64,000 nucleotides of DNA, from positions 326,855-390,854 of the forward strand of contig NZ_LMKN01000008.1 in assembly GCF_001421535.1 (NCBI RefSeq), given 5' to 3'. Every line of letters starts with the position of its first letter. The stretch's first letter is position 1. The notes beneath the pieces were generated by a model. That model had not been told where the DNA came from and made no database searches. It saw nothing but the letters and a program-made list of their open reading frames with translations. The translations under genes were made by a program, and so were the position numbers. Positions 1 through 64,000 of this stretch are shown one piece after another. The stretch is from Sphingomonas sp. Leaf20. GTDB taxonomy: Bacteria; Pseudomonadota; Alphaproteobacteria; Sphingomonadales; Sphingomonadaceae.

Positions 1-1
1 C

Positions 2-1924
2 CTGGCCGAGATGTGCCGCCAGAGTGGCCAGCTCGTCGACGCCGAGCAGGCCGGTCGCCGGGCGGTGGCGCTGGACGCCGGCCTGGTCGCCGGTTGGAAC
101 AATCTCGGCATCGTCCTCCAGGAAGCGGGAAAGCTGGACGAGAGCCGGACATGCCTGGAACGGGTCGTGGCGCTTGAGCCGGGCTATGCCGAGGCGCAGA
201 ACAATCTGGGCAACACGCTGAAGCGGCTCGGCCTGCTGGAAGAGGCGCGCGCGCGGTACCAGCAGGCGCTCGACCTCGTCCCGACCTATGCCGAAGCACT
301 GAGCAACCTGTCCAACCTGCTCAACGATCTGGGATTGCACGACGAGGCGCTCGCCTATGCGCGTCGCGCGATCGAGGCCAATCCGCGCCTGTCCGACGCC
401 TATGTCAACGCCGCCGCGGTGGAAGTCGCGCGCGATCGGTATGAGGACGCGCTGCGCTGGGTCAGTTCGCTGATGATCGCGGTGCCGATGCATGCCGGCG
501 CGCTGGGGGTGCGGGCAACGATCCTGCGCCGGCTGGGCCGGCTGGACGAGGCGCTGGCCGACGCCCGCAGCGCGGTGGCGGCGGCGCCAGCGCCTGGCAA
601 TGGGGAGGCGCTCAATATCCTGGGCGAGGTGCTGCAGGCGCAGGACAGGATCGACGAGGCGATGGCCGCGTACGACAGCGCCGCGCAGCTGCCGGGCTTC
701 GGCCGTGAGAAGGCGCTGATCAACCGTGGCGTGGTGCTGATGGAGCAGGGTGATCGCGCGGCGGCCAGGACGGCGTTCGAGGGGGTTCTGGCACAATATC
801 CGCGGTCCGCGTCCGCGTGGTTCAATCTGGCGGATCTGCATGACTTCATGCCCGGCGACCCGGCTATTCCGGCGATGGAGGCGCTGCTTGGCCCCGGCGG
901 CGTTCAGGTGCAGGCGGATCGCACCGCGCTGCACTTCGCGATCGGCAAGGCATGGATGGACGCCGGCGACCCCGAGCGCGCCTTCACCCATCTCGATGCG
1001 GGCAACCGGCAGAAGCGGGCGACCTTCGCCTATGATGCCGACGCGATCGACAGCTGGTTCTCGGCCATCGCTGCCGCGTTTCCCGCAGCGATGTGCGCCC
1101 GCCCGCGCGCGGCGACCAAGGGCAGCGAGCGGGCCGTGTTCGTCGTCGGCATGCCGCGATCGGGTACGACGCTGATCGAGCAGATCCTCGCTTCGCATCC
1201 TGCCGTGGCCGGGGCAGGGGAGCTGGCGACGCTGCAGACCATCGTCCAGCAGGGCGGCGGCTATCCGGCGATCGCCCAGCAGCTCTCGGCGGAGACCGAA
1301 GTCGCGCTGGGGCAGCGATATCTGGACGCGACCGCGACGCTGGGTGGCAACCACCGTCGGCTGGTGGACAAGATGCCGTCGAATTTCCTGTTCGCCGGGC
1401 TGATCCACCGCATCCTGCCCGACGCGCGGATCGTGCATGTGCGGCGCGATCCCGCAGACACCTGCCTGTCCTGCTATACCAAGCTGTTCACGCGCGAGCA
1501 GTTGTTCAGCTACGACCAGATCGAGCTGGCACGCTTCTATCTCGGGTATGAACGGCTGATGGCGCACTGGCGCGCGGTGCTGCCGGCGGACCGGTTTCTG
1601 GAGGTGCGCTACGAGGATGTCGTGGCGGACATCGAGCCGGAAGCGCGCCGGTTGATCGAATTCTGTGGGCTCGACTGGGATCCCGGCTGTCTCGACTTCC
1701 ACACCACCGTCCGCACGATCCGCACCGCCAGCCTCAACCAGGTCCGGCGTCCGTTGTACCGCAGCAGCATCGGCCGCTGGCGCGCCTATGCGGATCACCT
1801 CGGACCGTTGCTCGAGACGCTTGGCATCGATCCTGCTGCGGCGCCGGCGGTCGCGCCCGTCGCGGCGACGCGCGCGACCAAGGCTGCGGCCAAGCGCGCG
1901 CAAAAACCCGTGGCGGGGCATTGA
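2..1924 (+). CDS. TPR-repeat sulfotransferase (5' end outside window)
   Basis: The reading frame is open to the left edge, so the true start probably lies upstream; the first in-window ATG is at 11. Roughly the first 340 residues are helical TPR units, typical of protein-protein contact. Residues about 375-600 form a sulfotransferase domain of the PAPS-dependent type (Pfam Sulfotransfer_3 family). The phosphosulfate loop GMPRSGTTLIEQILASH lies near residue 380, and a second PAPS-binding segment, VHVRRDPADTCLS, near residue 475. The C-terminus is an Ala/Lys-rich tail. The stop overlaps the TTG start of the next gene, so the two are co-transcribed. By family it should move sulfate from PAPS to an acceptor; the acceptor is unknown. 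Position just upstream of a giant autotransporter suggests, as inference only, that this surface protein or a surface glycan is the substrate. Confidence 0.88.
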   Translation: MAEMCRQSGQLVDAEQAGRRAVALDAGLVAGWNNLGIVLQEAGKLDESRTCLERVVALEPGYAEAQNNLGNTLKRLGLLEEARARYQQALDLVPTYAEALSNLSNLLNDLGLHDEALAYARRAIEANPRLSDAYVNAAAVEVARDRYEDALRWVSSLMIAVPMHAGALGVRATILRRLGRLDEALADARSAVAAAPAPGNGEALNILGEVLQAQDRIDEAMAAYDSAAQLPGFGREKALINRGVVLMEQGDRAAARTAFEGVLAQYPRSASAWFNLADLHDFMPGDPAIPAMEALLGPGGVQVQADRTALHFAIGKAWMDAGDPERAFTHLDAGNRQKRATFAYDADAIDSWFSAIAAAFPAAMCARPRAATKGSERAVFVVGMPRSGTTLIEQILASHPAVAGAGELATLQTIVQQGGGYPAIAQQLSAETEVALGQRYLDATATLGGNHRRLVDKMPSNFLFAGLIHRILPDARIVHVRRDPADTCLSCYTKLFTREQLFSYDQIELARFYLGYERLMAHWRAVLPADRFLEVRYEDVVADIEPEARRLIEFCGLDWDPGCLDFHTTVRTIRTASLNQVRRPLYRSSIGRWRAYADHLGPLLETLGIDPAAAPAVAPVAATRATKAAAKRAQKPVAGH

Positions 1925-3117
1925 GCGGCGCGGTGACGGACCCCGGGGCATTGGAGGCGCAGGCGAAGCTGCTGTTGGCAGCAGGGCGCGGTGCCGAGGT
2001 GGAGGCAATGCTGCGGCCGATCCTCGCGGGCGGCAGCGGGCCCGTGGGGCTGTGGGCGATGCTGGCGCAGGCGTATCGCGTGCAGGGACGCGTGGCGGAG
2101 GCAAGGCCGATCCAGGAAATGCTGGTCGATGCGCTGCCGGGCCATCTGCCCACCCGGTTCGACCTGTCGGAAACGCTGTTGCTGCTCGGCGATTTCGCGC
2201 GCGGCTGGCGCGAGTACAGCTATCGCTACAGTCTGGCGCACACGACGCGCATCGAGCGCAAGGTCCAGCGGCCGCGTTGGGACGGGCGCCCGATGCCGGG
2301 CCAGACGCTGCTGATCCATGACGAGCAGGGCTATGGCGACACGTTCCAGTTCCTGCGCATGGTCGCCTGGGCGAAGCAGCGCAGCCAGGCGCAAGTGGTG
2401 CTCGAGATCAACCACGAGATGGCGAGCATCGCGCGCCGCATGCCGGGCTTCGATGCGGTGACGCTGCGCGGCGAACTGCCGCCACCGTTCGACGCGCATT
2501 GCGAGATGATGAGCCTGCCGATGGCGATGAGCCTCACGCTCGACGACCTGCCCGGCGATCCGATGCCCTATATAACGGCGCTGCCGGATCGGCGTGCGGC
2601 GTGGCGCGCGCGCCTTGCACCGTATCCGGGGCTGAAGGTCGCGTGCCTGTGGGCGGGGCGGCCGACGCACATGAACGATGCCAACCGGTCGATGTCGCTC
2701 GCGATGCTGGCACCGCTGGGGCAGGACGGCGTCACCTTCTTCTCGATCCAGAAGGGGCCGAGCGAAGACGATGCGCTGCGGCCGCCGCCGGGCATGTCCC
2801 TTGTCAGCCTCAGTCCGGAAATCCGTGACTTCGAGGATACGGCGGCGATTCTTTCGGAGGTCGATCTGCTGATCTCGATCGACAGTTCGCCGGTCCATCT
2901 CGCGGGTGCGCTGGGCCGCCCGGCCTGGGTGATGCTGCCGCTGCTGCCCGACTGGCGCTGGCTGCAGGGGCGCGATGACACACCCTGGTATCCCTCGGTA
3001 ACGCTGTTCCGGCAGACGGAATGGGGTCGATGGGATCAGGTCATCGCGCGCGTCGCCGCGGCATTGGCTCGCTACACGCGCCCGGAGCCGTCTGATGCAA
3101 CCAGTGCGGTTCAATAA
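1921..3117 (+). CDS. TPR / GT9-like glycosyltransferase domain protein
   Basis: A 398-residue cytoplasmic protein. The first ~85 residues are TPR-like helices. The rest resembles the glycosyltransferase-like domain found fused to TPRs in many alphaproteobacteria, with a heptosyltransferase (GT9)-type nucleotide-sugar signature SIDSSPVHLAGALGRPAW near residue 320. The chosen start is TTG at 1921, overlapping the stop of the sulfotransferase gene (TTGA); GTG at 1933 is an in-frame alternative. Translational coupling implies a shared role. Sugar donor and acceptor cannot be read from the sequence. The gene is followed by about 250 bp of AT-richer DNA and then the autotransporter gene. GT9-like enzymes are known to glycosylate some autotransporters (the BAHT family), so that is a reasonable but unproven role. 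Confidence 0.82.
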   Translation: MSGAVTDPGALEAQAKLLLAAGRGAEVEAMLRPILAGGSGPVGLWAMLAQAYRVQGRVAEARPIQEMLVDALPGHLPTRFDLSETLLLLGDFARGWREYSYRYSLAHTTRIERKVQRPRWDGRPMPGQTLLIHDEQGYGDTFQFLRMVAWAKQRSQAQVVLEINHEMASIARRMPGFDAVTLRGELPPPFDAHCEMMSLPMAMSLTLDDLPGDPMPYITALPDRRAAWRARLAPYPGLKVACLWAGRPTHMNDANRSMSLAMLAPLGQDGVTFFSIQKGPSEDDALRPPPGMSLVSLSPEIRDFEDTAAILSEVDLLISIDSSPVHLAGALGRPAWVMLPLLPDWRWLQGRDDTPWYPSVTLFRQTEWGRWDQVIARVAAALARYTRPEPSDATSAVQ

Positions 3118-3365
3118 AAGCCCATGACTGGACGCTATGGGATAGTTGACGACGCGTCATCGCAAGTCCAAAAAGACTCGTCGAGTATTTCATAAAGAAA
3201 AAAAGTTCGACAGGTGGGTATTTCGCAATTGGCTTTCCGATAGGAAAATATTGAGGCTATTTCCGTTATTTAGAATAGCGTAACCGACCCGTAGAAATCA
3301 TCGCCTCGATTGCTGATTGATAGTGTTGGAATTCCGTCTAGCGAAGCAGTTAGGGGCAGGAATCA
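3118..3365 (+). promoter_or_regulatory. AT-rich leader of the giant autotransporter gene
   Basis: This 248-bp gap is much richer in A and T than the rest of the window, with A-runs near 3196-3204 and an AT-rich stretch around 3241-3280 (for example TAGAAT at 3271). It must contain the promoter of the autotransporter gene. I cannot fix one sigma-70 promoter: TTGAGG at 3251 and TAGAAT at 3271 are only 14 bp apart, shorter than normal. A purine-rich ribosome site (GGGGCAGGAA) precedes the ATG at 3366. The composition change could mark binding of an H-NS/MucR-type silencer or a transfer boundary; both are inference. Confidence 0.45.
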
Positions 3366-6300
3366 ATGCGTTCGAATCGCAACCGGGCAGTTCTGGCGGG
3401 TTCCTCGCTGGTCGTCATCGGCATCGCGCTGGCCGCGCCGCCGGTGCTGGCGCAGGACACCACGATCGCGACTTCGGTCACCACCGGGACCATATGGAGC
3501 GGGGCGACCTCCCCCGGCAGCAACTTCACGATTACGGCAACCGGTACGATCAGCACGCCCGATCCGAACGCGATCACGATCACCGGCGGGCCTGGCGCGA
3601 CGCTGGGCACGCTGTCGAACAGCGGCCGGGTCAACGATACGGCACCGACTGGCACGGCGATCTTTGTCGGCGCAACCGGCACGGACACGATCAGCGTCGC
3701 CGAGCTTGCCAATATGGCCACCGGGACGATCTCCGCGGTCGCGACGGGTATCCTCATCAATGCGCTTGGTACGATCGGTGCGCTAACCAACGCCGGGCGG
3801 ATCAGCGGACGCACGGCCGTCACCAGCGTAGGATCGATCGGATCGCTCAGCAACACCGGGGTGATTGCGGGCACGACCCGCGGTATTCAGAATGCCGTCG
3901 GGGGCATAATCGGCACCGTTGATAATTCGGGTACGATCACCGTGGCCGCGGGGGCCGCCGGGGCTGCGGGCGGCATCGCCAACAATGGCGGCTCGATCCT
4001 GACGCTGCTCAACACCGGCACGATCGTCAGCAGTTCCAGCAGCGGCATCGGCAACAACAAGACCAGCGCCTCGATCGGCCAGATCACCAATAGCGGCCTG
4101 ATCAGCGGTGCAACCGGCGGGCTGTGGAACTCGGGGACGATGTCCCAGGTCACCAATACCGGCCGGATCATCGGCGCCCAGGCCGGCGTCTTTCATGCCA
4201 GTGGCACGATCGCCACGATCAACAACAGCGGGACGATCAGCGGCGGCGGCTACGGTATTTCGATCGGGAGCGGCGCGTTCAATTCGCTGATCAACAGCGG
4301 AACGCTGAGCGGCGCAATCGCGCTGTATCTCGGATCGGGCGTGTCCGTGCCCACCATCACCAACAGCGGCGTGATCGCCGGCAACATCAACAATCTGAGC
4401 GCCAACGTGCTGACGATCACCGGCGGTACCGGCGCCACGTTCGGCACCCTGACCGGCAGCACGCTGACGAACAAGGGCAGCATCACCAGCACGCTGGCGA
4501 ACCTGGTGTTCACGACGGGCAACCTGGTGCTGAACGACAACATCAATGCGACGGGGCGCACGGTCAGCAACACCGGTGCGACCCTGTTGCTCAACAGCGG
4601 CATCAACGTTGCCGGCGCCTATACGCAGACCGCAGGCACACTCGACGTGAACCCGCTGGGCGGCCTGATCGCCACCGGCGTGGCGACCGCGAGCGGCGGC
4701 ACGATCCAGTCGAACTTCGTCAGCACGGGCAATTATCTGGCGGGCACCTACACGCTGCTCGGTGGGTCCAGCCTGAACATCTTCGGTGCGACGGTCGATG
4801 TGGGCACACTCGCCAACCTGGACCGATCGACCAACGCGACCGGCACGGCGCTGCAGTTGCTGATCAACAATAGCTATGTCGGCGGCACGTTGACGTCCGT
4901 TAGCAATGCTGCGGCGCTGACCAGCAGCAATACCGGGCTGTATGTCGCGACGACGGGCAGCATCGGCACCTTCTCCAACACCGGCACGCTGGGCGGCGCG
5001 CAGTTCGGCGTGAACAACCGCGGCATGATCGGCCTGCTGACCAATTCGGGCCGCATCACCAACAACAGCTTCACCGCGCTGTGGAACCAGGGCAGCATCG
5101 GCCAGCTGGTCAACACCGGCACGATCACCAACAGCAGCTGGGCGATCCTGAACAGCGGCACGCTGGGCACGGTGACCAACAGCGGCGTGATCGCCGGTGG
5201 ATCTTCGAATGGGAACGCCATTCAGAACGACGGCCTCATCCAATTGGTCGACAATAGCGGCACGATGTCGGGCGCCGGCAACGCGCTCGCCGGCAATTTT
5301 GGCACGATCCGAAACGGTGGCGTGATTCTCGGCGATATCAGCGGGGATAGCGGCGGTGTTATCGGCACGATCATCGGCGGAACGGGCGGCACCATCGGTA
5401 CCTTCACGGGCTATACCGGCGGCACGCAGGGTACGATCGGCCTGAACGGGAACCTCATCTTCGCCTCGGGCGCGCTGCTGCTCAACAACTCGATCGTCGC
5501 AAAGAGCATTACGGCCAGCGCGCTGATCGTCAGCAACACGGGCGCCGACATCACGCTGTCGACGATCGTCAACGTCGACGGGAATTTCAGCCAGAGCGCG
5601 GGCTCGCTGAATCTGGGCACTGCAGGCAAGCTGGTGGTCACCCAAGCGGCGAGCATCACCGGTGGCACGATCAGCGCGGGCGCCAACGGCTTTTCCCCCA
5701 ACGCCACCTATCTGAAAGGGGCGACCGGCGGCACGCTGGTGAGCGGTGGGGTCGGCTCGAGCTATACGGGCGTCGGCATCGCGACGAGCGGCGGCTTCAC
5801 CGGCCTGGCCTTCGGCAGTACGACCAGCGGCAACAACCTGCTGCTCACCGCCAACAACATCTATGTCGGCGACGCGCAGGTCTCGATCGACAATACCGGC
5901 TCGATCAGCGGCGAGACCTATCCGTTCTACGTCGCGAACACCGGTGCGATCGGCACCTTCACCAACAGCGGAACGCTGATGGGTCTGGCCGACGGGGTCA
6001 ACAACAACGGCAGCATCGGCAGCCTGTCGAACAGCGGCCTCATCAGCGGCGGGCAGAAGGGGCTGGGTAATCAGTCGACGATCACCAATCTGGTCAACAC
6101 CGCGACCGGCACGATCCTGGGCGGTACTGCGGCGGGTCTGCAGAATGATACGTCGATGGGGACGGTGACCAACGCCGGCCTCATCTCGTCGGGTTCGGTG
6201 GGTTTCGCGAATTACGGCGTGCTGGGTTTGCTGAGCAATACGGGCACCATCGGCGGCGGGCCGCAGGGGGTCTATCTTGGGGGCACCACGGGCACGCTGA

Positions 6301-9300
6301 ACAACAGCGGCACGATTATCGCGGGCCCGACCAGCCTGCTGATCGGCGGAACGCTCGGCGTGATGATCAACACCGGCCTGATCAGCGCGTTCAACGCGGT
6401 GAACGTCGCAGGAGTGCTGACTACGCTCGTCAACGCCAATGGCGGCACGATCACCGGCAACAACGCAGTATACGTCTCCAGCAATCTGGGCGGTCTCTCG
6501 AACAGCGGCCTGATCCAGGGCAGGATCGAAAACCAGACCGCCAACCTCCTGACGATCACCGGCGGTGCGGCGGGCACGATCGGCACGCTGACTGGTACGT
6601 CGGGCATCGGTACGATCAACAATACGCTGAGCAATGTGGTGTTCGCGTCGGGCAACCTGCTGCTCAACGACCGGATCATCGCGACCGGACGCACCGTCAG
6701 CAACACCGGCGCCAGCCTGTCGCTGACCAGCAACATCAGCATCACCGGGAATTACAGCCAGTCGGCGGGCACGCTGAGCCTGACCCCAGGCACCAGCAGC
6801 CTGATCGTCAGCGGGGCGGCCAACCTGAGCGGCGGCACCGTCCTGGCGAGCCTGTCCAGCACGGGGAATTACCTGGCGAGCAGCTATACGCTGGTCTCCG
6901 GCGGCGCGAGCTCGTCGCTTTCCGGCGCTACCGTTTCGACCGGGACCGTCACCGGGCTGGCGAGTTCGTCGAGCATCAGCGGGAACACCCTGCTCCTGGC
7001 GATTGCCAACGACTATGTCGGCGGATCGCTCACCACGCTGGCCAACGCGGCATCGCTCACCAGCGCCGCCACCGGCCTTTACGTGGCAACGACCGGCACT
7101 ATCGGCACGGTGTCCAACACCGGCACGCTGGGCGGCGCGCAATTCGGCGTCAACAACCGCGGCACGATCGGCACGTTCGGCAACTCCGGTCGCATCACCA
7201 ACGCCAATTTCACCGCGCTGTGGAACCAAGGCAGCATCGGCCAGCTGGTCAACAGCGGCACGATCACCAACAGCAGCTGGGCGATCCTGAACAGCGGCAC
7301 GATCGGCACCGTGACCAACAGCGGCGTGATTACCGGCGCCGGGGTCGCGATCCAGAACAACGCCGTGATCGCCGTCGTCGACAACAGCGGCACGCTGTCG
7401 GGCCAGAACGCGCTTGCCGGCACGTTCGGCACGGTCATCAACAGCGGCCTGATCCGCGGCAATATCAACCCATCCGGCGGCGTGATCGGCACCATCATCG
7501 GTGGCAGCGGCGGCGCGATCGGTACGTTTACCGGCTCCACCGGGACGACCCAGGGCACGATCGGCGCCAGCGGCAACCTCACCTTCGCCGCGGGTGCGCT
7601 GCTGCTCAACGATACGATCAAAGCCGTCAACATCGCTGCCAGCGCGCTGACCGTCAGCAACACCGGCGCCGACATCACGCTGGCGACGATCGTCAACGTC
7701 GACGGCAATTTCAGCCAGAGCGCTGGCTCGCTCGATTTGGGCACCACCGGCCGGCTGGTCGTTACCCAGGCGGCGAACTTCACCGGCGGCACGATTGCTG
7801 CGGGCGGCTTCTCCGCCACGGGCAATTATCTCGCCGGCAGCAATGCCGGAACGCTCGTGTCCGGCGGCGTGGGCTCGAACTATGCCGGTGTCAGCATCAG
7901 CATGGGCGGGGCGACGGGCCTGGCGGCCGGCCCGGTCACCAGCGGCACCAACCTCGTGGTGGCCGTCGCCAATGATTATGTCGGCGGCACGCTCGGCTCG
8001 ATCAACAATAGCGGCAGCATCGGCGGGGTCGCGCAGGCGGTCTATGTCGCGGCGACGGGCAATCTGGGGACGCTCGACAACAGCGGCACGCTGTCGGGCA
8101 CCAGCAACGGCGTGTACAATGTCGGATTGGTCGGGTTGTTGCGCAACGCCGGCCTGATCGAGGGCGGCAATCCGGGCCTGTACAATGCGAACACCGGCGG
8201 CATCACCGCGCTGGTCAACACCGGCACGATCAAGACGACCAACGACGCATTCGGCACCGGACTGCAGAATGCCGGCAGCATCGGGACACTGACGAACAGC
8301 GGGCTGATCGGCAATAATATCGGCATCTTCAACGCCGGCGGCACGATCGCCTCGCTGGACAATCAGGGCACGATTGCGGGCGCGACCGCGCTGTTCATGA
8401 CCGGCAATGTCGGTGCGCTCAGCAACAGCGGGACGATCACCAACACCGGACATGGCATCTACATCACCGGCGCGACGCTCGGCACGTTGGTCAATTCCGG
8501 AACGCTCAGCGGCGATGCGGGCGCGATCTATATCGCGGCCAGTGGCAGCCTGGGCGGCATCGCGAACAGCGGCGTCATCCGGGGCGACATCGTCAACAAC
8601 TCGGCGCAGAATCTGACGATCACGGGCGGCAGCGGCACGACCATCGGCACGTTGAGCGGCGTTTCCGGCCAGGGCGTCATCAGCAACACCGCGAGCGACC
8701 TGGTGTTCGGCGGCGGCTTGCTGGTACTGGACAGTTCGATCGATGTGACGGGGCATGGCGTCGTCAACAGCGGCGCGATGCTGGGGTTGTTCGGCACCAC
8801 CAGCATTACCGGCAACTATACCCAGTCCGCGGGTGCGCTGGTGCTGAACCCGGGCTTGGGCAGCATGGTGGTCAGCGGCATCGCCAACGTCAGCGGCGGC
8901 GGCGTCCTCACGGCGGTGTCCGGCACCGGCAACTATCTGGCGGGCGATTCCTTCACGCTGATCCAGGGCGGGGCGGGATCGTCCTACAGTGGCGCCATCG
9001 TCAGCGGCGGAAGCGTTACCGGGCTGGATGCGGTCGGATCGGTTGCCACCATCGGCGGCAACACCAACCTGCTGCTATCGGTGAACAACGATTATGTCGG
9101 CGGCACGCTCGGCTCGATCGTCAACAGCGGAACGTTGAGCGCCGCCACGGCGGTGTATGTTGCCAGCACTGGCACGCTGGGCACGCTGGTCAACACCGGC
9201 ACCGTGATGGGCGATGTGGTCAACCAGTCCGCGGGCAACCTGACGATCGTCGGCGGCAGCGCCAGCAACGGCGTGTTCACCGGGCAGAGCGGCGCGCAGG

Positions 9301-12300
9301 GCATGATTTCGAGCGCGAATGGCGATGTCGTCCTGGCATCTGGCAGGATCCTGCTTGACGATAGCGTCGCGGTCTCCGGGCACGCGCTGGTCAACACCGG
9401 TGCATCGGTGCAGCTGGACCGCGCGGTCGACGTCACCGGCAATTTCAGCCAGTCCGGCGGTACGCTGGGCGTGGTCGCCAGCGGCGGCCTGATCGTCAGC
9501 GGTACGGCCAATCTCACGGGCGGGATGATTGCCGTCAGCGGGCTTTCGGCGACGGGCAATTATCTTGCGGGCGATACGGCTGGCACCATCATCCAGGGCG
9601 GCGTGGGATCGGCCTATACGGGGCTGGCCTATACCGCCAATGTCGGCGGGCTGGAGATTGCAGGCGCGACGCAGGGCACCAACCTGCTGGCGAGCGTGAC
9701 CAATGACTATGTCGGTGGTTCGCTGGGCACGCTGAGCAACACCAGCAGCCTGGGCGGAAACACGGCCATCTACGTCGCCAGCACCGGATCGATCGGTGCG
9801 CTCCTCAACAGCGCCATGATCACTGCGAATGTCGGTCTGGCCAACCAGGGCATGATCGGCGGGATCGCCAATAGCGGCGTGTTCGACGTCGGCGGCACCG
9901 CGGTCGTCAACACTGGCAGCATTGGCCAACTCGACAACACCGGCAGCATTGTCGCCGCAGCATCGGCGGGCATCTACAACGGCGGCACGATCGCCGCGAT
10001 CAACAACAGCGGCGTGCTGATCAACAGCCAGGTCTCGGCCGGATCGGGGCAGGTCGGCGCGATCGTCAACGTCGCAGCGCTGGGTGCGCTCACCAACAGC
10101 GGTACCATCGCCGGCCCGGTCGCGCTGTTCAATTCGGGATCGCTCGGCACGATCGCCAACACCGGCACGATCGCCGGCAATATCGAAAATGTGGCGGCAC
10201 AGGATCTCGTGTTCACCGGCGGCACCGGTGGAACGTTCGGCACGCTGACCGGCCATGGCGCCGGCAGCCAGGGCATGATCACCAATCTCGTCGGCAATGT
10301 CGTGATGGGGTCGGGCGGCATCGTGCTGAACGACGCGGTGAATGTCGGCACGGGCACGCTGATCAATGCCGGCGCGACCCTCCAGTTGACCAGCATCGTC
10401 GCGGTGACGGGCAATTACGCCCAGGCATCGGGCACGCTGGCGCTGGGCCAGTCTTCGCTGCTGGTCAGCGGTATCGCCAACATCAGCGGCGGCCTGATCA
10501 CCACGACGCAGTTCGACGCGACCGGCAACTACATCGCCGGCAGCAATGGCGGCGCGCTGGTGCAGGGCGGCGCGGGCTCCAGCTATCTGGGCGTCGGCGT
10601 GGCGTCGGGGATCAACGGCCTGTCGATCGCGACGAGCGTCGGTACGATCGGTAGCACCGTCAACCTGCTGCTGACGTTGCAGAACGACTATGTCGGCGGC
10701 ACACTCGCCAATCTCGACAACGCCGGTGCAATTTCGGGCGTATCGACCGCGATCGTTGTCGCGACATCGGGCAACATCGGCACGCTGTCGAACAGCGGCG
10801 TGCTTGCCGGCACCAGCTTCGGGCTCAACAATAGCGGCGCCATCGGGGTGATCGCGAACAGCGGGACGATGAGCGGCACCGTCGGTGTGTTCAACGGCGG
10901 TACGATCGGCACGATCCTGAACACCGGCAGCATGATCGACACGCCGGCCATCCTGGCCGCGGGGCTGAACAATGCCGGCGTGATCGGCGCGGTCATCAAT
11001 CAGGGGACGATCAGCGGCGAAGCGCGCGGCCTGTACAATGACGGCTGGATCGACAGTGTTACGAACAGCGGCACGATCGCCGGCCAACTCGCGCTCTACA
11101 ATGGCGGCAGCATCGGCACGTTGAACAATAGCGGTATCCTGCTCGACTCGGCGGCACCTGACAGCGCCGCGCTGAACAACGCGGGTACGCTGAATGTCGC
11201 CATCAACAGCGGAACGATTACCGGTGCCACCTATGGCATCCTGAACAGCGGGACGCTGGGGCAACTGGGCAATAGCGGCACGATCCAGGCGGTAACGGCG
11301 ATCTACAATGCCGGCATGCTAGGGCCGATCGCCAATAGCGGCGTGATTGCGGGCGACATCCAGAACGTGTCGGCGCAGGATCTGACCTTCACCGGTGCCA
11401 GCGGTACCGACATGGGCACGCTGACCGGGCAGGGCAGAGCACGCGGGACGATCAGCAACACCGGCGGCAACGTGGTGTTCGCCTCGGGCAATTTGCTGCT
11501 CAACGACGATGTCGCGGCGACCGGCGTGGCGAACAGCGGCGCGGTGCTGACGCTGGAGAACAGCGCGGCGATCACCGGCGACTATAGCCAGACGGCGGGC
11601 GCGCTGATGCTGGCGACCGGCCAGCAACTCAATGTCAGCGGCGTAGCCAGCATGACCGGCGGTAGCGTGGCGACCAGCTTGCCGAACGCTGCGAATTATC
11701 TGGCAGGCACAACGGCGGCCACGCTGGTCACCGGCGGCACCGGCTCGACCTATGCCGGCGTGTCGGTGACCACCGGCCCGATCACCGGGCTGGCGCTCAC
11801 GGCGGGCACAAGCGGCAACGCCCTCGTGGTGACGGCCGACAACAATTATATCGGCGCGAGCCTCGCCAACCTGACCAACAGCGGCAGCCTGACGGCGGAC
11901 TATCCGGTCTATGTGGCCGCAGGCGGCAGCCTGGGGGCACTCGCCAATAGCGGTACGCTGAGCGGATCGGTGGCGGCGATCTACAATGAGGGCATGCTCG
12001 GGCCGATCGCCAACACGGGCGTGATTGCGGGCAACATCCAGAACGTGTCGGCGCAGGATCTGACCTTCACCGGTGCCAGCGGCACCGACATGGGCACGCT
12101 GACCGGCCAGGGCACAGGGCGCGGGACGATCAGCAACACGGGCGGCAACGTGGTGTTCGCTGCGGGCAATTTGCTGCTCGACGACGATGTCGTGGCGACC
12201 GGCGTGGCGAACAGCGGCGCGGTGCTGACGCTGCAGAACAGCGCGGCGATCACCGGGAACTTCAGCCAGACGGCAGGCGCGTTGATGCTGGCCACCGGCC

Positions 12301-15300
12301 AGCAACTTAATGTCAGCGGCACCGCCAGCCTGACCGGCGGCAGCGTGGCGACGACGCTGCCGAACGCGGCCAACTACCTCGCGGGTATGACGGCGGCGAC
12401 GCTGGTCACCAGCGGCAGCGGCTCCACCTATACCGGCGTGTCGGTGACCACCGGCCCGATCACCGGGCTGGCGCTCACGGCGGGTGCAAGCGGCAACGAC
12501 CTCGTGGTGACGGCCGACAACAATTATATCGGCGCGAGCCTCGCCAGCCTGGCCAACATCGGCAGCCTGACGGCGGACAATCCGGTCTATGTGGCAGCAG
12601 GCGGCAGCCTTGGCAGTTTGACCAACTCGGGCACGCTGAGCGGATTGGTGGCGGCGATCTACAATGCCGGCACGCTGGGGCCGATCGCCAACACGGGCGT
12701 GATTGCCGGCAATATCGAGAATGTGGGCGCACAGGCGCTGACCTTCACTGGTGCCAGCGGCACCGACATGGGCACGCTGACCGGCCAGAATGGCGGACGC
12801 GGCACGATCACCAACCTTGCGGGGAACGTGGTGTTCGCGTCGGGCAATCTGCTGCTCGACGACGATGTCGTGGCAACCGGCCATGCGGTGACCAACAGCG
12901 GTGCGGTACTGACGCTGCAGAACAGTGCGGCGATCACCGGCGACTTTGGCCAGACGGCTGGCTCGCTGGTGCTGGCTACCGGCCAGCAGCTCAATGTCAG
13001 CGGCGTAGCCAGCCTGACGGGGGGTAGCGTGGCGACCACTTTGCCGAACGCGGCCAATTATCTTGCTGGCAACACGGCGGCGACGCTGGTCACCGGCGGC
13101 GCCGGCTCCACTTATGCCGGCGTGTCGGTGACCACCGGCCCGATCACCGGGCTGGCGCTCACGGCGGGCGGGAGCGGCAACGACCTCGTGGTGACGGCCG
13201 ACAACAATTATATCGGCGCTACTCTCGCCGGCCTGACCAACAGCGGCAGCCTGGCGGCGGACTATCCGGTCTATGTCGCGGCAAGCGGCAGTCTCGGCAG
13301 CCTGGCCAATAGCGGCACGCTGAGCGGCGCGGCCGCGGCGATCTACAATGCGGGCATGCTGGGGCCGATCGCCAATAGCGGCGTTATTGCGGGCAACATC
13401 CAGAACGTGGCGGCGCAGGCGCTGACGATCTCCGACGGCAGCGGCGGCAGCATCGGCACGCTGACCGGGCTGAATGGCGGGCGCGGGACGATCACCAATT
13501 CCGGCGGGGGCGTGGTATTCGCCGGGGGCAATTTGCTGCTGGGCGACGATGTCGTGGCAAGCGCTGTGGCGAACAGCGGCGCGGTGCTGAGCCTGGCGAC
13601 GAGTTCGAGCATCACCGGTGCCTTCAGCCAGACGGCGGGCGGGCTGGTGCTGGCGAGCGGGGCGCAGCTCAACGTCAGCGGCGCGGCGACGCTGAGCGGC
13701 GGCACCGTGTCGACGACGCTGCCGGGCGCAGCCAATTATCTCGCCGGCACCACGGCGGCGACATTGGTCGCCGGCGGCGCGGGATCGGCCTATACGGGTG
13801 TCTCGGTCGCCACCGGGGCAATTTCGGGGCTGGCGCTGACGTCGGGCACCAGCGGTACCAATCTGGTCGTCACCGCCAACAACAATTATGTCGGCGCGGG
13901 CCTGACGAGCCTGACCAACAGCGGCAGCCTGGTGGCGGACCATCCGGTCTATGTTGCCGCGGGGGGCAGTCTCGACAGCCTGACCAACACCGGCACGCTG
14001 AGCGGGGCTATCGCCGCGATCTACAATGCGGGCACGCTGGGGCCGATCGGCAATAGCGGCGTGATCGCAGGGAATATTCAGAACCTCGCGAGCACGGACC
14101 TGCGTATCGCGGGCGGCAGCGGCACGAGCTTCGGCACGCTGACCGGCTTCGCTGCGGGCAGCCAGGGGACGATCACCAATCTGGCGAGCAATCTGGTGCT
14201 CAGCGGCAACCTCCTGCTCAACGACGCGATCAACCTCGGCACGCGCGGCCTCGTCAGCAGCGCGACGCTGCAGCTGAACAATGCGGTGCGGCTGACGGGC
14301 AATTACAGCCAGGTCGGCGGCGCGCTCCTGATCGGCGTCACGTCGACCAGCGTCTACGGCCAGCTTCAGGTGAGCGGATCGGCAAGCCTCACCAACACGA
14401 ACGTGCGGCTCGTCGCACTGGGCAGCACTACGCTGGCGGCCGGTACGCCCTATACGGTGGTGAAGGCCGGAGGTGCGCTGACCTATAGCGGGCTTACCTC
14501 ATCCATCGCCGGGTTCGACGGCAGCTTTTCGACAGCCACCGGCGGCGGTACGTCCGATCTGGTACTGACGGTGAAGAACAACGTGCCCGCGACGCAGTTC
14601 GCGCCAATCGGCGTCTCGGCTGGCGGACCCGGCGTCGGGACCGGTGCCGCGCTCGACGCGATTGTCGTGGCCGGAAACGGTGCGGACACCGGTGCCGCAC
14701 TCCCGGTCATCAACGACGTGCTGGTCCCGCTGGCCGCGTTGCCGGCCGCGGAGCAGGAGCGCGCGATCGTCCAGCTTTCGCCGACCCAGTTGACGCCGCA
14801 GGTCGTCGCGCTCGCGGTGTCGCCGGCGGTGAACGCGATCGTGCAGCATCAGGACGTCCTGGCGGCGAATGCGAGTGGCCGCGAGGAACGCGGTATGTCG
14901 GCGGGGTCTCAGGGCCAGCGCGGCAATGTCTGGGGGCAGCTGCTGTTCAATACCGCCAGGCGCGGCGTGGCGGCCGGCTCGTCGCCCTATGCGGCGGACA
15001 GCTTCGGGATCATCGCCGGTGTCGACCTGATTGGCAGCAGCACGCTGCTCGTCGGCGGCGCGGTGAGCTGGGTGAACAGCACCGCCAATGGCCGCGCCGA
15101 CCTGACCGGGAGCCGGACCCGGCTCGACAGCTATCAGGCGACCACCTATTTCACGTGGCAGCCGGGCGATCTGGAAAATGGCGGCTTCGCGGTCGATGGC
15201 CAGCTTGGCTTTGGCTATAATGCGTATCGCCAGCAGCGGCGGATCGATTTTCTCGGCCGGACTGCCAGGGCGTCCTATGACGGGCAGCAATATCTCGGCA

Positions 15301-15758
15301 GCCTCCGCGTGAGCGACACGGTGCCGCTAGGGAATAGCGCGTCGCTCACGCCCTATGCCGGGCTGCGCGCGATCCATCTGCGGAATGACGGCTATACCGA
15401 ACGCCAGGCGGGCACCGCGAACATGCAGGTCCGCCGGCTCTCGGTCGATTCGCTCAACCACGAGATCGGGGTGCAGGGCGGGGCGATCTACGACACCGCC
15501 TCGGGCCGATTCGCGCCATCGGTGAAGCTCGGGTGGATCCACAATTACGTGAATGGCCCGATTCCGCTGACCGCCATATTGGGTGGGGTGACCTTCACCA
15601 GCACGTCGACGCGGGGTCCGAGGGACGGTGCGGTTCTCGGCGCGGGCCTGACGTTCAGCCGCAGCGATCGGCTGCGCATCGGGGTGCAATATGACGGCGA
15701 GATCCGCGACGCGTTCCAGAGCCATAGTGGCACGGTCAAGCTGACGGTAAACTTCTGA
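3366..15758 (+). CDS. Giant autotransporter adhesin (type V secretion)
   Basis: A 4130-residue surface protein. Residues 1-29 are a signal peptide with a basic start, a hydrophobic core and a cleavage site at VLAQ-DTT. The passenger (about 30-3730) consists of short repeats of the form GTIGTLTNSGTI with frequent NNSG and TNTG turns, as in right-handed beta-helix adhesins. Larger modules recur, each with GNYSQSAG, a VSG strand, GNYLAG and NDYVGG boxes. I saw no cysteine, as expected for an exported passenger. A linker (about 3735-3850) leads to a 12-strand-type autotransporter beta-barrel (PF03797-like, about 3850-4130) ending in VNF, the terminal Phe preferred by the BAM machinery. No protease triad or other enzyme motif was seen, so adhesion, autoaggregation or biofilm formation is the likely job. 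Upstream genes may encode modifying enzymes. Internal repeats make length variation by recombination likely. Confidence 0.93.
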   Translation: MRSNRNRAVLAGSSLVVIGIALAAPPVLAQDTTIATSVTTGTIWSGATSPGSNFTITATGTISTPDPNAITITGGPGATLGTLSNSGRVNDTAPTGTAIFVGATGTDTISVAELANMATGTISAVATGILINALGTIGALTNAGRISGRTAVTSVGSIGSLSNTGVIAGTTRGIQNAVGGIIGTVDNSGTITVAAGAAGAAGGIANNGGSILTLLNTGTIVSSSSSGIGNNKTSASIGQITNSGLISGATGGLWNSGTMSQVTNTGRIIGAQAGVFHASGTIATINNSGTISGGGYGISIGSGAFNSLINSGTLSGAIALYLGSGVSVPTITNSGVIAGNINNLSANVLTITGGTGATFGTLTGSTLTNKGSITSTLANLVFTTGNLVLNDNINATGRTVSNTGATLLLNSGINVAGAYTQTAGTLDVNPLGGLIATGVATASGGTIQSNFVSTGNYLAGTYTLLGGSSLNIFGATVDVGTLANLDRSTNATGTALQLLINNSYVGGTLTSVSNAAALTSSNTGLYVATTGSIGTFSNTGTLGGAQFGVNNRGMIGLLTNSGRITNNSFTALWNQGSIGQLVNTGTITNSSWAILNSGTLGTVTNSGVIAGGSSNGNAIQNDGLIQLVDNSGTMSGAGNALAGNFGTIRNGGVILGDISGDSGGVIGTIIGGTGGTIGTFTGYTGGTQGTIGLNGNLIFASGALLLNNSIVAKSITASALIVSNTGADITLSTIVNVDGNFSQSAGSLNLGTAGKLVVTQAASITGGTISAGANGFSPNATYLKGATGGTLVSGGVGSSYTGVGIATSGGFTGLAFGSTTSGNNLLLTANNIYVGDAQVSIDNTGSISGETYPFYVANTGAIGTFTNSGTLMGLADGVNNNGSIGSLSNSGLISGGQKGLGNQSTITNLVNTATGTILGGTAAGLQNDTSMGTVTNAGLISSGSVGFANYGVLGLLSNTGTIGGGPQGVYLGGTTGTLNNSGTIIAGPTSLLIGGTLGVMINTGLISAFNAVNVAGVLTTLVNANGGTITGNNAVYVSSNLGGLSNSGLIQGRIENQTANLLTITGGAAGTIGTLTGTSGIGTINNTLSNVVFASGNLLLNDRIIATGRTVSNTGASLSLTSNISITGNYSQSAGTLSLTPGTSSLIVSGAANLSGGTVLASLSSTGNYLASSYTLVSGGASSSLSGATVSTGTVTGLASSSSISGNTLLLAIANDYVGGSLTTLANAASLTSAATGLYVATTGTIGTVSNTGTLGGAQFGVNNRGTIGTFGNSGRITNANFTALWNQGSIGQLVNSGTITNSSWAILNSGTIGTVTNSGVITGAGVAIQNNAVIAVVDNSGTLSGQNALAGTFGTVINSGLIRGNINPSGGVIGTIIGGSGGAIGTFTGSTGTTQGTIGASGNLTFAAGALLLNDTIKAVNIAASALTVSNTGADITLATIVNVDGNFSQSAGSLDLGTTGRLVVTQAANFTGGTIAAGGFSATGNYLAGSNAGTLVSGGVGSNYAGVSISMGGATGLAAGPVTSGTNLVVAVANDYVGGTLGSINNSGSIGGVAQAVYVAATGNLGTLDNSGTLSGTSNGVYNVGLVGLLRNAGLIEGGNPGLYNANTGGITALVNTGTIKTTNDAFGTGLQNAGSIGTLTNSGLIGNNIGIFNAGGTIASLDNQGTIAGATALFMTGNVGALSNSGTITNTGHGIYITGATLGTLVNSGTLSGDAGAIYIAASGSLGGIANSGVIRGDIVNNSAQNLTITGGSGTTIGTLSGVSGQGVISNTASDLVFGGGLLVLDSSIDVTGHGVVNSGAMLGLFGTTSITGNYTQSAGALVLNPGLGSMVVSGIANVSGGGVLTAVSGTGNYLAGDSFTLIQGGAGSSYSGAIVSGGSVTGLDAVGSVATIGGNTNLLLSVNNDYVGGTLGSIVNSGTLSAATAVYVASTGTLGTLVNTGTVMGDVVNQSAGNLTIVGGSASNGVFTGQSGAQGMISSANGDVVLASGRILLDDSVAVSGHALVNTGASVQLDRAVDVTGNFSQSGGTLGVVASGGLIVSGTANLTGGMIAVSGLSATGNYLAGDTAGTIIQGGVGSAYTGLAYTANVGGLEIAGATQGTNLLASVTNDYVGGSLGTLSNTSSLGGNTAIYVASTGSIGALLNSAMITANVGLANQGMIGGIANSGVFDVGGTAVVNTGSIGQLDNTGSIVAAASAGIYNGGTIAAINNSGVLINSQVSAGSGQVGAIVNVAALGALTNSGTIAGPVALFNSGSLGTIANTGTIAGNIENVAAQDLVFTGGTGGTFGTLTGHGAGSQGMITNLVGNVVMGSGGIVLNDAVNVGTGTLINAGATLQLTSIVAVTGNYAQASGTLALGQSSLLVSGIANISGGLITTTQFDATGNYIAGSNGGALVQGGAGSSYLGVGVASGINGLSIATSVGTIGSTVNLLLTLQNDYVGGTLANLDNAGAISGVSTAIVVATSGNIGTLSNSGVLAGTSFGLNNSGAIGVIANSGTMSGTVGVFNGGTIGTILNTGSMIDTPAILAAGLNNAGVIGAVINQGTISGEARGLYNDGWIDSVTNSGTIAGQLALYNGGSIGTLNNSGILLDSAAPDSAALNNAGTLNVAINSGTITGATYGILNSGTLGQLGNSGTIQAVTAIYNAGMLGPIANSGVIAGDIQNVSAQDLTFTGASGTDMGTLTGQGRARGTISNTGGNVVFASGNLLLNDDVAATGVANSGAVLTLENSAAITGDYSQTAGALMLATGQQLNVSGVASMTGGSVATSLPNAANYLAGTTAATLVTGGTGSTYAGVSVTTGPITGLALTAGTSGNALVVTADNNYIGASLANLTNSGSLTADYPVYVAAGGSLGALANSGTLSGSVAAIYNEGMLGPIANTGVIAGNIQNVSAQDLTFTGASGTDMGTLTGQGTGRGTISNTGGNVVFAAGNLLLDDDVVATGVANSGAVLTLQNSAAITGNFSQTAGALMLATGQQLNVSGTASLTGGSVATTLPNAANYLAGMTAATLVTSGSGSTYTGVSVTTGPITGLALTAGASGNDLVVTADNNYIGASLASLANIGSLTADNPVYVAAGGSLGSLTNSGTLSGLVAAIYNAGTLGPIANTGVIAGNIENVGAQALTFTGASGTDMGTLTGQNGGRGTITNLAGNVVFASGNLLLDDDVVATGHAVTNSGAVLTLQNSAAITGDFGQTAGSLVLATGQQLNVSGVASLTGGSVATTLPNAANYLAGNTAATLVTGGAGSTYAGVSVTTGPITGLALTAGGSGNDLVVTADNNYIGATLAGLTNSGSLAADYPVYVAASGSLGSLANSGTLSGAAAAIYNAGMLGPIANSGVIAGNIQNVAAQALTISDGSGGSIGTLTGLNGGRGTITNSGGGVVFAGGNLLLGDDVVASAVANSGAVLSLATSSSITGAFSQTAGGLVLASGAQLNVSGAATLSGGTVSTTLPGAANYLAGTTAATLVAGGAGSAYTGVSVATGAISGLALTSGTSGTNLVVTANNNYVGAGLTSLTNSGSLVADHPVYVAAGGSLDSLTNTGTLSGAIAAIYNAGTLGPIGNSGVIAGNIQNLASTDLRIAGGSGTSFGTLTGFAAGSQGTITNLASNLVLSGNLLLNDAINLGTRGLVSSATLQLNNAVRLTGNYSQVGGALLIGVTSTSVYGQLQVSGSASLTNTNVRLVALGSTTLAAGTPYTVVKAGGALTYSGLTSSIAGFDGSFSTATGGGTSDLVLTVKNNVPATQFAPIGVSAGGPGVGTGAALDAIVVAGNGADTGAALPVINDVLVPLAALPAAEQERAIVQLSPTQLTPQVVALAVSPAVNAIVQHQDVLAANASGREERGMSAGSQGQRGNVWGQLLFNTARRGVAAGSSPYAADSFGIIAGVDLIGSSTLLVGGAVSWVNSTANGRADLTGSRTRLDSYQATTYFTWQPGDLENGGFAVDGQLGFGYNAYRQQRRIDFLGRTARASYDGQQYLGSLRVSDTVPLGNSASLTPYAGLRAIHLRNDGYTERQAGTANMQVRRLSVDSLNHEIGVQGGAIYDTASGRFAPSVKLGWIHNYVNGPIPLTAILGGVTFTSTSTRGPRDGAVLGAGLTFSRSDRLRIGVQYDGEIRDAFQSHSGTVKLTVNF
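5005..7345 (+). repeat. Diverged duplicated module inside the autotransporter gene
   Basis: Segments at about 5005-5205 and 7153-7345 are very similar at DNA level: both encode the run NNRG-IG, SGRITN, FTALWNQGSIGQLVN, GTITNSSWAILNSGT. Further matching stretches lie at about 5455-5660 and 7570-7780. The module therefore repeats at about 2.1 kb, and divergence is greater than in the downstream 678-bp array. This points to an older duplication. Confidence 0.75.
11300..14100 (+). repeat. Tandem array of ~678-bp (226-residue) units in the autotransporter passenger
   Basis: The landmark GGCCGATC (after IYNAG-LG) occurs at 11323, 12001, 12679, 13363 and 14041, giving spacings of 678, 678, 684 and 678 bp, all multiples of three. 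Each unit encodes the same order of boxes: GPIANSGVIAGNI, FTGASGTDMGTLTGQ, NVVFASGNLLL, AITG-QTAG, QQLNVSG, NAANYLAG, ITGLALTAG and NNYIGASL. The first three units are nearly identical over long stretches; the fourth is more diverged and the fifth is partial. Near-identity implies recent expansion or ongoing gene conversion. Confidence 0.9.
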
Positions 15759-15843
15759 GGCAGCGGGGCTTCGGTAGTCTTGCGGTCGAACGCCTAAGGG
15801 CAGTGCGGCCCCGCAGCAGGAGGACGGAACCGATGTGGTCCGC

Positions 15844-16101
15844 CTATAATCCAGCCCGATCGATCATCGATGCAACCTCGACCGGTAACGCGGAGTCCGA
15901 CTTCGGCAGCAGACGGTTGAGCGCGGTCTGCACGCGTTTGCGCGCGACCTGATACGCCTTGTGGCGGATCGCGCGCGTCGCGTTGGTCCGCCAGGATGTG
16001 CTCCCGCCGAGCAGCGCCTCCCATTTGTCCTCTTCGGCCTCGAGGATCGACAGCGCCAGACGCAGCCCATCGCGTCGCCCGCGTGCATAATCGTCGGACA
16101 T
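15844..16101 (-). CDS. Small hypothetical protein (85 aa)
   Basis: An 85-residue soluble, mostly helical, charged protein starting MSDDYARGRRDG. I do not recognise a characterised family. The start is ATG at 16101; the upstream sequence reads GGGAGAGGCCGGCA, a usable ribosome site. It lies between the autotransporter (convergent) and the Tat-exported SDR (same strand, 47 bp upstream), so it may be the second gene of a stress-induced transcript. The 85-bp gap to the autotransporter stop contains nothing I can name. Confidence 0.65.
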   Translation of the reverse strand: MSDDYARGRRDGLRLALSILEAEEDKWEALLGGSTSWRTNATRAIRHKAYQVARKRVQTALNRLLPKSDSALPVEVASMIDRAGL

Positions 16102-16148
16102 TGCCGGCCTCTCCCTGTGATATGATCGCGAATGTCACGGTCCGGCGG

Positions 16149-17165
16149 TCAGGGAAATCCCTTGCCGCCATGCGCGCCGACCGCGGTCCCCGTCGAATAG
16201 CTTGCCTCGTCGGAGGCGAGCACGACGAACAGCGATGCCAGTTCGGCGGGCTGGCCCGCGCGACCGAGCGGCGTGTCCTGCCCGAACTCGTGCATCTTGC
16301 CGGGCAATTGCCCGCCCGCGACCTGGAGCGGCGTCCAGATCGGCCCCGGCGAGACCGCGTTGACGCGGATGCCCTTCTTGGCAAGCTGCTTGGCCATGCC
16401 CCGCGTCAGGTTCTGGATCGCGGCCTTGGTCGACGCATAGTCGATCAGGTCGTCGCTCGGATCATAGGCATTTTGCGAAATGGTGTTGATGATGACGGAC
16501 CCGGGCGGCATCGCGGGTATCGCGGCCTTGGAAAAGCGGAACACGTGGTAGATGTTCGTTTCGTAGGTGCGGACGAACTGTTCGTCGCTGATCTCCATGA
16601 TGTCCGCCTTGGACTGCTGATAGGCCGCGTTGTTGACGAGGATATCGAGGCCGCCAAGCTGCGATATCGCCTTCCTGAAGGTGTCCTCGCAGGCCTTTTG
16701 CGTCCGGATGTCGGCGGGCAGCAGCACCGCCTTGCGTCCCGCCTGCCGGATCAGGTCGGCGACCTCGCGCGCGTCCGCTTCCTCGCTGGGATGATAGTTG
16801 ATCGCCACGTCCGCCCCCTCGCGGGCGAACGCGATGGCGGCGGCGCGTCCGATTCCGCTGTCGCCGCCGGTCAGCAGCGCCTTTCGGCCGACCAGCTTCC
16901 CCGCGCCGCGATAGCTCGTCTCGCCGTGATCGGGACGCGGGTTCATCCTGCCGGCGAGCGCGGGCCAGGGCTGGCGCTGCTCGGGGAAGGGCGTGCGCGT
17001 GTATTTGTCGCGCGGATCACGCAGGCTGGGCGCCGCGCCCTTGCCCCCGGCTATTGCCGATTGCGCCGCCGATTGCGCCAGCGCGGCGCCCGGCGCGGAT
17101 GCCGCGGCGAGGCCGATGGCGGCACCACCGAGAATGCCGCGGCGCGACGTTTCATTGTTGCTCAT
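16149..17165 (-). CDS. Tat-exported SDR family oxidoreductase
   Basis: A 338-residue short-chain dehydrogenase/reductase with an unusual N-terminus: SRRGILGGAAIGLAAASAPG is a twin-arginine signal ending at ALAQ. The SDR core starts at about residue 90 with the NAD(P) loop TGGDSGIG, followed by NNAAYQ, a catalytic Ser region (INTISQ) and the catalytic YASTK. Close relatives are the general-stress SDRs of the YhdG/YghA-like type, for which redox substrates are poorly known. The start at 17165 is chosen because AGAAGGAC lies just upstream and the signal begins there; a longer in-frame extension to 17336 has no family support. An EcfG-like promoter lies 66 bp upstream. The true substrate is unknown. 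Confidence 0.88.
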   Translation of the reverse strand: MSNNETSRRGILGGAAIGLAAASAPGAALAQSAAQSAIAGGKGAAPSLRDPRDKYTRTPFPEQRQPWPALAGRMNPRPDHGETSYRGAGKLVGRKALLTGGDSGIGRAAAIAFAREGADVAINYHPSEEADAREVADLIRQAGRKAVLLPADIRTQKACEDTFRKAISQLGGLDILVNNAAYQQSKADIMEISDEQFVRTYETNIYHVFRFSKAAIPAMPPGSVIINTISQNAYDPSDDLIDYASTKAAIQNLTRGMAKQLAKKGIRVNAVSPGPIWTPLQVAGGQLPGKMHEFGQDTPLGRAGQPAELASLFVVLASDEASYSTGTAVGAHGGKGFP

Positions 17166-17230
17166 GATCGGGTCCTTCTCTGTCGGGCATTCGCCGGATG
17201 ACGGGCATCGCGTCTGGTCTTGTCCTGCCC

Positions 17231-17255
17231 GACGATCGCTCGATCGAACCGTTCC
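17231..17255 (-). promoter_or_regulatory. EcfG-type (general stress sigma) promoter for the SDR gene
   Basis: Read on the minus strand the site is GGAAC, 16 bp, CGTC, one mismatch from the alphaproteobacterial EcfG consensus GGAAC-N16/17-CGTT. It would start transcription near 17224, giving a leader of about 58 nt before the ATG at 17165. Confidence 0.55.
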
Positions 17256-17440
17256 ATCGGACCGGCCATCCGATCGCGCGGGTGGCGGCCGCGTGGCACG
17301 ATTCCAGCCTGTTGCCGCTGCTCGCGATGACAGCACCCCCCGACCATGCCCTGCTAATCCCGAATGAAAAACAGCGACGCGGTTTGCAACGCCGCCGGGC
17401 GGCCGGGCCGATAGTCCATGAGGGTCAAGGACTTATGCCC

Positions 17441-17465
17441 GGAACGCTCTGCGCATGCCCGGGTT
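17441..17465 (+). promoter_or_regulatory. EcfG-type promoter for the hydrolase/MRJP gene
   Basis: GGAAC at 17441, a 16-bp spacer, then GGTT at 17462 (equivalently GGAAC-N17-GTT), fitting the EcfG consensus apart from the first base of the -10 element. The predicted start lies about 25 nt before the ATG at 17497, an ideal distance. Confidence 0.6.
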
Positions 17466-17496
17466 GTGACGATGATCACAGCAGCAGTGCGAGCGC

Positions 17497-19524
17497 ATGC
17501 CAGACATTTCCACCGAGCATCTGACGATTCACTATGCCGACTATGGCGCGCCGACCGCGCAGCCCGTCCTGCTCATCCATGGGTGGCCCGACGATGCCTC
17601 GACATGGGACGAGGTCGCGCACGCGCTGGCCGATGCGGGGCTGCGCGTGATCGTGCCGACGCTGCGCGGGTTCGGCGCGACGCGGTTCGTCGGCGATGCC
17701 GCGCGTACCGGCAACAGCGCCATGCTGGCGATGGACATGATCGCGCTGATGGATGGCCTCGGCATCGACCGCTTCATGGTCGCGGGGCATGACTGGGGCT
17801 CGAATACCGCCGAAGCGATGGCGGTCGGCTGGCCCGAGCGGATCGAGCGCCTGGCGATGCTGTCCACGCCGCCACGGCTTGGCGGGATACCCACCCCGCC
17901 GTTCGAGCAGGCGCAGCGGCAATGGTATCACTGGTTCATGGCGACGAGGCGCGGCGCGCAGGCGGTCCGCGACGATCGCAAGGGCTTTGCGCATATTCAC
18001 TGGGTCAACTGGTCGCCGCCCGGCTGGTTCGACGAGGCGACGTTCGACCGTGTCGCGCGGGCGTTCGAGAACCCCGACTGGGCCGACGTCACGCTGCACA
18101 GCTATCGCGCGCGCTGGGACGAGGCCGACCCCGATCCGCAGAGCCAGTGGCTCGAGGACAAGGTGAAGGCGGCCCGGACGCTTTCTTTGCCGGCGCTCTA
18201 TATCCGGGGCGCGGTCGACGGCGTGAACCCGCCATCGGCCAGCCAGGACGTAGCCGGCAAGTTCGACGGCCCGTTCGCGGTCGTCACGCTCGCCGGCGTC
18301 GGCCACTTCCCGCAGCGCGAGAACCCGACCGCGGTCGCGCATCATCTCATCCAGCTTTTCACCGGCGATCCCGCCGACGTCACAGACCCCACAGACCGGA
18401 GCCGCATCATGCCCAGTTCGAAAACCCTCTTGGCCGGCATCGCCGCCGCCGGCATCGTCGCCGCATCGCTGATCGGTATCGCACAGGCGCAGGGTCCCGC
18501 CGCGCCCCTGACGCAGGTCGCGCAGTTCGATCACCAGGCGACCGGCGTCGCGGTGACGGCGGATGGCCGGCGTTTCGTCAACTTCCCGCGCTGGACCGAC
18601 GACGCGCCGATTTCGGTGGCCGAGGTGATGAAGGACGGCACGCTCAGGGCCTATCCGGACGAGAAGTGGAACAGCTGGCGCAACGCCAAGGCGAGCATGC
18701 TCCCGGTCGGCGATTATTTCGTCTGCGTGCAATCGATCGTACCCGACGGTCACGGCAATCTCTGGGTGCTCGACCCGGGCGCGCCCGGCAACGAGAAGAT
18801 CCTTGAAGGCGCGCCAAAGCTGGTGCGGATCGACCTCGCCACCAATCGCGTGACCAAGGTCATCAAGGTGCCGCTCGATGTCGCGCTCCAGGGCACCTAC
18901 CTCAACGACATCCGCTTTTCGCCAGACGGCAAGACCGGTTACATCACCGACAGCGGCACGCGCGGTGCGATCATCGTCATCGATCTCGAGACCGGCAAAG
19001 GCTTTCGTGCGCTCGACGGCCATCCCTCGACACAGATCGACAAGACGGTGACGGTCAGGACCGATGGCAAGCCGCTGGTCCGCCCCGATGGACGTCAACC
19101 CGCCTTCGCCTCGGATGGTATCGCGATCTCGAACGACGGGAAGACGCTGTATTACCAGGCGCTGACGGGCAAGACGCTCTATTCGATCGATACTGCGCTG
19201 TTGCGCGCGAACGTCAGCGAGGCGGATCGCGGTACCGGTGTGAGGACGGTGGCGCAGACTCACGTCGCCGACGGTCTGTGGATGAGCAAGGCGGGTATCC
19301 TCTATATCACCTCGCCCACGACCAACGGCATCTCACGTCTGGTCGGCAACCGCACCGAGCCGGTACTGACCGACCCGCGTCTGCGCTGGCCCGATACCTT
19401 CGCCGAGGGGCCCGATGGCCGGATGTACGTGACCGCAAGCCACATCCAGGACACCAACTGGTTCAAGCCCGGCGCGCCGGCATCGATCAAGACGCAGCTC
19501 TTCTCGTTTGCGCCGGTCCGGTAG
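17497..19524 (+). CDS. Epoxide-hydrolase-like alpha/beta hydrolase fused in frame to an MRJP/Yellow-like protein
   Basis: One 675-codon frame carrying two proteins. Residues 1-304 are an alpha/beta hydrolase of the epoxide hydrolase/dehalogenase branch: oxyanion motif HGWP at 28-31, nucleophile Asp99 in GHDWGS and catalytic His270 in GVGHFP. It has no signal peptide, so acts in the cytoplasm. Residue 305 is a Met that opens a classical signal peptide followed by an MRJP/Yellow beta-propeller. No stop separates them. A secretion signal buried in a 675-residue chain is unlikely to work, and a GGAG ribosome site precedes codon 305. I therefore think two genes have become joined by loss of the first stop codon, with the second still made from its own start. 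A real fusion cannot be excluded. An EcfG-like promoter precedes the frame. Confidence 0.8.
   Translation: MPDISTEHLTIHYADYGAPTAQPVLLIHGWPDDASTWDEVAHALADAGLRVIVPTLRGFGATRFVGDAARTGNSAMLAMDMIALMDGLGIDRFMVAGHDWGSNTAEAMAVGWPERIERLAMLSTPPRLGGIPTPPFEQAQRQWYHWFMATRRGAQAVRDDRKGFAHIHWVNWSPPGWFDEATFDRVARAFENPDWADVTLHSYRARWDEADPDPQSQWLEDKVKAARTLSLPALYIRGAVDGVNPPSASQDVAGKFDGPFAVVTLAGVGHFPQRENPTAVAHHLIQLFTGDPADVTDPTDRSRIMPSSKTLLAGIAAAGIVAASLIGIAQAQGPAAPLTQVAQFDHQATGVAVTADGRRFVNFPRWTDDAPISVAEVMKDGTLRAYPDEKWNSWRNAKASMLPVGDYFVCVQSIVPDGHGNLWVLDPGAPGNEKILEGAPKLVRIDLATNRVTKVIKVPLDVALQGTYLNDIRFSPDGKTGYITDSGTRGAIIVIDLETGKGFRALDGHPSTQIDKTVTVRTDGKPLVRPDGRQPAFASDGIAISNDGKTLYYQALTGKTLYSIDTALLRANVSEADRGTGVRTVAQTHVADGLWMSKAGILYITSPTTNGISRLVGNRTEPVLTDPRLRWPDTFAEGPDGRMYVTASHIQDTNWFKPGAPASIKTQLFSFAPVR
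18409..19524 (+). CDS. Secreted MRJP/Yellow-family beta-propeller protein (internal start)
   Basis: Internal start ATG at 18409, 7 nt after GGAG (18398-18401). The 371-residue product begins with a signal peptide (MPSSKTLLAGIAAAG, cleavage after AQAQ). The rest matches the major royal jelly protein/Yellow family, a six-bladed propeller, with blade motifs such as LNDIRFSPDGKTGYITDSG and FASDGIAISNDGKTLYY. Bacterial members are periplasmic and their activity is generally unknown; some relatives are lactonases or gluconolactonase-like. Family length agrees with this start and not with the 675-residue frame that contains it. Confidence 0.75.
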   Translation: MPSSKTLLAGIAAAGIVAASLIGIAQAQGPAAPLTQVAQFDHQATGVAVTADGRRFVNFPRWTDDAPISVAEVMKDGTLRAYPDEKWNSWRNAKASMLPVGDYFVCVQSIVPDGHGNLWVLDPGAPGNEKILEGAPKLVRIDLATNRVTKVIKVPLDVALQGTYLNDIRFSPDGKTGYITDSGTRGAIIVIDLETGKGFRALDGHPSTQIDKTVTVRTDGKPLVRPDGRQPAFASDGIAISNDGKTLYYQALTGKTLYSIDTALLRANVSEADRGTGVRTVAQTHVADGLWMSKAGILYITSPTTNGISRLVGNRTEPVLTDPRLRWPDTFAEGPDGRMYVTASHIQDTNWFKPGAPASIKTQLFSFAPVR

Positions 19525-19562
19525 GACCCGCTCCCGTGCGCACGAAGGCCTGAAGCGCATGA

Positions 19563-19602
19563 CGGCTGTCCGTGTCGATCGGGTGATCGAACCGGACAGC
19601 CG
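19563..19602. terminator. Bidirectional hairpin between convergent genes
   Basis: A 10-bp perfect stem (CGGCTGTCCG / CGGACAGCCG) encloses a second stem TCGATC-GATCGA. It lies between the rightward MRJP gene and the leftward DUF1810 gene. There is no strong T-run. Confidence 0.5.
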
Positions 19603-19606
19603 CAGA

Positions 19607-20017
19607 TCAGCGGGCCAGCAAGGCGAGCGTCGCCCCATCGCGCTCGCCGCCGAACCAGCGATCGAGCGCGACGCCTGTCATCGCACCCGCGCCCGCCAGT
19701 TCGAACAGCGTCAGCGATGATCGAAGCTTCATCGCATCGATCGCGCCGAACACCTCCACCGGGTCGCTGCTCGCCAGATCCTGCAGCGCGGACACGCATT
19801 CCAGATACCGCGGGCCAAGTACGGGATGCGCCAGATAGGCGTGTGCCTCGTCGAGCGAGAGGATGCCGAAATATCTGGCCGTCTCGCTCCGGCCCAGCCC
19901 GGCCAGCTGCGGAAACACGAACCACATCCAGTGCGAGCGCTTGGCGCCCCGGCGGATTTCCGCGAGCGCGTCGGCGTAGACCGGGGCCTGCGCATCGACA
20001 AACCGCTCGATCGACAC
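19607..20017 (-). CDS. DUF1810 family protein
   Basis: The family core is clear: ERFVDAQAPVYADAL, SHWMWFVFPQLAGLGRS, AHAYLAHPVLGPRYLEC and KLRSSLTLFELAG. Function is not established for this family of about 140 residues. I chose the GTG at 20017 because it gives 136 residues starting just before the conserved ERFVDAQ. The frame stays open upstream to a TTG at 20143, with another GTG at 20068, but none of these has a good ribosome site, so the start is uncertain. Confidence 0.78.
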   Translation of the reverse strand: MSIERFVDAQAPVYADALAEIRRGAKRSHWMWFVFPQLAGLGRSETARYFGILSLDEAHAYLAHPVLGPRYLECVSALQDLASSDPVEVFGAIDAMKLRSSLTLFELAGAGAMTGVALDRWFGGERDGATLALLAR

Positions 20018-20251
20018 AGCGGCGCCGGCGTTCAGGGCGCGATCGCCTGTACCGGCGACGGCAAACACATTCGCATGGCCATGAACTTGTCCTTTCGCAG
20101 CCTCGCTGGACGTCGTCGATCCGATCTCCCGGATCAGCGCCAATGCAGCGACCGCACGCCGGAGCGTGACGCCGCGTCGATGTAACGCGACCCTGCGCTA
20201 GCTGTCCCGACCTGCCGGTACAACCCGTTCGCGATCAGCGATCTGCGGTTC

Positions 20252-20587
20252 TTAGAAGGGGGCGTTGCGCTCGATGATGCACTCGAGCACGCGGTTGGGG
20301 AGCGGGTGGCTGAAGTCGATCCCGATCGCCTCCGGACTGCTCCAGGCGACCCATCCCGGCACCGTGGCGAATCGCGGGATCGTAAGATGGACGAACGTGC
20401 CGACGGTCACCGCCAGCTGCGTCTCGACACGGCACCCCCGCGCCGTACAGTCGGAGATGCAGACCGACTGCTCGTCAAACTTGTCCGCCGATATCGTCGC
20501 ATTCCAGGCAACCGGAATCCGCACGAGCTGGCGTTCGTCCTTGCCGAGCCAGGCAGGGTATGTGTCGTCTATGAGTCGGGTAGCCAT
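20252..20587 (-). CDS. PilZ-domain protein (probable c-di-GMP binding)
   Basis: A 111-residue single-domain protein. It has the two nucleotide-contact motifs of PilZ: RxxxR (RQLVR, residues 19-23) and a D/NxSxxG-type motif (DCTARG) with Thr for Ser. Beta strands such as RIPVAWNATI and VHLTIPRF fit the PilZ barrel, and GWVAWSSPEAIGIDF matches the end of the fold. It would act as a cytosolic c-di-GMP receptor; its partner is unknown. No strong ribosome site precedes the ATG at 20587. The 238 bp upstream (20588-20825) holds no gene I trust. Confidence 0.75.
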   Translation of the reverse strand: MATRLIDDTYPAWLGKDERQLVRIPVAWNATISADKFDEQSVCISDCTARGCRVETQLAVTVGTFVHLTIPRFATVPGWVAWSSPEAIGIDFSHPLPNRVLECIIERNAPF

Positions 20588-20825
20588 CGACGCGCCGATA
20601 CCGCCGACATCGTTCCCATCGCGTTAATCCGCGTGAATTCGAAGGCGTCGCGCGGAAGAATGAGGGTGTCAGCACCGCCGACGATCGGTCCGCTCGCTGC
20701 GCGGCCCGCGACGGCGATGCCGACGTCGACCACCGCCGATACCGCGCAGATCCGCACGGGCCTTGGGCGCGCGCGCGTGTCGGACGGGGTGAAGGGCGAC
20801 ACGGGTGCGCCGCCCTTCGTTACGC

Positions 20826-21095
20826 TCAGCGAACCGTGCCGCGGCGAAACATGTTGACGATCGCGAGCAGGATGACCGCGCCGACCAGCGAGATCAGGAT
20901 CGACTGGATGTTGAGCGCGCCGTCCATGATCGAAGCACCACCGATCAGCGGCGTGATGAGGACGCCTGCGAGCAGCGCACCGACGATGCCGACGACGATG
21001 TTGAGAAAGACGCCCTGCTGTGCATCGGTCCGCATGATCATGCTGGCGACCCAGCCGATAAGACCGCCGACGACGAGAAGGATGATGAGGTTCAT
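20826..21095 (-). CDS. GlsB/YeaQ/YmgE family stress membrane protein
   Basis: An 89-residue protein of the transglycosylase-associated/YeaQ family: MNLIILLVVGGLIGWVAS, MRTDAQQG, then two further hydrophobic segments, three membrane helices in all. Family members are induced by general stress; the molecular role is unknown. The start at 21095 has the ribosome site CCAGGAGCC; longer in-frame extensions are not supported by the family. A weak EcfG-like promoter lies about 40 bp upstream. Confidence 0.88.
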   Translation of the reverse strand: MNLIILLVVGGLIGWVASMIMRTDAQQGVFLNIVVGIVGALLAGVLITPLIGGASIMDGALNIQSILISLVGAVILLAIVNMFRRGTVR

Positions 21096-21131
21096 GATAG
21101 GGCTCCTGGACAATATGGGTACAGGTGCTTC

Positions 21132-21157
21132 AACACTCTGGAGCCGGGATCCGTTCA
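21132..21157 (-). promoter_or_regulatory. Weak EcfG-like promoter upstream of the GlsB-type gene
   Basis: On the minus strand the site reads TGAAC, 17 bp, TGTT: two mismatches to GGAAC-N16/17-CGTT. The distance to the ATG at 21095 (about 30 nt of leader) is suitable, and GlsB-type genes are frequent EcfG targets. The match alone is weak. Confidence 0.28.
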
Positions 21158-21267
21158 GTCCGGACGATTTCCAGCGATTTCGATATTGGTGCGCACGCAC
21201 CAGCGGCGTTGGTAGAGCTGTACCGCGCGCGACGGGAACCCGATGCTCTGCGGGGCGCTGAACCGGC

Positions 21268-22743
21268 ATGACCGACACGCCCCCGAAACCGCTACACGCC
21301 CCGACGCTGCACCATCTCGAACAGCTGATGACGGGGCTGCTCGAGGGCGTGATCCTCATGGATCCGACCGGGACGATCCTCAGCGCCAACCCCGCCGCAT
21401 TGCAGATGCACGGGGTCAGGCGCGTCGAGGATCTCGGGCAGACCGCCGACGACTATGCCACGCGCTTCCAGCTGCGCTACCGCGATCACCGCAAGCTGCC
21501 GCGCCGGGAGTATCCGCTGATGCGGCTGCTCGCGGGCGAGAGCTTTCCCGATCTGATCGTCGAGGTCACGCCCGTCGACGCCGATGAGCCGCGGTGGGTC
21601 CACCAAGTGCGCGACATCGTCATGGACGAGGATGGCGGCGAACCCGATTGCCTGGGCCTGGTCATCAACGACGTCTCCGAACGATTCGACGCAGAAGCCC
21701 GGTTCGAGGCGATGTTCCACGCCAATCCTGCGCCCGCGCTCATCATCCGCATCGCCGACCAGCGTTACGTGCTCGTCAATCAGGGCTTTCTCGACCTGTC
21801 AGGCTATGAGCGCGACTGGATCGTCGGCAAGACACTGTTCGATTTCGACTTTCTGGCAGACGTCGACCGCAAGCCGTTCGTCCGGGATTGCGTCGCGTCC
21901 GGCAGGACGATTCCCCAGCTCGAGGCCGAATTGCCGCTTGCCGACGGGACGACGACGCTCGTCATCCTTGCCGGGCAACCGATCGAGCTCGCCAACCAGG
22001 ACTGCCTGTTGTTCACCTTCGCCGACCTCGAACCGCGTAGGCGCGCGGAACATGCGCTGAAGGCGAGCGAACGCCACTTTGCATCGGTGTTCGAGATGGC
22101 CCCGGTCGCGATGGTCGTGACCGAAGGCCGGGACAACCGCATCGTCCAGGTGAACGCCGCGTTCAAGGCGCTGACCGGCTATGCCGACCGCGCCGTGATC
22201 GGCCGCATCGCCGACGATCTCCAGCTGTGGAACGACGCGGGCCAGCGCGAAGACCTCGAGACCGAGATCGGCGAGCATGGCGGTTTCCGCGGCCGCGACG
22301 TGCAACTCCTGCACAAGGCCGGCGAGGCGCTCGACTGCCTCGTGTCCGCCGAACGGATCAGCGTCGACGGAACGCCGTGCGTGCTGTGGCTGTACCAAGA
22401 CATCTCGGCCCGGCGACGCGGGGAGCTCGAACTCGTCGAAGCGATCGACGCGGTGATGAAGGACGCGAACTGGTTGAGCCGGTCGATCATGGACAAGCTG
22501 GCCACCCTGCGAAATCCCCGCACCGCGACGGGTTCCGCCGCAGCGACGGTCGAACTCAGCAAGCGCGAACGCGAGGTGCTGGAGCTGATATGCCAGGACC
22601 TCGACGACGCGGCGATCTCGGAACGGCTCGCGCTGTCGCGCAACACGGTGCGCAACCATGTCGCGCGGCTCTACGCGAAGATCGGCGTTAACCGGCGGAG
22701 CGCCGCGATCGTCTGGGCGCACGAACGCGGCGTGGGGCGTTGA
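21268..22743 (+). CDS. Triple-PAS LuxR-family response regulator
   Basis: A 491-residue sensor-regulator. Three PAS-like domains lie at about 15-135 (MDPTGTILSANPAAL), 145-260 (YVLVNQGFLDLSGYERDW) and 273-390 (RIVQVNAAFKALTGYADRA). A LuxR-type helix-turn-helix occupies about 424-488 (LSKREREVLELI, ISERLALSRNTVRNHVARLY). No kinase or receiver domain and no membrane helix are present, so it should be a one-component cytosolic regulator in which PAS ligands or partners control DNA binding. Targets are unknown. It stands alone, divergent from the GlsB-type gene across a 172-bp gap. Confidence 0.85.
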   Translation: MTDTPPKPLHAPTLHHLEQLMTGLLEGVILMDPTGTILSANPAALQMHGVRRVEDLGQTADDYATRFQLRYRDHRKLPRREYPLMRLLAGESFPDLIVEVTPVDADEPRWVHQVRDIVMDEDGGEPDCLGLVINDVSERFDAEARFEAMFHANPAPALIIRIADQRYVLVNQGFLDLSGYERDWIVGKTLFDFDFLADVDRKPFVRDCVASGRTIPQLEAELPLADGTTTLVILAGQPIELANQDCLLFTFADLEPRRRAEHALKASERHFASVFEMAPVAMVVTEGRDNRIVQVNAAFKALTGYADRAVIGRIADDLQLWNDAGQREDLETEIGEHGGFRGRDVQLLHKAGEALDCLVSAERISVDGTPCVLWLYQDISARRRGELELVEAIDAVMKDANWLSRSIMDKLATLRNPRTATGSAAATVELSKREREVLELICQDLDDAAISERLALSRNTVRNHVARLYAKIGVNRRSAAIVWAHERGVGR

Positions 22744-22875
22744 TACCGACGGTCCGGTTGACCGGCGGGGTGCGCGGTGCCGATGGAAAGCCGCACCAAT
22801 GGGTTCCGGGCTGCTTCGATCCCGTCGGCGATCGGCGTCGGGTGATCGACCATCCTTGCCTCCCGGCATGATGCG

Positions 22876-24264
22876 CTAAAACCGGGATTCTTGATAGACG
22901 TTTGCGACGTCCTTGTCCCAGGCGCCGTTATACTTGTCGAGCAGCAGCTCGGCCGGGACCTTGCCCGAGCGGATGATCTCGCGCAGCGGGTCGAGGAAGC
23001 CGGTCTCGTTGTCGCCCGCCTGATTGAGGCGCGCGCGCGCCGACAGGCCCGCACCGGCGATGTCGAGCACCGCACCGGCGATGTCGCGAAGACGGCCACC
23101 CCCCGCGATCGGCGCGTCGAGGCCCAGCTTCGGGACAGAATCGCGCAGCGACTGGCGTTCGTCGATCGTCCAGTCCTTGACCAGATCCCAGGCGGCATCG
23201 AGCGCGCCCTGGTCGTAGAGCAGCCCGACCCAGAGCGCGGGGAGCGCGCAGATCCGATTCCACGGCCCGCCATCGGCACCGCGCATCTCGAGGAACGTCT
23301 TCAGCCGCACCTCGGGGAAGGCGGTCGAGAGATGGTCGGTCCAGTCGTCGAGCGTCGGCTTTTCGCCGGGCAGGACGCTGAGCTCGCCCTTCAGGAAATC
23401 GCGGAAGCTAAGCCCCGCCGCATCGATATACCGGCCCTCGCGGTAGACGAAGTACATCGGTACATCAAGCGCATAGTCGGTGTAGCGGTCATAGCCGAAG
23501 CCATCCTCGAACACGAAGGGCAGCATGCCGGTGCGGTGCGGATCGGTGTCGGACCAGATATGGCTGCGATACGAGAGCATGCCGTTGGGCTTGCCCTCGG
23601 TGAAGGGCGAATTGGCGAACAGCGCGGTCGCCAGCGGCTGGAGCGCGAGTCCGACGCGGAACTTCTTCACCATGTCCGCCTCGGACGCATAATCGAGGTT
23701 CACCTGGATCGTGCAGGTCCGCAGCATCATGTCGAGCCCCATGCTGCCGACGCGCGGCATGTGCCGCAGCATGATCGCATAGCGGCCCTTGGGCATGATC
23801 GGCAGTTCGGCGCGCGTCTTGTCGGGCCACATGCCGAGCCCGAGGAAGCCGATGCCGAGCTTCTCGCCCGCGGCTTTGACCTGTTCGAGATGGCGGCCGG
23901 TCTCGGCGCAGGTCTCGTGCAGGTTGTCGAGCGGCGCGCCCGACAGCTCGAACTGGCCTGCGGGCTCGAGGCTGATGCTGCCGTCCGCGCCGGTCATCGC
24001 GATCACGTTCTCGGTGCCGTCGGGGCCGCGCTCGAGCACCGGCGCCCAGCCATGCTGCTCGAGCTCGCCGAGCAGCGCGCGGATGCCGCCCGCCTCGGTA
24101 TAGGACGGCGCGTGATGGTCGTCCTTCGCGTACACGAATTTCTCGTGCTCGGTGCCGATCCGCCAGCGGTCCTTGGGTTTCTCGCCACGCGCGAAGCTCG
24201 CGATCAGCTGGTCGCGCGACTCGATCGTCGCGCTGGTCTTTGCGGGGGCGGTATTGCTCGTCAT
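22876..24264 (-). CDS. gshA: Glutamate--cysteine ligase
   Basis: A 462-residue ATP-dependent ligase making gamma-glutamylcysteine, the first step of glutathione synthesis. It belongs to the GCS2/plant-like class used by alphaproteobacteria. Diagnostic segments include RIGTEHEKF near residue 35, SISLEPAGQFELSG near 95, LGIGFLGLGMWPDKTRAE and YFVYREGRYIDAAG. Length is normal for the class. It is on the same strand as rsmE, 100 bp downstream of that gene's stop, so the two may share a transcript. The 132 bp after its stop (22744-22875) holds nothing recognisable. Confidence 0.95.
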   Translation of the reverse strand: MTSNTAPAKTSATIESRDQLIASFARGEKPKDRWRIGTEHEKFVYAKDDHHAPSYTEAGGIRALLGELEQHGWAPVLERGPDGTENVIAMTGADGSISLEPAGQFELSGAPLDNLHETCAETGRHLEQVKAAGEKLGIGFLGLGMWPDKTRAELPIMPKGRYAIMLRHMPRVGSMGLDMMLRTCTIQVNLDYASEADMVKKFRVGLALQPLATALFANSPFTEGKPNGMLSYRSHIWSDTDPHRTGMLPFVFEDGFGYDRYTDYALDVPMYFVYREGRYIDAAGLSFRDFLKGELSVLPGEKPTLDDWTDHLSTAFPEVRLKTFLEMRGADGGPWNRICALPALWVGLLYDQGALDAAWDLVKDWTIDERQSLRDSVPKLGLDAPIAGGGRLRDIAGAVLDIAGAGLSARARLNQAGDNETGFLDPLREIIRSGKVPAELLLDKYNGAWDKDVANVYQESRF

Positions 24265-24364
24265 CGCCGCGCCTTACGCGTCGATGAACGAGCGTGCTAG
24301 AGGGGATTCGGACCGGTCGGTAGCAATGTCGTGCCGCCAGCGATCGGGGCCGCCGCCTTATGGG

Positions 24365-25126
24365 TCAAGTCGTTGATATGTCAGCGGTCCAGTCGCCAGT
24401 CGCGGCCATCCAGAGCGCGACGGCCGCGGCCGCTGCGGTCTCCGCGCGCAGGATGCGCGGGCCGAGTCCGATGCCGACCGCCTGCGGGTGCGCGCGAATC
24501 GCCGCGCGCTCGTCCGCGTCGAAGCCGCCTTCGGGACCGATCAGGATCGCCGCCGGGCCCGGACGCGCGCGCATCGCCGCAAGGGCTGCCGCGCCGCCGG
24601 TCTCGTCCGCGAAGAACAGCGTGCGCTCCGCAGGCCAGTCGCGCAGCAGCGCGGTGAGTTTGACGGGCTCGGCGACCTTGGGCAGCGCGGTGCGGCCGCA
24701 TTGCTCGGCCGCCTCGATCATGTGCGTGGTGAGCCGCTCGGTATTGGGCTTGTCGACGACGGTGCGACGCGTGACGACGGGGACGAGCCGGTCGACGCCG
24801 AGCTCGCACGCCTTTTCCGCGAGCCAGTCGACCCGGCCCTTTTTGAGCGGTGCGGCGCAGAGCCACAGATCGGGTACCGCCTCGCGTTCGCGCAGCAATT
24901 CGGTGACGTCGAGGACGAGATCGCGCTTGCCGACGCTGATCGCGGTGCCCAGCCATTCGCCGGTGCGGTCGTCGAACAGCTTGACCGGATCGCCGATCTT
25001 CAGCCGCATGACACCCGCGAGATAATGCGCGGCGGGACCGTCGATCGGCAGCGGGCCGGGGCTGAGCGGGGTGTCGACGAACAGCCGCGGCGTGGATTGC
25101 GGCGGCCAGGCTGGGGTTGCAGGCAT
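24365..25126 (-). CDS. rsmE: 16S rRNA (uracil-1498-N3)-methyltransferase
   Basis: A 253-residue SPOUT-class methyltransferase. The N-terminal PUA-like RNA-binding part contains HYLAGVMRLKIGDPVKLFD. The C-terminal SAM-binding knot has ILIGPEGGFDADERAAI and IGLGPRILRAETAAAAA, both diagnostic of RsmE. It methylates N3 of U1498 in 16S rRNA. It lies directly upstream of gshA on the same strand. A 125-bp palindromic repeat begins 57 bp upstream of its start. Confidence 0.95.
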   Translation of the reverse strand: MPATPAWPPQSTPRLFVDTPLSPGPLPIDGPAAHYLAGVMRLKIGDPVKLFDDRTGEWLGTAISVGKRDLVLDVTELLREREAVPDLWLCAAPLKKGRVDWLAEKACELGVDRLVPVVTRRTVVDKPNTERLTTHMIEAAEQCGRTALPKVAEPVKLTALLRDWPAERTLFFADETGGAAALAAMRARPGPAAILIGPEGGFDADERAAIRAHPQAVGIGLGPRILRAETAAAAAVALWMAATGDWTADISTT

Positions 25127-25182
25127 GGCGGAAGCCCTAGCAAATCCGGTCGGTGACGGGGAGGGCGTTTCGGCCTCGCCTG

Positions 25183-25307
25183 ATCCTCCCCCGCCAGGGG
25201 GAGGTGGCGCCGTAGGCGACGGAGGGGGAGGAAGGGGTCACGTCTGTTGCGTTTCCGCCCCCTCCGTCAGGCTTCGCCTGCCACCCCCCCCCTGGCGGGG
25301 GAGGATT
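25183..25307. repeat. 125-bp palindromic repeat, family A copy 1
   Basis: Two inverted arms, each rich in CCTCCCCC and with GGCGACGGAGGGGG / CCCCCTCCGTCAGG cores, flank a short spacer. A second copy of exactly the same length lies at 31823-31947. It has the layout of a REPIN-type mobile hairpin. The right end stops 3 bp before the stop codon of the small gene at 25311. Confidence 0.8.
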
Positions 25308-25310
25308 AGC

Positions 25311-25466
25311 TTAGCGGCGGTTCCAGAGTTTGCGGGCTGCGATCCACACGATGATCGCGACCGAGACGCCGAGGATCAGCATGCCCGCGACCGCGCCCGC
25401 CACGCGGAAGATGCCCCAGAAAAGCGCCTCGACGAAACGGCCGACCGCAACCGACAGGCCGATCAT
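25311..25466 (-). CDS. Small single-pass membrane protein (51 aa)
   Basis: An ATG at 25466 opens a 51-codon frame ending in TAA at 25311. The product has one long hydrophobic stretch (VAGAVAGMLILGVSVAIIVW) and a basic C-terminus (AARKLWNRR), as expected for a single inner-membrane helix with a cytoplasmic tail. The Shine-Dalgarno region is weak (GAGCCCCC). It lies between rsmE and ubiA, a place where sphingomonads often have a small membrane protein. Function is unknown. Confidence 0.6.
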   Translation of the reverse strand: MIGLSVAVGRFVEALFWGIFRVAGAVAGMLILGVSVAIIVWIAARKLWNRR

Positions 25467-25550
25467 GCAAGGGGGCTCGAACGCGACACTGGCGTGATCC
25501 TAGCCGCTGCGGGCTTGCGCGCCAAACGCCGTCTTCCTACGCCCCGCGGC

Positions 25551-26474
25551 ATGCAGACCAGCCCGACCCCGCCGGACATCGTCCCCGACAGCGAACATCG
25601 CGGTCTGGTCGCACGGCTGCCGCCGACGCTGCGGGGACTGGCGCTGCTCGCGCGGTTCGACCGGCCGATCGGCTGGTGGCTGCTGTTCTGGCCCGGCGCG
25701 TGGGGGATCGCGCTCGCGGGCGGGGCATGGGCGCAGTGGGACCTGATCGCGTGGTTTCTGGTCGGCAGCATCGCGATGCGCGGGGCGGGCTGCGTGTTCA
25801 ACGACATCGTCGACCGCGATCTCGACGCGCAGGTCGCGCGGACGCGCGCGCGACCGATCCCGAGCGGGCTCGTCTCGCTGCGGCTCGCCTGGATCTGGCT
25901 GGGCGTGCTCGCGCTTGTCGGGCTGGTCGTGCTGCTGCAGCTGACGCCGCTCGCTGCGGTTGTCGCGCTGGCGAGTCTGGCGCCGGTCGCCGCCTATCCG
26001 TTCATGAAGCGCATCACCTGGTGGCCGCAGGCATGGCTCGGGCTGGTGTTCAGCTGGGCGTTGCTGGTCGGGTGGAGCGACATTGAGGGCGCGCTGACGT
26101 TGCCGATGTGGTTGCTCTATGCGGGGTCGATCGCGTGGGTGATCGGCTATGACACGATCTATGCGCTGCAGGACCGCGAGGATGACGCGATGATCGGCAT
26201 CCGGTCGTCCGCCTTGCGGATGGGGCGCCACGTCAAGGCGGGGGTCGGGATCTTCTATGCGATCGCGATCCTCTTCTGGGCAGCGGCGTTCTGGACGATC
26301 CGTCCCGATCCGCTCGCGATCGCCGCGCTGGTCCCCGCGGCGCTGCATCTGGGGTGGCAGGTGCTCACGCTGCGCGCCGAGGACGGTACGGGCGCGCTTG
26401 CCCGTTTTCGCGCCAACCGCTTCACCGGGTTGCTGATCTTCCTCGCCTGCGTGGTTGTCGGCACGAGTGTGTGA
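25551..26474 (+). CDS. ubiA: 4-hydroxybenzoate polyprenyltransferase
   Basis: A 307-residue integral membrane prenyltransferase that attaches the polyprenyl tail to 4-hydroxybenzoate in ubiquinone synthesis. The first Asp-rich motif NDIVDRDLD lies near residue 84 and the second, DTIYALQDREDD, near 200; both bind Mg-diphosphate. Eight or nine hydrophobic helices are visible. The start ATG at 25551 fits the family N-terminus (PDSEHRGLVARLP); the longer upstream frame runs through a repeat and is not coding. pmbA begins 15 bp after the stop, so the genes form an operon with the phosphatase gene. Confidence 0.95.
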   Translation: MQTSPTPPDIVPDSEHRGLVARLPPTLRGLALLARFDRPIGWWLLFWPGAWGIALAGGAWAQWDLIAWFLVGSIAMRGAGCVFNDIVDRDLDAQVARTRARPIPSGLVSLRLAWIWLGVLALVGLVVLLQLTPLAAVVALASLAPVAAYPFMKRITWWPQAWLGLVFSWALLVGWSDIEGALTLPMWLLYAGSIAWVIGYDTIYALQDREDDAMIGIRSSALRMGRHVKAGVGIFYAIAILFWAAAFWTIRPDPLAIAALVPAALHLGWQVLTLRAEDGTGALARFRANRFTGLLIFLACVVVGTSV

Positions 26475-26489
26475 CCCTAGATCGTCGGG

Positions 26490-27836
26490 ATGCTTACACC
26501 CGACCAAGCCCGCGACCGCGCCCATGACATCGTAGCGCGCGCGAAGGCCGCCGGCGCCGACGCCGCCGATGCGGTCTTTGCCGCCGACGCCTCGCTCGAC
26601 GTCTCGATCCGCCTCGGCAAGCTCGAGGATATCGGCCGGTCGGAGAGCGAGGACCTGGGGTTGCGCGTGTTCGTCGGCAAGCGATCGGCGAGCGTCTCGA
26701 CCTCCGACCTGTCGTCCGCGGCGATGGACGCGCTCGCTGCACGCGCGGTGGCGATGGCGCGCGAGGCTCCCGAGGATGCCTGGGCCGGACTCGCGCCGGA
26801 AAGCCGGTTGCTGCACGGCCTGCCGCCGATGCTGGGGCTTGCCGACGATGGCGTGGTCTCGCCCGAGCAGCTCCGCGATGCCGCGACGGCTGCCGAGGAT
26901 GCGGCGCGTGCGGTTGCCGGCGTGACGAACAGCGAAGGCGGCGGCGCGAGCGCGTCGAGCAGCGTGTGGGCGCTGGCCACCAGCCATGGGTTCGCGGGCG
27001 CCTATGCCTCGACCGCGTACGGCGTGTCGGCGAGCGTGCTGGCGGGCGAGGGCGGCGCGATGCAGCGCGACTATGCCTATCACAGCGTGCGGCACCGCCA
27101 GCATCTCGAATCGCCCGAGGCGATCGGGCAGCGCGCGGGCGAGCAGGCGGTCGCGCGGCTTAATCCCGGCCGGCTCGCGAGCGGGCCGATGACGGTGGTC
27201 TATGACCCGCGCGTCGGGAGCTCGCTGCTCGGCCATCTGATCGCGGCGATCGCGGGGCAGGCGATCACGCGCAAGACGAGCTTCCTGCTCGATTCGCTGG
27301 GTTCGCAGGTGTTTGCGCACGGCATCACGATCCGCGACGATCCACATCGGCCTTACGGATTGCGGTCGCGGCCGTTCGATGGCGAGGGGCTGCCGGTGTC
27401 GCCGACGGCGATCATCGAGCATGGCATGCTCGAAAGCTGGCTGCTCGATTCGGCGTCGGCGCGCCAACTGGGGCTCGAGCCGACCGGCCATGCCGCACGC
27501 GGCGTCAACGGCGCGCCGGGCGTGTCGACGAGCAACGTGTTCATGGAAGCGGGGACGATGCCGCCCGAGACGCTGATCGAGGATATCGTGTCGGGCGTCT
27601 ATGTCACCGAGCTGATGGGCGGCGGCGCGAACGGCGTGACCGGCGACTACAGCCGCGGTGCGGCGGGGTTCCGGATTGAGAACGGCGTCATCACCGGCCC
27701 GGTCGCCGAGTTCACGATCGCGGGCAATGCCAAGGACATGTTCCTGGCGATGACGCCCGCGAACGATCTTGAATTCCGCTATGGCATCAACGTGCCCACG
27801 CTGCGTGTCGAGGGCATGACGGTGGCGAGTGGCTGA
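26490..27836 (+). CDS. pmbA: TldD/PmbA family protein (TldE/PmbA subunit)
   Basis: A 448-residue member of the TldD/PmbA metalloprotease family. The HExxxH zinc motif of TldD is absent, as expected for the PmbA (TldE) partner. Family marks include LGLRVFVGKRSASVSTSDLS, VYDPRVGSSLLGHLIAAI and the C-terminal GDYSRGAAGFRIENG. The TldD/E complex degrades unfolded or peptide substrates. It overlaps the next gene by 8 bp, indicating translational coupling. Confidence 0.94.
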   Translation: MLTPDQARDRAHDIVARAKAAGADAADAVFAADASLDVSIRLGKLEDIGRSESEDLGLRVFVGKRSASVSTSDLSSAAMDALAARAVAMAREAPEDAWAGLAPESRLLHGLPPMLGLADDGVVSPEQLRDAATAAEDAARAVAGVTNSEGGGASASSSVWALATSHGFAGAYASTAYGVSASVLAGEGGAMQRDYAYHSVRHRQHLESPEAIGQRAGEQAVARLNPGRLASGPMTVVYDPRVGSSLLGHLIAAIAGQAITRKTSFLLDSLGSQVFAHGITIRDDPHRPYGLRSRPFDGEGLPVSPTAIIEHGMLESWLLDSASARQLGLEPTGHAARGVNGAPGVSTSNVFMEAGTMPPETLIEDIVSGVYVTELMGGGANGVTGDYSRGAAGFRIENGVITGPVAEFTIAGNAKDMFLAMTPANDLEFRYGINVPTLRVEGMTVASG

Positions 27837-28626
27837 ACCGACCCTGCGTGATGGGGCCCAACTGATCGAGGCCGTCGAGTCGATCGCCGCCGAGGCGGGT
27901 CAGATGGCGCTTGCGCGGTACGGGACCGATTTCAGACGCTGGGAAAAGACGCCGGGCAGCCCGGTGTGCGAGGTCGATATCGATATCGACCGGATGTTGA
28001 AGGCGCGGTTGTCCGCGCTGTTGCCCGACGCCGGTTGGCTGTCGGAGGAAACCGCGGACAATCCCGCGCGGCTCGCGCGCGACCGGCTCTGGGTCGTCGA
28101 CCCGATCGACGGCACGCGCGACTATATCCGGGCACGCCCGGGCTGGTGCGTGTCGATCGCGCTGGTCGAGCGCGGGCGCGTGGTGATCGGCGTGCTCGAT
28201 GCGCCGGCGCGGGGCGAGATCTGGTCGGCGGCGCTGGGGCAGGGCGCGACGCTCAACGGTACCGCGTTGCGTGCCGGCGACCGCGTCGACCTTCCGGGAT
28301 CGCGTGTGCCGACCGATGCGCTGCCCAAGGCGGATCGCGATCTGGCGGTGGTCGACAAGCCCAACTCGATCGCGCTGAGGATCGCGATGGTCGCAGCCGA
28401 CCGCGCTGATCTGGTGGCGACGCTGCGCTGGGGGAATGAGTGGGACATCGCCGCCGCCGCGCTGGTCGCGAGCGAGGCCGGGGCGGCGGTGACCGACGCG
28501 GTCGGGATCCCGCTGGTGTTCAACAAGCCGCGCCCGCAGGCGTTCGGAGTCGTCGCGAGCACGCGCGGGATCCACCGCGCGGCAATTGCGCGGCTGGCGG
28601 ATCGGGCGGCGGCTATCCTGGGGTAG
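27829..28626 (+). CDS. Inositol monophosphatase family / 3'(2'),5'-bisphosphate nucleotidase (CysQ-like)
   Basis: A 265-residue lithium-sensitive phosphatase fold. The metal-binding signature WVVDPIDGTRDY lies near residues 86-97 and the C-terminal motif EWDIAAAALVASEAG near 205-219. By best fit it removes the 3'-phosphate of PAP(S), but inositol-1-phosphatase or another sugar phosphatase cannot be excluded. The start is GTG at 27829 inside the end of pmbA. A strong terminator follows 16 bp after the stop, ending the ubiA operon. Confidence 0.87.
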   Translation: MAEPTLRDGAQLIEAVESIAAEAGQMALARYGTDFRRWEKTPGSPVCEVDIDIDRMLKARLSALLPDAGWLSEETADNPARLARDRLWVVDPIDGTRDYIRARPGWCVSIALVERGRVVIGVLDAPARGEIWSAALGQGATLNGTALRAGDRVDLPGSRVPTDALPKADRDLAVVDKPNSIALRIAMVAADRADLVATLRWGNEWDIAAAALVASEAGAAVTDAVGIPLVFNKPRPQAFGVVASTRGIHRAAIARLADRAAAILG

Positions 28627-28642
28627 GACTGGGTGCTGGGCT

Positions 28643-28688
28643 GGACACGAAAAAGGCCGGAGGTTTCCCTCCGGCCTTTTTCGTGTCC
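28643..28688. terminator. Strong bidirectional rho-independent terminator
   Basis: A near-perfect 21-bp inverted repeat (GGACACGAAAAAGGCCGGAGG and its complement) around a tiny loop, with an A-run on one arm and a T-run on the other, so it works both ways. It ends the ubiA-pmbA-phosphatase operon and the oppositely directed typA gene. Confidence 0.92.
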
Positions 28689-28779
28689 GTGGCGCGACCC
28701 GGCAAAGCCGTGTCGTCGGACCTCGCTGTAGCGAGGCCGGCCGAGCGCCTGAGGCTCAGCCGGCTTCGCCGTGCTGGCC

Positions 28780-30624
28780 TCAGGCGCTCTGCTTAGCCCG
28801 GCTCGCCCGCTTGCGCTCGTTCGCATCGAGGAAGCGCTTGCGCAGACGGATCGACTTCGGGGTGACTTCGACCATCTCGTCGTCGTCGATATACGCGATC
28901 GCCTGCTCGAGCGTCGCACGCTTCGGCGGGGACAGGCGGACCTGGTCGTCCTTGCCGCCGCTTGCGCGGAAGTTGGTCAGCGCCTTGGTTTTCATCGGGT
29001 TGACCTCAAGGTCGTCCGGCTTGGCGTTCTCGCCGACGATCATGCCCTCATAGAGCGCCTCGCCGTGACCCACGAACAGGATGCCGCGCTCTTCAAGCGG
29101 ACCCAGCGCGTAGTTGTTCGCTTCGCCCGACCCGTTCGAGATCAGCACGCCGTTCTTGCGGCCTTCGATCTGGCCCTTGTGCGGACCGTACTTCTCGAAC
29201 AGCCGGTTCATGATCCCCGTGCCGCGCGTGTCGGACAGGAATTCACCGTGATAGCCGATCATCCCGCGGCTTGGCGCCGAGAAGGTGATGCGGGTCTTGC
29301 CGCCGGTCGACGGACGCATGTCGGTCAGTTCGGCCTTACGGATGTTCATCTTCTCGACGACGGTGCCCGAATGCTCCTCGTCGACGTCGATGATGACGGT
29401 CTCGTACGGCTCGGTCTTCTTGCCGTCCTCGTCCTCGCCGAACAGCACGCGCGGACGCGAGATGCCGAGCTCGAAGCCTTCGCGGCGCATCGTCTCGATC
29501 AGCACGCCGAGCTGAAGCTCGCCGCGACCGGCGACTTCGAAGCTGTCCTTGTCGGCGGCCTCGGTCACCTTCACGGCGACGTTCGACTCGGCCTCGCGGA
29601 ACAGGCGCTCGCGGATCATGCGCGACGTCACCTTGCTGCCCTCACGGCCCGCCATCGGCGAATCGTTCACGGCAAAACGCATCGACAGCGTGGGGGGATC
29701 GATCGGCTGCGCGTGCAGCGGCTCGGTCACCGTGATGTCGGCGATCGTGTCGGCAACCGTGGCCACCGAAAGCCCTGCGAGCGAGATGATGTCGCCGGCC
29801 TTGGCTTCGTCGACCGGCACGCGGTCGAGGCCGCGGAACGACATGATCTTGGACGCACGACCGGTTTCGATGATCTTGCCGTCGTTATCGAGCGCGTGGA
29901 TCGCCTGGTTGGTCTTCACGGTACCCGAATTGACGCGACCGGTGAGGACGCGGCCGAGGAACGGATCGCGATCGAGCAGCGTAACGAGGAAGGTGAAGGG
30001 CACGCCGGCGACTTCGACCTTGGGCGGCGGCACGTGCTTCACGATCGTCTCGAACATCGGGATCAGCGTGCCTTCGCGCGCGTCCATGTCGGTCGAAGCG
30101 TAGCCGTTGCGGCCCGACGCGTAGAGCACGGGGAAATCGAGCTGGTCGTCGTTCGCGTCGAGCGACACGAACAGATCGAACACTTCGTCGAGCACTTCCT
30201 GGATGCGCGCGTCGTTACGATCGACCTTGTTGACGACGACGATCGGCTTGAGGCCGAGTGCCAGCGCCTTGCCGGTGACGAACTTGGTCTGCGGCATCGC
30301 GCCTTCCGACGAATCGACCAGCAGGACGACGCCGTCGACCATCGACAGGATGCGCTCGACTTCACCACCGAAATCGGCGTGGCCGGGCGTGTCGACGATG
30401 TTGATGCGGATGCTCTCGCTCTCGCCCGGGGGCGTCCAGTCGACCGAGGTCGGCTTGGCGAGAATGGTGATCCCACGCTCCTTTTCGAGGTCGTTCGAAT
30501 CCATTGCGCGCTCTTCGACGCGCTGGTTGTCGCGGAAGGTGCCGGACTGGCGGAAGAGCTGGTCGACCAGCGTCGTCTTGCCGTGATCGACGTGCGCAAT
30601 GATCGCCACGTTGCGGAGGCTCAT
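28780..30624 (-). CDS. typA: Ribosome-binding GTPase TypA/BipA
   Basis: A 614-residue translational GTPase involved in 50S assembly and stress or cold adaptation. G1 motif AHVDHGKT at residues 10-17, G3 [10 protein letters not shown]4 NKVD, then EF-G-like domains and the BipA-specific C-terminal domain. The C-terminus is basic ([17 protein letters not shown]). ATG at 30624 is chosen because the family starts [16 protein letters not shown]; the upstream in-frame extension runs into an intergenic repeat. An inverted repeat built on GAGCGCCTGAGGC (about 28743-28793) overlaps its 3' end. Confidence 0.96.
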
Positions 30625-30723
30625 GAATGTATTCTCTTGAAACGAGGAACGGGGTTGGCGCGCGCCATAGCGTAATTGTTGCGCCGCGGGAAGACCGGGC
30701 GGGTTCGGGGACTCACGCACCGT

Positions 30724-30809
30724 CCCGTCATCCTGACGAAAGTCAGGATCCAGAGCCACGTAGGTCCGCGCTTGTTACCCTGGATCCTGACTTTCGTCAG
30801 GATGACGGG
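30724..30809. repeat. Palindromic repeat, family B copy 1
   Basis: Two perfect 30-nt inverted arms (30724-30753 and 30780-30809; core CATCCTGACGAAAGTCAGGAT, each arm itself a hairpin) surround a 26-nt spacer. Related copies lie at 40407-40492 and 40524-40607. The right arm overlaps the last codons and the stop of the peptidase gene at 30797. Confidence 0.88.
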
Positions 30810-31774
30810 GGGCGGCGCTTGTATGCTCCCGCGGCGAGAATGACACGCGGATCGCGGACCGCCAGCATCGCCCGGAGCGCGGCGTGCTTGTCGGGCGCGG
30901 CGGCATAATAACGTTGCCAGATCCGCAGACCCATCCAATAGCCGAGCTCGGGTGGCCAGCCCGCGGGCGGGGTGGAGTAATTGCCGACCCAGCGGGCGTA
31001 TGCCTTGGCCTCGGGCGAACCCTCGTCCGGGTTGTCCTTGTCGGTCAGGCTGCGGGTGAGCGCGATGTCGGCCTGCATCTGGCGCCAGAGCTCGGCCTCG
31101 CGCGGGGTTGCCCAGGCGGCGCGGGCGGTGTCGGGCTCCTCGCCGGTCACGAGCTGCGCGATGAAGTCGGCGGCGCCCTCGACGAGGATCGCGGTGAGCA
31201 GGGGGTCGCGCGCGAGCGTCATGCCGGCATCCTCCTGGATCGCGTGCACCGTCTCGTGCGCGAAGAAATGGCGGAGCGTCTGGCGCAGTTTCTCCGGGGT
31301 CGGGGAGATGCGGCAGAGCACTTCGAGGCCGAGCACCTGTGCGCCGGGCTTGGCGGTGCCGCCCGAGCTGTTCGCGCCGAAGACGATATAGACCTGCGGA
31401 AGTTTCGCGTCGGGGAGCGCGCCGCGGAGACCGAGATAGATCGATCGGAGATCGGCGGTGGCGGCCTTGGCGGCGGGGAGGCAGGTCTTGATCGCTTGCG
31501 CATAGCGGTTGGGATTGGCGGCGATCGCGCGGGCGAGCGTGTCGGCGTCGCCGATCCGGCCGGGGGTGAAGACACCGATCGCGACGCTGCCCTTGTCGAG
31601 ATAGTCGCGTTTGAGTTGTGTGGCGGTGGGCTTGCCCTTGGTTCTGGCGAAGAGCGCGGCGAAGCGGTCGGCGTCTTCGGTGTGGATTGTCGCGGTAAGC
31701 GGGTCGGCGGGCGGCGGGCGATTCGTGGCGGCCGCGGGGAGGAGGGCGAGCGCGAGGATCAGCGGGCGGAGCAT
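30797..31774 (-). CDS. Secreted HExxH metallopeptidase-like protein, family unassigned
   Basis: A 325-residue protein with a signal peptide (MLRPLILALALLPAAATN). A zinc-type motif HETVHAIQED lies near residue 177 and a downstream EGAADFIAQL supplies a plausible third ligand Glu, as in gluzincin/DUF2268-like peptidases. Substrate unknown. The start at 31774 is set by the signal peptide; the longer frame above it runs through repeat DNA. The last six or so codons and the stop lie in or next to a family B repeat, so the original C-terminus may have been replaced by the insertion. Two other repeats lie upstream. Confidence 0.78.
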   Translation of the reverse strand: MLRPLILALALLPAAATNRPPPADPLTATIHTEDADRFAALFARTKGKPTATQLKRDYLDKGSVAIGVFTPGRIGDADTLARAIAANPNRYAQAIKTCLPAAKAATADLRSIYLGLRGALPDAKLPQVYIVFGANSSGGTAKPGAQVLGLEVLCRISPTPEKLRQTLRHFFAHETVHAIQEDAGMTLARDPLLTAILVEGAADFIAQLVTGEEPDTARAAWATPREAELWRQMQADIALTRSLTDKDNPDEGSPEAKAYARWVGNYSTPPAGWPPELGYWMGLRIWQRYYAAAPDKHAALRAMLAVRDPRVILAAGAYKRRPPSS

Positions 31775-31822
31775 GCTGCGCAGCGTATCGTGTGCTAGCG
31801 AGAGCGCCAGAGCGGATATCAC

Positions 31823-31947
31823 AATCCTCCCCCGCAAGGGGGAGGTGTCGCCGAAGGTGACGGAGGGGGAGGACACGCAACGGGCGTGCTCGCCTGCCGC
31901 CCCCTCCGTCAGGCTGCGCCTGCCACCTCCCCCTGGCGGGGGAGGAT
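31823..31947. repeat. 125-bp palindromic repeat, family A copy 2
   Basis: Same length and arm structure as the copy at 25183-25307: AATCCTCCCCC at one end, CCCTGGCGGGGGAGGAT at the other, with GACGGAGGGGGAGG and CCCCCTCCGTCAGGC inside. The spacers differ. Confidence 0.82.
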
Positions 31948-31982
31948 CGTGAGGTAGTGGCGATCGGAAAGCCCACTTAAGC

Positions 31983-32088
31983 CCCACCCCGGCGGAAGCC
32001 GGGGCCCAACTGGAAAGGTGGCAATGATGACGCGCTGCCAGCCGTTACCGCTGTTCCCCAATCGGGCCCCGGCCTTCGCCGGGGTGGT
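31983..32088. repeat. Palindromic repeat, family C copy 1
   Basis: Left arm CCACCCCGGCGGAAGCCGGG and right arm GGCCCCGGCCTTCGCCGGGG are inverted, enclosing about 55 bp that include a GCGCTGCCAGCCGTTACCG-like core. Related copies lie at 48744-48848 and 48970-49074. Confidence 0.82.
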
Positions 32089-32120
32089 AAGAAGCGGGAG
32101 AGATGGCGCCGACGTGGGAC

Positions 32121-33134
32121 TCAGAACCCCTCGAGCACGATCTTCCCCTTGGCGGTGTGGCTCTCGATCCGCGCATGCGCCTTGCGCAGGTTGGCCGCGT
32201 CGATCCGCCCAAAATTCTCCGCGAGCGTCGTCCGCACTGTCCCCGCGTCGACCAGCTGCGCGACCTCGTCGAGGATGCGGCCCTGCTCGACCATGTCCGC
32301 GGTCTGGAACAGCGAGCGCGTGTACATCAGCTCCCAATGGACCGAGATCGACTTCTGCTTGAGCGGGCTGATGTCGAGCGTCTCGGGATCGTCGATCAGC
32401 GCGAGCCGGCCCTGCGGTGCGATCAGCGTCGCGATCTCGGCGACATGCTCGTCGGTATGCGTCGTCGAGAAGACGAAGCCCGGCGCGCCGAGCCCGAGCG
32501 CCGCGACCTGGTCGGCGAGCGGCTTGCGGTGATCGATCACGTGATGCGCACCGAGATCCTCGACCCAGCCCCGCGTCTCGTCGCGCGAGGCGGTGGCGAT
32601 CACGGTCAGGTCGGTGAGTTGCCGCGCCAGCTGGATCGCGATCGAGCCGACTCCGCCCGCCCCGCCGATGATCAGGATCGCGTTCGCCGCACCGGGCACC
32701 GGCTTGCGTACATCGAGCCGATCGAACAGCGTTTCCCACGCGGTGATCGAGGTCAGCGGCAGCGCCGCCGCCTGCGCCCAGTCGAGCGTCTGCGGCTTGT
32801 GCCCAACGATGCGGTCGTCGACGAGGTGATATTCGGCGTTCGTCCCCGGCCGGTCGATCGCGCCTGCATAGAAGACGGCATCGCCGACCGCGAACCCCGT
32901 CACCGCATCGCCGATCGCGACGATGGTCCCGGCGGCGTCCCAGCCGAGCACCTGCGGCGTGCCGTCGGGATCCGCGCGACGCTGGCGGATCTTGGTGTCG
33001 ACCGGGTTCACCGACACCGCCTTCACTTCGACGAGCAGGTCGCGGCCGGTCGCCTCGGGCTTGGGCAGGTCGAGATCGACGAGCGACTGCGGATCGTCGA
33101 TCGGGAGCGATTGGGTGTAGCCGATGGCGCGCAT
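32121..33134 (-). CDS. Zinc-binding alcohol dehydrogenase family oxidoreductase (quinone-oxidoreductase-like)
   Basis: A 337-residue MDR-superfamily enzyme of the type catalogued as zinc-binding alcohol dehydrogenase family protein. The N-terminal GroES-like domain contains VSVNPVDTKIRQR and VLGWDAAGTI. The Rossmann domain has IIGGAGGVGSIAIQLARQL near residue 150, giving NADPH specificity by family. Zinc ligands typical of true alcohol dehydrogenases are not evident, so quinone or enone reduction is more likely. The ATG at 33134 follows CCAGGAGACA. It stands alone, divergent from the TelA gene. Confidence 0.88.
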   Translation of the reverse strand: MRAIGYTQSLPIDDPQSLVDLDLPKPEATGRDLLVEVKAVSVNPVDTKIRQRRADPDGTPQVLGWDAAGTIVAIGDAVTGFAVGDAVFYAGAIDRPGTNAEYHLVDDRIVGHKPQTLDWAQAAALPLTSITAWETLFDRLDVRKPVPGAANAILIIGGAGGVGSIAIQLARQLTDLTVIATASRDETRGWVEDLGAHHVIDHRKPLADQVAALGLGAPGFVFSTTHTDEHVAEIATLIAPQGRLALIDDPETLDISPLKQKSISVHWELMYTRSLFQTADMVEQGRILDEVAQLVDAGTVRTTLAENFGRIDAANLRKAHARIESHTAKGKIVLEGF

Positions 33135-33282
33135 GCTGTGTCTCCTGGAATATGGGGACAAAGCCGCCGACGCCCCTCCCTGGTTCCACGCAGCGGTTGG
33201 CAAGCCAGGTGTATTATCTATATACGCCACTTGAACGCGGCGCGGGTTGCAGCCACCATGCGCTACCGAACGGAGACACTTG

Positions 33283-34491
33283 ATGGCCACGACCCCGGAA
33301 ACGCTGACTGAGCCGAGCCTGGTACTGACGCCGCCCGATCCGGTGCCGACCGTCGCCGCCGCGAAGGCCGCCGGGCTGGTGCCCGTCGATGCCGGCGTGA
33401 AGTCGCAGCTCGACGAGCGCGTGTCGGGGTTCGTCACCGATCTCGTCGCGCAGGACGTCAACAGCCCCGAATTTGGCAAGCGCGTCGATGCGATCACCGC
33501 GATGGGCGCGAAGGAAATCCGCGAGGCGGCGGGCCAGTCGAACCGGTTCCTCGATCGCCCGGTCAAGGCGATGGATCAGGAAACGGGCGTCGGCAAGGAT
33601 CTCGCCGAGCTGCGCCGGGTCGTCGAGGATCTCGATCCGGGCAAGAAGGGCAACCTGACCGCGCCGCAGAAGCTGTTCGGGATCATCCCGTTCGGTGGCA
33701 AGATGCGCAATTATTTCGACGGCTATAAATCGTCGCAGACGCACATCGCGCAGATCCTGAAGAGCCTGTCGTCGGGCAAGGACGAGCTGCTGATGGACAA
33801 TGCCGCGATCGACACCGAGCGCGCGAACCTGTGGGCGGCGATGGGCCGGCTCGAGCAGATGATCCATCTGTCGAAGACGATGGACGCGAAACTCGAGGAC
33901 GTCGCGAACGAGCTCGATCACAGCGATCCGGCCAAGGCGAAGGCGATCCGCGAGACGGCGTTGTTCTATACGCGCCAGCGCACGCAGGACCTGCTGACGC
34001 AGATGGCGGTCACCGTCCAGGGCTATCTCGCGCTCGATCTGGTCAAGAAGAACAATGTCGAGCTGGTGAAGGGCGTCGATCGCGCCTCGACCACGACCGT
34101 GTCCGCGCTGCGCACCGCGGTGACGGTGGCGCAGGCGCTGACCAACCAGAAGCTGGTGCTCGAACAGATCACCGCGCTCAACACGACGACCGCGAACATC
34201 ATCGATTCGACCGGCAAGCTGCTCAAGTCGCAGACCGCGCAGATCCACGAACAGGCGGCGTCCGCGACGATCCCGCTCGAGACGCTGCAACGCGCGTTCC
34301 AGAACATCTACGACACGATGGACGCGATCGACGTGTTCAAGCTGAAGGCGCTCGACAGCATGAAGACCACGGTCGGCGCGCTGTCGAACGAGGTGGACAA
34401 GTCGCGTGGGTATATCGCGCGGGCGGAGGGCGCGACGCAGGGGCAATTGGGCGGTCCGTCGCCGAGCGCGTTCAAGCTGGAGGCGATGTAG
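33283..34491 (+). CDS. Toxic anion resistance protein, TelA/KlaA family
   Basis: A 402-residue helical, probably peripheral membrane protein. It matches the TelA family across its length: AQDVNSPEFGKRVDAI, QSNRFLDRPVKAM, FGIIPFGGKMRNYFDGY, and a C-terminal helical bundle (TTANIIDSTGKLLKSQT). Members are linked to tellurite, lantibiotic and beta-lactam tolerance, though mechanism is unknown. The start at 33283 is preceded by CGGAGA. The downstream gene begins 3 bp after its stop, so they form a two-gene operon. Confidence 0.9.
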   Translation: MATTPETLTEPSLVLTPPDPVPTVAAAKAAGLVPVDAGVKSQLDERVSGFVTDLVAQDVNSPEFGKRVDAITAMGAKEIREAAGQSNRFLDRPVKAMDQETGVGKDLAELRRVVEDLDPGKKGNLTAPQKLFGIIPFGGKMRNYFDGYKSSQTHIAQILKSLSSGKDELLMDNAAIDTERANLWAAMGRLEQMIHLSKTMDAKLEDVANELDHSDPAKAKAIRETALFYTRQRTQDLLTQMAVTVQGYLALDLVKKNNVELVKGVDRASTTTVSALRTAVTVAQALTNQKLVLEQITALNTTTANIIDSTGKLLKSQTAQIHEQAASATIPLETLQRAFQNIYDTMDAIDVFKLKALDSMKTTVGALSNEVDKSRGYIARAEGATQGQLGGPSPSAFKLEAM

Positions 34492-34494
34492 GGC

Positions 34495-35208
34495 GTGAGC
34501 GAAGTCGACGACGCCATCGCGAGCGCGCGCGCCTCCTGGTCGCGGATCTCTGACGACCGCACCGGCGCCGTCATTCCACGCGCGCCGTCGCGAGGGCGCG
34601 CGCGCCAGACGCAGGCGATCGGCAAGCGGCTGACGCGGATCGTGGTGGCCGACGCGGTGATCCTCATCTCGGCGATGGTGATCGGGTGGATCGCGCCGCT
34701 GGGGATCGGTGGGGCGATGCTGGTGATGGCGTTGCTGGTCGCGGCGACGATGCTGCTGGCGGTGTGGCCCGCGGACCGCGCGCCGACGCCCGAGCGGCTG
34801 GCATCGGTCGAGATCAAGGGACTGCCGGCGCAGACCGAACGCTGGCTGGAGGCGCAACGTCCCGCCTTGCCCGCCCCGGCGATCCCGCTGGTCGACCGGA
34901 TCGGCCTGCGGCTCGAGACGCTCGCGCCGCAGCTCGCGCGCTTTGCCGACGATGCGCCCGAGGCGATCGAGGTGCGCAAGCTGGTCGGCGAGCAATTGCC
35001 CGCGTTCGTGAAGGATTACGAGAAGGTCCCCGCGTCGCTCCGGACGACGCCGCGCAACGGGCGGACGCCCGACGCGGAACTGGTCGCCGGGCTGTCGCTG
35101 ATCGAACGCGAGATCGGCGAGATGACGGCGCGGCTCGCCGAAACCGACCTCGACAGCCTCGCGACGCGCGGGCGCTTTCTCGAAATGAAATACCGCGACG
35201 ACCGCTGA
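34495..35208 (+). CDS. Membrane partner of TelA, XpaC-like hypothetical
   Basis: A 237-residue protein with a GTG start at 34495, 3 bp after the TelA stop. A basic N-terminus (residues 25-45) precedes two adjacent membrane helices (about 48-90), then a soluble helical domain to the end. I do not see a confident domain by eye. In Bacillus the telA homologue sits beside xpaC, a membrane protein of similar size with the same layout; the same pairing here makes XpaC-like function the best guess. Its biochemical role is unknown. Confidence 0.72.
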   Translation: MSEVDDAIASARASWSRISDDRTGAVIPRAPSRGRARQTQAIGKRLTRIVVADAVILISAMVIGWIAPLGIGGAMLVMALLVAATMLLAVWPADRAPTPERLASVEIKGLPAQTERWLEAQRPALPAPAIPLVDRIGLRLETLAPQLARFADDAPEAIEVRKLVGEQLPAFVKDYEKVPASLRTTPRNGRTPDAELVAGLSLIEREIGEMTARLAETDLDSLATRGRFLEMKYRDDR

Positions 35209-35353
35209 CGCTTCCGCACGCCAAGTGTCGCTAAACGCTGCGTGAACAACGCATTCCGGCGCGGTTCAGGCCGGGTCGGGCATGACCTGCAACACGGTCG
35301 CGGTTCATGCGTTTGGCTCGTGACGACCGGCGTAGAATGTCAGGAGGTTCGAC

Positions 35354-35734
35354 ATGAACGGTTTGATGAAGAAGGCAGGACTTGGCGTCGCGCTGGCCGC
35401 GACCGTGTTGACCGCGGCGGCGCCCGCCGACGCGCAGCGTTGGGGCCGTGGATATCGTGGCGGCGGCTGGGGTGGATACCATCACCGTGGCGGCGGCAAC
35501 GCGGCGGGCGCGGCGGTGCTGGGCGGCATCCTGGGTCTGGGCGTGGGCGCAGCGATCGCGAGCAGCAATCGTCCGCGCTATTACGACCGCGGCTATTACG
35601 CGCCGCCGCCGGTGGCCTATTACGCGCCCCCGGTACGCACCTATTACCGCGAGGACTATCGTCCGCGGTGCTGGAGCGAGTGGCGGACCGACCCCTATTA
35701 TGGCGAGCAGGTCCAGGTTCAGGTCTGCAGCTAA
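35354..35734 (+). CDS. Secreted Gly/Tyr-rich protein with glycine zipper
   Basis: A 126-residue protein. The signal peptide (MKKAGLGVALAATVLTAAAP) is cleaved near ADAQ. A Gly/Arg/Trp-rich stretch (RWGRGYRGGGWGG) follows, then a glycine-zipper hydrophobic segment (GAAVLGGILGLGVGAAIAS) and a Tyr/Pro-rich tail with two Cys (RPRCWSEW, VQVCS) that could form a disulfide. Probably an envelope or outer-membrane-associated protein; function unknown. AGGAGG lies 7 nt upstream of the ATG, an unusually strong ribosome site, so high expression is likely. A clear terminator follows. Confidence 0.8.
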   Translation: MNGLMKKAGLGVALAATVLTAAAPADAQRWGRGYRGGGWGGYHHRGGGNAAGAAVLGGILGLGVGAAIASSNRPRYYDRGYYAPPPVAYYAPPVRTYYREDYRPRCWSEWRTDPYYGEQVQVQVCS

Positions 35735-35777
35735 GGTCAGTTCGACGGTCGGCCTGTCGACCCGATCGAAGCACGCG

Positions 35778-35810
35778 GCGGCGTCGGGGTTATCCCGGCG
35801 CCGCTTTTTT
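35778..35810 (+). terminator. Rho-independent terminator
   Basis: GC stem GCGGCGTCGGG / CCCGGCGCCGC with one G-T pair and a short loop, followed by six T. It ends the Gly/Tyr-rich gene. Confidence 0.85.
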
Positions 35811-35849
35811 GTGGCGTTGCGGCGGCGGTTGCCGCTAGACGCCGCGACC

Positions 35850-36164
35850 ATGACCGACACGCCAGAGACACCCGCAACCGAACAGCCGACCGCGACGGGC
35901 GATACGCCCCCGGATCGCCTGTCGACCAACCATCGCAGCCCGTTCTTTCAGCAGGACCTGCTGGAACGCGGGATCGGCATCCGTTTCAAGGACGGCGTGC
36001 GCCACGACGTCGAGGAATATTGCATTTCCGAAGGCTGGATCCGCGTCGCGCTGGGCAAGAAGGTCGATCGCAACGGCAATCCCCTGACGCTGAAGCTGTC
36101 GGGGCCGGTCGAGGCGTGGTTCGAGCGGCCTGCCGCGGGAACCGGCGAGGACGACGCCGCATAA
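35850..36164 (+). CDS. DUF3297 family protein
   Basis: A 104-residue soluble protein. A disordered, Thr/Pro-rich N-terminus is followed by the DUF3297 core: DRLSTNHRSPFFQQDLLERG, GIRFKDGVRHDVEEYCISEG and RVALGKKVDRNGNPLTLKL. The family is widespread in proteobacteria with no known function. The ATG at 35850 lies 40 nt after a terminator, so it has its own promoter. It converges on glnD across a shared hairpin. Confidence 0.9.
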   Translation: MTDTPETPATEQPTATGDTPPDRLSTNHRSPFFQQDLLERGIGIRFKDGVRHDVEEYCISEGWIRVALGKKVDRNGNPLTLKLSGPVEAWFERPAAGTGEDDAA

Positions 36165-36172
36165 ACCCGATC

Positions 36173-36215
36173 CGTCGTTCGGCAGCGGCGCGGTCGCGAG
36201 CGCTGCCGAACGACG
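36173..36215. terminator. Bidirectional hairpin between DUF3297 gene and glnD
   Basis: Perfect 15-bp inverted arms (CGTCGTTCGGCAGCG at 36173 and its complement ending at 36215) enclose 13 nt. Convergent genes on both sides end within 25 bp of it. No clear T-run. Confidence 0.65.
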
Positions 36216-36239
36216 ATCCCCCCCGTCGCTGACGTCAGA

Positions 36240-39023
36240 TCACGCGACGAGGTCGAGTTCCTCGCCGGCCGCCGCCGCGAGCAGGCGGCGTTCGAGCGTC
36301 TTCAGCCGGGCGGCGGCGGTGATGCAGTCGCCGGTCAGGTCGGTGATGTAGAAGGTGTCGACCGCGCGTTCGCCGTACGTCGCGACATGCGCGGAGTGGA
36401 TCGTCACCTTCGACTGGAACAGCGCGTTGGCGAGCTGGTTGAGCAGCGCAGGCCGGTCGCGCGCATTGACCTCGACCACGGTGAAGCGGTTCGACGCGCG
36501 GTTGTCGATCATCACGTTGGGGACGATCTCGAACGCCTCGGCGCGCGCGCGCGGGAGCGGCTTGGCGACGAGCCGGTCGGCGAGCTTGCCGCGGTTGGCG
36601 AGCGCATCCTCGATCGCGGTCTTGAGCCGGGCGAGCTGTTCGCTGCCGTCGAACGGGCGGCCGAACGGATCCTGGACGAGGAAATTGTCGACCGCCATGC
36701 CGTCGCGCGTGGTGTGGATCCGAGCGTCGATGATGTTGCCGCCCGCGACATGGATCGCGCCCGCGATCCGGTAGAAGAGCCCGGGATGATCCGCGGCATA
36801 GATCGTCACGAGCGTCGCGCCGCGGCCGGGATAGACATGCGCGTCGATCGCGAGCTGCGCGTCGCCCGTGCCGGCGAGGAAGCGCGCGTTGTGGACGAGC
36901 ACGTCCTCGGGCTCGGCGATCCAATAGGCCTCGGGCATGCGGCGGACGAACGCGTCGAATTCGGCGTCGCTCCAGCCGAGATCGGCGTGGAGCGTTTCGT
37001 GCTTGGCGGCGATGCGTTCGGCACGGCCCTTCTGCTTGTGGCCGAGGCGGAGCACCTCCTCGGCGGATTCATAGAGGTCGCCGAGCAGCTGGCGCTTCCA
37101 GCCGTTCCAGACGCCCGGCCCGACCGCGCGGATATCGACGATGGTGAGGATCAGCAGCAGCCGCAGTCGCTCGGGGCTCTGCACCACGTCGCAGAAATCG
37201 AGGATCGTCTTGAAGTCCGACAGGTCGCGCTTGAACGCGGTCGCGGACATCAGCAGGTGCCAGCGGACGAGCCAGGCGACGGTCTCGGTCTCCGCCGCGC
37301 TCAGCCCGAAGCGCGGGCAGAGGCGCTGCGCGACCTCCGCGCCGAGAATCGAGTGATCGCCGCCGCGTCCCTTGGCGATGTCGTGGAGCAGCACCGCGAC
37401 ATAGAGGACGCGGCGCGAGACGATCTGGCGGAAGATCGCGCTGGCGAGCGGATGGTCGTCCCGAAGCGCGCCATTCTCGATCCGCGCGAGCAGGCCGAGC
37501 GCGCGAATCGTGTGCTCGTCGACGGTGTAGTGATGGTACATGTCGAACTGCATCTGCGCGACGACGCGGCCGAAATCGGGCACGAAGCGGCCGAACACGC
37601 CGGTCTCGTTCATCCAGCGCAGGACGAGTTCGGGATCGCGCGGCGAGCTGAGCACGTCGAGGAACAGCGCGTTGGCGGTGGGGTCGTCGCGAATGTCGTC
37701 GACGAGCTTCACGTCGCGTGCGGCCGCGCGCATCGCGAGCGGGTGGATCTCGAGCGTGTTGCGGTCGGCGAGCTGGAAGATCTCGATCAGCCGGACCGGA
37801 CTTGCGCGGAAGAAGTCGTCGTCGGGCAGCGCCAGCCGGCCGCGGTCGAGGACGAAGCCGTTCAGCCGGCGCGGGCTGCGGCGGATCGTCGGCAGCCCGA
37901 AGCGACGGCCACGCGCGGCGAACTTCTCGTCGAGATGCGCGAGGAAGACGCCGGTGAGGTCACCGACGGTCTTCGCCTGGAGAAAGTAGAAATGCATGAA
38001 GCGCTCGACCTTCGGCTTGCCCGGGCGGTCGGAGAAGCGCATCCGGTCGGCGATCTCGCGCTGGACGTCGAAGGTCAGCCGGTCCTCGGCGCGACCGGTG
38101 ATGCTGTGGAGGTGGCAGCGCACCGCCTGGAAGAAGTTGTCGGCGCGGTGGAAGAGGCGATATTCGGCCTTTGTGAACAGCCCGACATCGACGAGCTGTG
38201 CCGCGCGCTGGACGTCGTAGATGTACTTGCCGATCCAGAACAGCGCGTGGAGATCGCGCAGGCCGCCCTTGCCCTCCTTGACGTTGGGTTCGACGACATA
38301 GCGCGTGTCGCCCATCTTGCGGTGGCGCAGGTCGCGCTCGACAAGCTTGTCGGCGATGAACGCGCGCGCGGTATCCGCCTGGACCTCGACCTTGAAGCGG
38401 CGCGACGCCTCTTCGTAGAGATCCATGTCGCCGGTGACGTAGCGCGCCTCGAGCAGGGCGGTGCGGACGGTGATGTCGGCCTTGGCCTGGCGGATCATCT
38501 CGTCGAGCGAGCGGCTGGACTGGCCGAGCTTCAGCCCGAGATCCCAGAGCGTGTAGAGCATCGATTCGATGATGCGCTCGACCCGCGAAGTCTGCTTGGC
38601 CGGCGTGAGGAAGCCGATATCGACATCCGAATGCGGCGCCATCTCGCCGCGGCCATAGCCACCGACCGCGATGAGCGTGAGCCGGTCGTCGGGGGTGGGG
38701 GCGGGCGCGGGGTGCAACCGGGTGGTGGTGAAATCGAACAGCAGGCGGAGCAGCTGGTCGATCAGATAGGCCTGCGCGCTCGACACCTCGAGCCCGCGGC
38801 TGGGATGTTCGGCGAGCCGCTTGGCGACCTCGACCCGGCCCGCGTCGAGCGCGGCCTTGAGCAGGATCGTCGCCTGGCGGCCGAGCGCGACCGGGTCGGT
38901 CTCGTCCAGCGCGGCGATGGTGTCGGCGACCGCGCGGCGATCGATGATCGCGCGGCGGTTGGGCAGGTGATCGAAGCGGCCGGTCATGCGGGACCAGATA
39001 GGGCGCGCGGGGCCATTCGTCAT
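36240..39023 (-). CDS. glnD: Bifunctional [protein-PII] uridylyltransferase/uridylyl-removing enzyme
   Basis: A 927-residue nitrogen sensor that uridylylates PII when glutamine is low and removes UMP when it is high. The nucleotidyltransferase motif GGYGRGEMAPHSDVDI is at residues 121-136. The HD hydrolase domain contains LLHDIAKGRGGDHS. Two C-terminal ACT domains bind glutamine (ATLVTIYAADHPGLFYRIAG and NRFTVVEVNARDRPALLNQL). All four modules are complete and length is normal. It is divergent from homoserine dehydrogenase with 62 bp between starts. Confidence 0.97.
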   Translation of the reverse strand: MTNGPARPIWSRMTGRFDHLPNRRAIIDRRAVADTIAALDETDPVALGRQATILLKAALDAGRVEVAKRLAEHPSRGLEVSSAQAYLIDQLLRLLFDFTTTRLHPAPAPTPDDRLTLIAVGGYGRGEMAPHSDVDIGFLTPAKQTSRVERIIESMLYTLWDLGLKLGQSSRSLDEMIRQAKADITVRTALLEARYVTGDMDLYEEASRRFKVEVQADTARAFIADKLVERDLRHRKMGDTRYVVEPNVKEGKGGLRDLHALFWIGKYIYDVQRAAQLVDVGLFTKAEYRLFHRADNFFQAVRCHLHSITGRAEDRLTFDVQREIADRMRFSDRPGKPKVERFMHFYFLQAKTVGDLTGVFLAHLDEKFAARGRRFGLPTIRRSPRRLNGFVLDRGRLALPDDDFFRASPVRLIEIFQLADRNTLEIHPLAMRAAARDVKLVDDIRDDPTANALFLDVLSSPRDPELVLRWMNETGVFGRFVPDFGRVVAQMQFDMYHHYTVDEHTIRALGLLARIENGALRDDHPLASAIFRQIVSRRVLYVAVLLHDIAKGRGGDHSILGAEVAQRLCPRFGLSAAETETVAWLVRWHLLMSATAFKRDLSDFKTILDFCDVVQSPERLRLLLILTIVDIRAVGPGVWNGWKRQLLGDLYESAEEVLRLGHKQKGRAERIAAKHETLHADLGWSDAEFDAFVRRMPEAYWIAEPEDVLVHNARFLAGTGDAQLAIDAHVYPGRGATLVTIYAADHPGLFYRIAGAIHVAGGNIIDARIHTTRDGMAVDNFLVQDPFGRPFDGSEQLARLKTAIEDALANRGKLADRLVAKPLPRARAEAFEIVPNVMIDNRASNRFTVVEVNARDRPALLNQLANALFQSKVTIHSAHVATYGERAVDTFYITDLTGDCITAAARLKTLERRLLAAAAGEELDLVA

Positions 39024-39085
39024 CTTGATTGCGGGAAACCTTCCCGAACCCTAGGTCTTCGCGCGGGTTTGGCGAAAGGAAGACG

Positions 39086-40375
39086 ATGAGCGAAGCGTTG
39101 CGCGTGGGACTGGCGGGCCTGGGAACCGTGGGGGGCGGCGTCATCCGGCTGCTCGACGCGAACCGCGAGCTGATCGCCCGACGGGCCGGCCGCGCGATCG
39201 AGGTCGTCGCGGTGTCGGCGCGCGACCGCTACAAGGATCGCGGCGTCGATCTGACGCGGTTCGCCTGGGTCGACGATACGACCGCGCTGGCGCAGCAGGC
39301 GGACGTCGACGTCGTCGTCGAGTTGATCGGCGGATCGGACGGCCCCGCGCTGACGCTCGCGCGCTCGACGCTGAATGCGGGCAAGTCGTTCGTGACCGCG
39401 AACAAGGCGATGCTCGCGCATCACGGCTATGAGCTTGCGACCGCGGCGGAGGCGGCGCGCGTCGCGCTGAAGTTCGAGGCGGCGGTCGCGGGCGGGATCC
39501 CGGTGATCAAGGGGCTGCGCGAGGGCGCGGCGGCGAACGCGATCGGGCGGGTTTACGGCATCCTCAACGGGACGTGCAATTTCATCCTGAGCAAGATGGA
39601 GGCGGAAGGGCGCGATTTCGCCGAGATCCTCGCCGAGGCGCAGGCGCTGGGCTTTGCCGAGGCGGATCCGAGCTTCGACATCGACGGGGTGGATGCGGCG
39701 CACAAGCTGTCGATCCTCGCCTCGATCGCGTTCGGGACGCGGCCGGCGTTCGACTCGGTCGCGGCGAGCGGCATCCGGCACCTGCTGGGCGCGGACATCG
39801 CCGAGGCGGCGGCTTTGGGCTACCGCGTGCGGCTGCTCGGGCTGGCGGAGGACGGGCCGGACGGGCTGTTCCAGCGCGTGCATGCGCATCTGGTGCCGGT
39901 CGACCATCCGCTCGCGCATGTGACGGGGTCGCTGAACGCAGTCGTCGCGGAGGGCAATTTCGTCGGGCGGCTGCTGTTCCAGGGCGCAGGCGCGGGCGAC
40001 GGGCCGACCGCGAGCGCGGTGGTCGCGGACCTGATCGACATCGCGCGCGGCGAATACGGGCCGCCCTATGCGATGCCGGCGGCGTCGCTGGTCGCGGCGG
40101 CGACCGCGGACAGCGGCGAGCGGCGGGGGCGCGCCTATCTGCGCTTCACGGTCGCGGACCGGGTCGGCGTGCTGGCCGAGATCGCCGCGGCGATGCGCGA
40201 CGCGGGCGTCTCGATCGAGAGCCTGATCCAGCGCGGCGCGATGGCGGACGGCAGCGTGCTCGTCGCGATCGTGACGCATGAGGGGCCGGAACGGTCGGTC
40301 GCGCAGGCGCTGGAGAAACTGCGCGGGTCGCAGAGTCTGGTGGGCCAGCCGCTGTGGATGCATATTCTGGGGTGA
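39086..40375 (+). CDS. hom: Homoserine dehydrogenase
   Basis: A 429-residue NAD(P)-dependent enzyme converting aspartate semialdehyde to homoserine for threonine and methionine synthesis. The dinucleotide loop GLGTVGGGV is near residue 9, the signature NGTCNFILSKME and acid residues of the catalytic domain in the middle, and a regulatory ACT domain (RFTVADRVGVLAEIAAAM) at the C-terminus for threonine feedback. The start at 39086 follows AAAGGAAGAC. Two family B repeats follow its stop. Confidence 0.96.
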   Translation: MSEALRVGLAGLGTVGGGVIRLLDANRELIARRAGRAIEVVAVSARDRYKDRGVDLTRFAWVDDTTALAQQADVDVVVELIGGSDGPALTLARSTLNAGKSFVTANKAMLAHHGYELATAAEAARVALKFEAAVAGGIPVIKGLREGAAANAIGRVYGILNGTCNFILSKMEAEGRDFAEILAEAQALGFAEADPSFDIDGVDAAHKLSILASIAFGTRPAFDSVAASGIRHLLGADIAEAAALGYRVRLLGLAEDGPDGLFQRVHAHLVPVDHPLAHVTGSLNAVVAEGNFVGRLLFQGAGAGDGPTASAVVADLIDIARGEYGPPYAMPAASLVAAATADSGERRGRAYLRFTVADRVGVLAEIAAAMRDAGVSIESLIQRGAMADGSVLVAIVTHEGPERSVAQALEKLRGSQSLVGQPLWMHILG

Positions 40376-40406
40376 TTTTGGGGGTGCGTGGCGGCGCCTC
40401 TCTCCG

Positions 40407-40492
40407 CCGTCATCCTGACGAAGGTCAGGATCCAGGGTGGCGGATGGCTGCGCTGTGTGGCTCTGGATCCTGACTTTCGTCAGGATGACGGG
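40407..40492. repeat. Palindromic repeat, family B copy 2
   Basis: Inverted arms of the CATCCTGACGAAGGTCAGGAT type at 40407-40435 and 40463-40492 around a 27-nt spacer. One base differs from copy 1 in the left arm. Confidence 0.88.
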
Positions 40493-40523
40493 TTTGTGTG
40501 GGGGAAAAGGCGGCCGCCTCCTT

Positions 40524-40607
40524 CGTCATCCCGGGCTTGACCCGGGACCCAGGGCCGCGAGCGTTGCGCGGTTTGGCTCTGGGTCCTGATTTTCGTCAGG
40601 ATGACGG
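40524..40607. repeat. Palindromic repeat, family B copy 3 (hybrid arm)
   Basis: The left arm carries a variant core (CATCCCGGGCTTGACCCGGG) while the right arm keeps the CCTGATTTTCGTCAGGATGAC type. The two arms thus come from different subtypes, suggesting recombination between copies. It ends 6 bp before the stop of the gene at 40614. Confidence 0.82.
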
Positions 40608-40613
40608 GGCGGG

Positions 40614-41057
40614 TTATGGCCTGGCGGGGGCCGGGGGTGCCGGATCCGTCAGGTCGATCGCGATGCGGCCGGTCTTGTCGGGTTTCTTCGCAAACGCGCT
40701 TTTGGCGAGCGCGACCGCGCCAGCGACGAGCGGGGCGATCGGCGGGCCGAAACCGGACTGGCAGCCGCGCTGCGTCGCGGCGCAGGGCGTGCCATCGAGC
40801 TCGAGGGCGCGGATCGCGGTCATGTTCGGGTTGGAGGCGACGGGCCGGTCGGGCGGGCCCCAGTCGGGGAGCGGGAGGCGCGCACCCGATTCGGTCCCGG
40901 GTGCGCAGACGACGATCGTCTTGTCGCCCTCCTTCACCACCGGGCAGTCGGGGGGATTGAGGATCGACCAGCTCTTCTCGGTCGGGGCGGACGACACCGG
41001 CGTAGTGGCAGGTGTGGCGCTGGCCTGTGTAAGCGCGAGCAGCGTGACCAGAATCAT
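40614..41057 (-). CDS. Small secreted protein with VVC motif, paralogue 1
   Basis: A 147-residue protein with a short signal peptide (MILVTLLALTQASA). The mature part has DCPVVKEGDKTIVVCAPG then RLPLPDWGPP, a pattern seen again in the neighbour at 41185 (TDITVCGLR then RFRVPL). Cysteines on both sides of the motif could form a disulfide; two more (PCAATQRGCQSG) follow. A hydrophobic segment (IAPLVAGAVALAKSAFA) lies near the C-terminus. Function unknown. Such proteins are common and multi-copy in sphingomonads. Confidence 0.68.
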   Translation of the reverse strand: MILVTLLALTQASATPATTPVSSAPTEKSWSILNPPDCPVVKEGDKTIVVCAPGTESGARLPLPDWGPPDRPVASNPNMTAIRALELDGTPCAATQRGCQSGFGPPIAPLVAGAVALAKSAFAKKPDKTGRIAIDLTDPAPPAPARP

Positions 41058-41184
41058 GCAAGGTACCTCATCGGTCCGCGGTGATCGTGACGGAACACGG
41101 TTATCAACCCTATACGGTGGTTTGGCCGCCGTCGACTGTCCGACGACTAGCGGGCATCACCGGGCAGGCCTCACCGGGCCGGCA

Positions 41185-41601
41185 TCACGGGGCGGGTGTC
41201 CGCATCCCGCCGGCGGCGACGCTGCCCGAGCCTTCGCCGGGACCGAACGCGACCGTCGCGCGGACGCCGGTGGCACCGCCGCCGACCAGAAACGGGCCCA
41301 TGTCCTCCATCGGGGTACGGGCATGGACGAGCGCGGCGCGCCCCTCCGCCACCATGTCGCGGCGGTCGGCGGTGTGCGTGGCCAGCGGCACACGGAACCG
41401 GTCCGCCTGGCGCAGGCCGCACACGGTGATGTCGGTCACGCTGGGATTTATGACGCAGCGCTGTTCCGCCGCCATCCGGGTGCGGGCACGGACGAGCAGG
41501 TCTTCGTGCGCGGCGGGGTCGGGCGCTCGCGTCGATGCGGGCAGGGCAAGTGGCGGGACTGCGGCAAGCGTCTGGACCATCGTCAGCAGGATCGCGAGCA
41601 T
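41185..41601 (-). CDS. Small secreted protein with TVCG motif, paralogue 2
   Basis: A 138-residue protein with signal peptide MLAILLTMVQTLAAVPPLALPA. The mature part contains two Cys in CVINPSVTDITVCGLR followed by RFRVPLATH, the same layout as in the gene at 40614 on the same strand. The C-terminal half is Gly/Ala/Pro-rich and probably flexible. Function unknown; a cell-envelope role is the only inference allowed by the signal peptide. Confidence 0.65.
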   Translation of the reverse strand: MLAILLTMVQTLAAVPPLALPASTRAPDPAAHEDLLVRARTRMAAEQRCVINPSVTDITVCGLRQADRFRVPLATHTADRRDMVAEGRAALVHARTPMEDMGPFLVGGGATGVRATVAFGPGEGSGSVAAGGMRTPAP

Positions 41602-41663
41602 CGGTACCGTCCTCGACCATCAATCGCGGAGAGACTGACCATGGGACCCCGCGCGGGCAAGCC

Positions 41664-42107
41664 TCAGTCGGTCCGATCCCGATCTATTGTGGCGACGCCG
41701 AGGCGCGGGATCTCGATCGCGGGGCAGCGGTCCATCACGACCTGAAGCCCGGCGGCTTCGGCGCGGGCGGCGGCGGCGTCGTTGATCACGCCGAGCTGCA
41801 TCCACACCGCTTTCGCGCCGATCGCGATCGCCTGGTCGACGGCCTCGCCCGCGGCGGCGGAGTTGCGGAATATGTCGACGATGTCGATCGGGTCGCCGAG
41901 CTGGGCGAGTTCGCGGAAGACGAACTCGCCATGGACGTGTTCGCCGGTGATCTGTGGGTTGACCGGGATGACGCGGTAGCCATGCGCCTGCAGCTTTGCC
42001 ATCACGCCGTAGGACGGGCGATCGGGGCGGTCGGAGGCGCCGACCAGCGCGATCGTCCGTGCGCCCTCGAGCAGCGTCTTGATATCGGCGTCGGCGGTCA
42101 GAGGCAT
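41664..42107 (-). CDS. CoA-binding domain protein (YccU type)
   Basis: A 147-residue single-domain Rossmann protein of the succinyl-CoA-synthetase CoA-binding superfamily. Features are IALVGASDRPDRPSYGV, YRVIPVNPQITGEHVHGE, DIVDIFRNSAAAGEAVD and a C-terminal DRCPAIEIPRL with a conserved Cys. It binds CoA or a similar nucleotide by family; biological role unknown. The start at 42107 follows AGAGGACG. Confidence 0.88.
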   Translation of the reverse strand: MPLTADADIKTLLEGARTIALVGASDRPDRPSYGVMAKLQAHGYRVIPVNPQITGEHVHGEFVFRELAQLGDPIDIVDIFRNSAAAGEAVDQAIAIGAKAVWMQLGVINDAAAARAEAAGLQVVMDRCPAIEIPRLGVATIDRDRTD

Positions 42108-42254
42108 CGGCTCGTCCTCTTGGTGGAGTGCGCCGCGGACGGGTCGATACATGGACCGGTCGGACGCGTCTCGAGAAACCTGGTCCGCTCGTGCCGTAGC
42201 TCTACGCGCTAGGCACGACCGGTAACATCACAACGGCGCGGGCCGCAAAACGTT

Positions 42255-43205
42255 TCACATTTTTCCAATCCATGCGACGACCTGAGCGGCGAGGGCGGCG
42301 AAAATCACGTCGTCGGGCTCGGCTGCGGGGGGCGTTCCTGCGTCGGACGCGGTGCGGATCGACAGCGTCAGCGGCACGCGGCCGAGGAACGCGATGCCGA
42401 GCTCGCGCGCGGCAGCTTCGGCGCCGCCATGGCCGAACGGGTCCGAGCTCTCGCCGCAATGCGGGCAGACATAACCCGCCATGTTCTCGACCAGCCCGAT
42501 GATCGGGATGCCCGCTTTCTCGAAAAGGTCGATCGCGCGGCGCGCGTCGATCAGCGCGAGATCCTGCGGGGTCGAGACGATGATCGCGCCCGCGGGACGG
42601 TATTTCTGGACCATCGTCAGCTGGACGTCGCCGGTGCCGGGGGGCAGGTCGAGCACGAGCGTGTCGGTCGCGCCCCAGTCCGCCTCGACCAGCTGGCCGA
42701 GCGCGCCCGCCGCCATCGGCCCGCGCCACGCGAGCGCGCGACCGGGATCGACGAGCTGGCCCATCGACAGGAGGGGGACGCCGTAGGGGGTGGGGACGGG
42801 GTCGAGCACCTTGTCCTTGGCGGTCGGGCGGGTGCCCTCGACCCCCATCAGCCGCGGCTGCGACGGGCCGTAAATGTCCGCATCGACGAGGCCGACACGG
42901 CGGCCGGCGCGGCTCAGCGCGATGGCTAGGTTGGCGGACAGCGTCGACTTGCCGACGCCACCCTTGCCGCTGGCGACCGCGATCAGCCGGCGGGTGGTAC
43001 GCTCGGCGGTCATCACGATCCGGACGTCGGTGACGCCGGGCGCGGTCGCGGCCATGCGGATCGTCGCCTCCAGCGCGTCGCGCGCCACGGGGTCCAGTCC
43101 GGTGGCGTCGACGACGATGCCCAGCCGCTCGCCTTCGAGGCGTACCGTGGCGCGCGGTCCCGCCACTGCGGCGATCGCCGCCTTTACCGCTTCAATGTCG
43201 ATCAT
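42255..43205 (-). CDS. apbC: Iron-sulfur cluster carrier protein, Mrp/ApbC/Nbp35 family ATPase
   Basis: A 316-residue P-loop ATPase that carries and delivers [4Fe-4S] clusters. A short N-terminal DUF59/MIP18-like part (residues 1-80) precedes SGKGGVGKST, the deviant Walker A. DLPPGTGD and the CxxC motif VCPHCGES bind the cluster at the dimer interface. The start at 43205 (MIDIEAVKAAI) matches the family; an open frame continues upstream but is not coding. It is divergent from hflK with 69 bp between. Confidence 0.93.
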   Translation of the reverse strand: MIDIEAVKAAIAAVAGPRATVRLEGERLGIVVDATGLDPVARDALEATIRMAATAPGVTDVRIVMTAERTTRRLIAVASGKGGVGKSTLSANLAIALSRAGRRVGLVDADIYGPSQPRLMGVEGTRPTAKDKVLDPVPTPYGVPLLSMGQLVDPGRALAWRGPMAAGALGQLVEADWGATDTLVLDLPPGTGDVQLTMVQKYRPAGAIIVSTPQDLALIDARRAIDLFEKAGIPIIGLVENMAGYVCPHCGESSDPFGHGGAEAAARELGIAFLGRVPLTLSIRTASDAGTPPAAEPDDVIFAALAAQVVAWIGKM

Positions 43206-43274
43206 CCTCGTCAGATAGGCCCGTGGCGGCTGCTTGGCACTGTTTTTCCGCGGGTGCGCACCTATAAAGGTTAG

Positions 43275-44417
43275 ATGACGATCTTCTCGCGCTGGTTCCG
43301 GCGTCCCCCAATTCTCGCCGTCGAAACGCCAAAGGGCCCCTGGGGCGGGTCCGGTGACGATACTGGTGCCGAGGGCGGCGGGCCACGCAATCCCTGGGCA
43401 TTGCCGCCCGGCGGACGCAAGGCGACCGCAAAGCCCAGCGCGCTCGACGAGTTCCTGAAAAAGGCGCGTGGCAATGGCGGCGGCGGCGGCGGGGGCGGCG
43501 GTAATTTCGGTGGCCTGCCATCGGGCGCCAATGCGCGCGCGTTGTGGGCGATCGGTGCAGGGATCATCGTGCTGGTGTGGATCCTGTTCACCTCGTTCCA
43601 CCAGATCGGGCCGCAGCAGCGCGGCGTGGTCACCTATTTCGGCAGATATGCCGGCACGCTCGATCCGGGCATCCGCCTGACCCCGCCCGCGCCGATCGCG
43701 AGCGTCGAGGTGGTCGACGTACAGAATATCCGCACCGACAATTTCCCCGTCGGTGATGGCGAGAACCTGACGCTGACCGGTGACCAGAACATCATCGACC
43801 TCGCCTATTCGGTGCGCTGGGACATCGCGGATCCGCGGAATTACGTCTTCCAGCTGGCCGAGCCCAACAACACGGTGCGCGCCGCCGCCGAGAGCGCGAT
43901 GCGCGCGGTGGTCGCGACGACGACGCTGGAGCAGGCGATCGGCACGGGCCGCACGGTGATCGAGCAGCGCGTCGCCGAGCTGACGCAGCAGATCCTCGAT
44001 GATTACAAGTCGGGTGTCCGTATCCAGGGCGTTGCGATCAAGCAGGCGGCAGCGCCGGCGCGGATCGTCGAGGACTTCAACGCGGTGACCGCGGCGCAGC
44101 AGGAGGCGATCGCCAACCTCAACCAGTCGCGTTCCTATGCGCAACAGGTTGTGGCGCGCGCGCAGGGCGAGGCCGCGTCGTTCGACAAGGTGTACGAGCA
44201 GTATCGCCTGGCCCCCGAAGTCACGCGTCGACGGATGTATTACGAGACCATGGAAGCGGTATTGGCCAAGAGCGACAAGACGATCGTCGAGACCCCGGGT
44301 GGCGTCGTGCCGTACCTGCCGTTGCAGAACGGCAAGCGGCTGACCGACCCGCAGGCACCGCGTGCGGCCGAGCCGACACCAGCGCCGGTTCCCGCCCAGC
44401 AGGGGGCAGCGCAGTGA
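43275..44417 (+). CDS. hflK: FtsH protease modulator HflK
   Basis: A 380-residue SPFH-family inner-membrane protein. The N-terminus is Gly/Pro-rich and disordered, with a poly-Gly run near residue 70, then one membrane helix (about 92-113) and a periplasmic SPFH/Band 7 domain (VVTYFGRYAGTLDPGIRLTPP, QNIIDLAYSVRWDI). With HflC it forms a cage around FtsH and controls turnover of membrane proteins. The stop overlaps the GTG start of hflC. Confidence 0.95.
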   Translation: MTIFSRWFRRPPILAVETPKGPWGGSGDDTGAEGGGPRNPWALPPGGRKATAKPSALDEFLKKARGNGGGGGGGGGNFGGLPSGANARALWAIGAGIIVLVWILFTSFHQIGPQQRGVVTYFGRYAGTLDPGIRLTPPAPIASVEVVDVQNIRTDNFPVGDGENLTLTGDQNIIDLAYSVRWDIADPRNYVFQLAEPNNTVRAAAESAMRAVVATTTLEQAIGTGRTVIEQRVAELTQQILDDYKSGVRIQGVAIKQAAAPARIVEDFNAVTAAQQEAIANLNQSRSYAQQVVARAQGEAASFDKVYEQYRLAPEVTRRRMYYETMEAVLAKSDKTIVETPGGVVPYLPLQNGKRLTDPQAPRAAEPTPAPVPAQQGAAQ

Positions 44418-45280
44418 ACGGCGTGAGCATCCGCAACCCGATGGTCGCAGGCGCGATCGCGCTCGTGCTGGTCATCCTGGCGGCCGCGACCTTCGCGATC
44501 GTCCCCGAGACCCAGCAGGCAGTGATCCTGCGGTTCGGTCAGCCGATCCGCACCGTCAACGCCTATGCGCCCAACCAGCCGTTCGGTGACACGGGCGCCG
44601 GGCTGATCGCGCGCGTGCCGTTCATCGACCGCATCGTGTGGATCGACAAGCGCGTGCAGGACATCGAGCTCGACAATACGCTGGTGCTGTCGACCGACCA
44701 GCTGCGGCTCGAGGTCGATGCCTATGCGCGGTACCGCGTCGTCGACCCGCGCAAGATGCGCAATGCGGTCGGCAGCGAGGAACGCATCCCCGACCAGCTG
44801 CGCCCGATTCTCGGGTCCGCGCTGCGCAACGAGCTTGGCAAGCGGCGGTTCGTCGAACTGCTCAGCCCCGAGCGGTCGGAACTGATGGACAATATCCAGA
44901 AGGGGCTGCAGCGAGTCGCAAGCCAGTACGGCGTCGAGATCGTCGATGTCCGCATCAAGCAGGCCAACCTGCCCGTTGGCCTGCCGCTCGAAAGCGCGCT
45001 CAAGCGGATGTCGAGCGCACGCCAGCAGGAGGCGATCACGATCCGTGCCGAGGGTCAGAAGCAGGCGCAGATCGTCCGCGCGCAGGCGGATGCCGACTCG
45101 GCGAAGATCTATGCGGAAAGCTTTGGCAAGGATGCCGATTTCTACGATTTCTACCGCGCGATGCAGTCCTACCGCCACACCTTCGGGGCGGATGGCGGCA
45201 CCCCGCCGGAAGGATCGACGTCGATCATCCTGTCGCCCAACAACAGCTATCTGCGGGAGTTCGAGGGTCGCGGGCGCTAA
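44414..45280 (+). CDS. hflC: FtsH protease modulator HflC
   Basis: A 288-residue SPFH protein, partner of HflK. One N-terminal membrane helix (AGAIALVLVILAAATFAIV) is followed by the Band 7 domain (VILRFGQPIRTVN, VDVRIKQANLPVGLPLESAL) and a coiled region rich in QA and EA. GTG start at 44414 overlaps the hflK stop by 4 bp, indicating coupled translation at equal amounts. The Do-type protease gene follows after 117 bp. Confidence 0.95.
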   Translation: MNGVSIRNPMVAGAIALVLVILAAATFAIVPETQQAVILRFGQPIRTVNAYAPNQPFGDTGAGLIARVPFIDRIVWIDKRVQDIELDNTLVLSTDQLRLEVDAYARYRVVDPRKMRNAVGSEERIPDQLRPILGSALRNELGKRRFVELLSPERSELMDNIQKGLQRVASQYGVEIVDVRIKQANLPVGLPLESALKRMSSARQQEAITIRAEGQKQAQIVRAQADADSAKIYAESFGKDADFYDFYRAMQSYRHTFGADGGTPPEGSTSIILSPNNSYLREFEGRGR

Positions 45281-45397
45281 GGCGCGCCCGTTGCCTTTGG
45301 CGGAACCTTTCCAGCTTCCCCCCTATTCAACCATCGTTCAGCACGTCTCGCCTAACGGCGGTCTGTTTCGAACGATGAAACGAGAGGACAACATCTA

Positions 45398-46951
45398 GTG
45401 CGTTATGCCTACGCCATTACCAGTGCTCTTCTCCTAGGCGGCGCAACCGCGACGCTCGCGCTCCAGCCGGGCACTGCCCAGGTGGCGCAGAACGAACCCG
45501 GGGCGATCCAGGCGGTCTCGCCGAAGCCCGGTGCGCCGATGAGCTTCGCCGACATGGTCGCGCGGCTTCAGCCCGCCGTCGTCAACATTTCGACCAAGCA
45601 GACGATCGTCCAGAAACAGCAGGCCAATCCGTTCGCAGGCACGCCGTTCGGCGACCTGTTCGGCGGCATGGGCGGTGGCCCGCAGGGTGGCCCGCCGGTC
45701 AAGCGCGAGGGCGCGTCGCTCGGCTCGGGCTTCCTGATCTCGCCTGATGGCTATGTCGTCACCAACAACCATGTGATCTCGCCGGGCGCGCAGGGCGCGA
45801 CGGTCGATTCGATCACGGTGACGCTGAGCAACAAGAAGGAATATGTCGCCAAGGTCATCGGCAAGGATCAGGAGTCCGACCTGGCGCTGCTCAAGATCGA
45901 CGCGGCGGACCTGCCCTTCGTGAAGTTCGGCGATTCCAACGGCGCGCGCGTCGGCGACTGGGTGCTCGCGATCGGCGAGCCCTTCGGGCTTGGCGGCACG
46001 GTGACCGCAGGCATCATCTCGGCGATCAACCGCGTCACCGGCCAGGGCGGTGCGTATGACCGCTTCATCCAGACCGACGCGTCGATCAATCAGGGTAATT
46101 CGGGCGGTCCGATGTTCGACCTGAGCGGCAACGTGATCGGCGTGAACTCGCAGATCTTCAGCCAGTCGGGCGGCAATATCGGGATCGGCTTCGCGATTCC
46201 CGCGGCGACCGCCAAGCCGATCATCGCGACCTTCATGAAGGGCGGCACGATCGAGCGCGGCTATATCGGCGTCCAGCTGCAGCCGGGCGGTACGATCAAC
46301 GAGGACACCGCTGCCGCGCTCGGCATCGCCAAGAACCAGGGCGAATTGATCAACGACGTCACCGCGGGCGGGCCTGCGGCAAAGGCCGGTGTGCGTGCGG
46401 GCGACGTCGTCACGCGCGTCAACGGGCAGGCGGTCACGGTCGATCAGTCGCTCTCCTATCTCGTCTCGAACGTGAAGCCCGGCCAGACCGCGCGTCTCGA
46501 CATCCTGCGCAACGGCAAGCCGGCGTCCGCCAACGTGGTCGTCGCACCGCGTCCGAGCGCCGAGAAGCTTGCGGCCACGCTCGGTGGCGACGCGCAGGGC
46601 TTTGGCAGCGAAGACGGTGACGACGACGATACGGGCAGCACGGCCGCTCCCACCGCGGGCGCGGCGCTCGGGATCGGCGTTCAGCCGCTGACCCCGGCGA
46701 TCGCGCAGGCGGTCGGGGTCGATCCGACGACGCAGGGCGTGGTGATCGCGGTCGTCGCACAGACGAGCGATGCGTTCGGCAAGCTCAAGCGTGGCGACGT
46801 GATCATGTCGGTCAACGGCACGCCGGTGCGAACGGCCGCCGACATGCAGACCGCGGTGACCACCGCCAAGACCGCGGGGCGTCCGCAGGTCCTTCTCCAG
46901 GTCAAGCGCGGCCGTGGTCCGGCGCAGTTCCTGCCCGTCAAGATCAAGTAA
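45398..46951 (+). CDS. Periplasmic Do-type serine endoprotease (DegP/MucD family)
   Basis: A 517-residue HtrA protease-chaperone that handles misfolded envelope proteins. The signal peptide is about 1-28. The catalytic triad is His125 (TNNHVIS), Asp161 (SDLALLKID) and Ser235 (QGNSGGPMF). PDZ1 lies at about 285-375 and PDZ2 at about 430-510, separated by an Asp-rich linker (EDGDDDDTG). The GTG start at 45398 follows AGAGGACAACATCTA. A strong terminator follows. The link with hflKC suggests an envelope-quality-control cluster, though a separate promoter is possible in the 117-bp gap. Confidence 0.95.
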   Translation: MRYAYAITSALLLGGATATLALQPGTAQVAQNEPGAIQAVSPKPGAPMSFADMVARLQPAVVNISTKQTIVQKQQANPFAGTPFGDLFGGMGGGPQGGPPVKREGASLGSGFLISPDGYVVTNNHVISPGAQGATVDSITVTLSNKKEYVAKVIGKDQESDLALLKIDAADLPFVKFGDSNGARVGDWVLAIGEPFGLGGTVTAGIISAINRVTGQGGAYDRFIQTDASINQGNSGGPMFDLSGNVIGVNSQIFSQSGGNIGIGFAIPAATAKPIIATFMKGGTIERGYIGVQLQPGGTINEDTAAALGIAKNQGELINDVTAGGPAAKAGVRAGDVVTRVNGQAVTVDQSLSYLVSNVKPGQTARLDILRNGKPASANVVVAPRPSAEKLAATLGGDAQGFGSEDGDDDDTGSTAAPTAGAALGIGVQPLTPAIAQAVGVDPTTQGVVIAVVAQTSDAFGKLKRGDVIMSVNGTPVRTAADMQTAVTTAKTAGRPQVLLQVKRGRGPAQFLPVKIK

Positions 46952-46975
46952 TCCCTCACCGGATTGCGGGATACG

Positions 46976-47010
46976 AAGGACCGTCGCCCCACCGGGCGGC
47001 GGTCCTTTTC
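46976..47010 (+). terminator. Rho-independent terminator after the Do-type protease gene
   Basis: Stem AAGGACCGTCGCCC / GGGCGGCGGTCCTT, short loop, T-rich tail. Confidence 0.88.
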
Positions 47011-47060
47011 CTTTGCGGCGGCCGGGGTTAGGATCGGGTGACGGGTAAGAGGATGAGAGC

Positions 47061-48713
47061 ATGAGCGACGGCATTGTCATCGGCGCCAGCGTGGACGGCA
47101 CACAGCAGACGCTCGAGTTGAAGCGCGCGAACCGCCACGGGCTGATCGCGGGCGCGACGGGCACCGGCAAGACGGTGACGCTGCAGGGGATCATCGAGGG
47201 GTTTTCCGCGCGCGGCGTGCCGTGCTTCGTCGCGGACGTGAAGGGCGACCTGTCGGGGCTCGCCATGGCGGGGTCGCCGACCGCCAAGATGCACGCGGCG
47301 TTCGCCGAGCGCGCGAAGGCGATCGGCGATACCGGTTGGGCCTATGCCGACAACCCCGTGCAGTTCTGGGACCTGTTCGGCGCGCAGGGGCATCCGATCC
47401 GCACCACGATCAGCGAGATGGGGCCGCTGCTGCTCGCGCGGCTGATGGACCTGAACGAGGTGCAGGAGGGCGTGCTGACGATCGCCTTCCATGTCGCGGA
47501 CAAGGAAGGGCTGCTGCTGATCGACCTCGACGACCTGCAGGCGATGCTGACCGAATGTGCGGGGCGTGCCGACGAGCTGACGACGACCTATGGCAATGTG
47601 TCCAAACAGTCGATCGGCGCGATCCAGCGGTCGCTGCTCCAGCTGCGCACGCAGGGCGCGGAGCATTTCTTCGGCGAGCCCGCGCTCGAGATGACCGATT
47701 TCATCGGTGTCGACGACCGGGGGCGGGGGATCGTCAACATCCTTGCCGCGGACAAGCTGATGGCGAGCCCCAAGCTCTATTCGACCTTCCTGCTGTGGCT
47801 GATGAGCGAGCTGTTCGAACAGCTTCCCGAGATCGGCGATCCCGACAAGCCGGTGCTGTGCTTCTTCTTCGACGAGGCGCATCTGCTGTTCGACGAGGCG
47901 CCCAAGGCGCTGCTCGACAAGATCGCGCAGGTCGTGCGGCTGATCCGGTCGAAGGGGGTGGGCGTGTATTTCATCACGCAGAACCCGATCGACATTCCCG
48001 ATACCGTAGCAGGCCAGCTCGGCAACCGGGTGCAGCATGCACTGCGCGCGTTCACGCCGCGCGACCAGGCGGCGGTGCGATCCGCGGCGGAGACGTTCCG
48101 GGCAAATCCGGGCGTCGATGTCGCGACCGCGATCACCGAGCTGAAGGTCGGCGAGGCGTTGGTGTCGCTGTTGCAGCCGGACGGGTCGCCGACGCCGGTC
48201 GAGCGGACGCTGATCCGCCCGCCCGCCTCGCGCGTCGGGCCGATCACGCCGGTCGAGCGCAAGGTGATGATCGAGACCGATGCGATCGGCGCGAAATACG
48301 ACACGGCTTTCGATCGCGAGTCGGCGGAGGAACTGCTGGCGGCGAAGACCGCGGAGGCGAGCGCCGCGGCGGCAGAGGCCAAAGCGACGACCGTGGCGGA
48401 AAAGGCGGCGGCGGCGCAGGCGAAGGTCGACGCGAAGGCGGCGCGGGAGGCGGAGCGCACGCGGGCCGCGGACCAGCGCGAGGCGGACCGGGCGCAGCGC
48501 GATGCCGATCGCGCGGCAGCGAACTCGCCCTGGACCAAGATGGCGACGTCGGCGACGCGTGCGGCGAGCTCGTCGATCGGACGGCAGGTGGCGAACGAGA
48601 TCGGCAAGCAGGTGTTCGGCACGACGCGCCGCCGGTCGCGTGGGGGCGCGTCCGGCGGCGGGTTGGTCGGGAGTGTGTTGCGCGGGGTTCTGGGAGGGTT
48701 GTTTCGGGGGTGA
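47061..48713 (+). CDS. HerA-like ATPase, DUF853 family (YjgR type)
   Basis: A 550-residue P-loop ATPase. Walker A GATGTGKT at residues 31-38, Walker B LCFFFDEAHLLF near 270, and HerA/FtsK-type elements VKGDLSGLAMAG and RSKGVGVYFITQNP. Residues 425-500 are an Ala/Glu/Arg-rich coiled coil and the extreme C-terminus is Gly-rich (GGASGGGLVGSVLRG). HerA-like proteins are DNA-translocating hexamers; the DUF853 branch has no settled function. No NurA nuclease gene is adjacent. ATG at 47061 follows AAGAGGATGAGAGC. Confidence 0.9.
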   Translation: MSDGIVIGASVDGTQQTLELKRANRHGLIAGATGTGKTVTLQGIIEGFSARGVPCFVADVKGDLSGLAMAGSPTAKMHAAFAERAKAIGDTGWAYADNPVQFWDLFGAQGHPIRTTISEMGPLLLARLMDLNEVQEGVLTIAFHVADKEGLLLIDLDDLQAMLTECAGRADELTTTYGNVSKQSIGAIQRSLLQLRTQGAEHFFGEPALEMTDFIGVDDRGRGIVNILAADKLMASPKLYSTFLLWLMSELFEQLPEIGDPDKPVLCFFFDEAHLLFDEAPKALLDKIAQVVRLIRSKGVGVYFITQNPIDIPDTVAGQLGNRVQHALRAFTPRDQAAVRSAAETFRANPGVDVATAITELKVGEALVSLLQPDGSPTPVERTLIRPPASRVGPITPVERKVMIETDAIGAKYDTAFDRESAEELLAAKTAEASAAAAEAKATTVAEKAAAAQAKVDAKAAREAERTRAADQREADRAQRDADRAAANSPWTKMATSATRAASSSIGRQVANEIGKQVFGTTRRRSRGGASGGGLVGSVLRGVLGGLFRG

Positions 48714-48743
48714 TCGGGGTGGGTGTTGCCGCTTCTGCCCTTG

Positions 48744-48848
48744 CCACCCCGGCGGAGGCCGGGGCCCAAATGGCGAGGTCGCTGTAACGGAGTGCCGTCC
48801 GAGGTTATTGCCGTCCCCCAATTGGGCCCCGGCCTTCGCCGGGGTGGT
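48744..48848. repeat. Palindromic repeat, family C copy 2
   Basis: Arms CCACCCCGGCGGAGGCCGGG and GCCCCGGCCTTCGCCGGGGT, inverted around a spacer containing GTAACGGAGTGCCGTC. Confidence 0.85.
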
Positions 48849-48885
48849 GGCGTTGGGGGTGAGTTCGGCGCTTCCCCACCAGGTT

Positions 48886-48933
48886 CACCCGCGAAGGCGG
48901 GTGCCCAGACTGGGTCCCCGCCTTCGCGGGGAC
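48886..48933. repeat. Palindromic repeat, family D copy 1
   Basis: Paired hairpins CACCCGCGAAGGCGGGTG and GTCCCCGCCTTCGCGGGGAC joined by CCCAGACTGG. Copies 2 and 3 lie at 50409-50455 and 50489-50536. Confidence 0.85.
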
Positions 48934-48969
48934 ACAAGGGGAAGCCGGGAGCGTGTGATTCAGCGCATA

Positions 48970-49074
48970 CCACCCCGGCGGAGGCCGGGGCCCAAATGGG
49001 GAGGTTGCGGTAACGGAGCGCCGTCCTGCATCATTGCCGTCCCCCGATGAGCCCGAGCGTTCGCCGAGGTGGTG
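48970..49074. repeat. Palindromic repeat, family C copy 3 (degraded right arm)
   Basis: The left arm and core (GTAACGGAGCGCCGTC) match copy 2, but the right arm reads GAGCCCGAGCGTTCGCCGAG and no longer pairs well, so this copy looks decayed. Confidence 0.78.
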
Positions 49075-49165
49075 GAGGGGGTGGGGTGCTGTGGTATAGA
49101 GCGGCATCGGCACGGGCCGGGCGTTGGCCGGCCCTGTGCACCACGTCTTGCAGAGGTACCCGATC

Positions 49166-50398
49166 ATGTCGCTCGATTTCGAATCCACCACCGACTGGGC
49201 CGCGATCGGCGAGAAGAGCCTCGACGCGGCGATCGAGTTGCGCCGCGCGATCCATGCCGATCCCGAGGTCGGGCTGCACTGCCCGCGCACCTCGGACAAG
49301 GTGAAGGCGGCGCTGGCGGGGCTGCCGCTGGAGATCCGCGAGGGGACGTCCACGACCGGCTTCGTTGCGATCCTGCGCGGCGGGCGTGGCGGCGGTACCG
49401 CAGGCGGCAATGGCCGGACCGTGCTGCTGCGCGGCGACATGGATGCGTTGCCGATGCAGGAAGAGACGGGGCTGCCGTTCGCGTCAAAGGTCGACGGGGC
49501 GATGCATGCGTGCGGGCATGATTCGCATACCGCGATGCTGGTCGGCGCGGCCAAGGCCTTGTGCGCGCGGCGGGACGAGCTGCCCGGCACCGTCGTGTTC
49601 ATGTTCCAGCCGGGCGAGGAGGGGCATCACGGCGCGCGGCACATGATCGCCGACGGGCTGCTCGATGCGCCGCTGCCCGAAGCGGGGTTTGCGCTGCATA
49701 TCTCGCCCAACATGCCGATGGGGCATGTCGTCAGCCGGTCGGGCACGCTGATGGCGTCAACCGACACGCTGCGCGCGACGATCACCGGGCGCGGCGGGCA
49801 TGCGGCGATGCCGCACGACTGCCTCGATCCGCTGCCGATCGCGTGCGAGATCGTTACCGCGCTGCAGACCTATGTCGCGCGACAGGTGGCGGTGACCGAT
49901 CCCGCGGTGCTGTCGATCACCAAGCTGAATGCGGGGAGCGCGCACAACGTCATCCCGTCGAGCGTCGAGATGCTGGGGACGATGCGGACGCTGTCCGAGC
50001 GGACGCGCGAGCAGGTGCGCGCGGCGTTCATCCGGATGGTCGAGGGGATCGCCGCGGCGCACGGCGCGGTGGGAACACCGACGATCGAGGAGGGCTACCC
50101 GGTCACCGTCAACGATTCCCGCGCGACTGAGCTGATCAAGGCGGTGGCGACGACGATCGGCGGCGAGGGCGCGTATCAGGTGATGCCGCCGATGATGGGT
50201 GCGGAGGACTTTTCCTACGTGCTGCAGAAGCTGCCCGGCGCGATGGCGTTCATCGGCGCGGCACCCGAGGGGAGCGACCCGCGGACCAATCCGCCGCTGC
50301 ACAATACGAAGATGACGATCGACGAGCGGGTGATGGCGCACGGGATTGCAGTGCACTGCGCGGTGGCGGAGCGGTTTCTGGCGAACGGGTTCGATTGA
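49166..50398 (+). CDS. M20 family amidohydrolase (hippurate hydrolase/IAA-amino-acid hydrolase type)
   Basis: A 410-residue zinc hydrolase of the M20D group. Metal-binding motifs are LRGDMDALPMQEETG, ACGHDSHTAMLVGAA and QPGEEGHHGARHM, with a C-terminal PPMMGAEDFSYVL that supplies a further ligand. A dimerisation domain lies at about 200-310. It hydrolyses N-acyl amino acids or peptides; the exact substrate is unknown. Start ATG at 49166 follows AGAGG; the upstream frame lacks family support. No signal peptide, so cytoplasmic. Confidence 0.92.
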   Translation: MSLDFESTTDWAAIGEKSLDAAIELRRAIHADPEVGLHCPRTSDKVKAALAGLPLEIREGTSTTGFVAILRGGRGGGTAGGNGRTVLLRGDMDALPMQEETGLPFASKVDGAMHACGHDSHTAMLVGAAKALCARRDELPGTVVFMFQPGEEGHHGARHMIADGLLDAPLPEAGFALHISPNMPMGHVVSRSGTLMASTDTLRATITGRGGHAAMPHDCLDPLPIACEIVTALQTYVARQVAVTDPAVLSITKLNAGSAHNVIPSSVEMLGTMRTLSERTREQVRAAFIRMVEGIAAAHGAVGTPTIEEGYPVTVNDSRATELIKAVATTIGGEGAYQVMPPMMGAEDFSYVLQKLPGAMAFIGAAPEGSDPRTNPPLHNTKMTIDERVMAHGIAVHCAVAERFLANGFD

Positions 50399-50408
50399 GC
50401 GGGCTTTG

Positions 50409-50455
50409 CCCTCCGCAAGCGCGGAGGGCAGACTGGGTCCCCGCCTTCGCGGGGA
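50409..50455. repeat. Palindromic repeat, family D copy 2
   Basis: Hairpins CCCTCCGCAAGCGCGGAGGG and GTCCCCGCCTTCGCGGGGA joined by CAGACTGG. It begins 10 bp after the amidohydrolase stop and may act as its transcript end. Confidence 0.83.
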
Positions 50456-50488
50456 AACAGGCTTTGGGGGGGCACTTGCTCTTCGTGT

Positions 50489-50536
50489 TCTCCCGCGAAG
50501 GCGGGAGCCCAGTCTGTCCCCGCCTTTGCGGGGACA
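50489..50536. repeat. Palindromic repeat, family D copy 3
   Basis: Hairpins TCTCCCGCGAAGGCGGGAG and TCCCCGCCTTTGCGGGGACA joined by CCCAGTCTG. It ends 10 bp before the stop of the oxygenase gene on the other strand. Confidence 0.83.
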
Positions 50537-50546
50537 GGAGCGCCGG

Positions 50547-51503
50547 TTACTTCTTGATCAGGCCGATCTCTACCAGGCGTTCGTGGAGATAGTCGTGCGC
50601 GGTGATCGGGGTCGGGTAGCGGTTGGGGTTTTCCGCGGTGATCGTCGCCGGGAGCGTCTCGATCAGGAAATCGGGCGCGGGATGCAGGAAGAACGGCATC
50701 GAGTAGCGCGAATGGCCGCGGCGCTCGGGCGGCGGGTTGACGACGCGGTGCGTGGTCGAGGGCAGGACGTGGTTGGTCAGCCGCTGGAGCATGTCGCCGA
50801 CATTGACGACCATCGCGCCCTCGGGCGGCTTGATCGACAGCCAGCGGCCGTTGGCGCGGTCGAGCAGTTCGAGGCCCGCCTCCTCCGCACCGAGCAGCAG
50901 CGTGATGAGGTTGATGTCCTCATGCGCGCCGGCGCGAACGCCCTCGGCATCGACGGGGATCGGCGGGTAATGGAGCAGGCGCAGCACGCTGTTGCCGTCC
51001 TTGACCGCAGCGTCGAACCAGTCGGGTGCAAGCTTCAGGTGGCGTGCGATCGCGGAAAGCAATTTGTCGCCCGCGGTGTCGAACGCCTTGAACAGGTCGA
51101 GAAAGACCGGCTTGAATCCCTCGGGCCGGGTCGGCCAGACATTGGGCGACATCTGCGCTTCGTAGCGGTGGCCGGCGGGCAGCTCACGGCCGACATGCCA
51201 GAATTCCTTCAGATCGACGACCTTGGCGTCCTTCGCGATCTCGGTTTTGAAGGGCGTGTAGCCGCGCGCGCCGCCGCCGCCGGGCGCGAAATAGCCGCGC
51301 TTCTCGTCCTCGGGCAGGTCGAACAGCGCCTTGGTCTCGGCCCAGGCCTGGTCGATCAGATCGGTCGGGATGCCGTGATCGGCGACGATCGCAAAGCCGA
51401 AGCGTTCGAACGAGTTGCCGAGCGCGGCGGCAAAGCCATCGGGGTCGCGCGCCTGATCGGCGAGGCTGAGCGTGGGAACCTGGGCGGCGGGGGTATCGAG
51501 CAT
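50547..51503 (-). CDS. Isopenicillin N synthase-like 2-oxoglutarate/Fe(II) oxygenase
   Basis: A 318-residue non-haem iron oxygenase. The N-terminal DIOX_N part (FGFAIVADHGIP) is followed by a jelly roll with the facial triad: His and Asp in AHEDINLITLL and the distal His in STTHRVVNPP; RYSMPFF carries the Arg-x-Ser that holds 2-oxoglutarate. Bacterial members of this branch have unknown substrates; nothing nearby suggests an antibiotic pathway. The start at 51503 matches the family N-terminus; the frame continues upstream without support. Confidence 0.9.
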   Translation of the reverse strand: MLDTPAAQVPTLSLADQARDPDGFAAALGNSFERFGFAIVADHGIPTDLIDQAWAETKALFDLPEDEKRGYFAPGGGGARGYTPFKTEIAKDAKVVDLKEFWHVGRELPAGHRYEAQMSPNVWPTRPEGFKPVFLDLFKAFDTAGDKLLSAIARHLKLAPDWFDAAVKDGNSVLRLLHYPPIPVDAEGVRAGAHEDINLITLLLGAEEAGLELLDRANGRWLSIKPPEGAMVVNVGDMLQRLTNHVLPSTTHRVVNPPPERRGHSRYSMPFFLHPAPDFLIETLPATITAENPNRYPTPITAHDYLHERLVEIGLIKK

Positions 51504-51681
51504 GTATCGGTGTCCGGATAAGGGAGCACCGATATAGCGACGCGCGCGCGTGCTGCCAAATGCCGGCATGCCGAATGCGCGCGGCCGCAAACATCTGGGG
51601 TCGTTAGGTTCCTCACCTCGTACGCAGACACCGGGGCGCGGGTTACGCGGCGTTCGATAAGCGGGTAAGGGCGGCGGCATC

Positions 51682-52938
51682 ATGACCGTCAATCCTCCCA
51701 TGTCCGACGCGGAGGCGATGCGCGGGGCACCGATCGGCTTCGTCGAGTTCGTCGCGCTGGTCGCGGCGCTGATGTCGCTGACCGCGCTCGGAATCGACTC
51801 GATGCTGCCGGCGCTGCCCGCGATCGGCACCTCGCTCGGCATCACCGGCGCGAACAGCCGGCAGTTCATCGTCACCGCATTCGTGATCGGGTTCGGCGTC
51901 GCGCAGCTTGTCCATGGTCCGCTTGCCGATCGCTATGGCCGGCGGACGGTGCTGCTGTGGTCGCTCGGGCTGTACGCGGTTGCCAATGTCGCGTGCGCCG
52001 CCGCGGGGAGCTTCGTGCTGTTGCTCGTCGCACGCGCTGCGGGGGGCGCGGTGATCGCTGCGGCGCGCGTCGCGACGATCGCGCTGGTCCGCGACTGTTA
52101 TCACGGCCGCGCGATGGCGCGCGTCATGTCGATCGCGTTCATGGTGTTCATGATCGTCCCGATCCTGGCGCCGACATTCGGCTGGGCGGTGCTGCAGTTC
52201 GGCAACTGGCGTGCGATCTTCGGCGTGATCGCGGTGCTGACGCTGGGGATCATGGCGTGGTTCTGGATGCGGATGCCCGAGACGCTCGAACCCGAGAACG
52301 TCCTGCCGATCACGCCGCAGCGGATTCTCGCCGACTGGCGGCAGACGCTCGGCGACCGGCTTTCGCTGGGATATACGCTGGCCGCGACCGCGCTGATGGG
52401 GTCGCTCTACGGCTATCTCAACTCGATCCAGCAGATCATGGCGGACGTGTTCCACCGGCCGAACCTGCTCGCGCTGATCTTCGCGACGACCTCGGTGACG
52501 ATGGCGGTCGCGAACCTGATGAATTCGCGCGTGGTGATGCGGTTGGGGACGCGATTGATCAGCCACGGTTCGCTCTGTGCGCTCGTGGTCGTGTCGATCA
52601 TCCATCTCGCGGCGATCCTGATCGGGTGGGAGAGCCTGGTCAGCTTTGCGGTGTTCCAGGCGCTGACGCTCGGCTGTTTCGGGCTCGCGGTGTCGAACTT
52701 CTCGGCGATGGCGATGGAGAATATGGGGCGGATCGCGGGCACCGCGTCGAGCGTGCAGGGGTTCGTGAGCGTCACCGCGGGGGCCGTGATCGGCGCGATG
52801 ATCGGGCAGGCGTTCGACGGGACCACCGTGCCGCTCGTCGCCGGCTTCCTGCTGGCGGGGCTCGTCGCACTGGCGTTCGTCGCGCTGACCGAACGCGGCC
52901 GGCTGTTCCGCCCGGCGATTGCGTCCAAAGCGGCGTAG
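51682..52938 (+). CDS. MFS multidrug transporter, Bcr/CflA family
   Basis: A 418-residue inner-membrane protein with 12 hydrophobic helices. Motif A of the major facilitator superfamily is visible as GPLADRYGRRTVLLW after helix 2, and the first helix carries LGIDSMLPALPAIG, typical of Bcr/CflA drug:proton antiporters. Substrate unknown. Another in-frame ATG lies at 51700. No regulator gene is adjacent. The following gene's promoter starts 5 bp after its stop. Confidence 0.92.
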   Translation: MTVNPPMSDAEAMRGAPIGFVEFVALVAALMSLTALGIDSMLPALPAIGTSLGITGANSRQFIVTAFVIGFGVAQLVHGPLADRYGRRTVLLWSLGLYAVANVACAAAGSFVLLLVARAAGGAVIAAARVATIALVRDCYHGRAMARVMSIAFMVFMIVPILAPTFGWAVLQFGNWRAIFGVIAVLTLGIMAWFWMRMPETLEPENVLPITPQRILADWRQTLGDRLSLGYTLAATALMGSLYGYLNSIQQIMADVFHRPNLLALIFATTSVTMAVANLMNSRVVMRLGTRLISHGSLCALVVVSIIHLAAILIGWESLVSFAVFQALTLGCFGLAVSNFSAMAMENMGRIAGTASSVQGFVSVTAGAVIGAMIGQAFDGTTVPLVAGFLLAGLVALAFVALTERGRLFRPAIASKAA

Positions 52939-52942
52939 CGAA

Positions 52943-52968
52943 GGAACCCGTCGCCCTCGCCCGCCGTT
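52943..52968 (+). promoter_or_regulatory. EcfG-type general stress promoter (perfect match)
   Basis: GGAAC at 52943, a 17-bp spacer, and CGTT at 52965, an exact fit to the alphaproteobacterial EcfG consensus. It lies 45 bp before the ATG of the acidic protein at 53013, giving a leader of about 37 nt. Confidence 0.75.
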
Positions 52969-53012
52969 CCTCAGCCAAGACCGCACGACGCGGCCATAGC
53001 AGGAGCGAGAAC

Positions 53013-53354
53013 ATGGGCGGACACCAGATTCCCGGCATGGGCACGGGCGACGACGGGTATGACGAGGAAGGCTATGACGAGAGCCAGCGTGCCGAGATCC
53101 TCGAAGCGACGCGCAACGGCCCCGTCGACGGCGCGATCATGACCGATCTCAACCCCGATCTCGGCGACGACGATGCGGAGAGCGAGTCGATCGACGATCT
53201 CGACATGGATTCCGAAGAGGTTGGCGAGATCGACAGCAGCGTGTCGATGGACGAGGCGGACACCGACGAGGACGACGTCCAGGACGAACTGGATGACGGC
53301 AGCATCGACGATGACGAGCTCGACGACAGCGACGACGTCGCGTTGAAGCCCTGA
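53013..53354 (+). CDS. Highly acidic small protein, predicted stress-induced
   Basis: A 113-residue protein with about 44 Asp/Glu (39%), concentrated after residue 10 and arranged in runs such as DDDAESESIDDLDMD and DDDELDDSDD. No Cys and very few basic residues, so it should be disordered and strongly negative, a hydrophilin-like or DNA/cation-mimicking protein. ATG at 53013 follows AGGAGCGAGAAC. The perfect EcfG-type promoter upstream places it in the general stress regulon. No known domain; function unknown. Confidence 0.82.
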   Translation: MGGHQIPGMGTGDDGYDEEGYDESQRAEILEATRNGPVDGAIMTDLNPDLGDDDAESESIDDLDMDSEEVGEIDSSVSMDEADTDEDDVQDELDDGSIDDDELDDSDDVALKP

Positions 53355-53430
53355 TCCCCCATTCTTCAATCGGCGGTGGCGCAGCGACGATCCCCGCGCC
53401 GCCGACCACGCTTCCTTATCGGAGCACAGT

Positions 53431-54081
53431 ATGCGTACGGCGATCGTGAGCCGCCTCAACAGGCTGGCGTGGCGGCTTGGGCCCTGTGTGGCGCTGGCGA
53501 CGCTCGGCGGATGTTCGGGCGCTTCGAACAGCGCCGCGCAGAAGGACGTCGACGTGACCGCAGCAGCGGCGCGGGCGCAGGCGGACATCGCCAACTACGC
53601 CGCGGTGAGCACCGTCGTGCACCCTGCGGCGCGACAGCCAACCATGTCGGCCGCCGCCGCCGACATGATGCCTGAAGCCGCGCAAAAGGTCGTCCGCACC
53701 TATTTCCGGATGATAGCGCGGCACGACTATGCCGCGGCGCGCGACCTGTGGGTCGATGACGGTCGCGCAAGCGGACTGGATCAATCCGCCTTCACCGGCG
53801 GCTATGCCCGTTTCTCCCGCTACGAGGCGCAGGTCGGAGCGCCCGGCAGCGTCAGCGCGGGGATCGGCAAGGTCCATGTCGCGGTGCCTGTCCAGGTGTT
53901 GGCGACATCGTCCGATGGCCAGCCAAGACGTCTGCGCGGGACGGTTATGCTGCAGCGCACCAATGACGGAATCGAGACATCCGACGTTGAAGACCATCTC
54001 TGGCGAATCGAATCGACCACCGTCGACCCGTGGATGCCGCCCGCCGCCCGACCGCCGCAGAACCGCGCGCAACGCCGCTAA
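53431..54081 (+). CDS. Putative lipoprotein, unknown function
   Basis: A 216-residue protein with lipobox LGGC (Cys28) after a basic, hydrophobic leader, so probably anchored in the outer membrane. A helical Ala-rich region (about 35-80) precedes a globular part that resembles an NTF2/SnoaL-like fold by pattern (AQKVVRTYFRMIARHDYAAARDLW), which is a weak call. It ends with a Pro/Arg-rich tail. Function unknown. The gap to the acidic gene is 76 bp. Confidence 0.72.
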   Translation: MRTAIVSRLNRLAWRLGPCVALATLGGCSGASNSAAQKDVDVTAAAARAQADIANYAAVSTVVHPAARQPTMSAAAADMMPEAAQKVVRTYFRMIARHDYAAARDLWVDDGRASGLDQSAFTGGYARFSRYEAQVGAPGSVSAGIGKVHVAVPVQVLATSSDGQPRRLRGTVMLQRTNDGIETSDVEDHLWRIESTTVDPWMPPAARPPQNRAQRR

Positions 54082-54339
54082 GTCCTTGCAACCCGCGGTC
54101 CACAGTCATGCCGGATCGCCGCCATGTTTCGGCCACATCGGCCTCGCTTTCGACCCGTTTGGTTCATCAGACTGTCAGGAACCGTTGCCCGGATGCCACA
54201 GCGCGGTTCAGTTCCACATTTCTGCTCTCGGCAGTGCAACATTTTCGTCATAGGCCGGTTTGGAGGGACCTGGAGTTAAGCGGGTCCCGGAGGGTCCTGG
54301 ACAGCCGGACCCAGAACGAAACAAAAAGGTCTTTCGAAT

Positions 54340-55005
54340 ATGCGTAAGCTTTCCATCGCACTCGCCGTTGCCGCCGCAGCGCTTGCTGCCCCAGCATTCG
54401 CGCAGGACATGTCCGCTCCCGCCCCCACCGACAACAGCGCAGCACCCGGCGAAGCCGCTGCTCCGGACGGCTCGAAGGCGTTCGGTATCGAGCCGTATTT
54501 CGGCGTCATGGGCGGCTGGGAGCAGTTCGACAACGAGCGCGGCCACGGCATTCCGCAGGCACTGAACGCCAACGGCACGCTGCGCACCGGCTACAAGCCA
54601 TCGGGTTCGCTCGTTCAGGGTGTCCTGGGCGTCAACGTTCCGCTGGGCCCGGTCTTCGTCGGTGCTGAAGGCAACGTGATCAAGGGTATCGATGGCAACA
54701 TCGATTGGCAGTATGGTGCCGCTGGCCGTTTCGGCTTCCGCGCTGGTGACAGCGGCCTGATCTACGGCAAGGTCGGCTACCAGTGGGTCAACTTCGACCA
54801 TTTCTCGGGCCGGTCGAACACCGTCGAGAACACCAACCGCGATTACAGCGCGATCACCTACGGCATCGGCGCAGAAGTCGGTCCGCAGAGCATCGGCCTG
54901 AAGGGCATCACGGGCAACGCAGGCTTCCGCATCCGCGCCGAGGTCAACACCTTCGGCGACGCGCAGAGCTTCCGTCCGATGCTCGGTATCGTGACGCACT
55001 TCTAA
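54340..55005 (+). CDS. Outer-membrane beta-barrel protein (opacity-like)
   Basis: A 221-residue protein. Signal peptide 1-21 (cleavage AFA-QD), an Ala/Pro/Asp-rich disordered stretch to about residue 47, then alternating strands ending in GIVTHF with terminal Phe, as required for BAM-mediated insertion. It looks like an 8-strand OmpA/OmpW/opacity-type barrel without a peptidoglycan-binding domain. Codon use is less GC3-biased than its neighbours (many GGT, GTC, AAC), which, with the very strong terminator, suggests a highly expressed gene. The 258-bp upstream region likely holds a long leader but I see no riboswitch. Confidence 0.86.
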   Translation: MRKLSIALAVAAAALAAPAFAQDMSAPAPTDNSAAPGEAAAPDGSKAFGIEPYFGVMGGWEQFDNERGHGIPQALNANGTLRTGYKPSGSLVQGVLGVNVPLGPVFVGAEGNVIKGIDGNIDWQYGAAGRFGFRAGDSGLIYGKVGYQWVNFDHFSGRSNTVENTNRDYSAITYGIGAEVGPQSIGLKGITGNAGFRIRAEVNTFGDAQSFRPMLGIVTHF

Positions 55006-55030
55006 GCTTCGGCTGGAACTGTCTGAAAGG

Positions 55031-55067
55031 GGCGGGGCGCGACACAAGTCGCGCCCCGCCTTTTTTT
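55031..55067 (+). terminator. Strong rho-independent terminator
   Basis: Perfect 13-bp stem GGCGGGGCGCGAC / GTCGCGCCCCGCC with a 4-nt loop and seven T. It ends the outer-membrane protein gene. Confidence 0.95.
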
Positions 55068-55255
55068 GTGCGCGAAGCCCGTGACGTCGCGCCGGGCCGC
55101 GCCACCGCGACGCGGGCCGGAACGAAGCCGGGACGGGACGGGAACGCCGTCCTGCTGCGTTCCCGATGCGTTCTGGCGTGTTTCCGACTCCGCTTGGCGC
55201 AACCGGGTGGTCGATGCCAGTGACATCGACTCGCGCGCGCGTAGGCGCGGGGGCG

Positions 55256-56062
55256 ATGGAGTATGTGTTTGATTTCATGCGTTCGCTCGGCGGAGATCGC
55301 GCCGGAGGCGGGCGTGCGAGCGGTGCGCGCCGCCGCGGCGGGGTCAGCATCGCGCTACAGCTCCGGCTGGTGTTCTACGGCGTGCTGCTCGGGTTGATGA
55401 TGCCGGTGATCCGCCAGATCGACTGGTTCGCGCTCGTACCCCCGGGAGTGCGGATCGACTGGCCGAGCGGGTTCGGGATCGCCTGGCCCGCGGGCGGGCT
55501 GCACGTGCCCGGCGGCTGGGGCCGGGCGAAGGACGCCGCGGTCGCCGCGGCGCCGTCGGTCTCGGGTATCACCGCAGGCGCGGCAGCGGCGGGGGCCGCG
55601 GCAGCCGGTGCGGCAGGGCGCGCGGTGGCGGCGGGACGCGGGGCCGGCAACGGTGATGGCATTGGCGGTGCCGGCCTTGGCGGTGAGGGCCTCGGCGGTG
55701 GCGGCAAGACGGTGACCGCCCGCTTCACGATCTGCGGCCATGGCAAGCGGATCACCTGCATGGTCGATGGCGACACCTTCTGGCTGCGCGGCACCAAGGT
55801 CCGGATCGCCGACATCGACACCCCCGAAACGCATCCGCCGCGCTGCAAGGCCGAAGCGCGCGCGGGGAAGGCGGCGACGCTCAAGATGCAGGCGATGCTG
55901 AACGCGGGGCCGTTCACGCTGGTCCCGATCAAGCGCGACGTCGACCGCTACGGCCGCAAGCTGCGCATCGTCGAGCGCGACGGGGTGTCGCTGGGGGCGG
56001 CGCTCGTCCGCCACGGCCTCGCGCGGCATTATGGCGGCGGGAAGCGGTCGCCTTGGTGTTGA
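55256..56062 (+). CDS. Membrane-anchored thermonuclease-like (SNase) protein
   Basis: A 268-residue protein. Near residue 40 a membrane helix (LQLRLVFYGVLLGLMMPVI) anchors it; a long Ala/Gly-rich linker (about 95-155) leads to a staphylococcal-nuclease domain (about 160-268). Catalytic features are kept: MVDGDTFWLRGTKVRIADID with the Arg, TPETHPPRC with the Glu, and DRYGRKL with the second Arg. It should cut DNA and RNA in the periplasm or outside with Ca2+. I start at ATG 55256; ATG 55214 and 55166 are alternatives. Confidence 0.82.
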   Translation: MEYVFDFMRSLGGDRAGGGRASGARRRGGVSIALQLRLVFYGVLLGLMMPVIRQIDWFALVPPGVRIDWPSGFGIAWPAGGLHVPGGWGRAKDAAVAAAPSVSGITAGAAAAGAAAAGAAGRAVAAGRGAGNGDGIGGAGLGGEGLGGGGKTVTARFTICGHGKRITCMVDGDTFWLRGTKVRIADIDTPETHPPRCKAEARAGKAATLKMQAMLNAGPFTLVPIKRDVDRYGRKLRIVERDGVSLGAALVRHGLARHYGGGKRSPWC

Positions 56063-56209
56063 GGGGGTGCCGCGTGGATTAGCGCCGCGGCGCGTGGTTG
56101 CAGCGGTGGCCCCCCAAGGGCGAGCCGGGCCGGCCACACTCGATCAAGGCGTGGTCGCTACATCTCGCTCCTTACGCGTCTTGCATGTCACGCACCGGTG
56201 CAGGCCGCT

Positions 56210-56452
56210 TTATGCCGCCTTTGCCGTCAGTTCGAGGCCGAGCGCCTTCAGCGTCCGGATGACAGAGTCGAGCGCGATGTCGGGCTCCGCGGCGGGTGGG
56301 CGGGCAAGGCCGCGCGCCGTGGCGACATCGCTCAGCGCGGCGGCGATCAGTGCGGGGTCGCCATCCTCGAACACGGCTTCGAGATAGGCGAGGACCGCGG
56401 CGTCGCTGTCGAGCTGGTCGGTGGCGGTCCAGCGGGTCGTTTCGATGTCCAT
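56210..56452 (-). CDS. Antitoxin of a HigBA/RelBE-like pair (addiction-module antidote)
   Basis: An 80-residue protein. The N-terminus DIETTRWTATDQLDSDAAVLAYLEAVFEDGD is typical of putative addiction-module antidotes, and DVATARGLARPP fits the recognition helix region of a HigA/Xre-type helix-turn-helix. Its ATG overlaps the toxin stop by one base (TGATG), so it is the second gene of the operon, an order normal for HigBA. It probably represses its own promoter. Confidence 0.82.
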   Translation of the reverse strand: MDIETTRWTATDQLDSDAAVLAYLEAVFEDGDPALIAAALSDVATARGLARPPAAEPDIALDSVIRTLKALGLELTAKAA

Positions 56453-56766
56453 CAGTCGGACTCCCAGGCCGCGGCGATGTCGCGGGCGCGCGCAATATCC
56501 GCGTTCTGCCGGGATTTGTCACCTCCCGCCAGCAACACGACCAGCGTTGTGCCGCGTTGCGCGATATAGATGCGGTAGCCGGGACCATAGTCGATGCGCA
56601 GTTCGCCGATTCCGCCGCCGAGCGGTTTGACGTCGCCGAACTGGCCGAGCGACAGCCGGCGGATGCGCGCGATGATCCGTGCCTTGGCCCGGATGTCGCG
56701 AAGTCCGGCGAACCAGCGGGTAAAAATTGCGGTCTGGCGGATTTCGACGGAGGGCGACGCGTCCAT
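56452..56766 (-). CDS. RelE/ParE-family toxin (HigB-like killer protein)
   Basis: A 104-residue basic protein of the addiction-module killer type: FTRWFAGLRDIRAKARIIARIRRLSLGQFGDVKPLGGGIGELRI, then DYGPGYRIYIAQRG and LLAGGDKSRQNADI. The fold is RelE-like, an mRNA-cleaving RNase by family. It is upstream of the antitoxin gene. The 216 bp before it (56767-56982) hold only hairpins and the nrdB terminator region; its promoter must lie there. Confidence 0.85.
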   Translation of the reverse strand: MDASPSVEIRQTAIFTRWFAGLRDIRAKARIIARIRRLSLGQFGDVKPLGGGIGELRIDYGPGYRIYIAQRGTTLVVLLAGGDKSRQNADIARARDIAAAWESD

Positions 56767-56942
56767 CGTCTATCGTGCCCGGCGCGCTTCGCATGACCTT
56801 GGCACGGGTTTCTCCCTGTCGACGCCGTAGCGTAGCGTAGCAGGGCCGGGACGCGGCAAAAGGCGAAGATGGTCGGGATTGGATCGGTCGGCATGAGCAA
56901 AACCCATGCCGCCGGCCGGCGCTGGTGGCGCCGCCGGCGGGT

Positions 56943-56970
56943 GCGGGGTTTAGCGGTCGTTAAACCCCGC
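56943..56970 (-). terminator. Hairpin downstream of nrdB
   Basis: Perfect 10-bp stem GCGGGGTTTA / TAAACCCCGC with an 8-nt loop, 13 bp after the nrdB stop on the minus strand. A second GC-rich inverted repeat (CCGCCGG/CCGGCGG) lies at about 56908-56941. Confidence 0.65.
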
Positions 56971-56982
56971 GCGTGATGCGAC

Positions 56983-58038
56983 TTATTCCGCTGCCACGCC
57001 AGCGAGCGAGAACATGTCTCCGCTCTGGCCGGGATCCTCGTTGGCGGCCGGGCCCTTCTTTGCGGTCTGGCGCTTGTCGAACGAGTCCCAGACGTCGTTC
57101 CACTGGCCCTTGGTCGCGGCCTTCGAATATTCGGTGGCGCGCTGTTCGAAGAAGTTGGCGTGCTCGACGCCGTTGAGCATCGGTGCGAGCCACGGCAGCG
57201 GGTGCTCGTCGATCATGTAGATCGGCTTGAGGCCGAGCTGCGTCATGCGCCAGTCTGCGATGAAGCGGATGTACTTCTTGATCTCCTTGGGGGTCATGCC
57301 GTTGACCGGGCCCATCTCGAAGGCGAGATCGATGAAATTGTCCTCGAGGCGGATCGTCGTCTGGCAGACGTCCGCGATGTCGTCCTTGACCGCCTTGGTG
57401 AGGCACTGGCGCTCATGACAGAAGGTGTGGAACATCTTGATGATGCCCTCGCAGTGCAGCGACTCGTCGCGGATCGACCAGGTGACGATCTGGCCCATGC
57501 CCTTCATCTTGTTGAAGCGCGGGAAGTTCATCAGCATCGCGAACGACGCGAACAGCTGGACGCCCTCGGTGAAGCCGCCGAACATGGCGAGCGTGCGCGC
57601 GATGTCCTGGTCGTTCTCAACGCCGAAATTCTGCATGTAATCATGCTTTTCCTTCATCTCGGCATATTCGAGGAAGGCGCCATACTCGCTCTCGGGCATG
57701 CCGATGGTGTCGAGCAGATGGCTGTAGGCGGCGATGTGGACCGTCTCCATGTTGCTGAACGAGGTCAGCATCATCTTGATCTCGGTCGGCTTGAACACGC
57801 GGCCGTACTTCTCGTGGTAGCAATCCTGCACCTCGACATCGGCCTGCGTGAAGAAGCGGAAAATCTGCGTCAGCAGGTTGCGCTCGTGGTCGCTGAGCTT
57901 CTGCGCCCAGTCGCGGCAATCCTCGCCCAAGGGGACTTCCTCGGGGAGCCAGTGGAGCTGCTGCTGGCGCTTCCAGAACTCGAACGCCCAGGGGTATTCG
58001 AACGGCTTGTACTGCTTGGAGGCGTGAAGGAGGGACAT
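56983..58038 (-). CDS. nrdB: Ribonucleoside-diphosphate reductase beta subunit (class Ia)
   Basis: A 351-residue radical-generating subunit of aerobic ribonucleotide reductase. Residues align with the classical di-iron site: Asp67, Glu98, His101 and the radical Tyr105, with the same 31-3-4 spacing as in E. coli R2 (D84, E115, H118, Y122). Later Glu and His ligands lie in GGFTEGVQLF and SIRDESLHCEG. A tyrosyl radical is therefore expected. nrdA is not next to it in this window. Two small membrane-protein genes lie upstream on the same strand, 36 bp away. Confidence 0.95.
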   Translation of the reverse strand: MSLLHASKQYKPFEYPWAFEFWKRQQQLHWLPEEVPLGEDCRDWAQKLSDHERNLLTQIFRFFTQADVEVQDCYHEKYGRVFKPTEIKMMLTSFSNMETVHIAAYSHLLDTIGMPESEYGAFLEYAEMKEKHDYMQNFGVENDQDIARTLAMFGGFTEGVQLFASFAMLMNFPRFNKMKGMGQIVTWSIRDESLHCEGIIKMFHTFCHERQCLTKAVKDDIADVCQTTIRLEDNFIDLAFEMGPVNGMTPKEIKKYIRFIADWRMTQLGLKPIYMIDEHPLPWLAPMLNGVEHANFFEQRATEYSKAATKGQWNDVWDSFDKRQTAKKGPAANEDPGQSGDMFSLAGVAAE

Positions 58039-58074
58039 GGGATACTCCGAGAGAAACTGAAGATTATGAGCGAA

Positions 58075-58350
58075 TTAGAAACGGCTTGAACTGACGATCA
58101 CGACGACGAGGAAGAGGATCGACGCGACCGGCGCGGCGATCATCAGAACGCGACCGCGCTGGCGGATCCTGGCGAGATCCATCGCGCCGGGGTTCCAGCC
58201 GGGGGTGGGGCCCCAGACGGTACCGCCGAGGAACTCGCCCGACCATGGATTATGGTCGAGCCGGCTCCAGTGGCGGCCGATCATCATGTTCGCGGCGCAG
58301 ATGCCCGCGACCGCGAGGATCAGTACGGCGGTGTTCATCGACATGTTCAT
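58075..58350 (-). CDS. Small two-helix membrane protein (91 aa)
   Basis: A 91-residue protein with hydrophobic helices at each end (NTAVLILAVAGICAANMMIG and VLMIAAPVASILFLVVVIV) and a soluble loop rich in Trp, Pro and Gly (HNPWSGEFLGGTVWGPTPGW). Start ATG at 58350, 10 nt after the stop of the gene at 58361, so they are co-transcribed. Unknown function. It lies 36 bp upstream of nrdB and may be in the same transcript. Confidence 0.68.
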   Translation of the reverse strand: MNMSMNTAVLILAVAGICAANMMIGRHWSRLDHNPWSGEFLGGTVWGPTPGWNPGAMDLARIRQRGRVLMIAAPVASILFLVVVIVSSSRF

Positions 58351-58360
58351 GACCGGCGCA

Positions 58361-58564
58361 TCACGGCTCGATGCTCCACTGCCACATCGCACCCGCGGAC
58401 ATTGCGAGCACAACCGCGGCCGATGTCAGCATGATGCCGATCATCCGGAACGCATAGACCTGTTGCTGCGTGACGTCGGTGCGGCGCAGGCGGAGCAGCA
58501 GGACGGTGCCGACCAGCCCCAGCACGCCCGCGACGACGAACATGATTGCGCTGCCATAGGTCAT
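58361..58564 (-). CDS. Small two-helix membrane protein (67 aa)
   Basis: A 67-residue protein with two membrane helices (IMFVVAGVLGLVGTVLLL and IGIMLTSAAVVLAMSAGA) joined by a short polar loop. ATG at 58564 follows GAGGAAC. First gene of the apparent small-protein/nrdB group. Unknown function. Confidence 0.68.
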   Translation of the reverse strand: MTYGSAIMFVVAGVLGLVGTVLLLRLRRTDVTQQQVYAFRMIGIMLTSAAVVLAMSAGAMWQWSIEP

Positions 58565-58620
58565 GCGACCAAGTTCCTCGGCGTGCGTTCAGCACCCGAC
58601 TCAAACGCAGGAGATAGACC

Positions 58621-58869
58621 ATGGTCGATGCAAGCCAGATCAAGGAACATGCCGAAGTCATCGGCGCGGACGGCGTCCATGTCGGAACCGTCGATCACGT
58701 CGACGGCGACCGCATCAAGCTGACCAAGAACGATTCGCCGCAGTCCGAGGACGGGCAGGGCGCGAAGCATCACTACATCTCGCTCGGCCTGGTCGCCGAA
58801 GTCGAGGGCGACAAGGTTCGCCTCAGCGCGACGGGCGCGAACGCGATCAATTTCGAAGAGAGCGAGTAA
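58621..58869 (+). CDS. DUF2171 family protein
   Basis: An 82-residue soluble beta-rich protein: IKEHAEVIGADGVHVGTVDHVDGDRIKLTK and HHYISLGLVAEVEGDKVRL. This is the DUF2171 pattern, a PRC-barrel-like small fold common in stress regulons of alphaproteobacteria; function unknown. AGGAGATAGACC precedes the ATG. A possible EcfG-like site (58447-58472, GGAAC-N17-CGTG) lies far upstream and is not strong enough to call. Confidence 0.87.
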   Translation: MVDASQIKEHAEVIGADGVHVGTVDHVDGDRIKLTKNDSPQSEDGQGAKHHYISLGLVAEVEGDKVRLSATGANAINFEESE

Positions 58870-59326
58870 GGCGGCGCGGCACGCTCCCGTCGGGGGCGTG
58901 CCGGACCGGTTATTCCGTCGCGAGATACGCGTCTCGGCAAGGGCGTTCCGGAGTAGTCCGGGACGCCCTTTTGCGTGGAGGGTGATACGGACCGACGCGC
59001 GCTGACACGGCGAAGCGCCGCGAATCGCGACCGGGTTGGCGTCGGCGATGCGGCGCCCCGACCGACCCGCGAATCGCGGTAGGGAAGTGACGGAAAACGG
59101 CGGGATGCTGCGCATGTCGTCTCCGTCCTTGCTACGCGCTACCGGTGCCGTTTGGCGGTTTCTGCGGTGGCATCCGTCTACATGATCGGACGGGCTTTCG
59201 CTATCCTGTTTCTTTTTCGTTCGGCGACTTGAACCCAACGGGTAGTGCTGAAAGGCGGGTGGCGACACTAGATAGGCGATGTACGCGGCATCGCGGGTTT
59301 CGGCTGAAATACCCGGTCGCGGCGGC
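58870..59326. other. Intergenic region between DUF2171 gene and nhaA
   Basis: This 457-bp gap starts with two hairpins (a GGCACGC/GCGTGCC stem at about 58877-58903 and the terminator at 58938-58972). The rest, 58973-59326, contains no frame with family features on either strand. nhaA ends at its right border. Confidence 0.55.
58938..58972 (+). terminator. Rho-independent terminator after the DUF2171 gene
   Basis: Stem AAGGGCGTTCCGGA / TCCGGGACGCCCTT with one mismatch and a GTAG-type loop, followed by TTTTG. Confidence 0.8.
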
Positions 59327-60727
59327 TCAGGACAGTGCGTCCTCGACCGCGGCGGAGCGCAGGATCACATAGCCGATCACCGCCGACACGACCGACGCAC
59401 CGAGGATCGCCAGCGACGCCATCTCCGTCCTCTGCGTATCGGGAAAGGCGAGATTGGCGATGAACAGCGAGATGGTGAAGCCGATTCCCGACAGCGCGCC
59501 GACACCCAGCACCATCCGCCATGTCACGCCGTCGGGACGCTGCGCCGCACCCGTCGTCACCGCGAGCCATGTCGCCAGCAGGAAGCCCAGCGGCTTGCCC
59601 AGCGCCAGCCCGGCGAACACGCCCATCCCGAGCAGCGATCCCGCGGCATCCGACAGCAGGTCGGCCGAGAAATGGATCCGGACGGCAGACAGCGCGAACA
59701 GCGGCAGGACGACGTACGACACCCAGGGGTTGAGCGTCTGGACGAGCCGTTCGGCGGGTTCGTCCGTCGCCTGGGCCATTTCCTCGATATAGCCGAGCTG
59801 CTTCTGCGCGGATGCCGTCGGCGCGCCCTCGTCGTGGCCGGACTCTGCCGCTTCGTTCGTCCTTGCCGCCGCGACGGCGCGTTTGAACCGGTCGATCGGT
59901 TCCTGCACGCGGTCGGCGAAGCGATCCTCGGACAGCCGCGAGCGCGTCGGTGACAGCAGCCCCAGCATGACCCCGGCGATCGTCGCGTGGATGCCCGACG
60001 CATAGGTCGCCGCCCATACGATCAACCCGAGTAGGACATAGGGGATCGGCGAGACGAGCCGGAGCCGCAGCAGCGCGAAGATCGCGGCATAGGCCAGCAC
60101 CGCGGTGATCACCATGCGGATGTCGATTGCCTCGGTATAGGCGGTCGCGATCACGAGCAGGCCGCCGACATCGTCGATCGCGGCAAAGGCGAGCAGCACC
60201 GCGCGCAGCGACGCGGGCAGGCGGGTGGCGAACATGCCGATGATCGCCAGCGCGAACGCGGTATCCGAGGTGATCACCGTACCCCAGCCGCTCGCGGTAT
60301 CGGTGCCGTGGTTGAACGCGAGATAGACCGCGACGGGCATGAGTATCCCGCCGATCGCGCCTGCCAGCGGGAAGGTCGCGGTGCGGATCGTCGAGAGCGA
60401 GCCCTTGGTGAATTCGCGTTTCACCTCGGCGCCGATGATCAGGAAGAACAACGGCAACAGTGCCTCGTCGACCCAGTCGGCCAGCGGATGCGCCGCGCGG
60501 AACGTCCCCAGACGGATCTCGAGGACATTGTCCCACAGCGCCTCATAGCCATGCGCGAGCGGCGAATTGGTGCAGACGAGCGCGATGATCGTCGCGATCA
60601 GCAACGGGCCGCCAACCACCTGGTCGGCGGCAAAGAACGGGGCGATCCGGTGGAGAAACGACGCGGCAACGGGCGAATGATGCGCACGCGCGGCAAGCTT
60701 GCCGGACAATCGGGGGGTCAGTGACAT
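59327..60727 (-). CDS. nhaA: Na+/H+ antiporter NhaA
   Basis: A 466-residue inner-membrane antiporter with about 12 helices. The paired acids of the ion site are present in FAAIDDVGGLLVIA, and family segments DEALLPLFFLIIGAEVKREF and SGIGFTISLFIANLAF are clear. It exports Na+ in exchange for H+ at alkaline pH. Compared with E. coli NhaA (388 residues) it has an extra hydrophilic insert of about 65 residues before the TLNPWVSYVVLPLFAL helix. ATG at 60727. Confidence 0.94.
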   Translation of the reverse strand: MSLTPRLSGKLAARAHHSPVAASFLHRIAPFFAADQVVGGPLLIATIIALVCTNSPLAHGYEALWDNVLEIRLGTFRAAHPLADWVDEALLPLFFLIIGAEVKREFTKGSLSTIRTATFPLAGAIGGILMPVAVYLAFNHGTDTASGWGTVITSDTAFALAIIGMFATRLPASLRAVLLAFAAIDDVGGLLVIATAYTEAIDIRMVITAVLAYAAIFALLRLRLVSPIPYVLLGLIVWAATYASGIHATIAGVMLGLLSPTRSRLSEDRFADRVQEPIDRFKRAVAAARTNEAAESGHDEGAPTASAQKQLGYIEEMAQATDEPAERLVQTLNPWVSYVVLPLFALSAVRIHFSADLLSDAAGSLLGMGVFAGLALGKPLGFLLATWLAVTTGAAQRPDGVTWRMVLGVGALSGIGFTISLFIANLAFPDTQRTEMASLAILGASVVSAVIGYVILRSAAVEDALS

Positions 60728-60841
60728 GGGGTTCCTAATCGCGGCGGTCAGGCTCGCGCTTTCGTGCTCAACGGAGGAACGACCCCGTGGTATCCCTTGG
60801 CCGTCTGCGCGAGGCTGTGCGCAGGCCGGGGTCCGGGATCG

Positions 60842-61444
60842 ATGGCGCGTGCGACGAAACTGAAGGTGTACCGGACGGTCGCGGGATTCCACGACGCCTA
60901 TGTCGCCGCGCCGAGCCAGAAGGCGGCGCTCAGGGCATGGGGCAGCGACCGCGACCTCTTCGCGCGGGGTATCGCCGAACAGGTCACCGACCCGGCGCTG
61001 ACCGCCGAACCGCTGGCCGCGCCGGGCACCGTCGTGAAGCGGTCGCGCGGGACGAGCGCCGAACAGATCGCGGCGCTGCCCGATCCGCAGCCAGACACAC
61101 CGGAGCGCGATGCCTCGACGGGCAAAGCGCGCGCAAAACCACCATCGCCCGGCTCGGCCGGGGCGAAGTCCAAGGCCCCGGCCAAACCTCCGCCTCGTGC
61201 GAAGCCCGATCCGAAGCCGAGCGGAACCGCGCTCGATGCTGCCGAAGAGACGCTGGCGGCGGTCAAGGCGGACTATGCAGGACGCGAGCGCGCGCTGGCG
61301 GCACGTGAGGCGGCGCTGACACGCGAACGTCGGGTGTTCGACCGCGACCGGGCGGCGGCGCTCGACGCGGCGCAGACGGCGCGCGACGACGCGCAGGCGC
61401 GCTATGATGCGGCGCTGCGGACGTGGCGGGCGGCGCGGGGATAG
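60842..61444 (+). CDS. Hypothetical protein with conserved N-terminus and coiled-coil tail
   Basis: A 200-residue protein. Residues 6-70 are a compact conserved module (KVYRTVAGFHDAYVAAPSQK, DRDLFARGIAEQVTD, GTVVKRSRGT) seen in sphingomonad proteins often labelled cell-envelope or TolA-like. A Pro/Lys/Ala-rich linker (about 80-130) and an Ala/Arg/Glu coiled coil (about 130-198) follow. I see no signal peptide or membrane helix, so the TolA label is not supported here. ATG at 60842 has a weak ribosome site. Confidence 0.72.
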   Translation: MARATKLKVYRTVAGFHDAYVAAPSQKAALRAWGSDRDLFARGIAEQVTDPALTAEPLAAPGTVVKRSRGTSAEQIAALPDPQPDTPERDASTGKARAKPPSPGSAGAKSKAPAKPPPRAKPDPKPSGTALDAAEETLAAVKADYAGRERALAAREAALTRERRVFDRDRAAALDAAQTARDDAQARYDAALRTWRAARG

Positions 61445-61526
61445 GGCGGGCCGGCGGTTCTGCGGCGCGGCACGTCTTGCACTGCGGGGATGGACCGCTA
61501 TCGGGCAGGACGATGAAGGACATGCC

Positions 61527-61730
61527 ATGACGACTATCGGGACCAAGGTCGACGAGACCGGCACGCTGATCCGCGACGGCGGCGCATTCTTCTTGCGTCG
61601 CGACCTGGGCGGCCGGTATCAGCTCGAGCTGCAGCGGACACCGGTCGATCTGGTCGAGAAGCGCGTGCGGCTGGTCGGGACGCTGGTGGCCCCCGATCTC
61701 GTCAATGCCGATGGCGTCGCGCCGGCCTGA
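61527..61730 (+). CDS. DUF5818-like small protein (67 aa)
   Basis: A 67-residue beta-rich protein: DETGTLIRDGGAFFLRRDLGG, then RVRLVGTLVAPDLVNADGV. The pattern ETGTL-x-FxLRRD-GG plus VRVxGT fits DUF5818, a sphingomonad family of unknown function. ATG at 61527 follows GAAGGACATGCC. Stand-alone or co-transcribed with the gene ending at 61444. Confidence 0.72.
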   Translation: MTTIGTKVDETGTLIRDGGAFFLRRDLGGRYQLELQRTPVDLVEKRVRLVGTLVAPDLVNADGVAPA

Positions 61731-61841
61731 GCGATCACCGACGGCCTGGTTTCGGCCGCGCGGGTGCGTGACGGGTGGACCCCCCGACCGACGATGCTAC
61801 ACCGCAGCCCTGGTCCCGGAGACCGGCACAGGGAGAAAAGC

Positions 61842-63650
61842 ATGCATCGTCGTCGTTTCCTCGCAAGCGCGGCTGCCGCGTCGGTTCTGGGTGCGCTGCC
61901 GATGCGCGCGGGCGCAGCCGCGGGCGGCCGGGATGCCGCGCTCCGGACGATGCTCGACCGGTTCTTCTATGCGCGGCTCGACGAATCTCCCGAACAGGCG
62001 ACGCGTCTCGGGCTCGACACGGGAAGCCGCATCGCGCTGAGGGCGAAACTCGACGACCAGTCCGCGACCGGGCGTGCGCGCGAACTGGCGCGCGCGAAGG
62101 CCGAGCTCGGCGAACTCAAGGCGTTCGGGACGCAGGGACTGTCGCGCGACGCGGCGCTCGATCACGAGATCGTGACGTATCAGCTCAGCCGCGCGACCGC
62201 CGGCGCCGCGCGGTTCACCTATGGCAGCAGCCTCGGCCGGTACGCGCCCTATGTCCTGAGCCAGTTGACCGGGCCGTACCGCGACGTTCCCGATTTCCTC
62301 GAATCGCAGGCCCGGGTGCGCGATGCGGGCGAGGCCGACGCCTATCTCGCGCGGCTCGCAGCATTCCCCAAGGCGATCGACGACAGCAGCGAGCAACAGC
62401 GCAGCGATGCCGCGCGCGGCGTGTTCGCGCCCGATTACATCCTCGACACGACGCTGAAACAGCTCGCCAGCGCGATGGAGGGCCCCGCGGATCGCACCGT
62501 GATGGTGACGAGCTTCGCCGCCAAGCTGAAGGCGGTGAACCTGCCCGCGGACCGCGTGGCCAAGGCGACCGCGATCGTCGAGCGCGACGTGTTCCCCGCG
62601 CTGGAGCGGCAGCGCGCGCTGGTGGCGGGGTTGCGGACCAAGGCGGTCCATGACGCGGGATGCTGGCGGCTTCCCGATGGCGACGCCTATTATGCGGCGG
62701 CGGCGGAAGCGGCCACGACGGTGGCGATGACGGGGGAGGAGATCCACCGGCTCGGTCTGGCGCAGGTCGCCGAGATCGGCGCGCGGATCGACACGATCCT
62801 GAAAGCGCAGGGCATGACCCAGGGTACGGTTGGCGATCGCCTCGTCGCGCTCAACAAGCGCCCCGACCAGCTATACCCCAATACCGATCCGGGTCGTGAC
62901 GCGTTGCTCGCGCAGCTCAACCGTCAGATCGCGGCGATGCAGGCGCGTCTGCCCGAGGCGTTCAACATGCTGCCAAAGGCCCCCGTCGAGGTCCGTCGCG
63001 TGCCGCCGACGATCCAGGCGGGCGCGCCGGGCGGCTATTATCAGAACGCGTCGCTCGATGGGTCGCGACCGGCGATCTATTACATCAACCTGCGCGATAC
63101 GTTCGACCGGCCGAAATTCGGGCTGGCGACGCTGACTCACCACGAAGCCGTGCCGGGGCACCATCTGCAGGTCAGCGTCGCGCTTGAGAGCACGCAGATC
63201 CCGCTGATCCGGCGGCGCGGGTTCTTCAGCGGCTATTCGGAAGGCTGGGCGCTCTATGCCGAACAGCTCGCCGACGAGATGGGGATGTATGACGGCGATC
63301 CGCTGGGGCAGGTCGGCTATCTCCAGTCGCTGCTGTTCCGCGCGACGCGGCTGGTGGTCGACAGCGGCATGCACGCCAAGCGCTGGAGCCGCGAAAAGGC
63401 GACCGATTATCTGATCGCGACGACGGGGATCGCGCGCGGGCGCAGCCAGGGCGAGATCGATCGCTATACGGTCTGGCCCGGGCAGGCGTGCAGCTACAAG
63501 ATCGGCCATACGATGTGGACGCGGCTGCGTGCCGAGGCGCAGAAAAAGCCCGGCTATACGCTTAAGGGGTTCCACGACATCCTGGCAAAGGGCGCGATGC
63601 CGCTCGCGATCCTCGAACGCGTCGTGCAGCGCGGCGATATCACCACGTGA
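61842..63650 (+). CDS. Tat-exported DUF885 family protein (putative metallopeptidase)
   Basis: A 602-residue protein. The N-terminus MHRRRFLASAAAASVLGALP is a twin-arginine type signal cleaved near AGA. The body matches DUF885 (M32/M3-like architecture) with the zinc-type motif HHEAVPGHHLQV near residue 430 and a following GWALYAEQLADEMG Glu helix. Such proteins are presumed periplasmic peptidases; substrate unknown. ATG at 61842 follows GGGAGAAAAGC; the longer upstream frame is not supported. Confidence 0.9.
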   Translation: MHRRRFLASAAAASVLGALPMRAGAAAGGRDAALRTMLDRFFYARLDESPEQATRLGLDTGSRIALRAKLDDQSATGRARELARAKAELGELKAFGTQGLSRDAALDHEIVTYQLSRATAGAARFTYGSSLGRYAPYVLSQLTGPYRDVPDFLESQARVRDAGEADAYLARLAAFPKAIDDSSEQQRSDAARGVFAPDYILDTTLKQLASAMEGPADRTVMVTSFAAKLKAVNLPADRVAKATAIVERDVFPALERQRALVAGLRTKAVHDAGCWRLPDGDAYYAAAAEAATTVAMTGEEIHRLGLAQVAEIGARIDTILKAQGMTQGTVGDRLVALNKRPDQLYPNTDPGRDALLAQLNRQIAAMQARLPEAFNMLPKAPVEVRRVPPTIQAGAPGGYYQNASLDGSRPAIYYINLRDTFDRPKFGLATLTHHEAVPGHHLQVSVALESTQIPLIRRRGFFSGYSEGWALYAEQLADEMGMYDGDPLGQVGYLQSLLFRATRLVVDSGMHAKRWSREKATDYLIATTGIARGRSQGEIDRYTVWPGQACSYKIGHTMWTRLRAEAQKKPGYTLKGFHDILAKGAMPLAILERVVQRGDITT

Positions 63651-63838
63651 CATCGTGTCGCGTGGCGCCGCACACCGAGCCCCGGCGGATAGCGACGTCA
63701 GAATGCGCATGGGATCATTGATCGACGTCAAGGCGCTGGGCTATCTGGCGTCGCAAGACCGCGGTGGCGGAAGTGCGTGTGGCAGTAGCCGGGGGGATCG
63801 TTCGTTCCGCCTGTCCGTTCGCTGTCGGTCGAAACGGG

Positions 63839-64000
63839 ATGATGGTGGACACGGTGTTTGAGCGGACGGCGTTTTTGGGAGAGGCGGGACCGCTTGCCGT
63901 GCTGATCGGCGCGCGGGACTGGTCCGCGACGTCGCTGGGGCCGATCGAGTCCTGGCCGCAGCACCTGAAAACCGCAGTGTCGATCATCCTTCGGGCGCCG
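63839..64000 (+). CDS. PAS-type sensor histidine kinase, N-terminal fragment (cut by window end)
   Basis: The frame opens with two adjacent ATGs (63839, 63842) and runs off the right edge. The visible ~53 residues contain ARDWSATSLGPIESWPQ, a hallmark of the first PAS/GAF region of hybrid histidine kinases common in alphaproteobacteria (pattern DWSxTxLGPIESWP). Kinase and receiver domains would lie outside the window. The 188 bp upstream (63651-63838) hold nothing recognisable. Confidence 0.75.
   Translation, partial: MMVDTVFERTAFLGEAGPLAVLIGARDWSATSLGPIESWPQHLKTAVSIILRAP

Follow-up and report, generated by a model that had tools for sequence, protein, structure and literature searches.

A precursor that holds two proteins and a cleaved internal signal peptide is known from Bradyrhizobium, where FbcH gives rise to cytochromes b and c1. 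The gene described here resembles FbcH in that a single precursor would contain two proteins and, between them, a signal peptide, but it differs in that no internal start is known to be invoked for FbcH and that the first FbcH protein is itself a membrane protein.

In-frame genes with two products are already known; here, the nested product is, in addition, predicted to be exported. Two-polypeptide phage endolysins can be encoded in single genes, and in some cases their products assemble (PMC9430671). These endolysins share with the present fusion a single frame, an internal in-frame start and a common stop codon, and they yield two products, as is proposed for the fusion; however, both of their products belong to one endolysin, whereas the fusion combines two unrelated folds and its nested product would begin with a signal peptide. 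Alternative in-frame starts also underlie the N-terminal proteoforms of Salmonella SsaQ, PagC and OmpX, where they can alter localisation (PMC11005335). In the passages on PagC and OmpX, it is the longer form that has the signal peptide, whereas in the fusion it would stand at the N-terminus of the shorter form only.

Each of the two domains has described relatives. Bacterial MRJP proteins, annotated as 'L-dopachrome tautomerase-related protein' and including the relative 2qe8, share the propeller family, but the annotated examples examined are encoded by a separate gene, whereas here MRJP lies behind a hydrolase. Among solved structures, the hydrolase domain is closest, in sequence as well as in fold, to 5bov, a putative epoxide hydrolase of Klebsiella, whose 304-residue chain has neither tail nor propeller. 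Among the matches listed for the open-licence literature (titles and abstract openings), we found neither a description of this hydrolase-MRJP gene nor one of a cytoplasmic enzyme followed, recurrently across a genus, by a nested product for export.

The fused frame and its two domains

We analyzed a window of 64,000 nucleotides from Sphingomonas sp. Leaf20, for which an earlier note had reported a stop-free joining of an epoxide-hydrolase-like domain to an MRJP/Yellow domain. This description holds: the frame at 17497..19524 (plus strand, as are all features below) spans 675 residues plus the stop codon, is open throughout, and contains both Pfam domains above their cut-offs. Residues 1-288 (17497..18360) form the alpha/beta hydrolase domain, with Abhydrolase_1 (PF00561) matching residues 23-277 (2.5e-22) and 5bov as both the closest solved structure (E 6.4e-53) and the first-ranked fold match. 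The HGWP motif (residues 28-31), Asp99 and His270, which the note had singled out, are invariant across 26 aligned fusions, as is Asp241. We take H28-P31, D99, D241 and H270 to be the HGxP motif, the nucleophilic Asp, the acid and the catalytic His of the epoxide-hydrolase-like family, and by these motifs the domain is assigned to the epoxide-hydrolase-like alpha/beta hydrolases. No signal peptide was evident by eye at the hydrolase N-terminus.

An open linker (residues 289-304; 18361..18408) leads to an ATG at codon 305 (18409..18411), where a signal peptide and a GGAG ribosome site had been noted; a signal-peptide-like stretch and the GGAG are indeed present. The Shine-Dalgarno (SD) core GGAG occupies 18398..18401, 7 nt upstream of the ATG, with MPSSKTLLAGIAAAGIVAASLIGIAQA|Q following. 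Residues 305-331 (18409..18489) are predicted to constitute a Sec signal peptide with a signal peptidase I site between AQA and Q; under simple, permissive rules, a positive n-region, a hydrophobic core and an AXA-like site were found in 50 of 50 fusions. The remainder (18490..19521) is the MRJP/Yellow beta-propeller, the predicted mature periplasmic protein. PF03022 covers residues 411-614 (2.3e-22; 80.1 bits against a curated cut-off of 19.8), the closest solved relatives are 2qe8 (E 4.8e-26) and then MRJP1 5yyl (1.5e-7), and the propeller fold matches are 2qe8 and 7asd; by profile and fold, this domain is a member of the MRJP/Yellow family. A fold model predicted from a 26-row alignment had a mean pLDDT of 76.9, with values below 50 at residues 296-336, and is uninformative for the helix region.

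Fused, broken, separate and solo forms

MRJP was searched in three overlapping genome sets, drawn from the genus (295 genomes, E-value limit 1e-60), the family (397 genomes, 1e-60) and the order (396 genomes, 1e-40), and was found in 80, 17 and 18 genomes, respectively. The genome scan kept 79 loci from the best 80 of 96 stretches. From the places found in the genus search, 30 were taken as loci and 20 with shorter frames were retrieved, some of them duplicates; the remainder, including all matches at 57% identity or less, was left out. After removal of identical MRJP sequences, 93 distinct MRJP loci were classified, with the window counted among the fused. Stop-free hydrolase-MRJP fusions made up 50 of the 93 and MRJP genes without a hydrolase 36; in four loci a broken hydrolase preceded an intact MRJP (L045, L046, L048 and L056), two held adjacent separate genes (L133 and L137), and one had a stop inside the signal peptide (L038). 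Loci from the order-level search postdate this count and are excluded from it: L156-L158 duplicate counted loci, and no hydrolase was found in the 1200 nt upstream of L159, L168 and L160-L167, the last eight at about 41% identity. The refuting outcome named in the earlier note, one fused length in all homologues, is seen only in part: 50 loci are fused, but solo, broken and separate forms exist beside them.

At the window's G+C, an open frame is by itself weak evidence, because 447 open codons precede the solo MRJP gene in L067 and 362 that in L146, in neither case with a detectable hydrolase. Judged by sequence comparison, the fusion is beyond chance, since both domains and the linker recur in a single frame at 50 distinct loci.

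In the four broken loci, the hydrolase frame stops 172 to 234 codons in, upstream of a stop-free MRJP, and the SD core is kept in three, being lost in L056. The breaks in L048 and L056 are unlikely to be sequencing errors, because the former carries a second lesion and the latter a large deletion; those in L045 and L046 could be. In L057, another gene, ending in TGA, stands in the hydrolase's place, leaving about 20 linker codons, AGGA and the ATG; with this remnant included, the SD core is retained in four of five loci with a broken or lost hydrolase. For 29 of the 36 solo MRJP genes, at least one candidate start is preceded by an SD core, and many begin with a signal-peptide-like stretch behind it.

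Several individual loci stand apart. L038, from a lichen metagenome assembly, is a fusion that is intact except for a TAG within its signal peptide, through error or recent loss. Two MRJP copies, L063 and L135, have a likely start without a signal peptide (MEDASPTLLSRAKEAIGL... and MDNASPTLLSQAKEAIGL..., respectively) and are possibly cytoplasmic. The fusion L023 comes from a record titled Microvirga sp. SRT01 and is nested among Sphingomonas sequences, suggesting a mislabelled, contaminated or transferred sequence.

The internal start site and the proposed products

Across the 50 distinct fusions, the internal start was ATG in 49 and GTG in one (L142, with GGAG), as determined by a search that tolerated displacements of at most 4 codons; this was needed for L044, whose ATG is displaced by a few codons from its column in the alignment. 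The SD core was present at this start in 48 of 50 fusions (absent in L016 and L044), compared with 26 of 565 other in-frame ATGs, and 2000 synonymous resamplings gave a mean of 6.5 and a maximum of 15 of 50, although these counts are non-independent trials, as the fusions share ancestry. A first set of 45 rows, L038 included, gave comparable figures (43/45 versus 25/500; synonymous null mean 6.3, maximum 17). At the hydrolase starts, the SD core was found in 33 of 50 fusions. Codon 301 turns the usual coding pattern around: its first base is variable (C26 A21 G2 T1), whereas 47 of 50 fusions have G as its third base, a degree of fixation at that position unmatched in the other 18 of 19 Arg columns. 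The SD nucleotides also outlast changes in the encoded residues (TGG AGC in L041, AGG ACG in L036 and AGG ATG in L042), and in L043 the SD is shifted (AGGAAGGA). From these patterns the internal start looks selected, and the fusions carry two sequence hallmarks of a nested gene, namely an in-frame internal start codon with a shared stop codon and a ribosome-binding site kept beyond coding needs.

RNA at the internal start is weakly structured: in 50 of 50 fusions it ranks in the lowest quarter of windows by structure. After synonymous resampling, however, the mean fraction was 0.21, and no more than 11 of 50 fusions had a value of 0.05 or below, and the control Met148 was more extreme (0.15; 25/49). 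The weak structure is largely composition, and we dropped RNA openness as separate support.

Because the SD and start are kept beyond coding needs, and because MRJP is intact where the hydrolase is broken or lost, we favor, with a probability of roughly two-thirds, a single gene from which two products, one nested in frame within the other, are made: the propeller, located in the periplasm, and a long form that leaves the hydrolase anchored to the membrane. The constraint on the linker, the lack of an SD core in four hydrolase genes with no MRJP nearby and the TM-like tails of most hydrolase-only loci, all described below, also speak for this reading, whereas the missing SD cores of L016, L044 and L056 count against it. 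Initiation at 17497 would yield the 675-residue protein, comprising the cytoplasmic hydrolase, a hydrophobic helix and the MRJP propeller, which would insert N-in/C-out; signal peptidase may cut it behind AQA (residue 331), in which case the hydrolase would stay attached to the membrane by a stub. Separate initiation at the ATG at 18409, directed by GGAG at 18398-18401, would give a 371-residue preprotein, to be exported and cleaved to a periplasmic propeller identical to that from the long form. The earlier suggestion that two products are still made finds indirect support in the conserved internal SD and start and in the intact MRJP genes beside broken or lost hydrolases; the products themselves, their topology, cleavage and any catalytic role we infer from sequence. 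Two products and a buried signal peptide had been put forward as alternatives, but they need not exclude each other. If the two-product reading is true, one bacterial gene serves two compartments with no stop codon between its products, and a working start site and signal peptide are maintained inside a fused frame. A single bacterial family, with its fused, broken, separate and solo forms, would then offer a natural experiment on gene merger in which two products are kept.

More tentatively, and at somewhat less than even odds, a single hydrophobic helix may do two jobs, as the signal peptide of the nested propeller and, when the long product is made, as the element that anchors the hydrolase before it in the membrane. 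Four hydrolase genes (L070, L074, L080 and L084) point this way: the linker and a hydrophobic C-terminal tail are retained in them, but CGC or CAC replaces the CGG or AGG of the fusions and GTG replaces ATG; the SD core is present in none of the four, and MRJP is absent in about 9 kb. As they form one clade, they count as a single event. Several of their genomes carry MRJP elsewhere, as with L061 and L070, both from Sphingomonas citricola. More broadly, a TM-like tail ends the hydrolase in 14 of 18 hydrolase-only loci, which suggests that a hydrolase of this kind is often at the membrane. It is as if fusion and fission had exchanged a ribosome-binding site, a signal peptide and a tail anchor for one another.

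We then weighed other readings, the most durable of which, though unlikely, is that the internal product alone matters, the hydrolase being optional and decaying and the open linker inherited rather than selected. The 36 solo MRJP genes, the four broken hydrolases and the L057 remnant are in keeping with it, as is the weaker constraint on the hydrolase (pN/pS 0.29) than on MRJP (0.22); loss or breakage of the hydrolase in several lineages, which also counts against the favored reading, points to a long product that is not indispensable. Yet a pN/pS of 0.29 and invariant catalytic residues argue against a decaying hydrolase, and the linker speaks against passive inheritance. Whereas the 50 fusions were selected for openness, 44 scan loci (from the best 80 of 96 stretches) were defined by one tblastn match across both domains, a criterion independent of the open frame; L045, L046, L048 and L056 were excluded from this single-frame set and handled separately. 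Following up the proposal to look for a stop codon in homologues, we found none in the linker of these 44 loci, the sole in-frame stop being that of L038 in the signal peptide, against about 5 expected without constraint over the linker and SD codons (residues 287-304; 3.0 + 2.1, a rough estimate from fourfold sites). As few linker codons are near a stop, this openness is evidence of medium weight.

Less probable again is that only the 675-residue protein is made and is then cut by signal peptidase into a membrane hydrolase and a periplasmic propeller, the internal SD being idle. The continuous frame in 50 loci, the AXA-like site in 50 of 50 and the linker pN/pS of 0.46 (residues 287-301) would all suit such a precursor, but it leaves unexplained an SD kept beyond coding needs and an MRJP that stays intact despite an early hydrolase stop. 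An uncleaved bifunctional protein, with the hydrolase inside, the propeller outside and a fortuitous internal SD, is more doubtful still: N-in/C-out membrane proteins are ordinary in bacteria, but the SD and the AXA-like site are conserved, and many solo MRJPs have a signal-peptide-like start behind an SD core. Finally, a sequencing error, for which a check of the reads had been advised, or a stop lost recently in this genome alone is rejected, as 49 other distinct loci have the same open frame, including L110, whose MRJP DNA is identical to that on Sphingomonas taxi plasmid STP1. On that plasmid, the fusion is annotated as one CDS and named only 'alpha/beta fold hydrolase', illustrating how annotation can hide an exported protein.

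Origin and genomic setting

A lost stop codon, which the earlier note had offered as an origin, is not borne out. Where hydrolase and MRJP are adjacent but separate, in L133 and L137, the two genes are in different frames (offsets 1 and 2), so that stop loss alone would not yield this fusion. In L133, the hydrolase stop overlaps a likely TTG start (TTGA), preceded at 7 nt by GGAG. Trees did not settle which arose first, the fused or the separate state; two of them left out 18 and 20 rows, mostly near relatives of retained rows, with L056 among the 18. On Rhizobium leguminosarum plasmid pR132503 (L170:2749-5133), MRJP is followed by an alpha/beta hydrolase; we rejected this pair as a model of the fusion's origin, as the neighbors are in reverse order, MRJP first.

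With 15 of the 93 loci set aside for having less than 1200 nt downstream, 28 of 49 fused loci (for example L018, L026 and L055, directly after the MRJP stop), 5 of 24 solo loci and 3 of 5 others have a catalase-like match that begins at most 60 nt beyond MRJP. The gene is called 'catalase family protein' in the Sphingomonas taxi record, and no Pfam family match was found for its protein. Its proximity in 28 of 49 fused loci hints at an oxidative or epoxide-related pathway shared with the fusion. In L012, the fused frame runs about 100 codons beyond the usual MRJP end (after 6031) into the catalase-like gene, and the match to the latter is interrupted at about its residue 40, through a lost stop or a sequencing error.

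In the window, the catalase-like gene is absent beside the fusion, its closest relative lying on another contig of the same genome. The fused gene appears to stand alone, since the opposite strand encodes both of its neighbors, one an SDR gene and the other a DUF1810 gene. Elsewhere in the window, a 4130-residue frame (3366-15758, +) with repeated glycine/serine/threonine-rich units has the appearance of a putative giant autotransporter.
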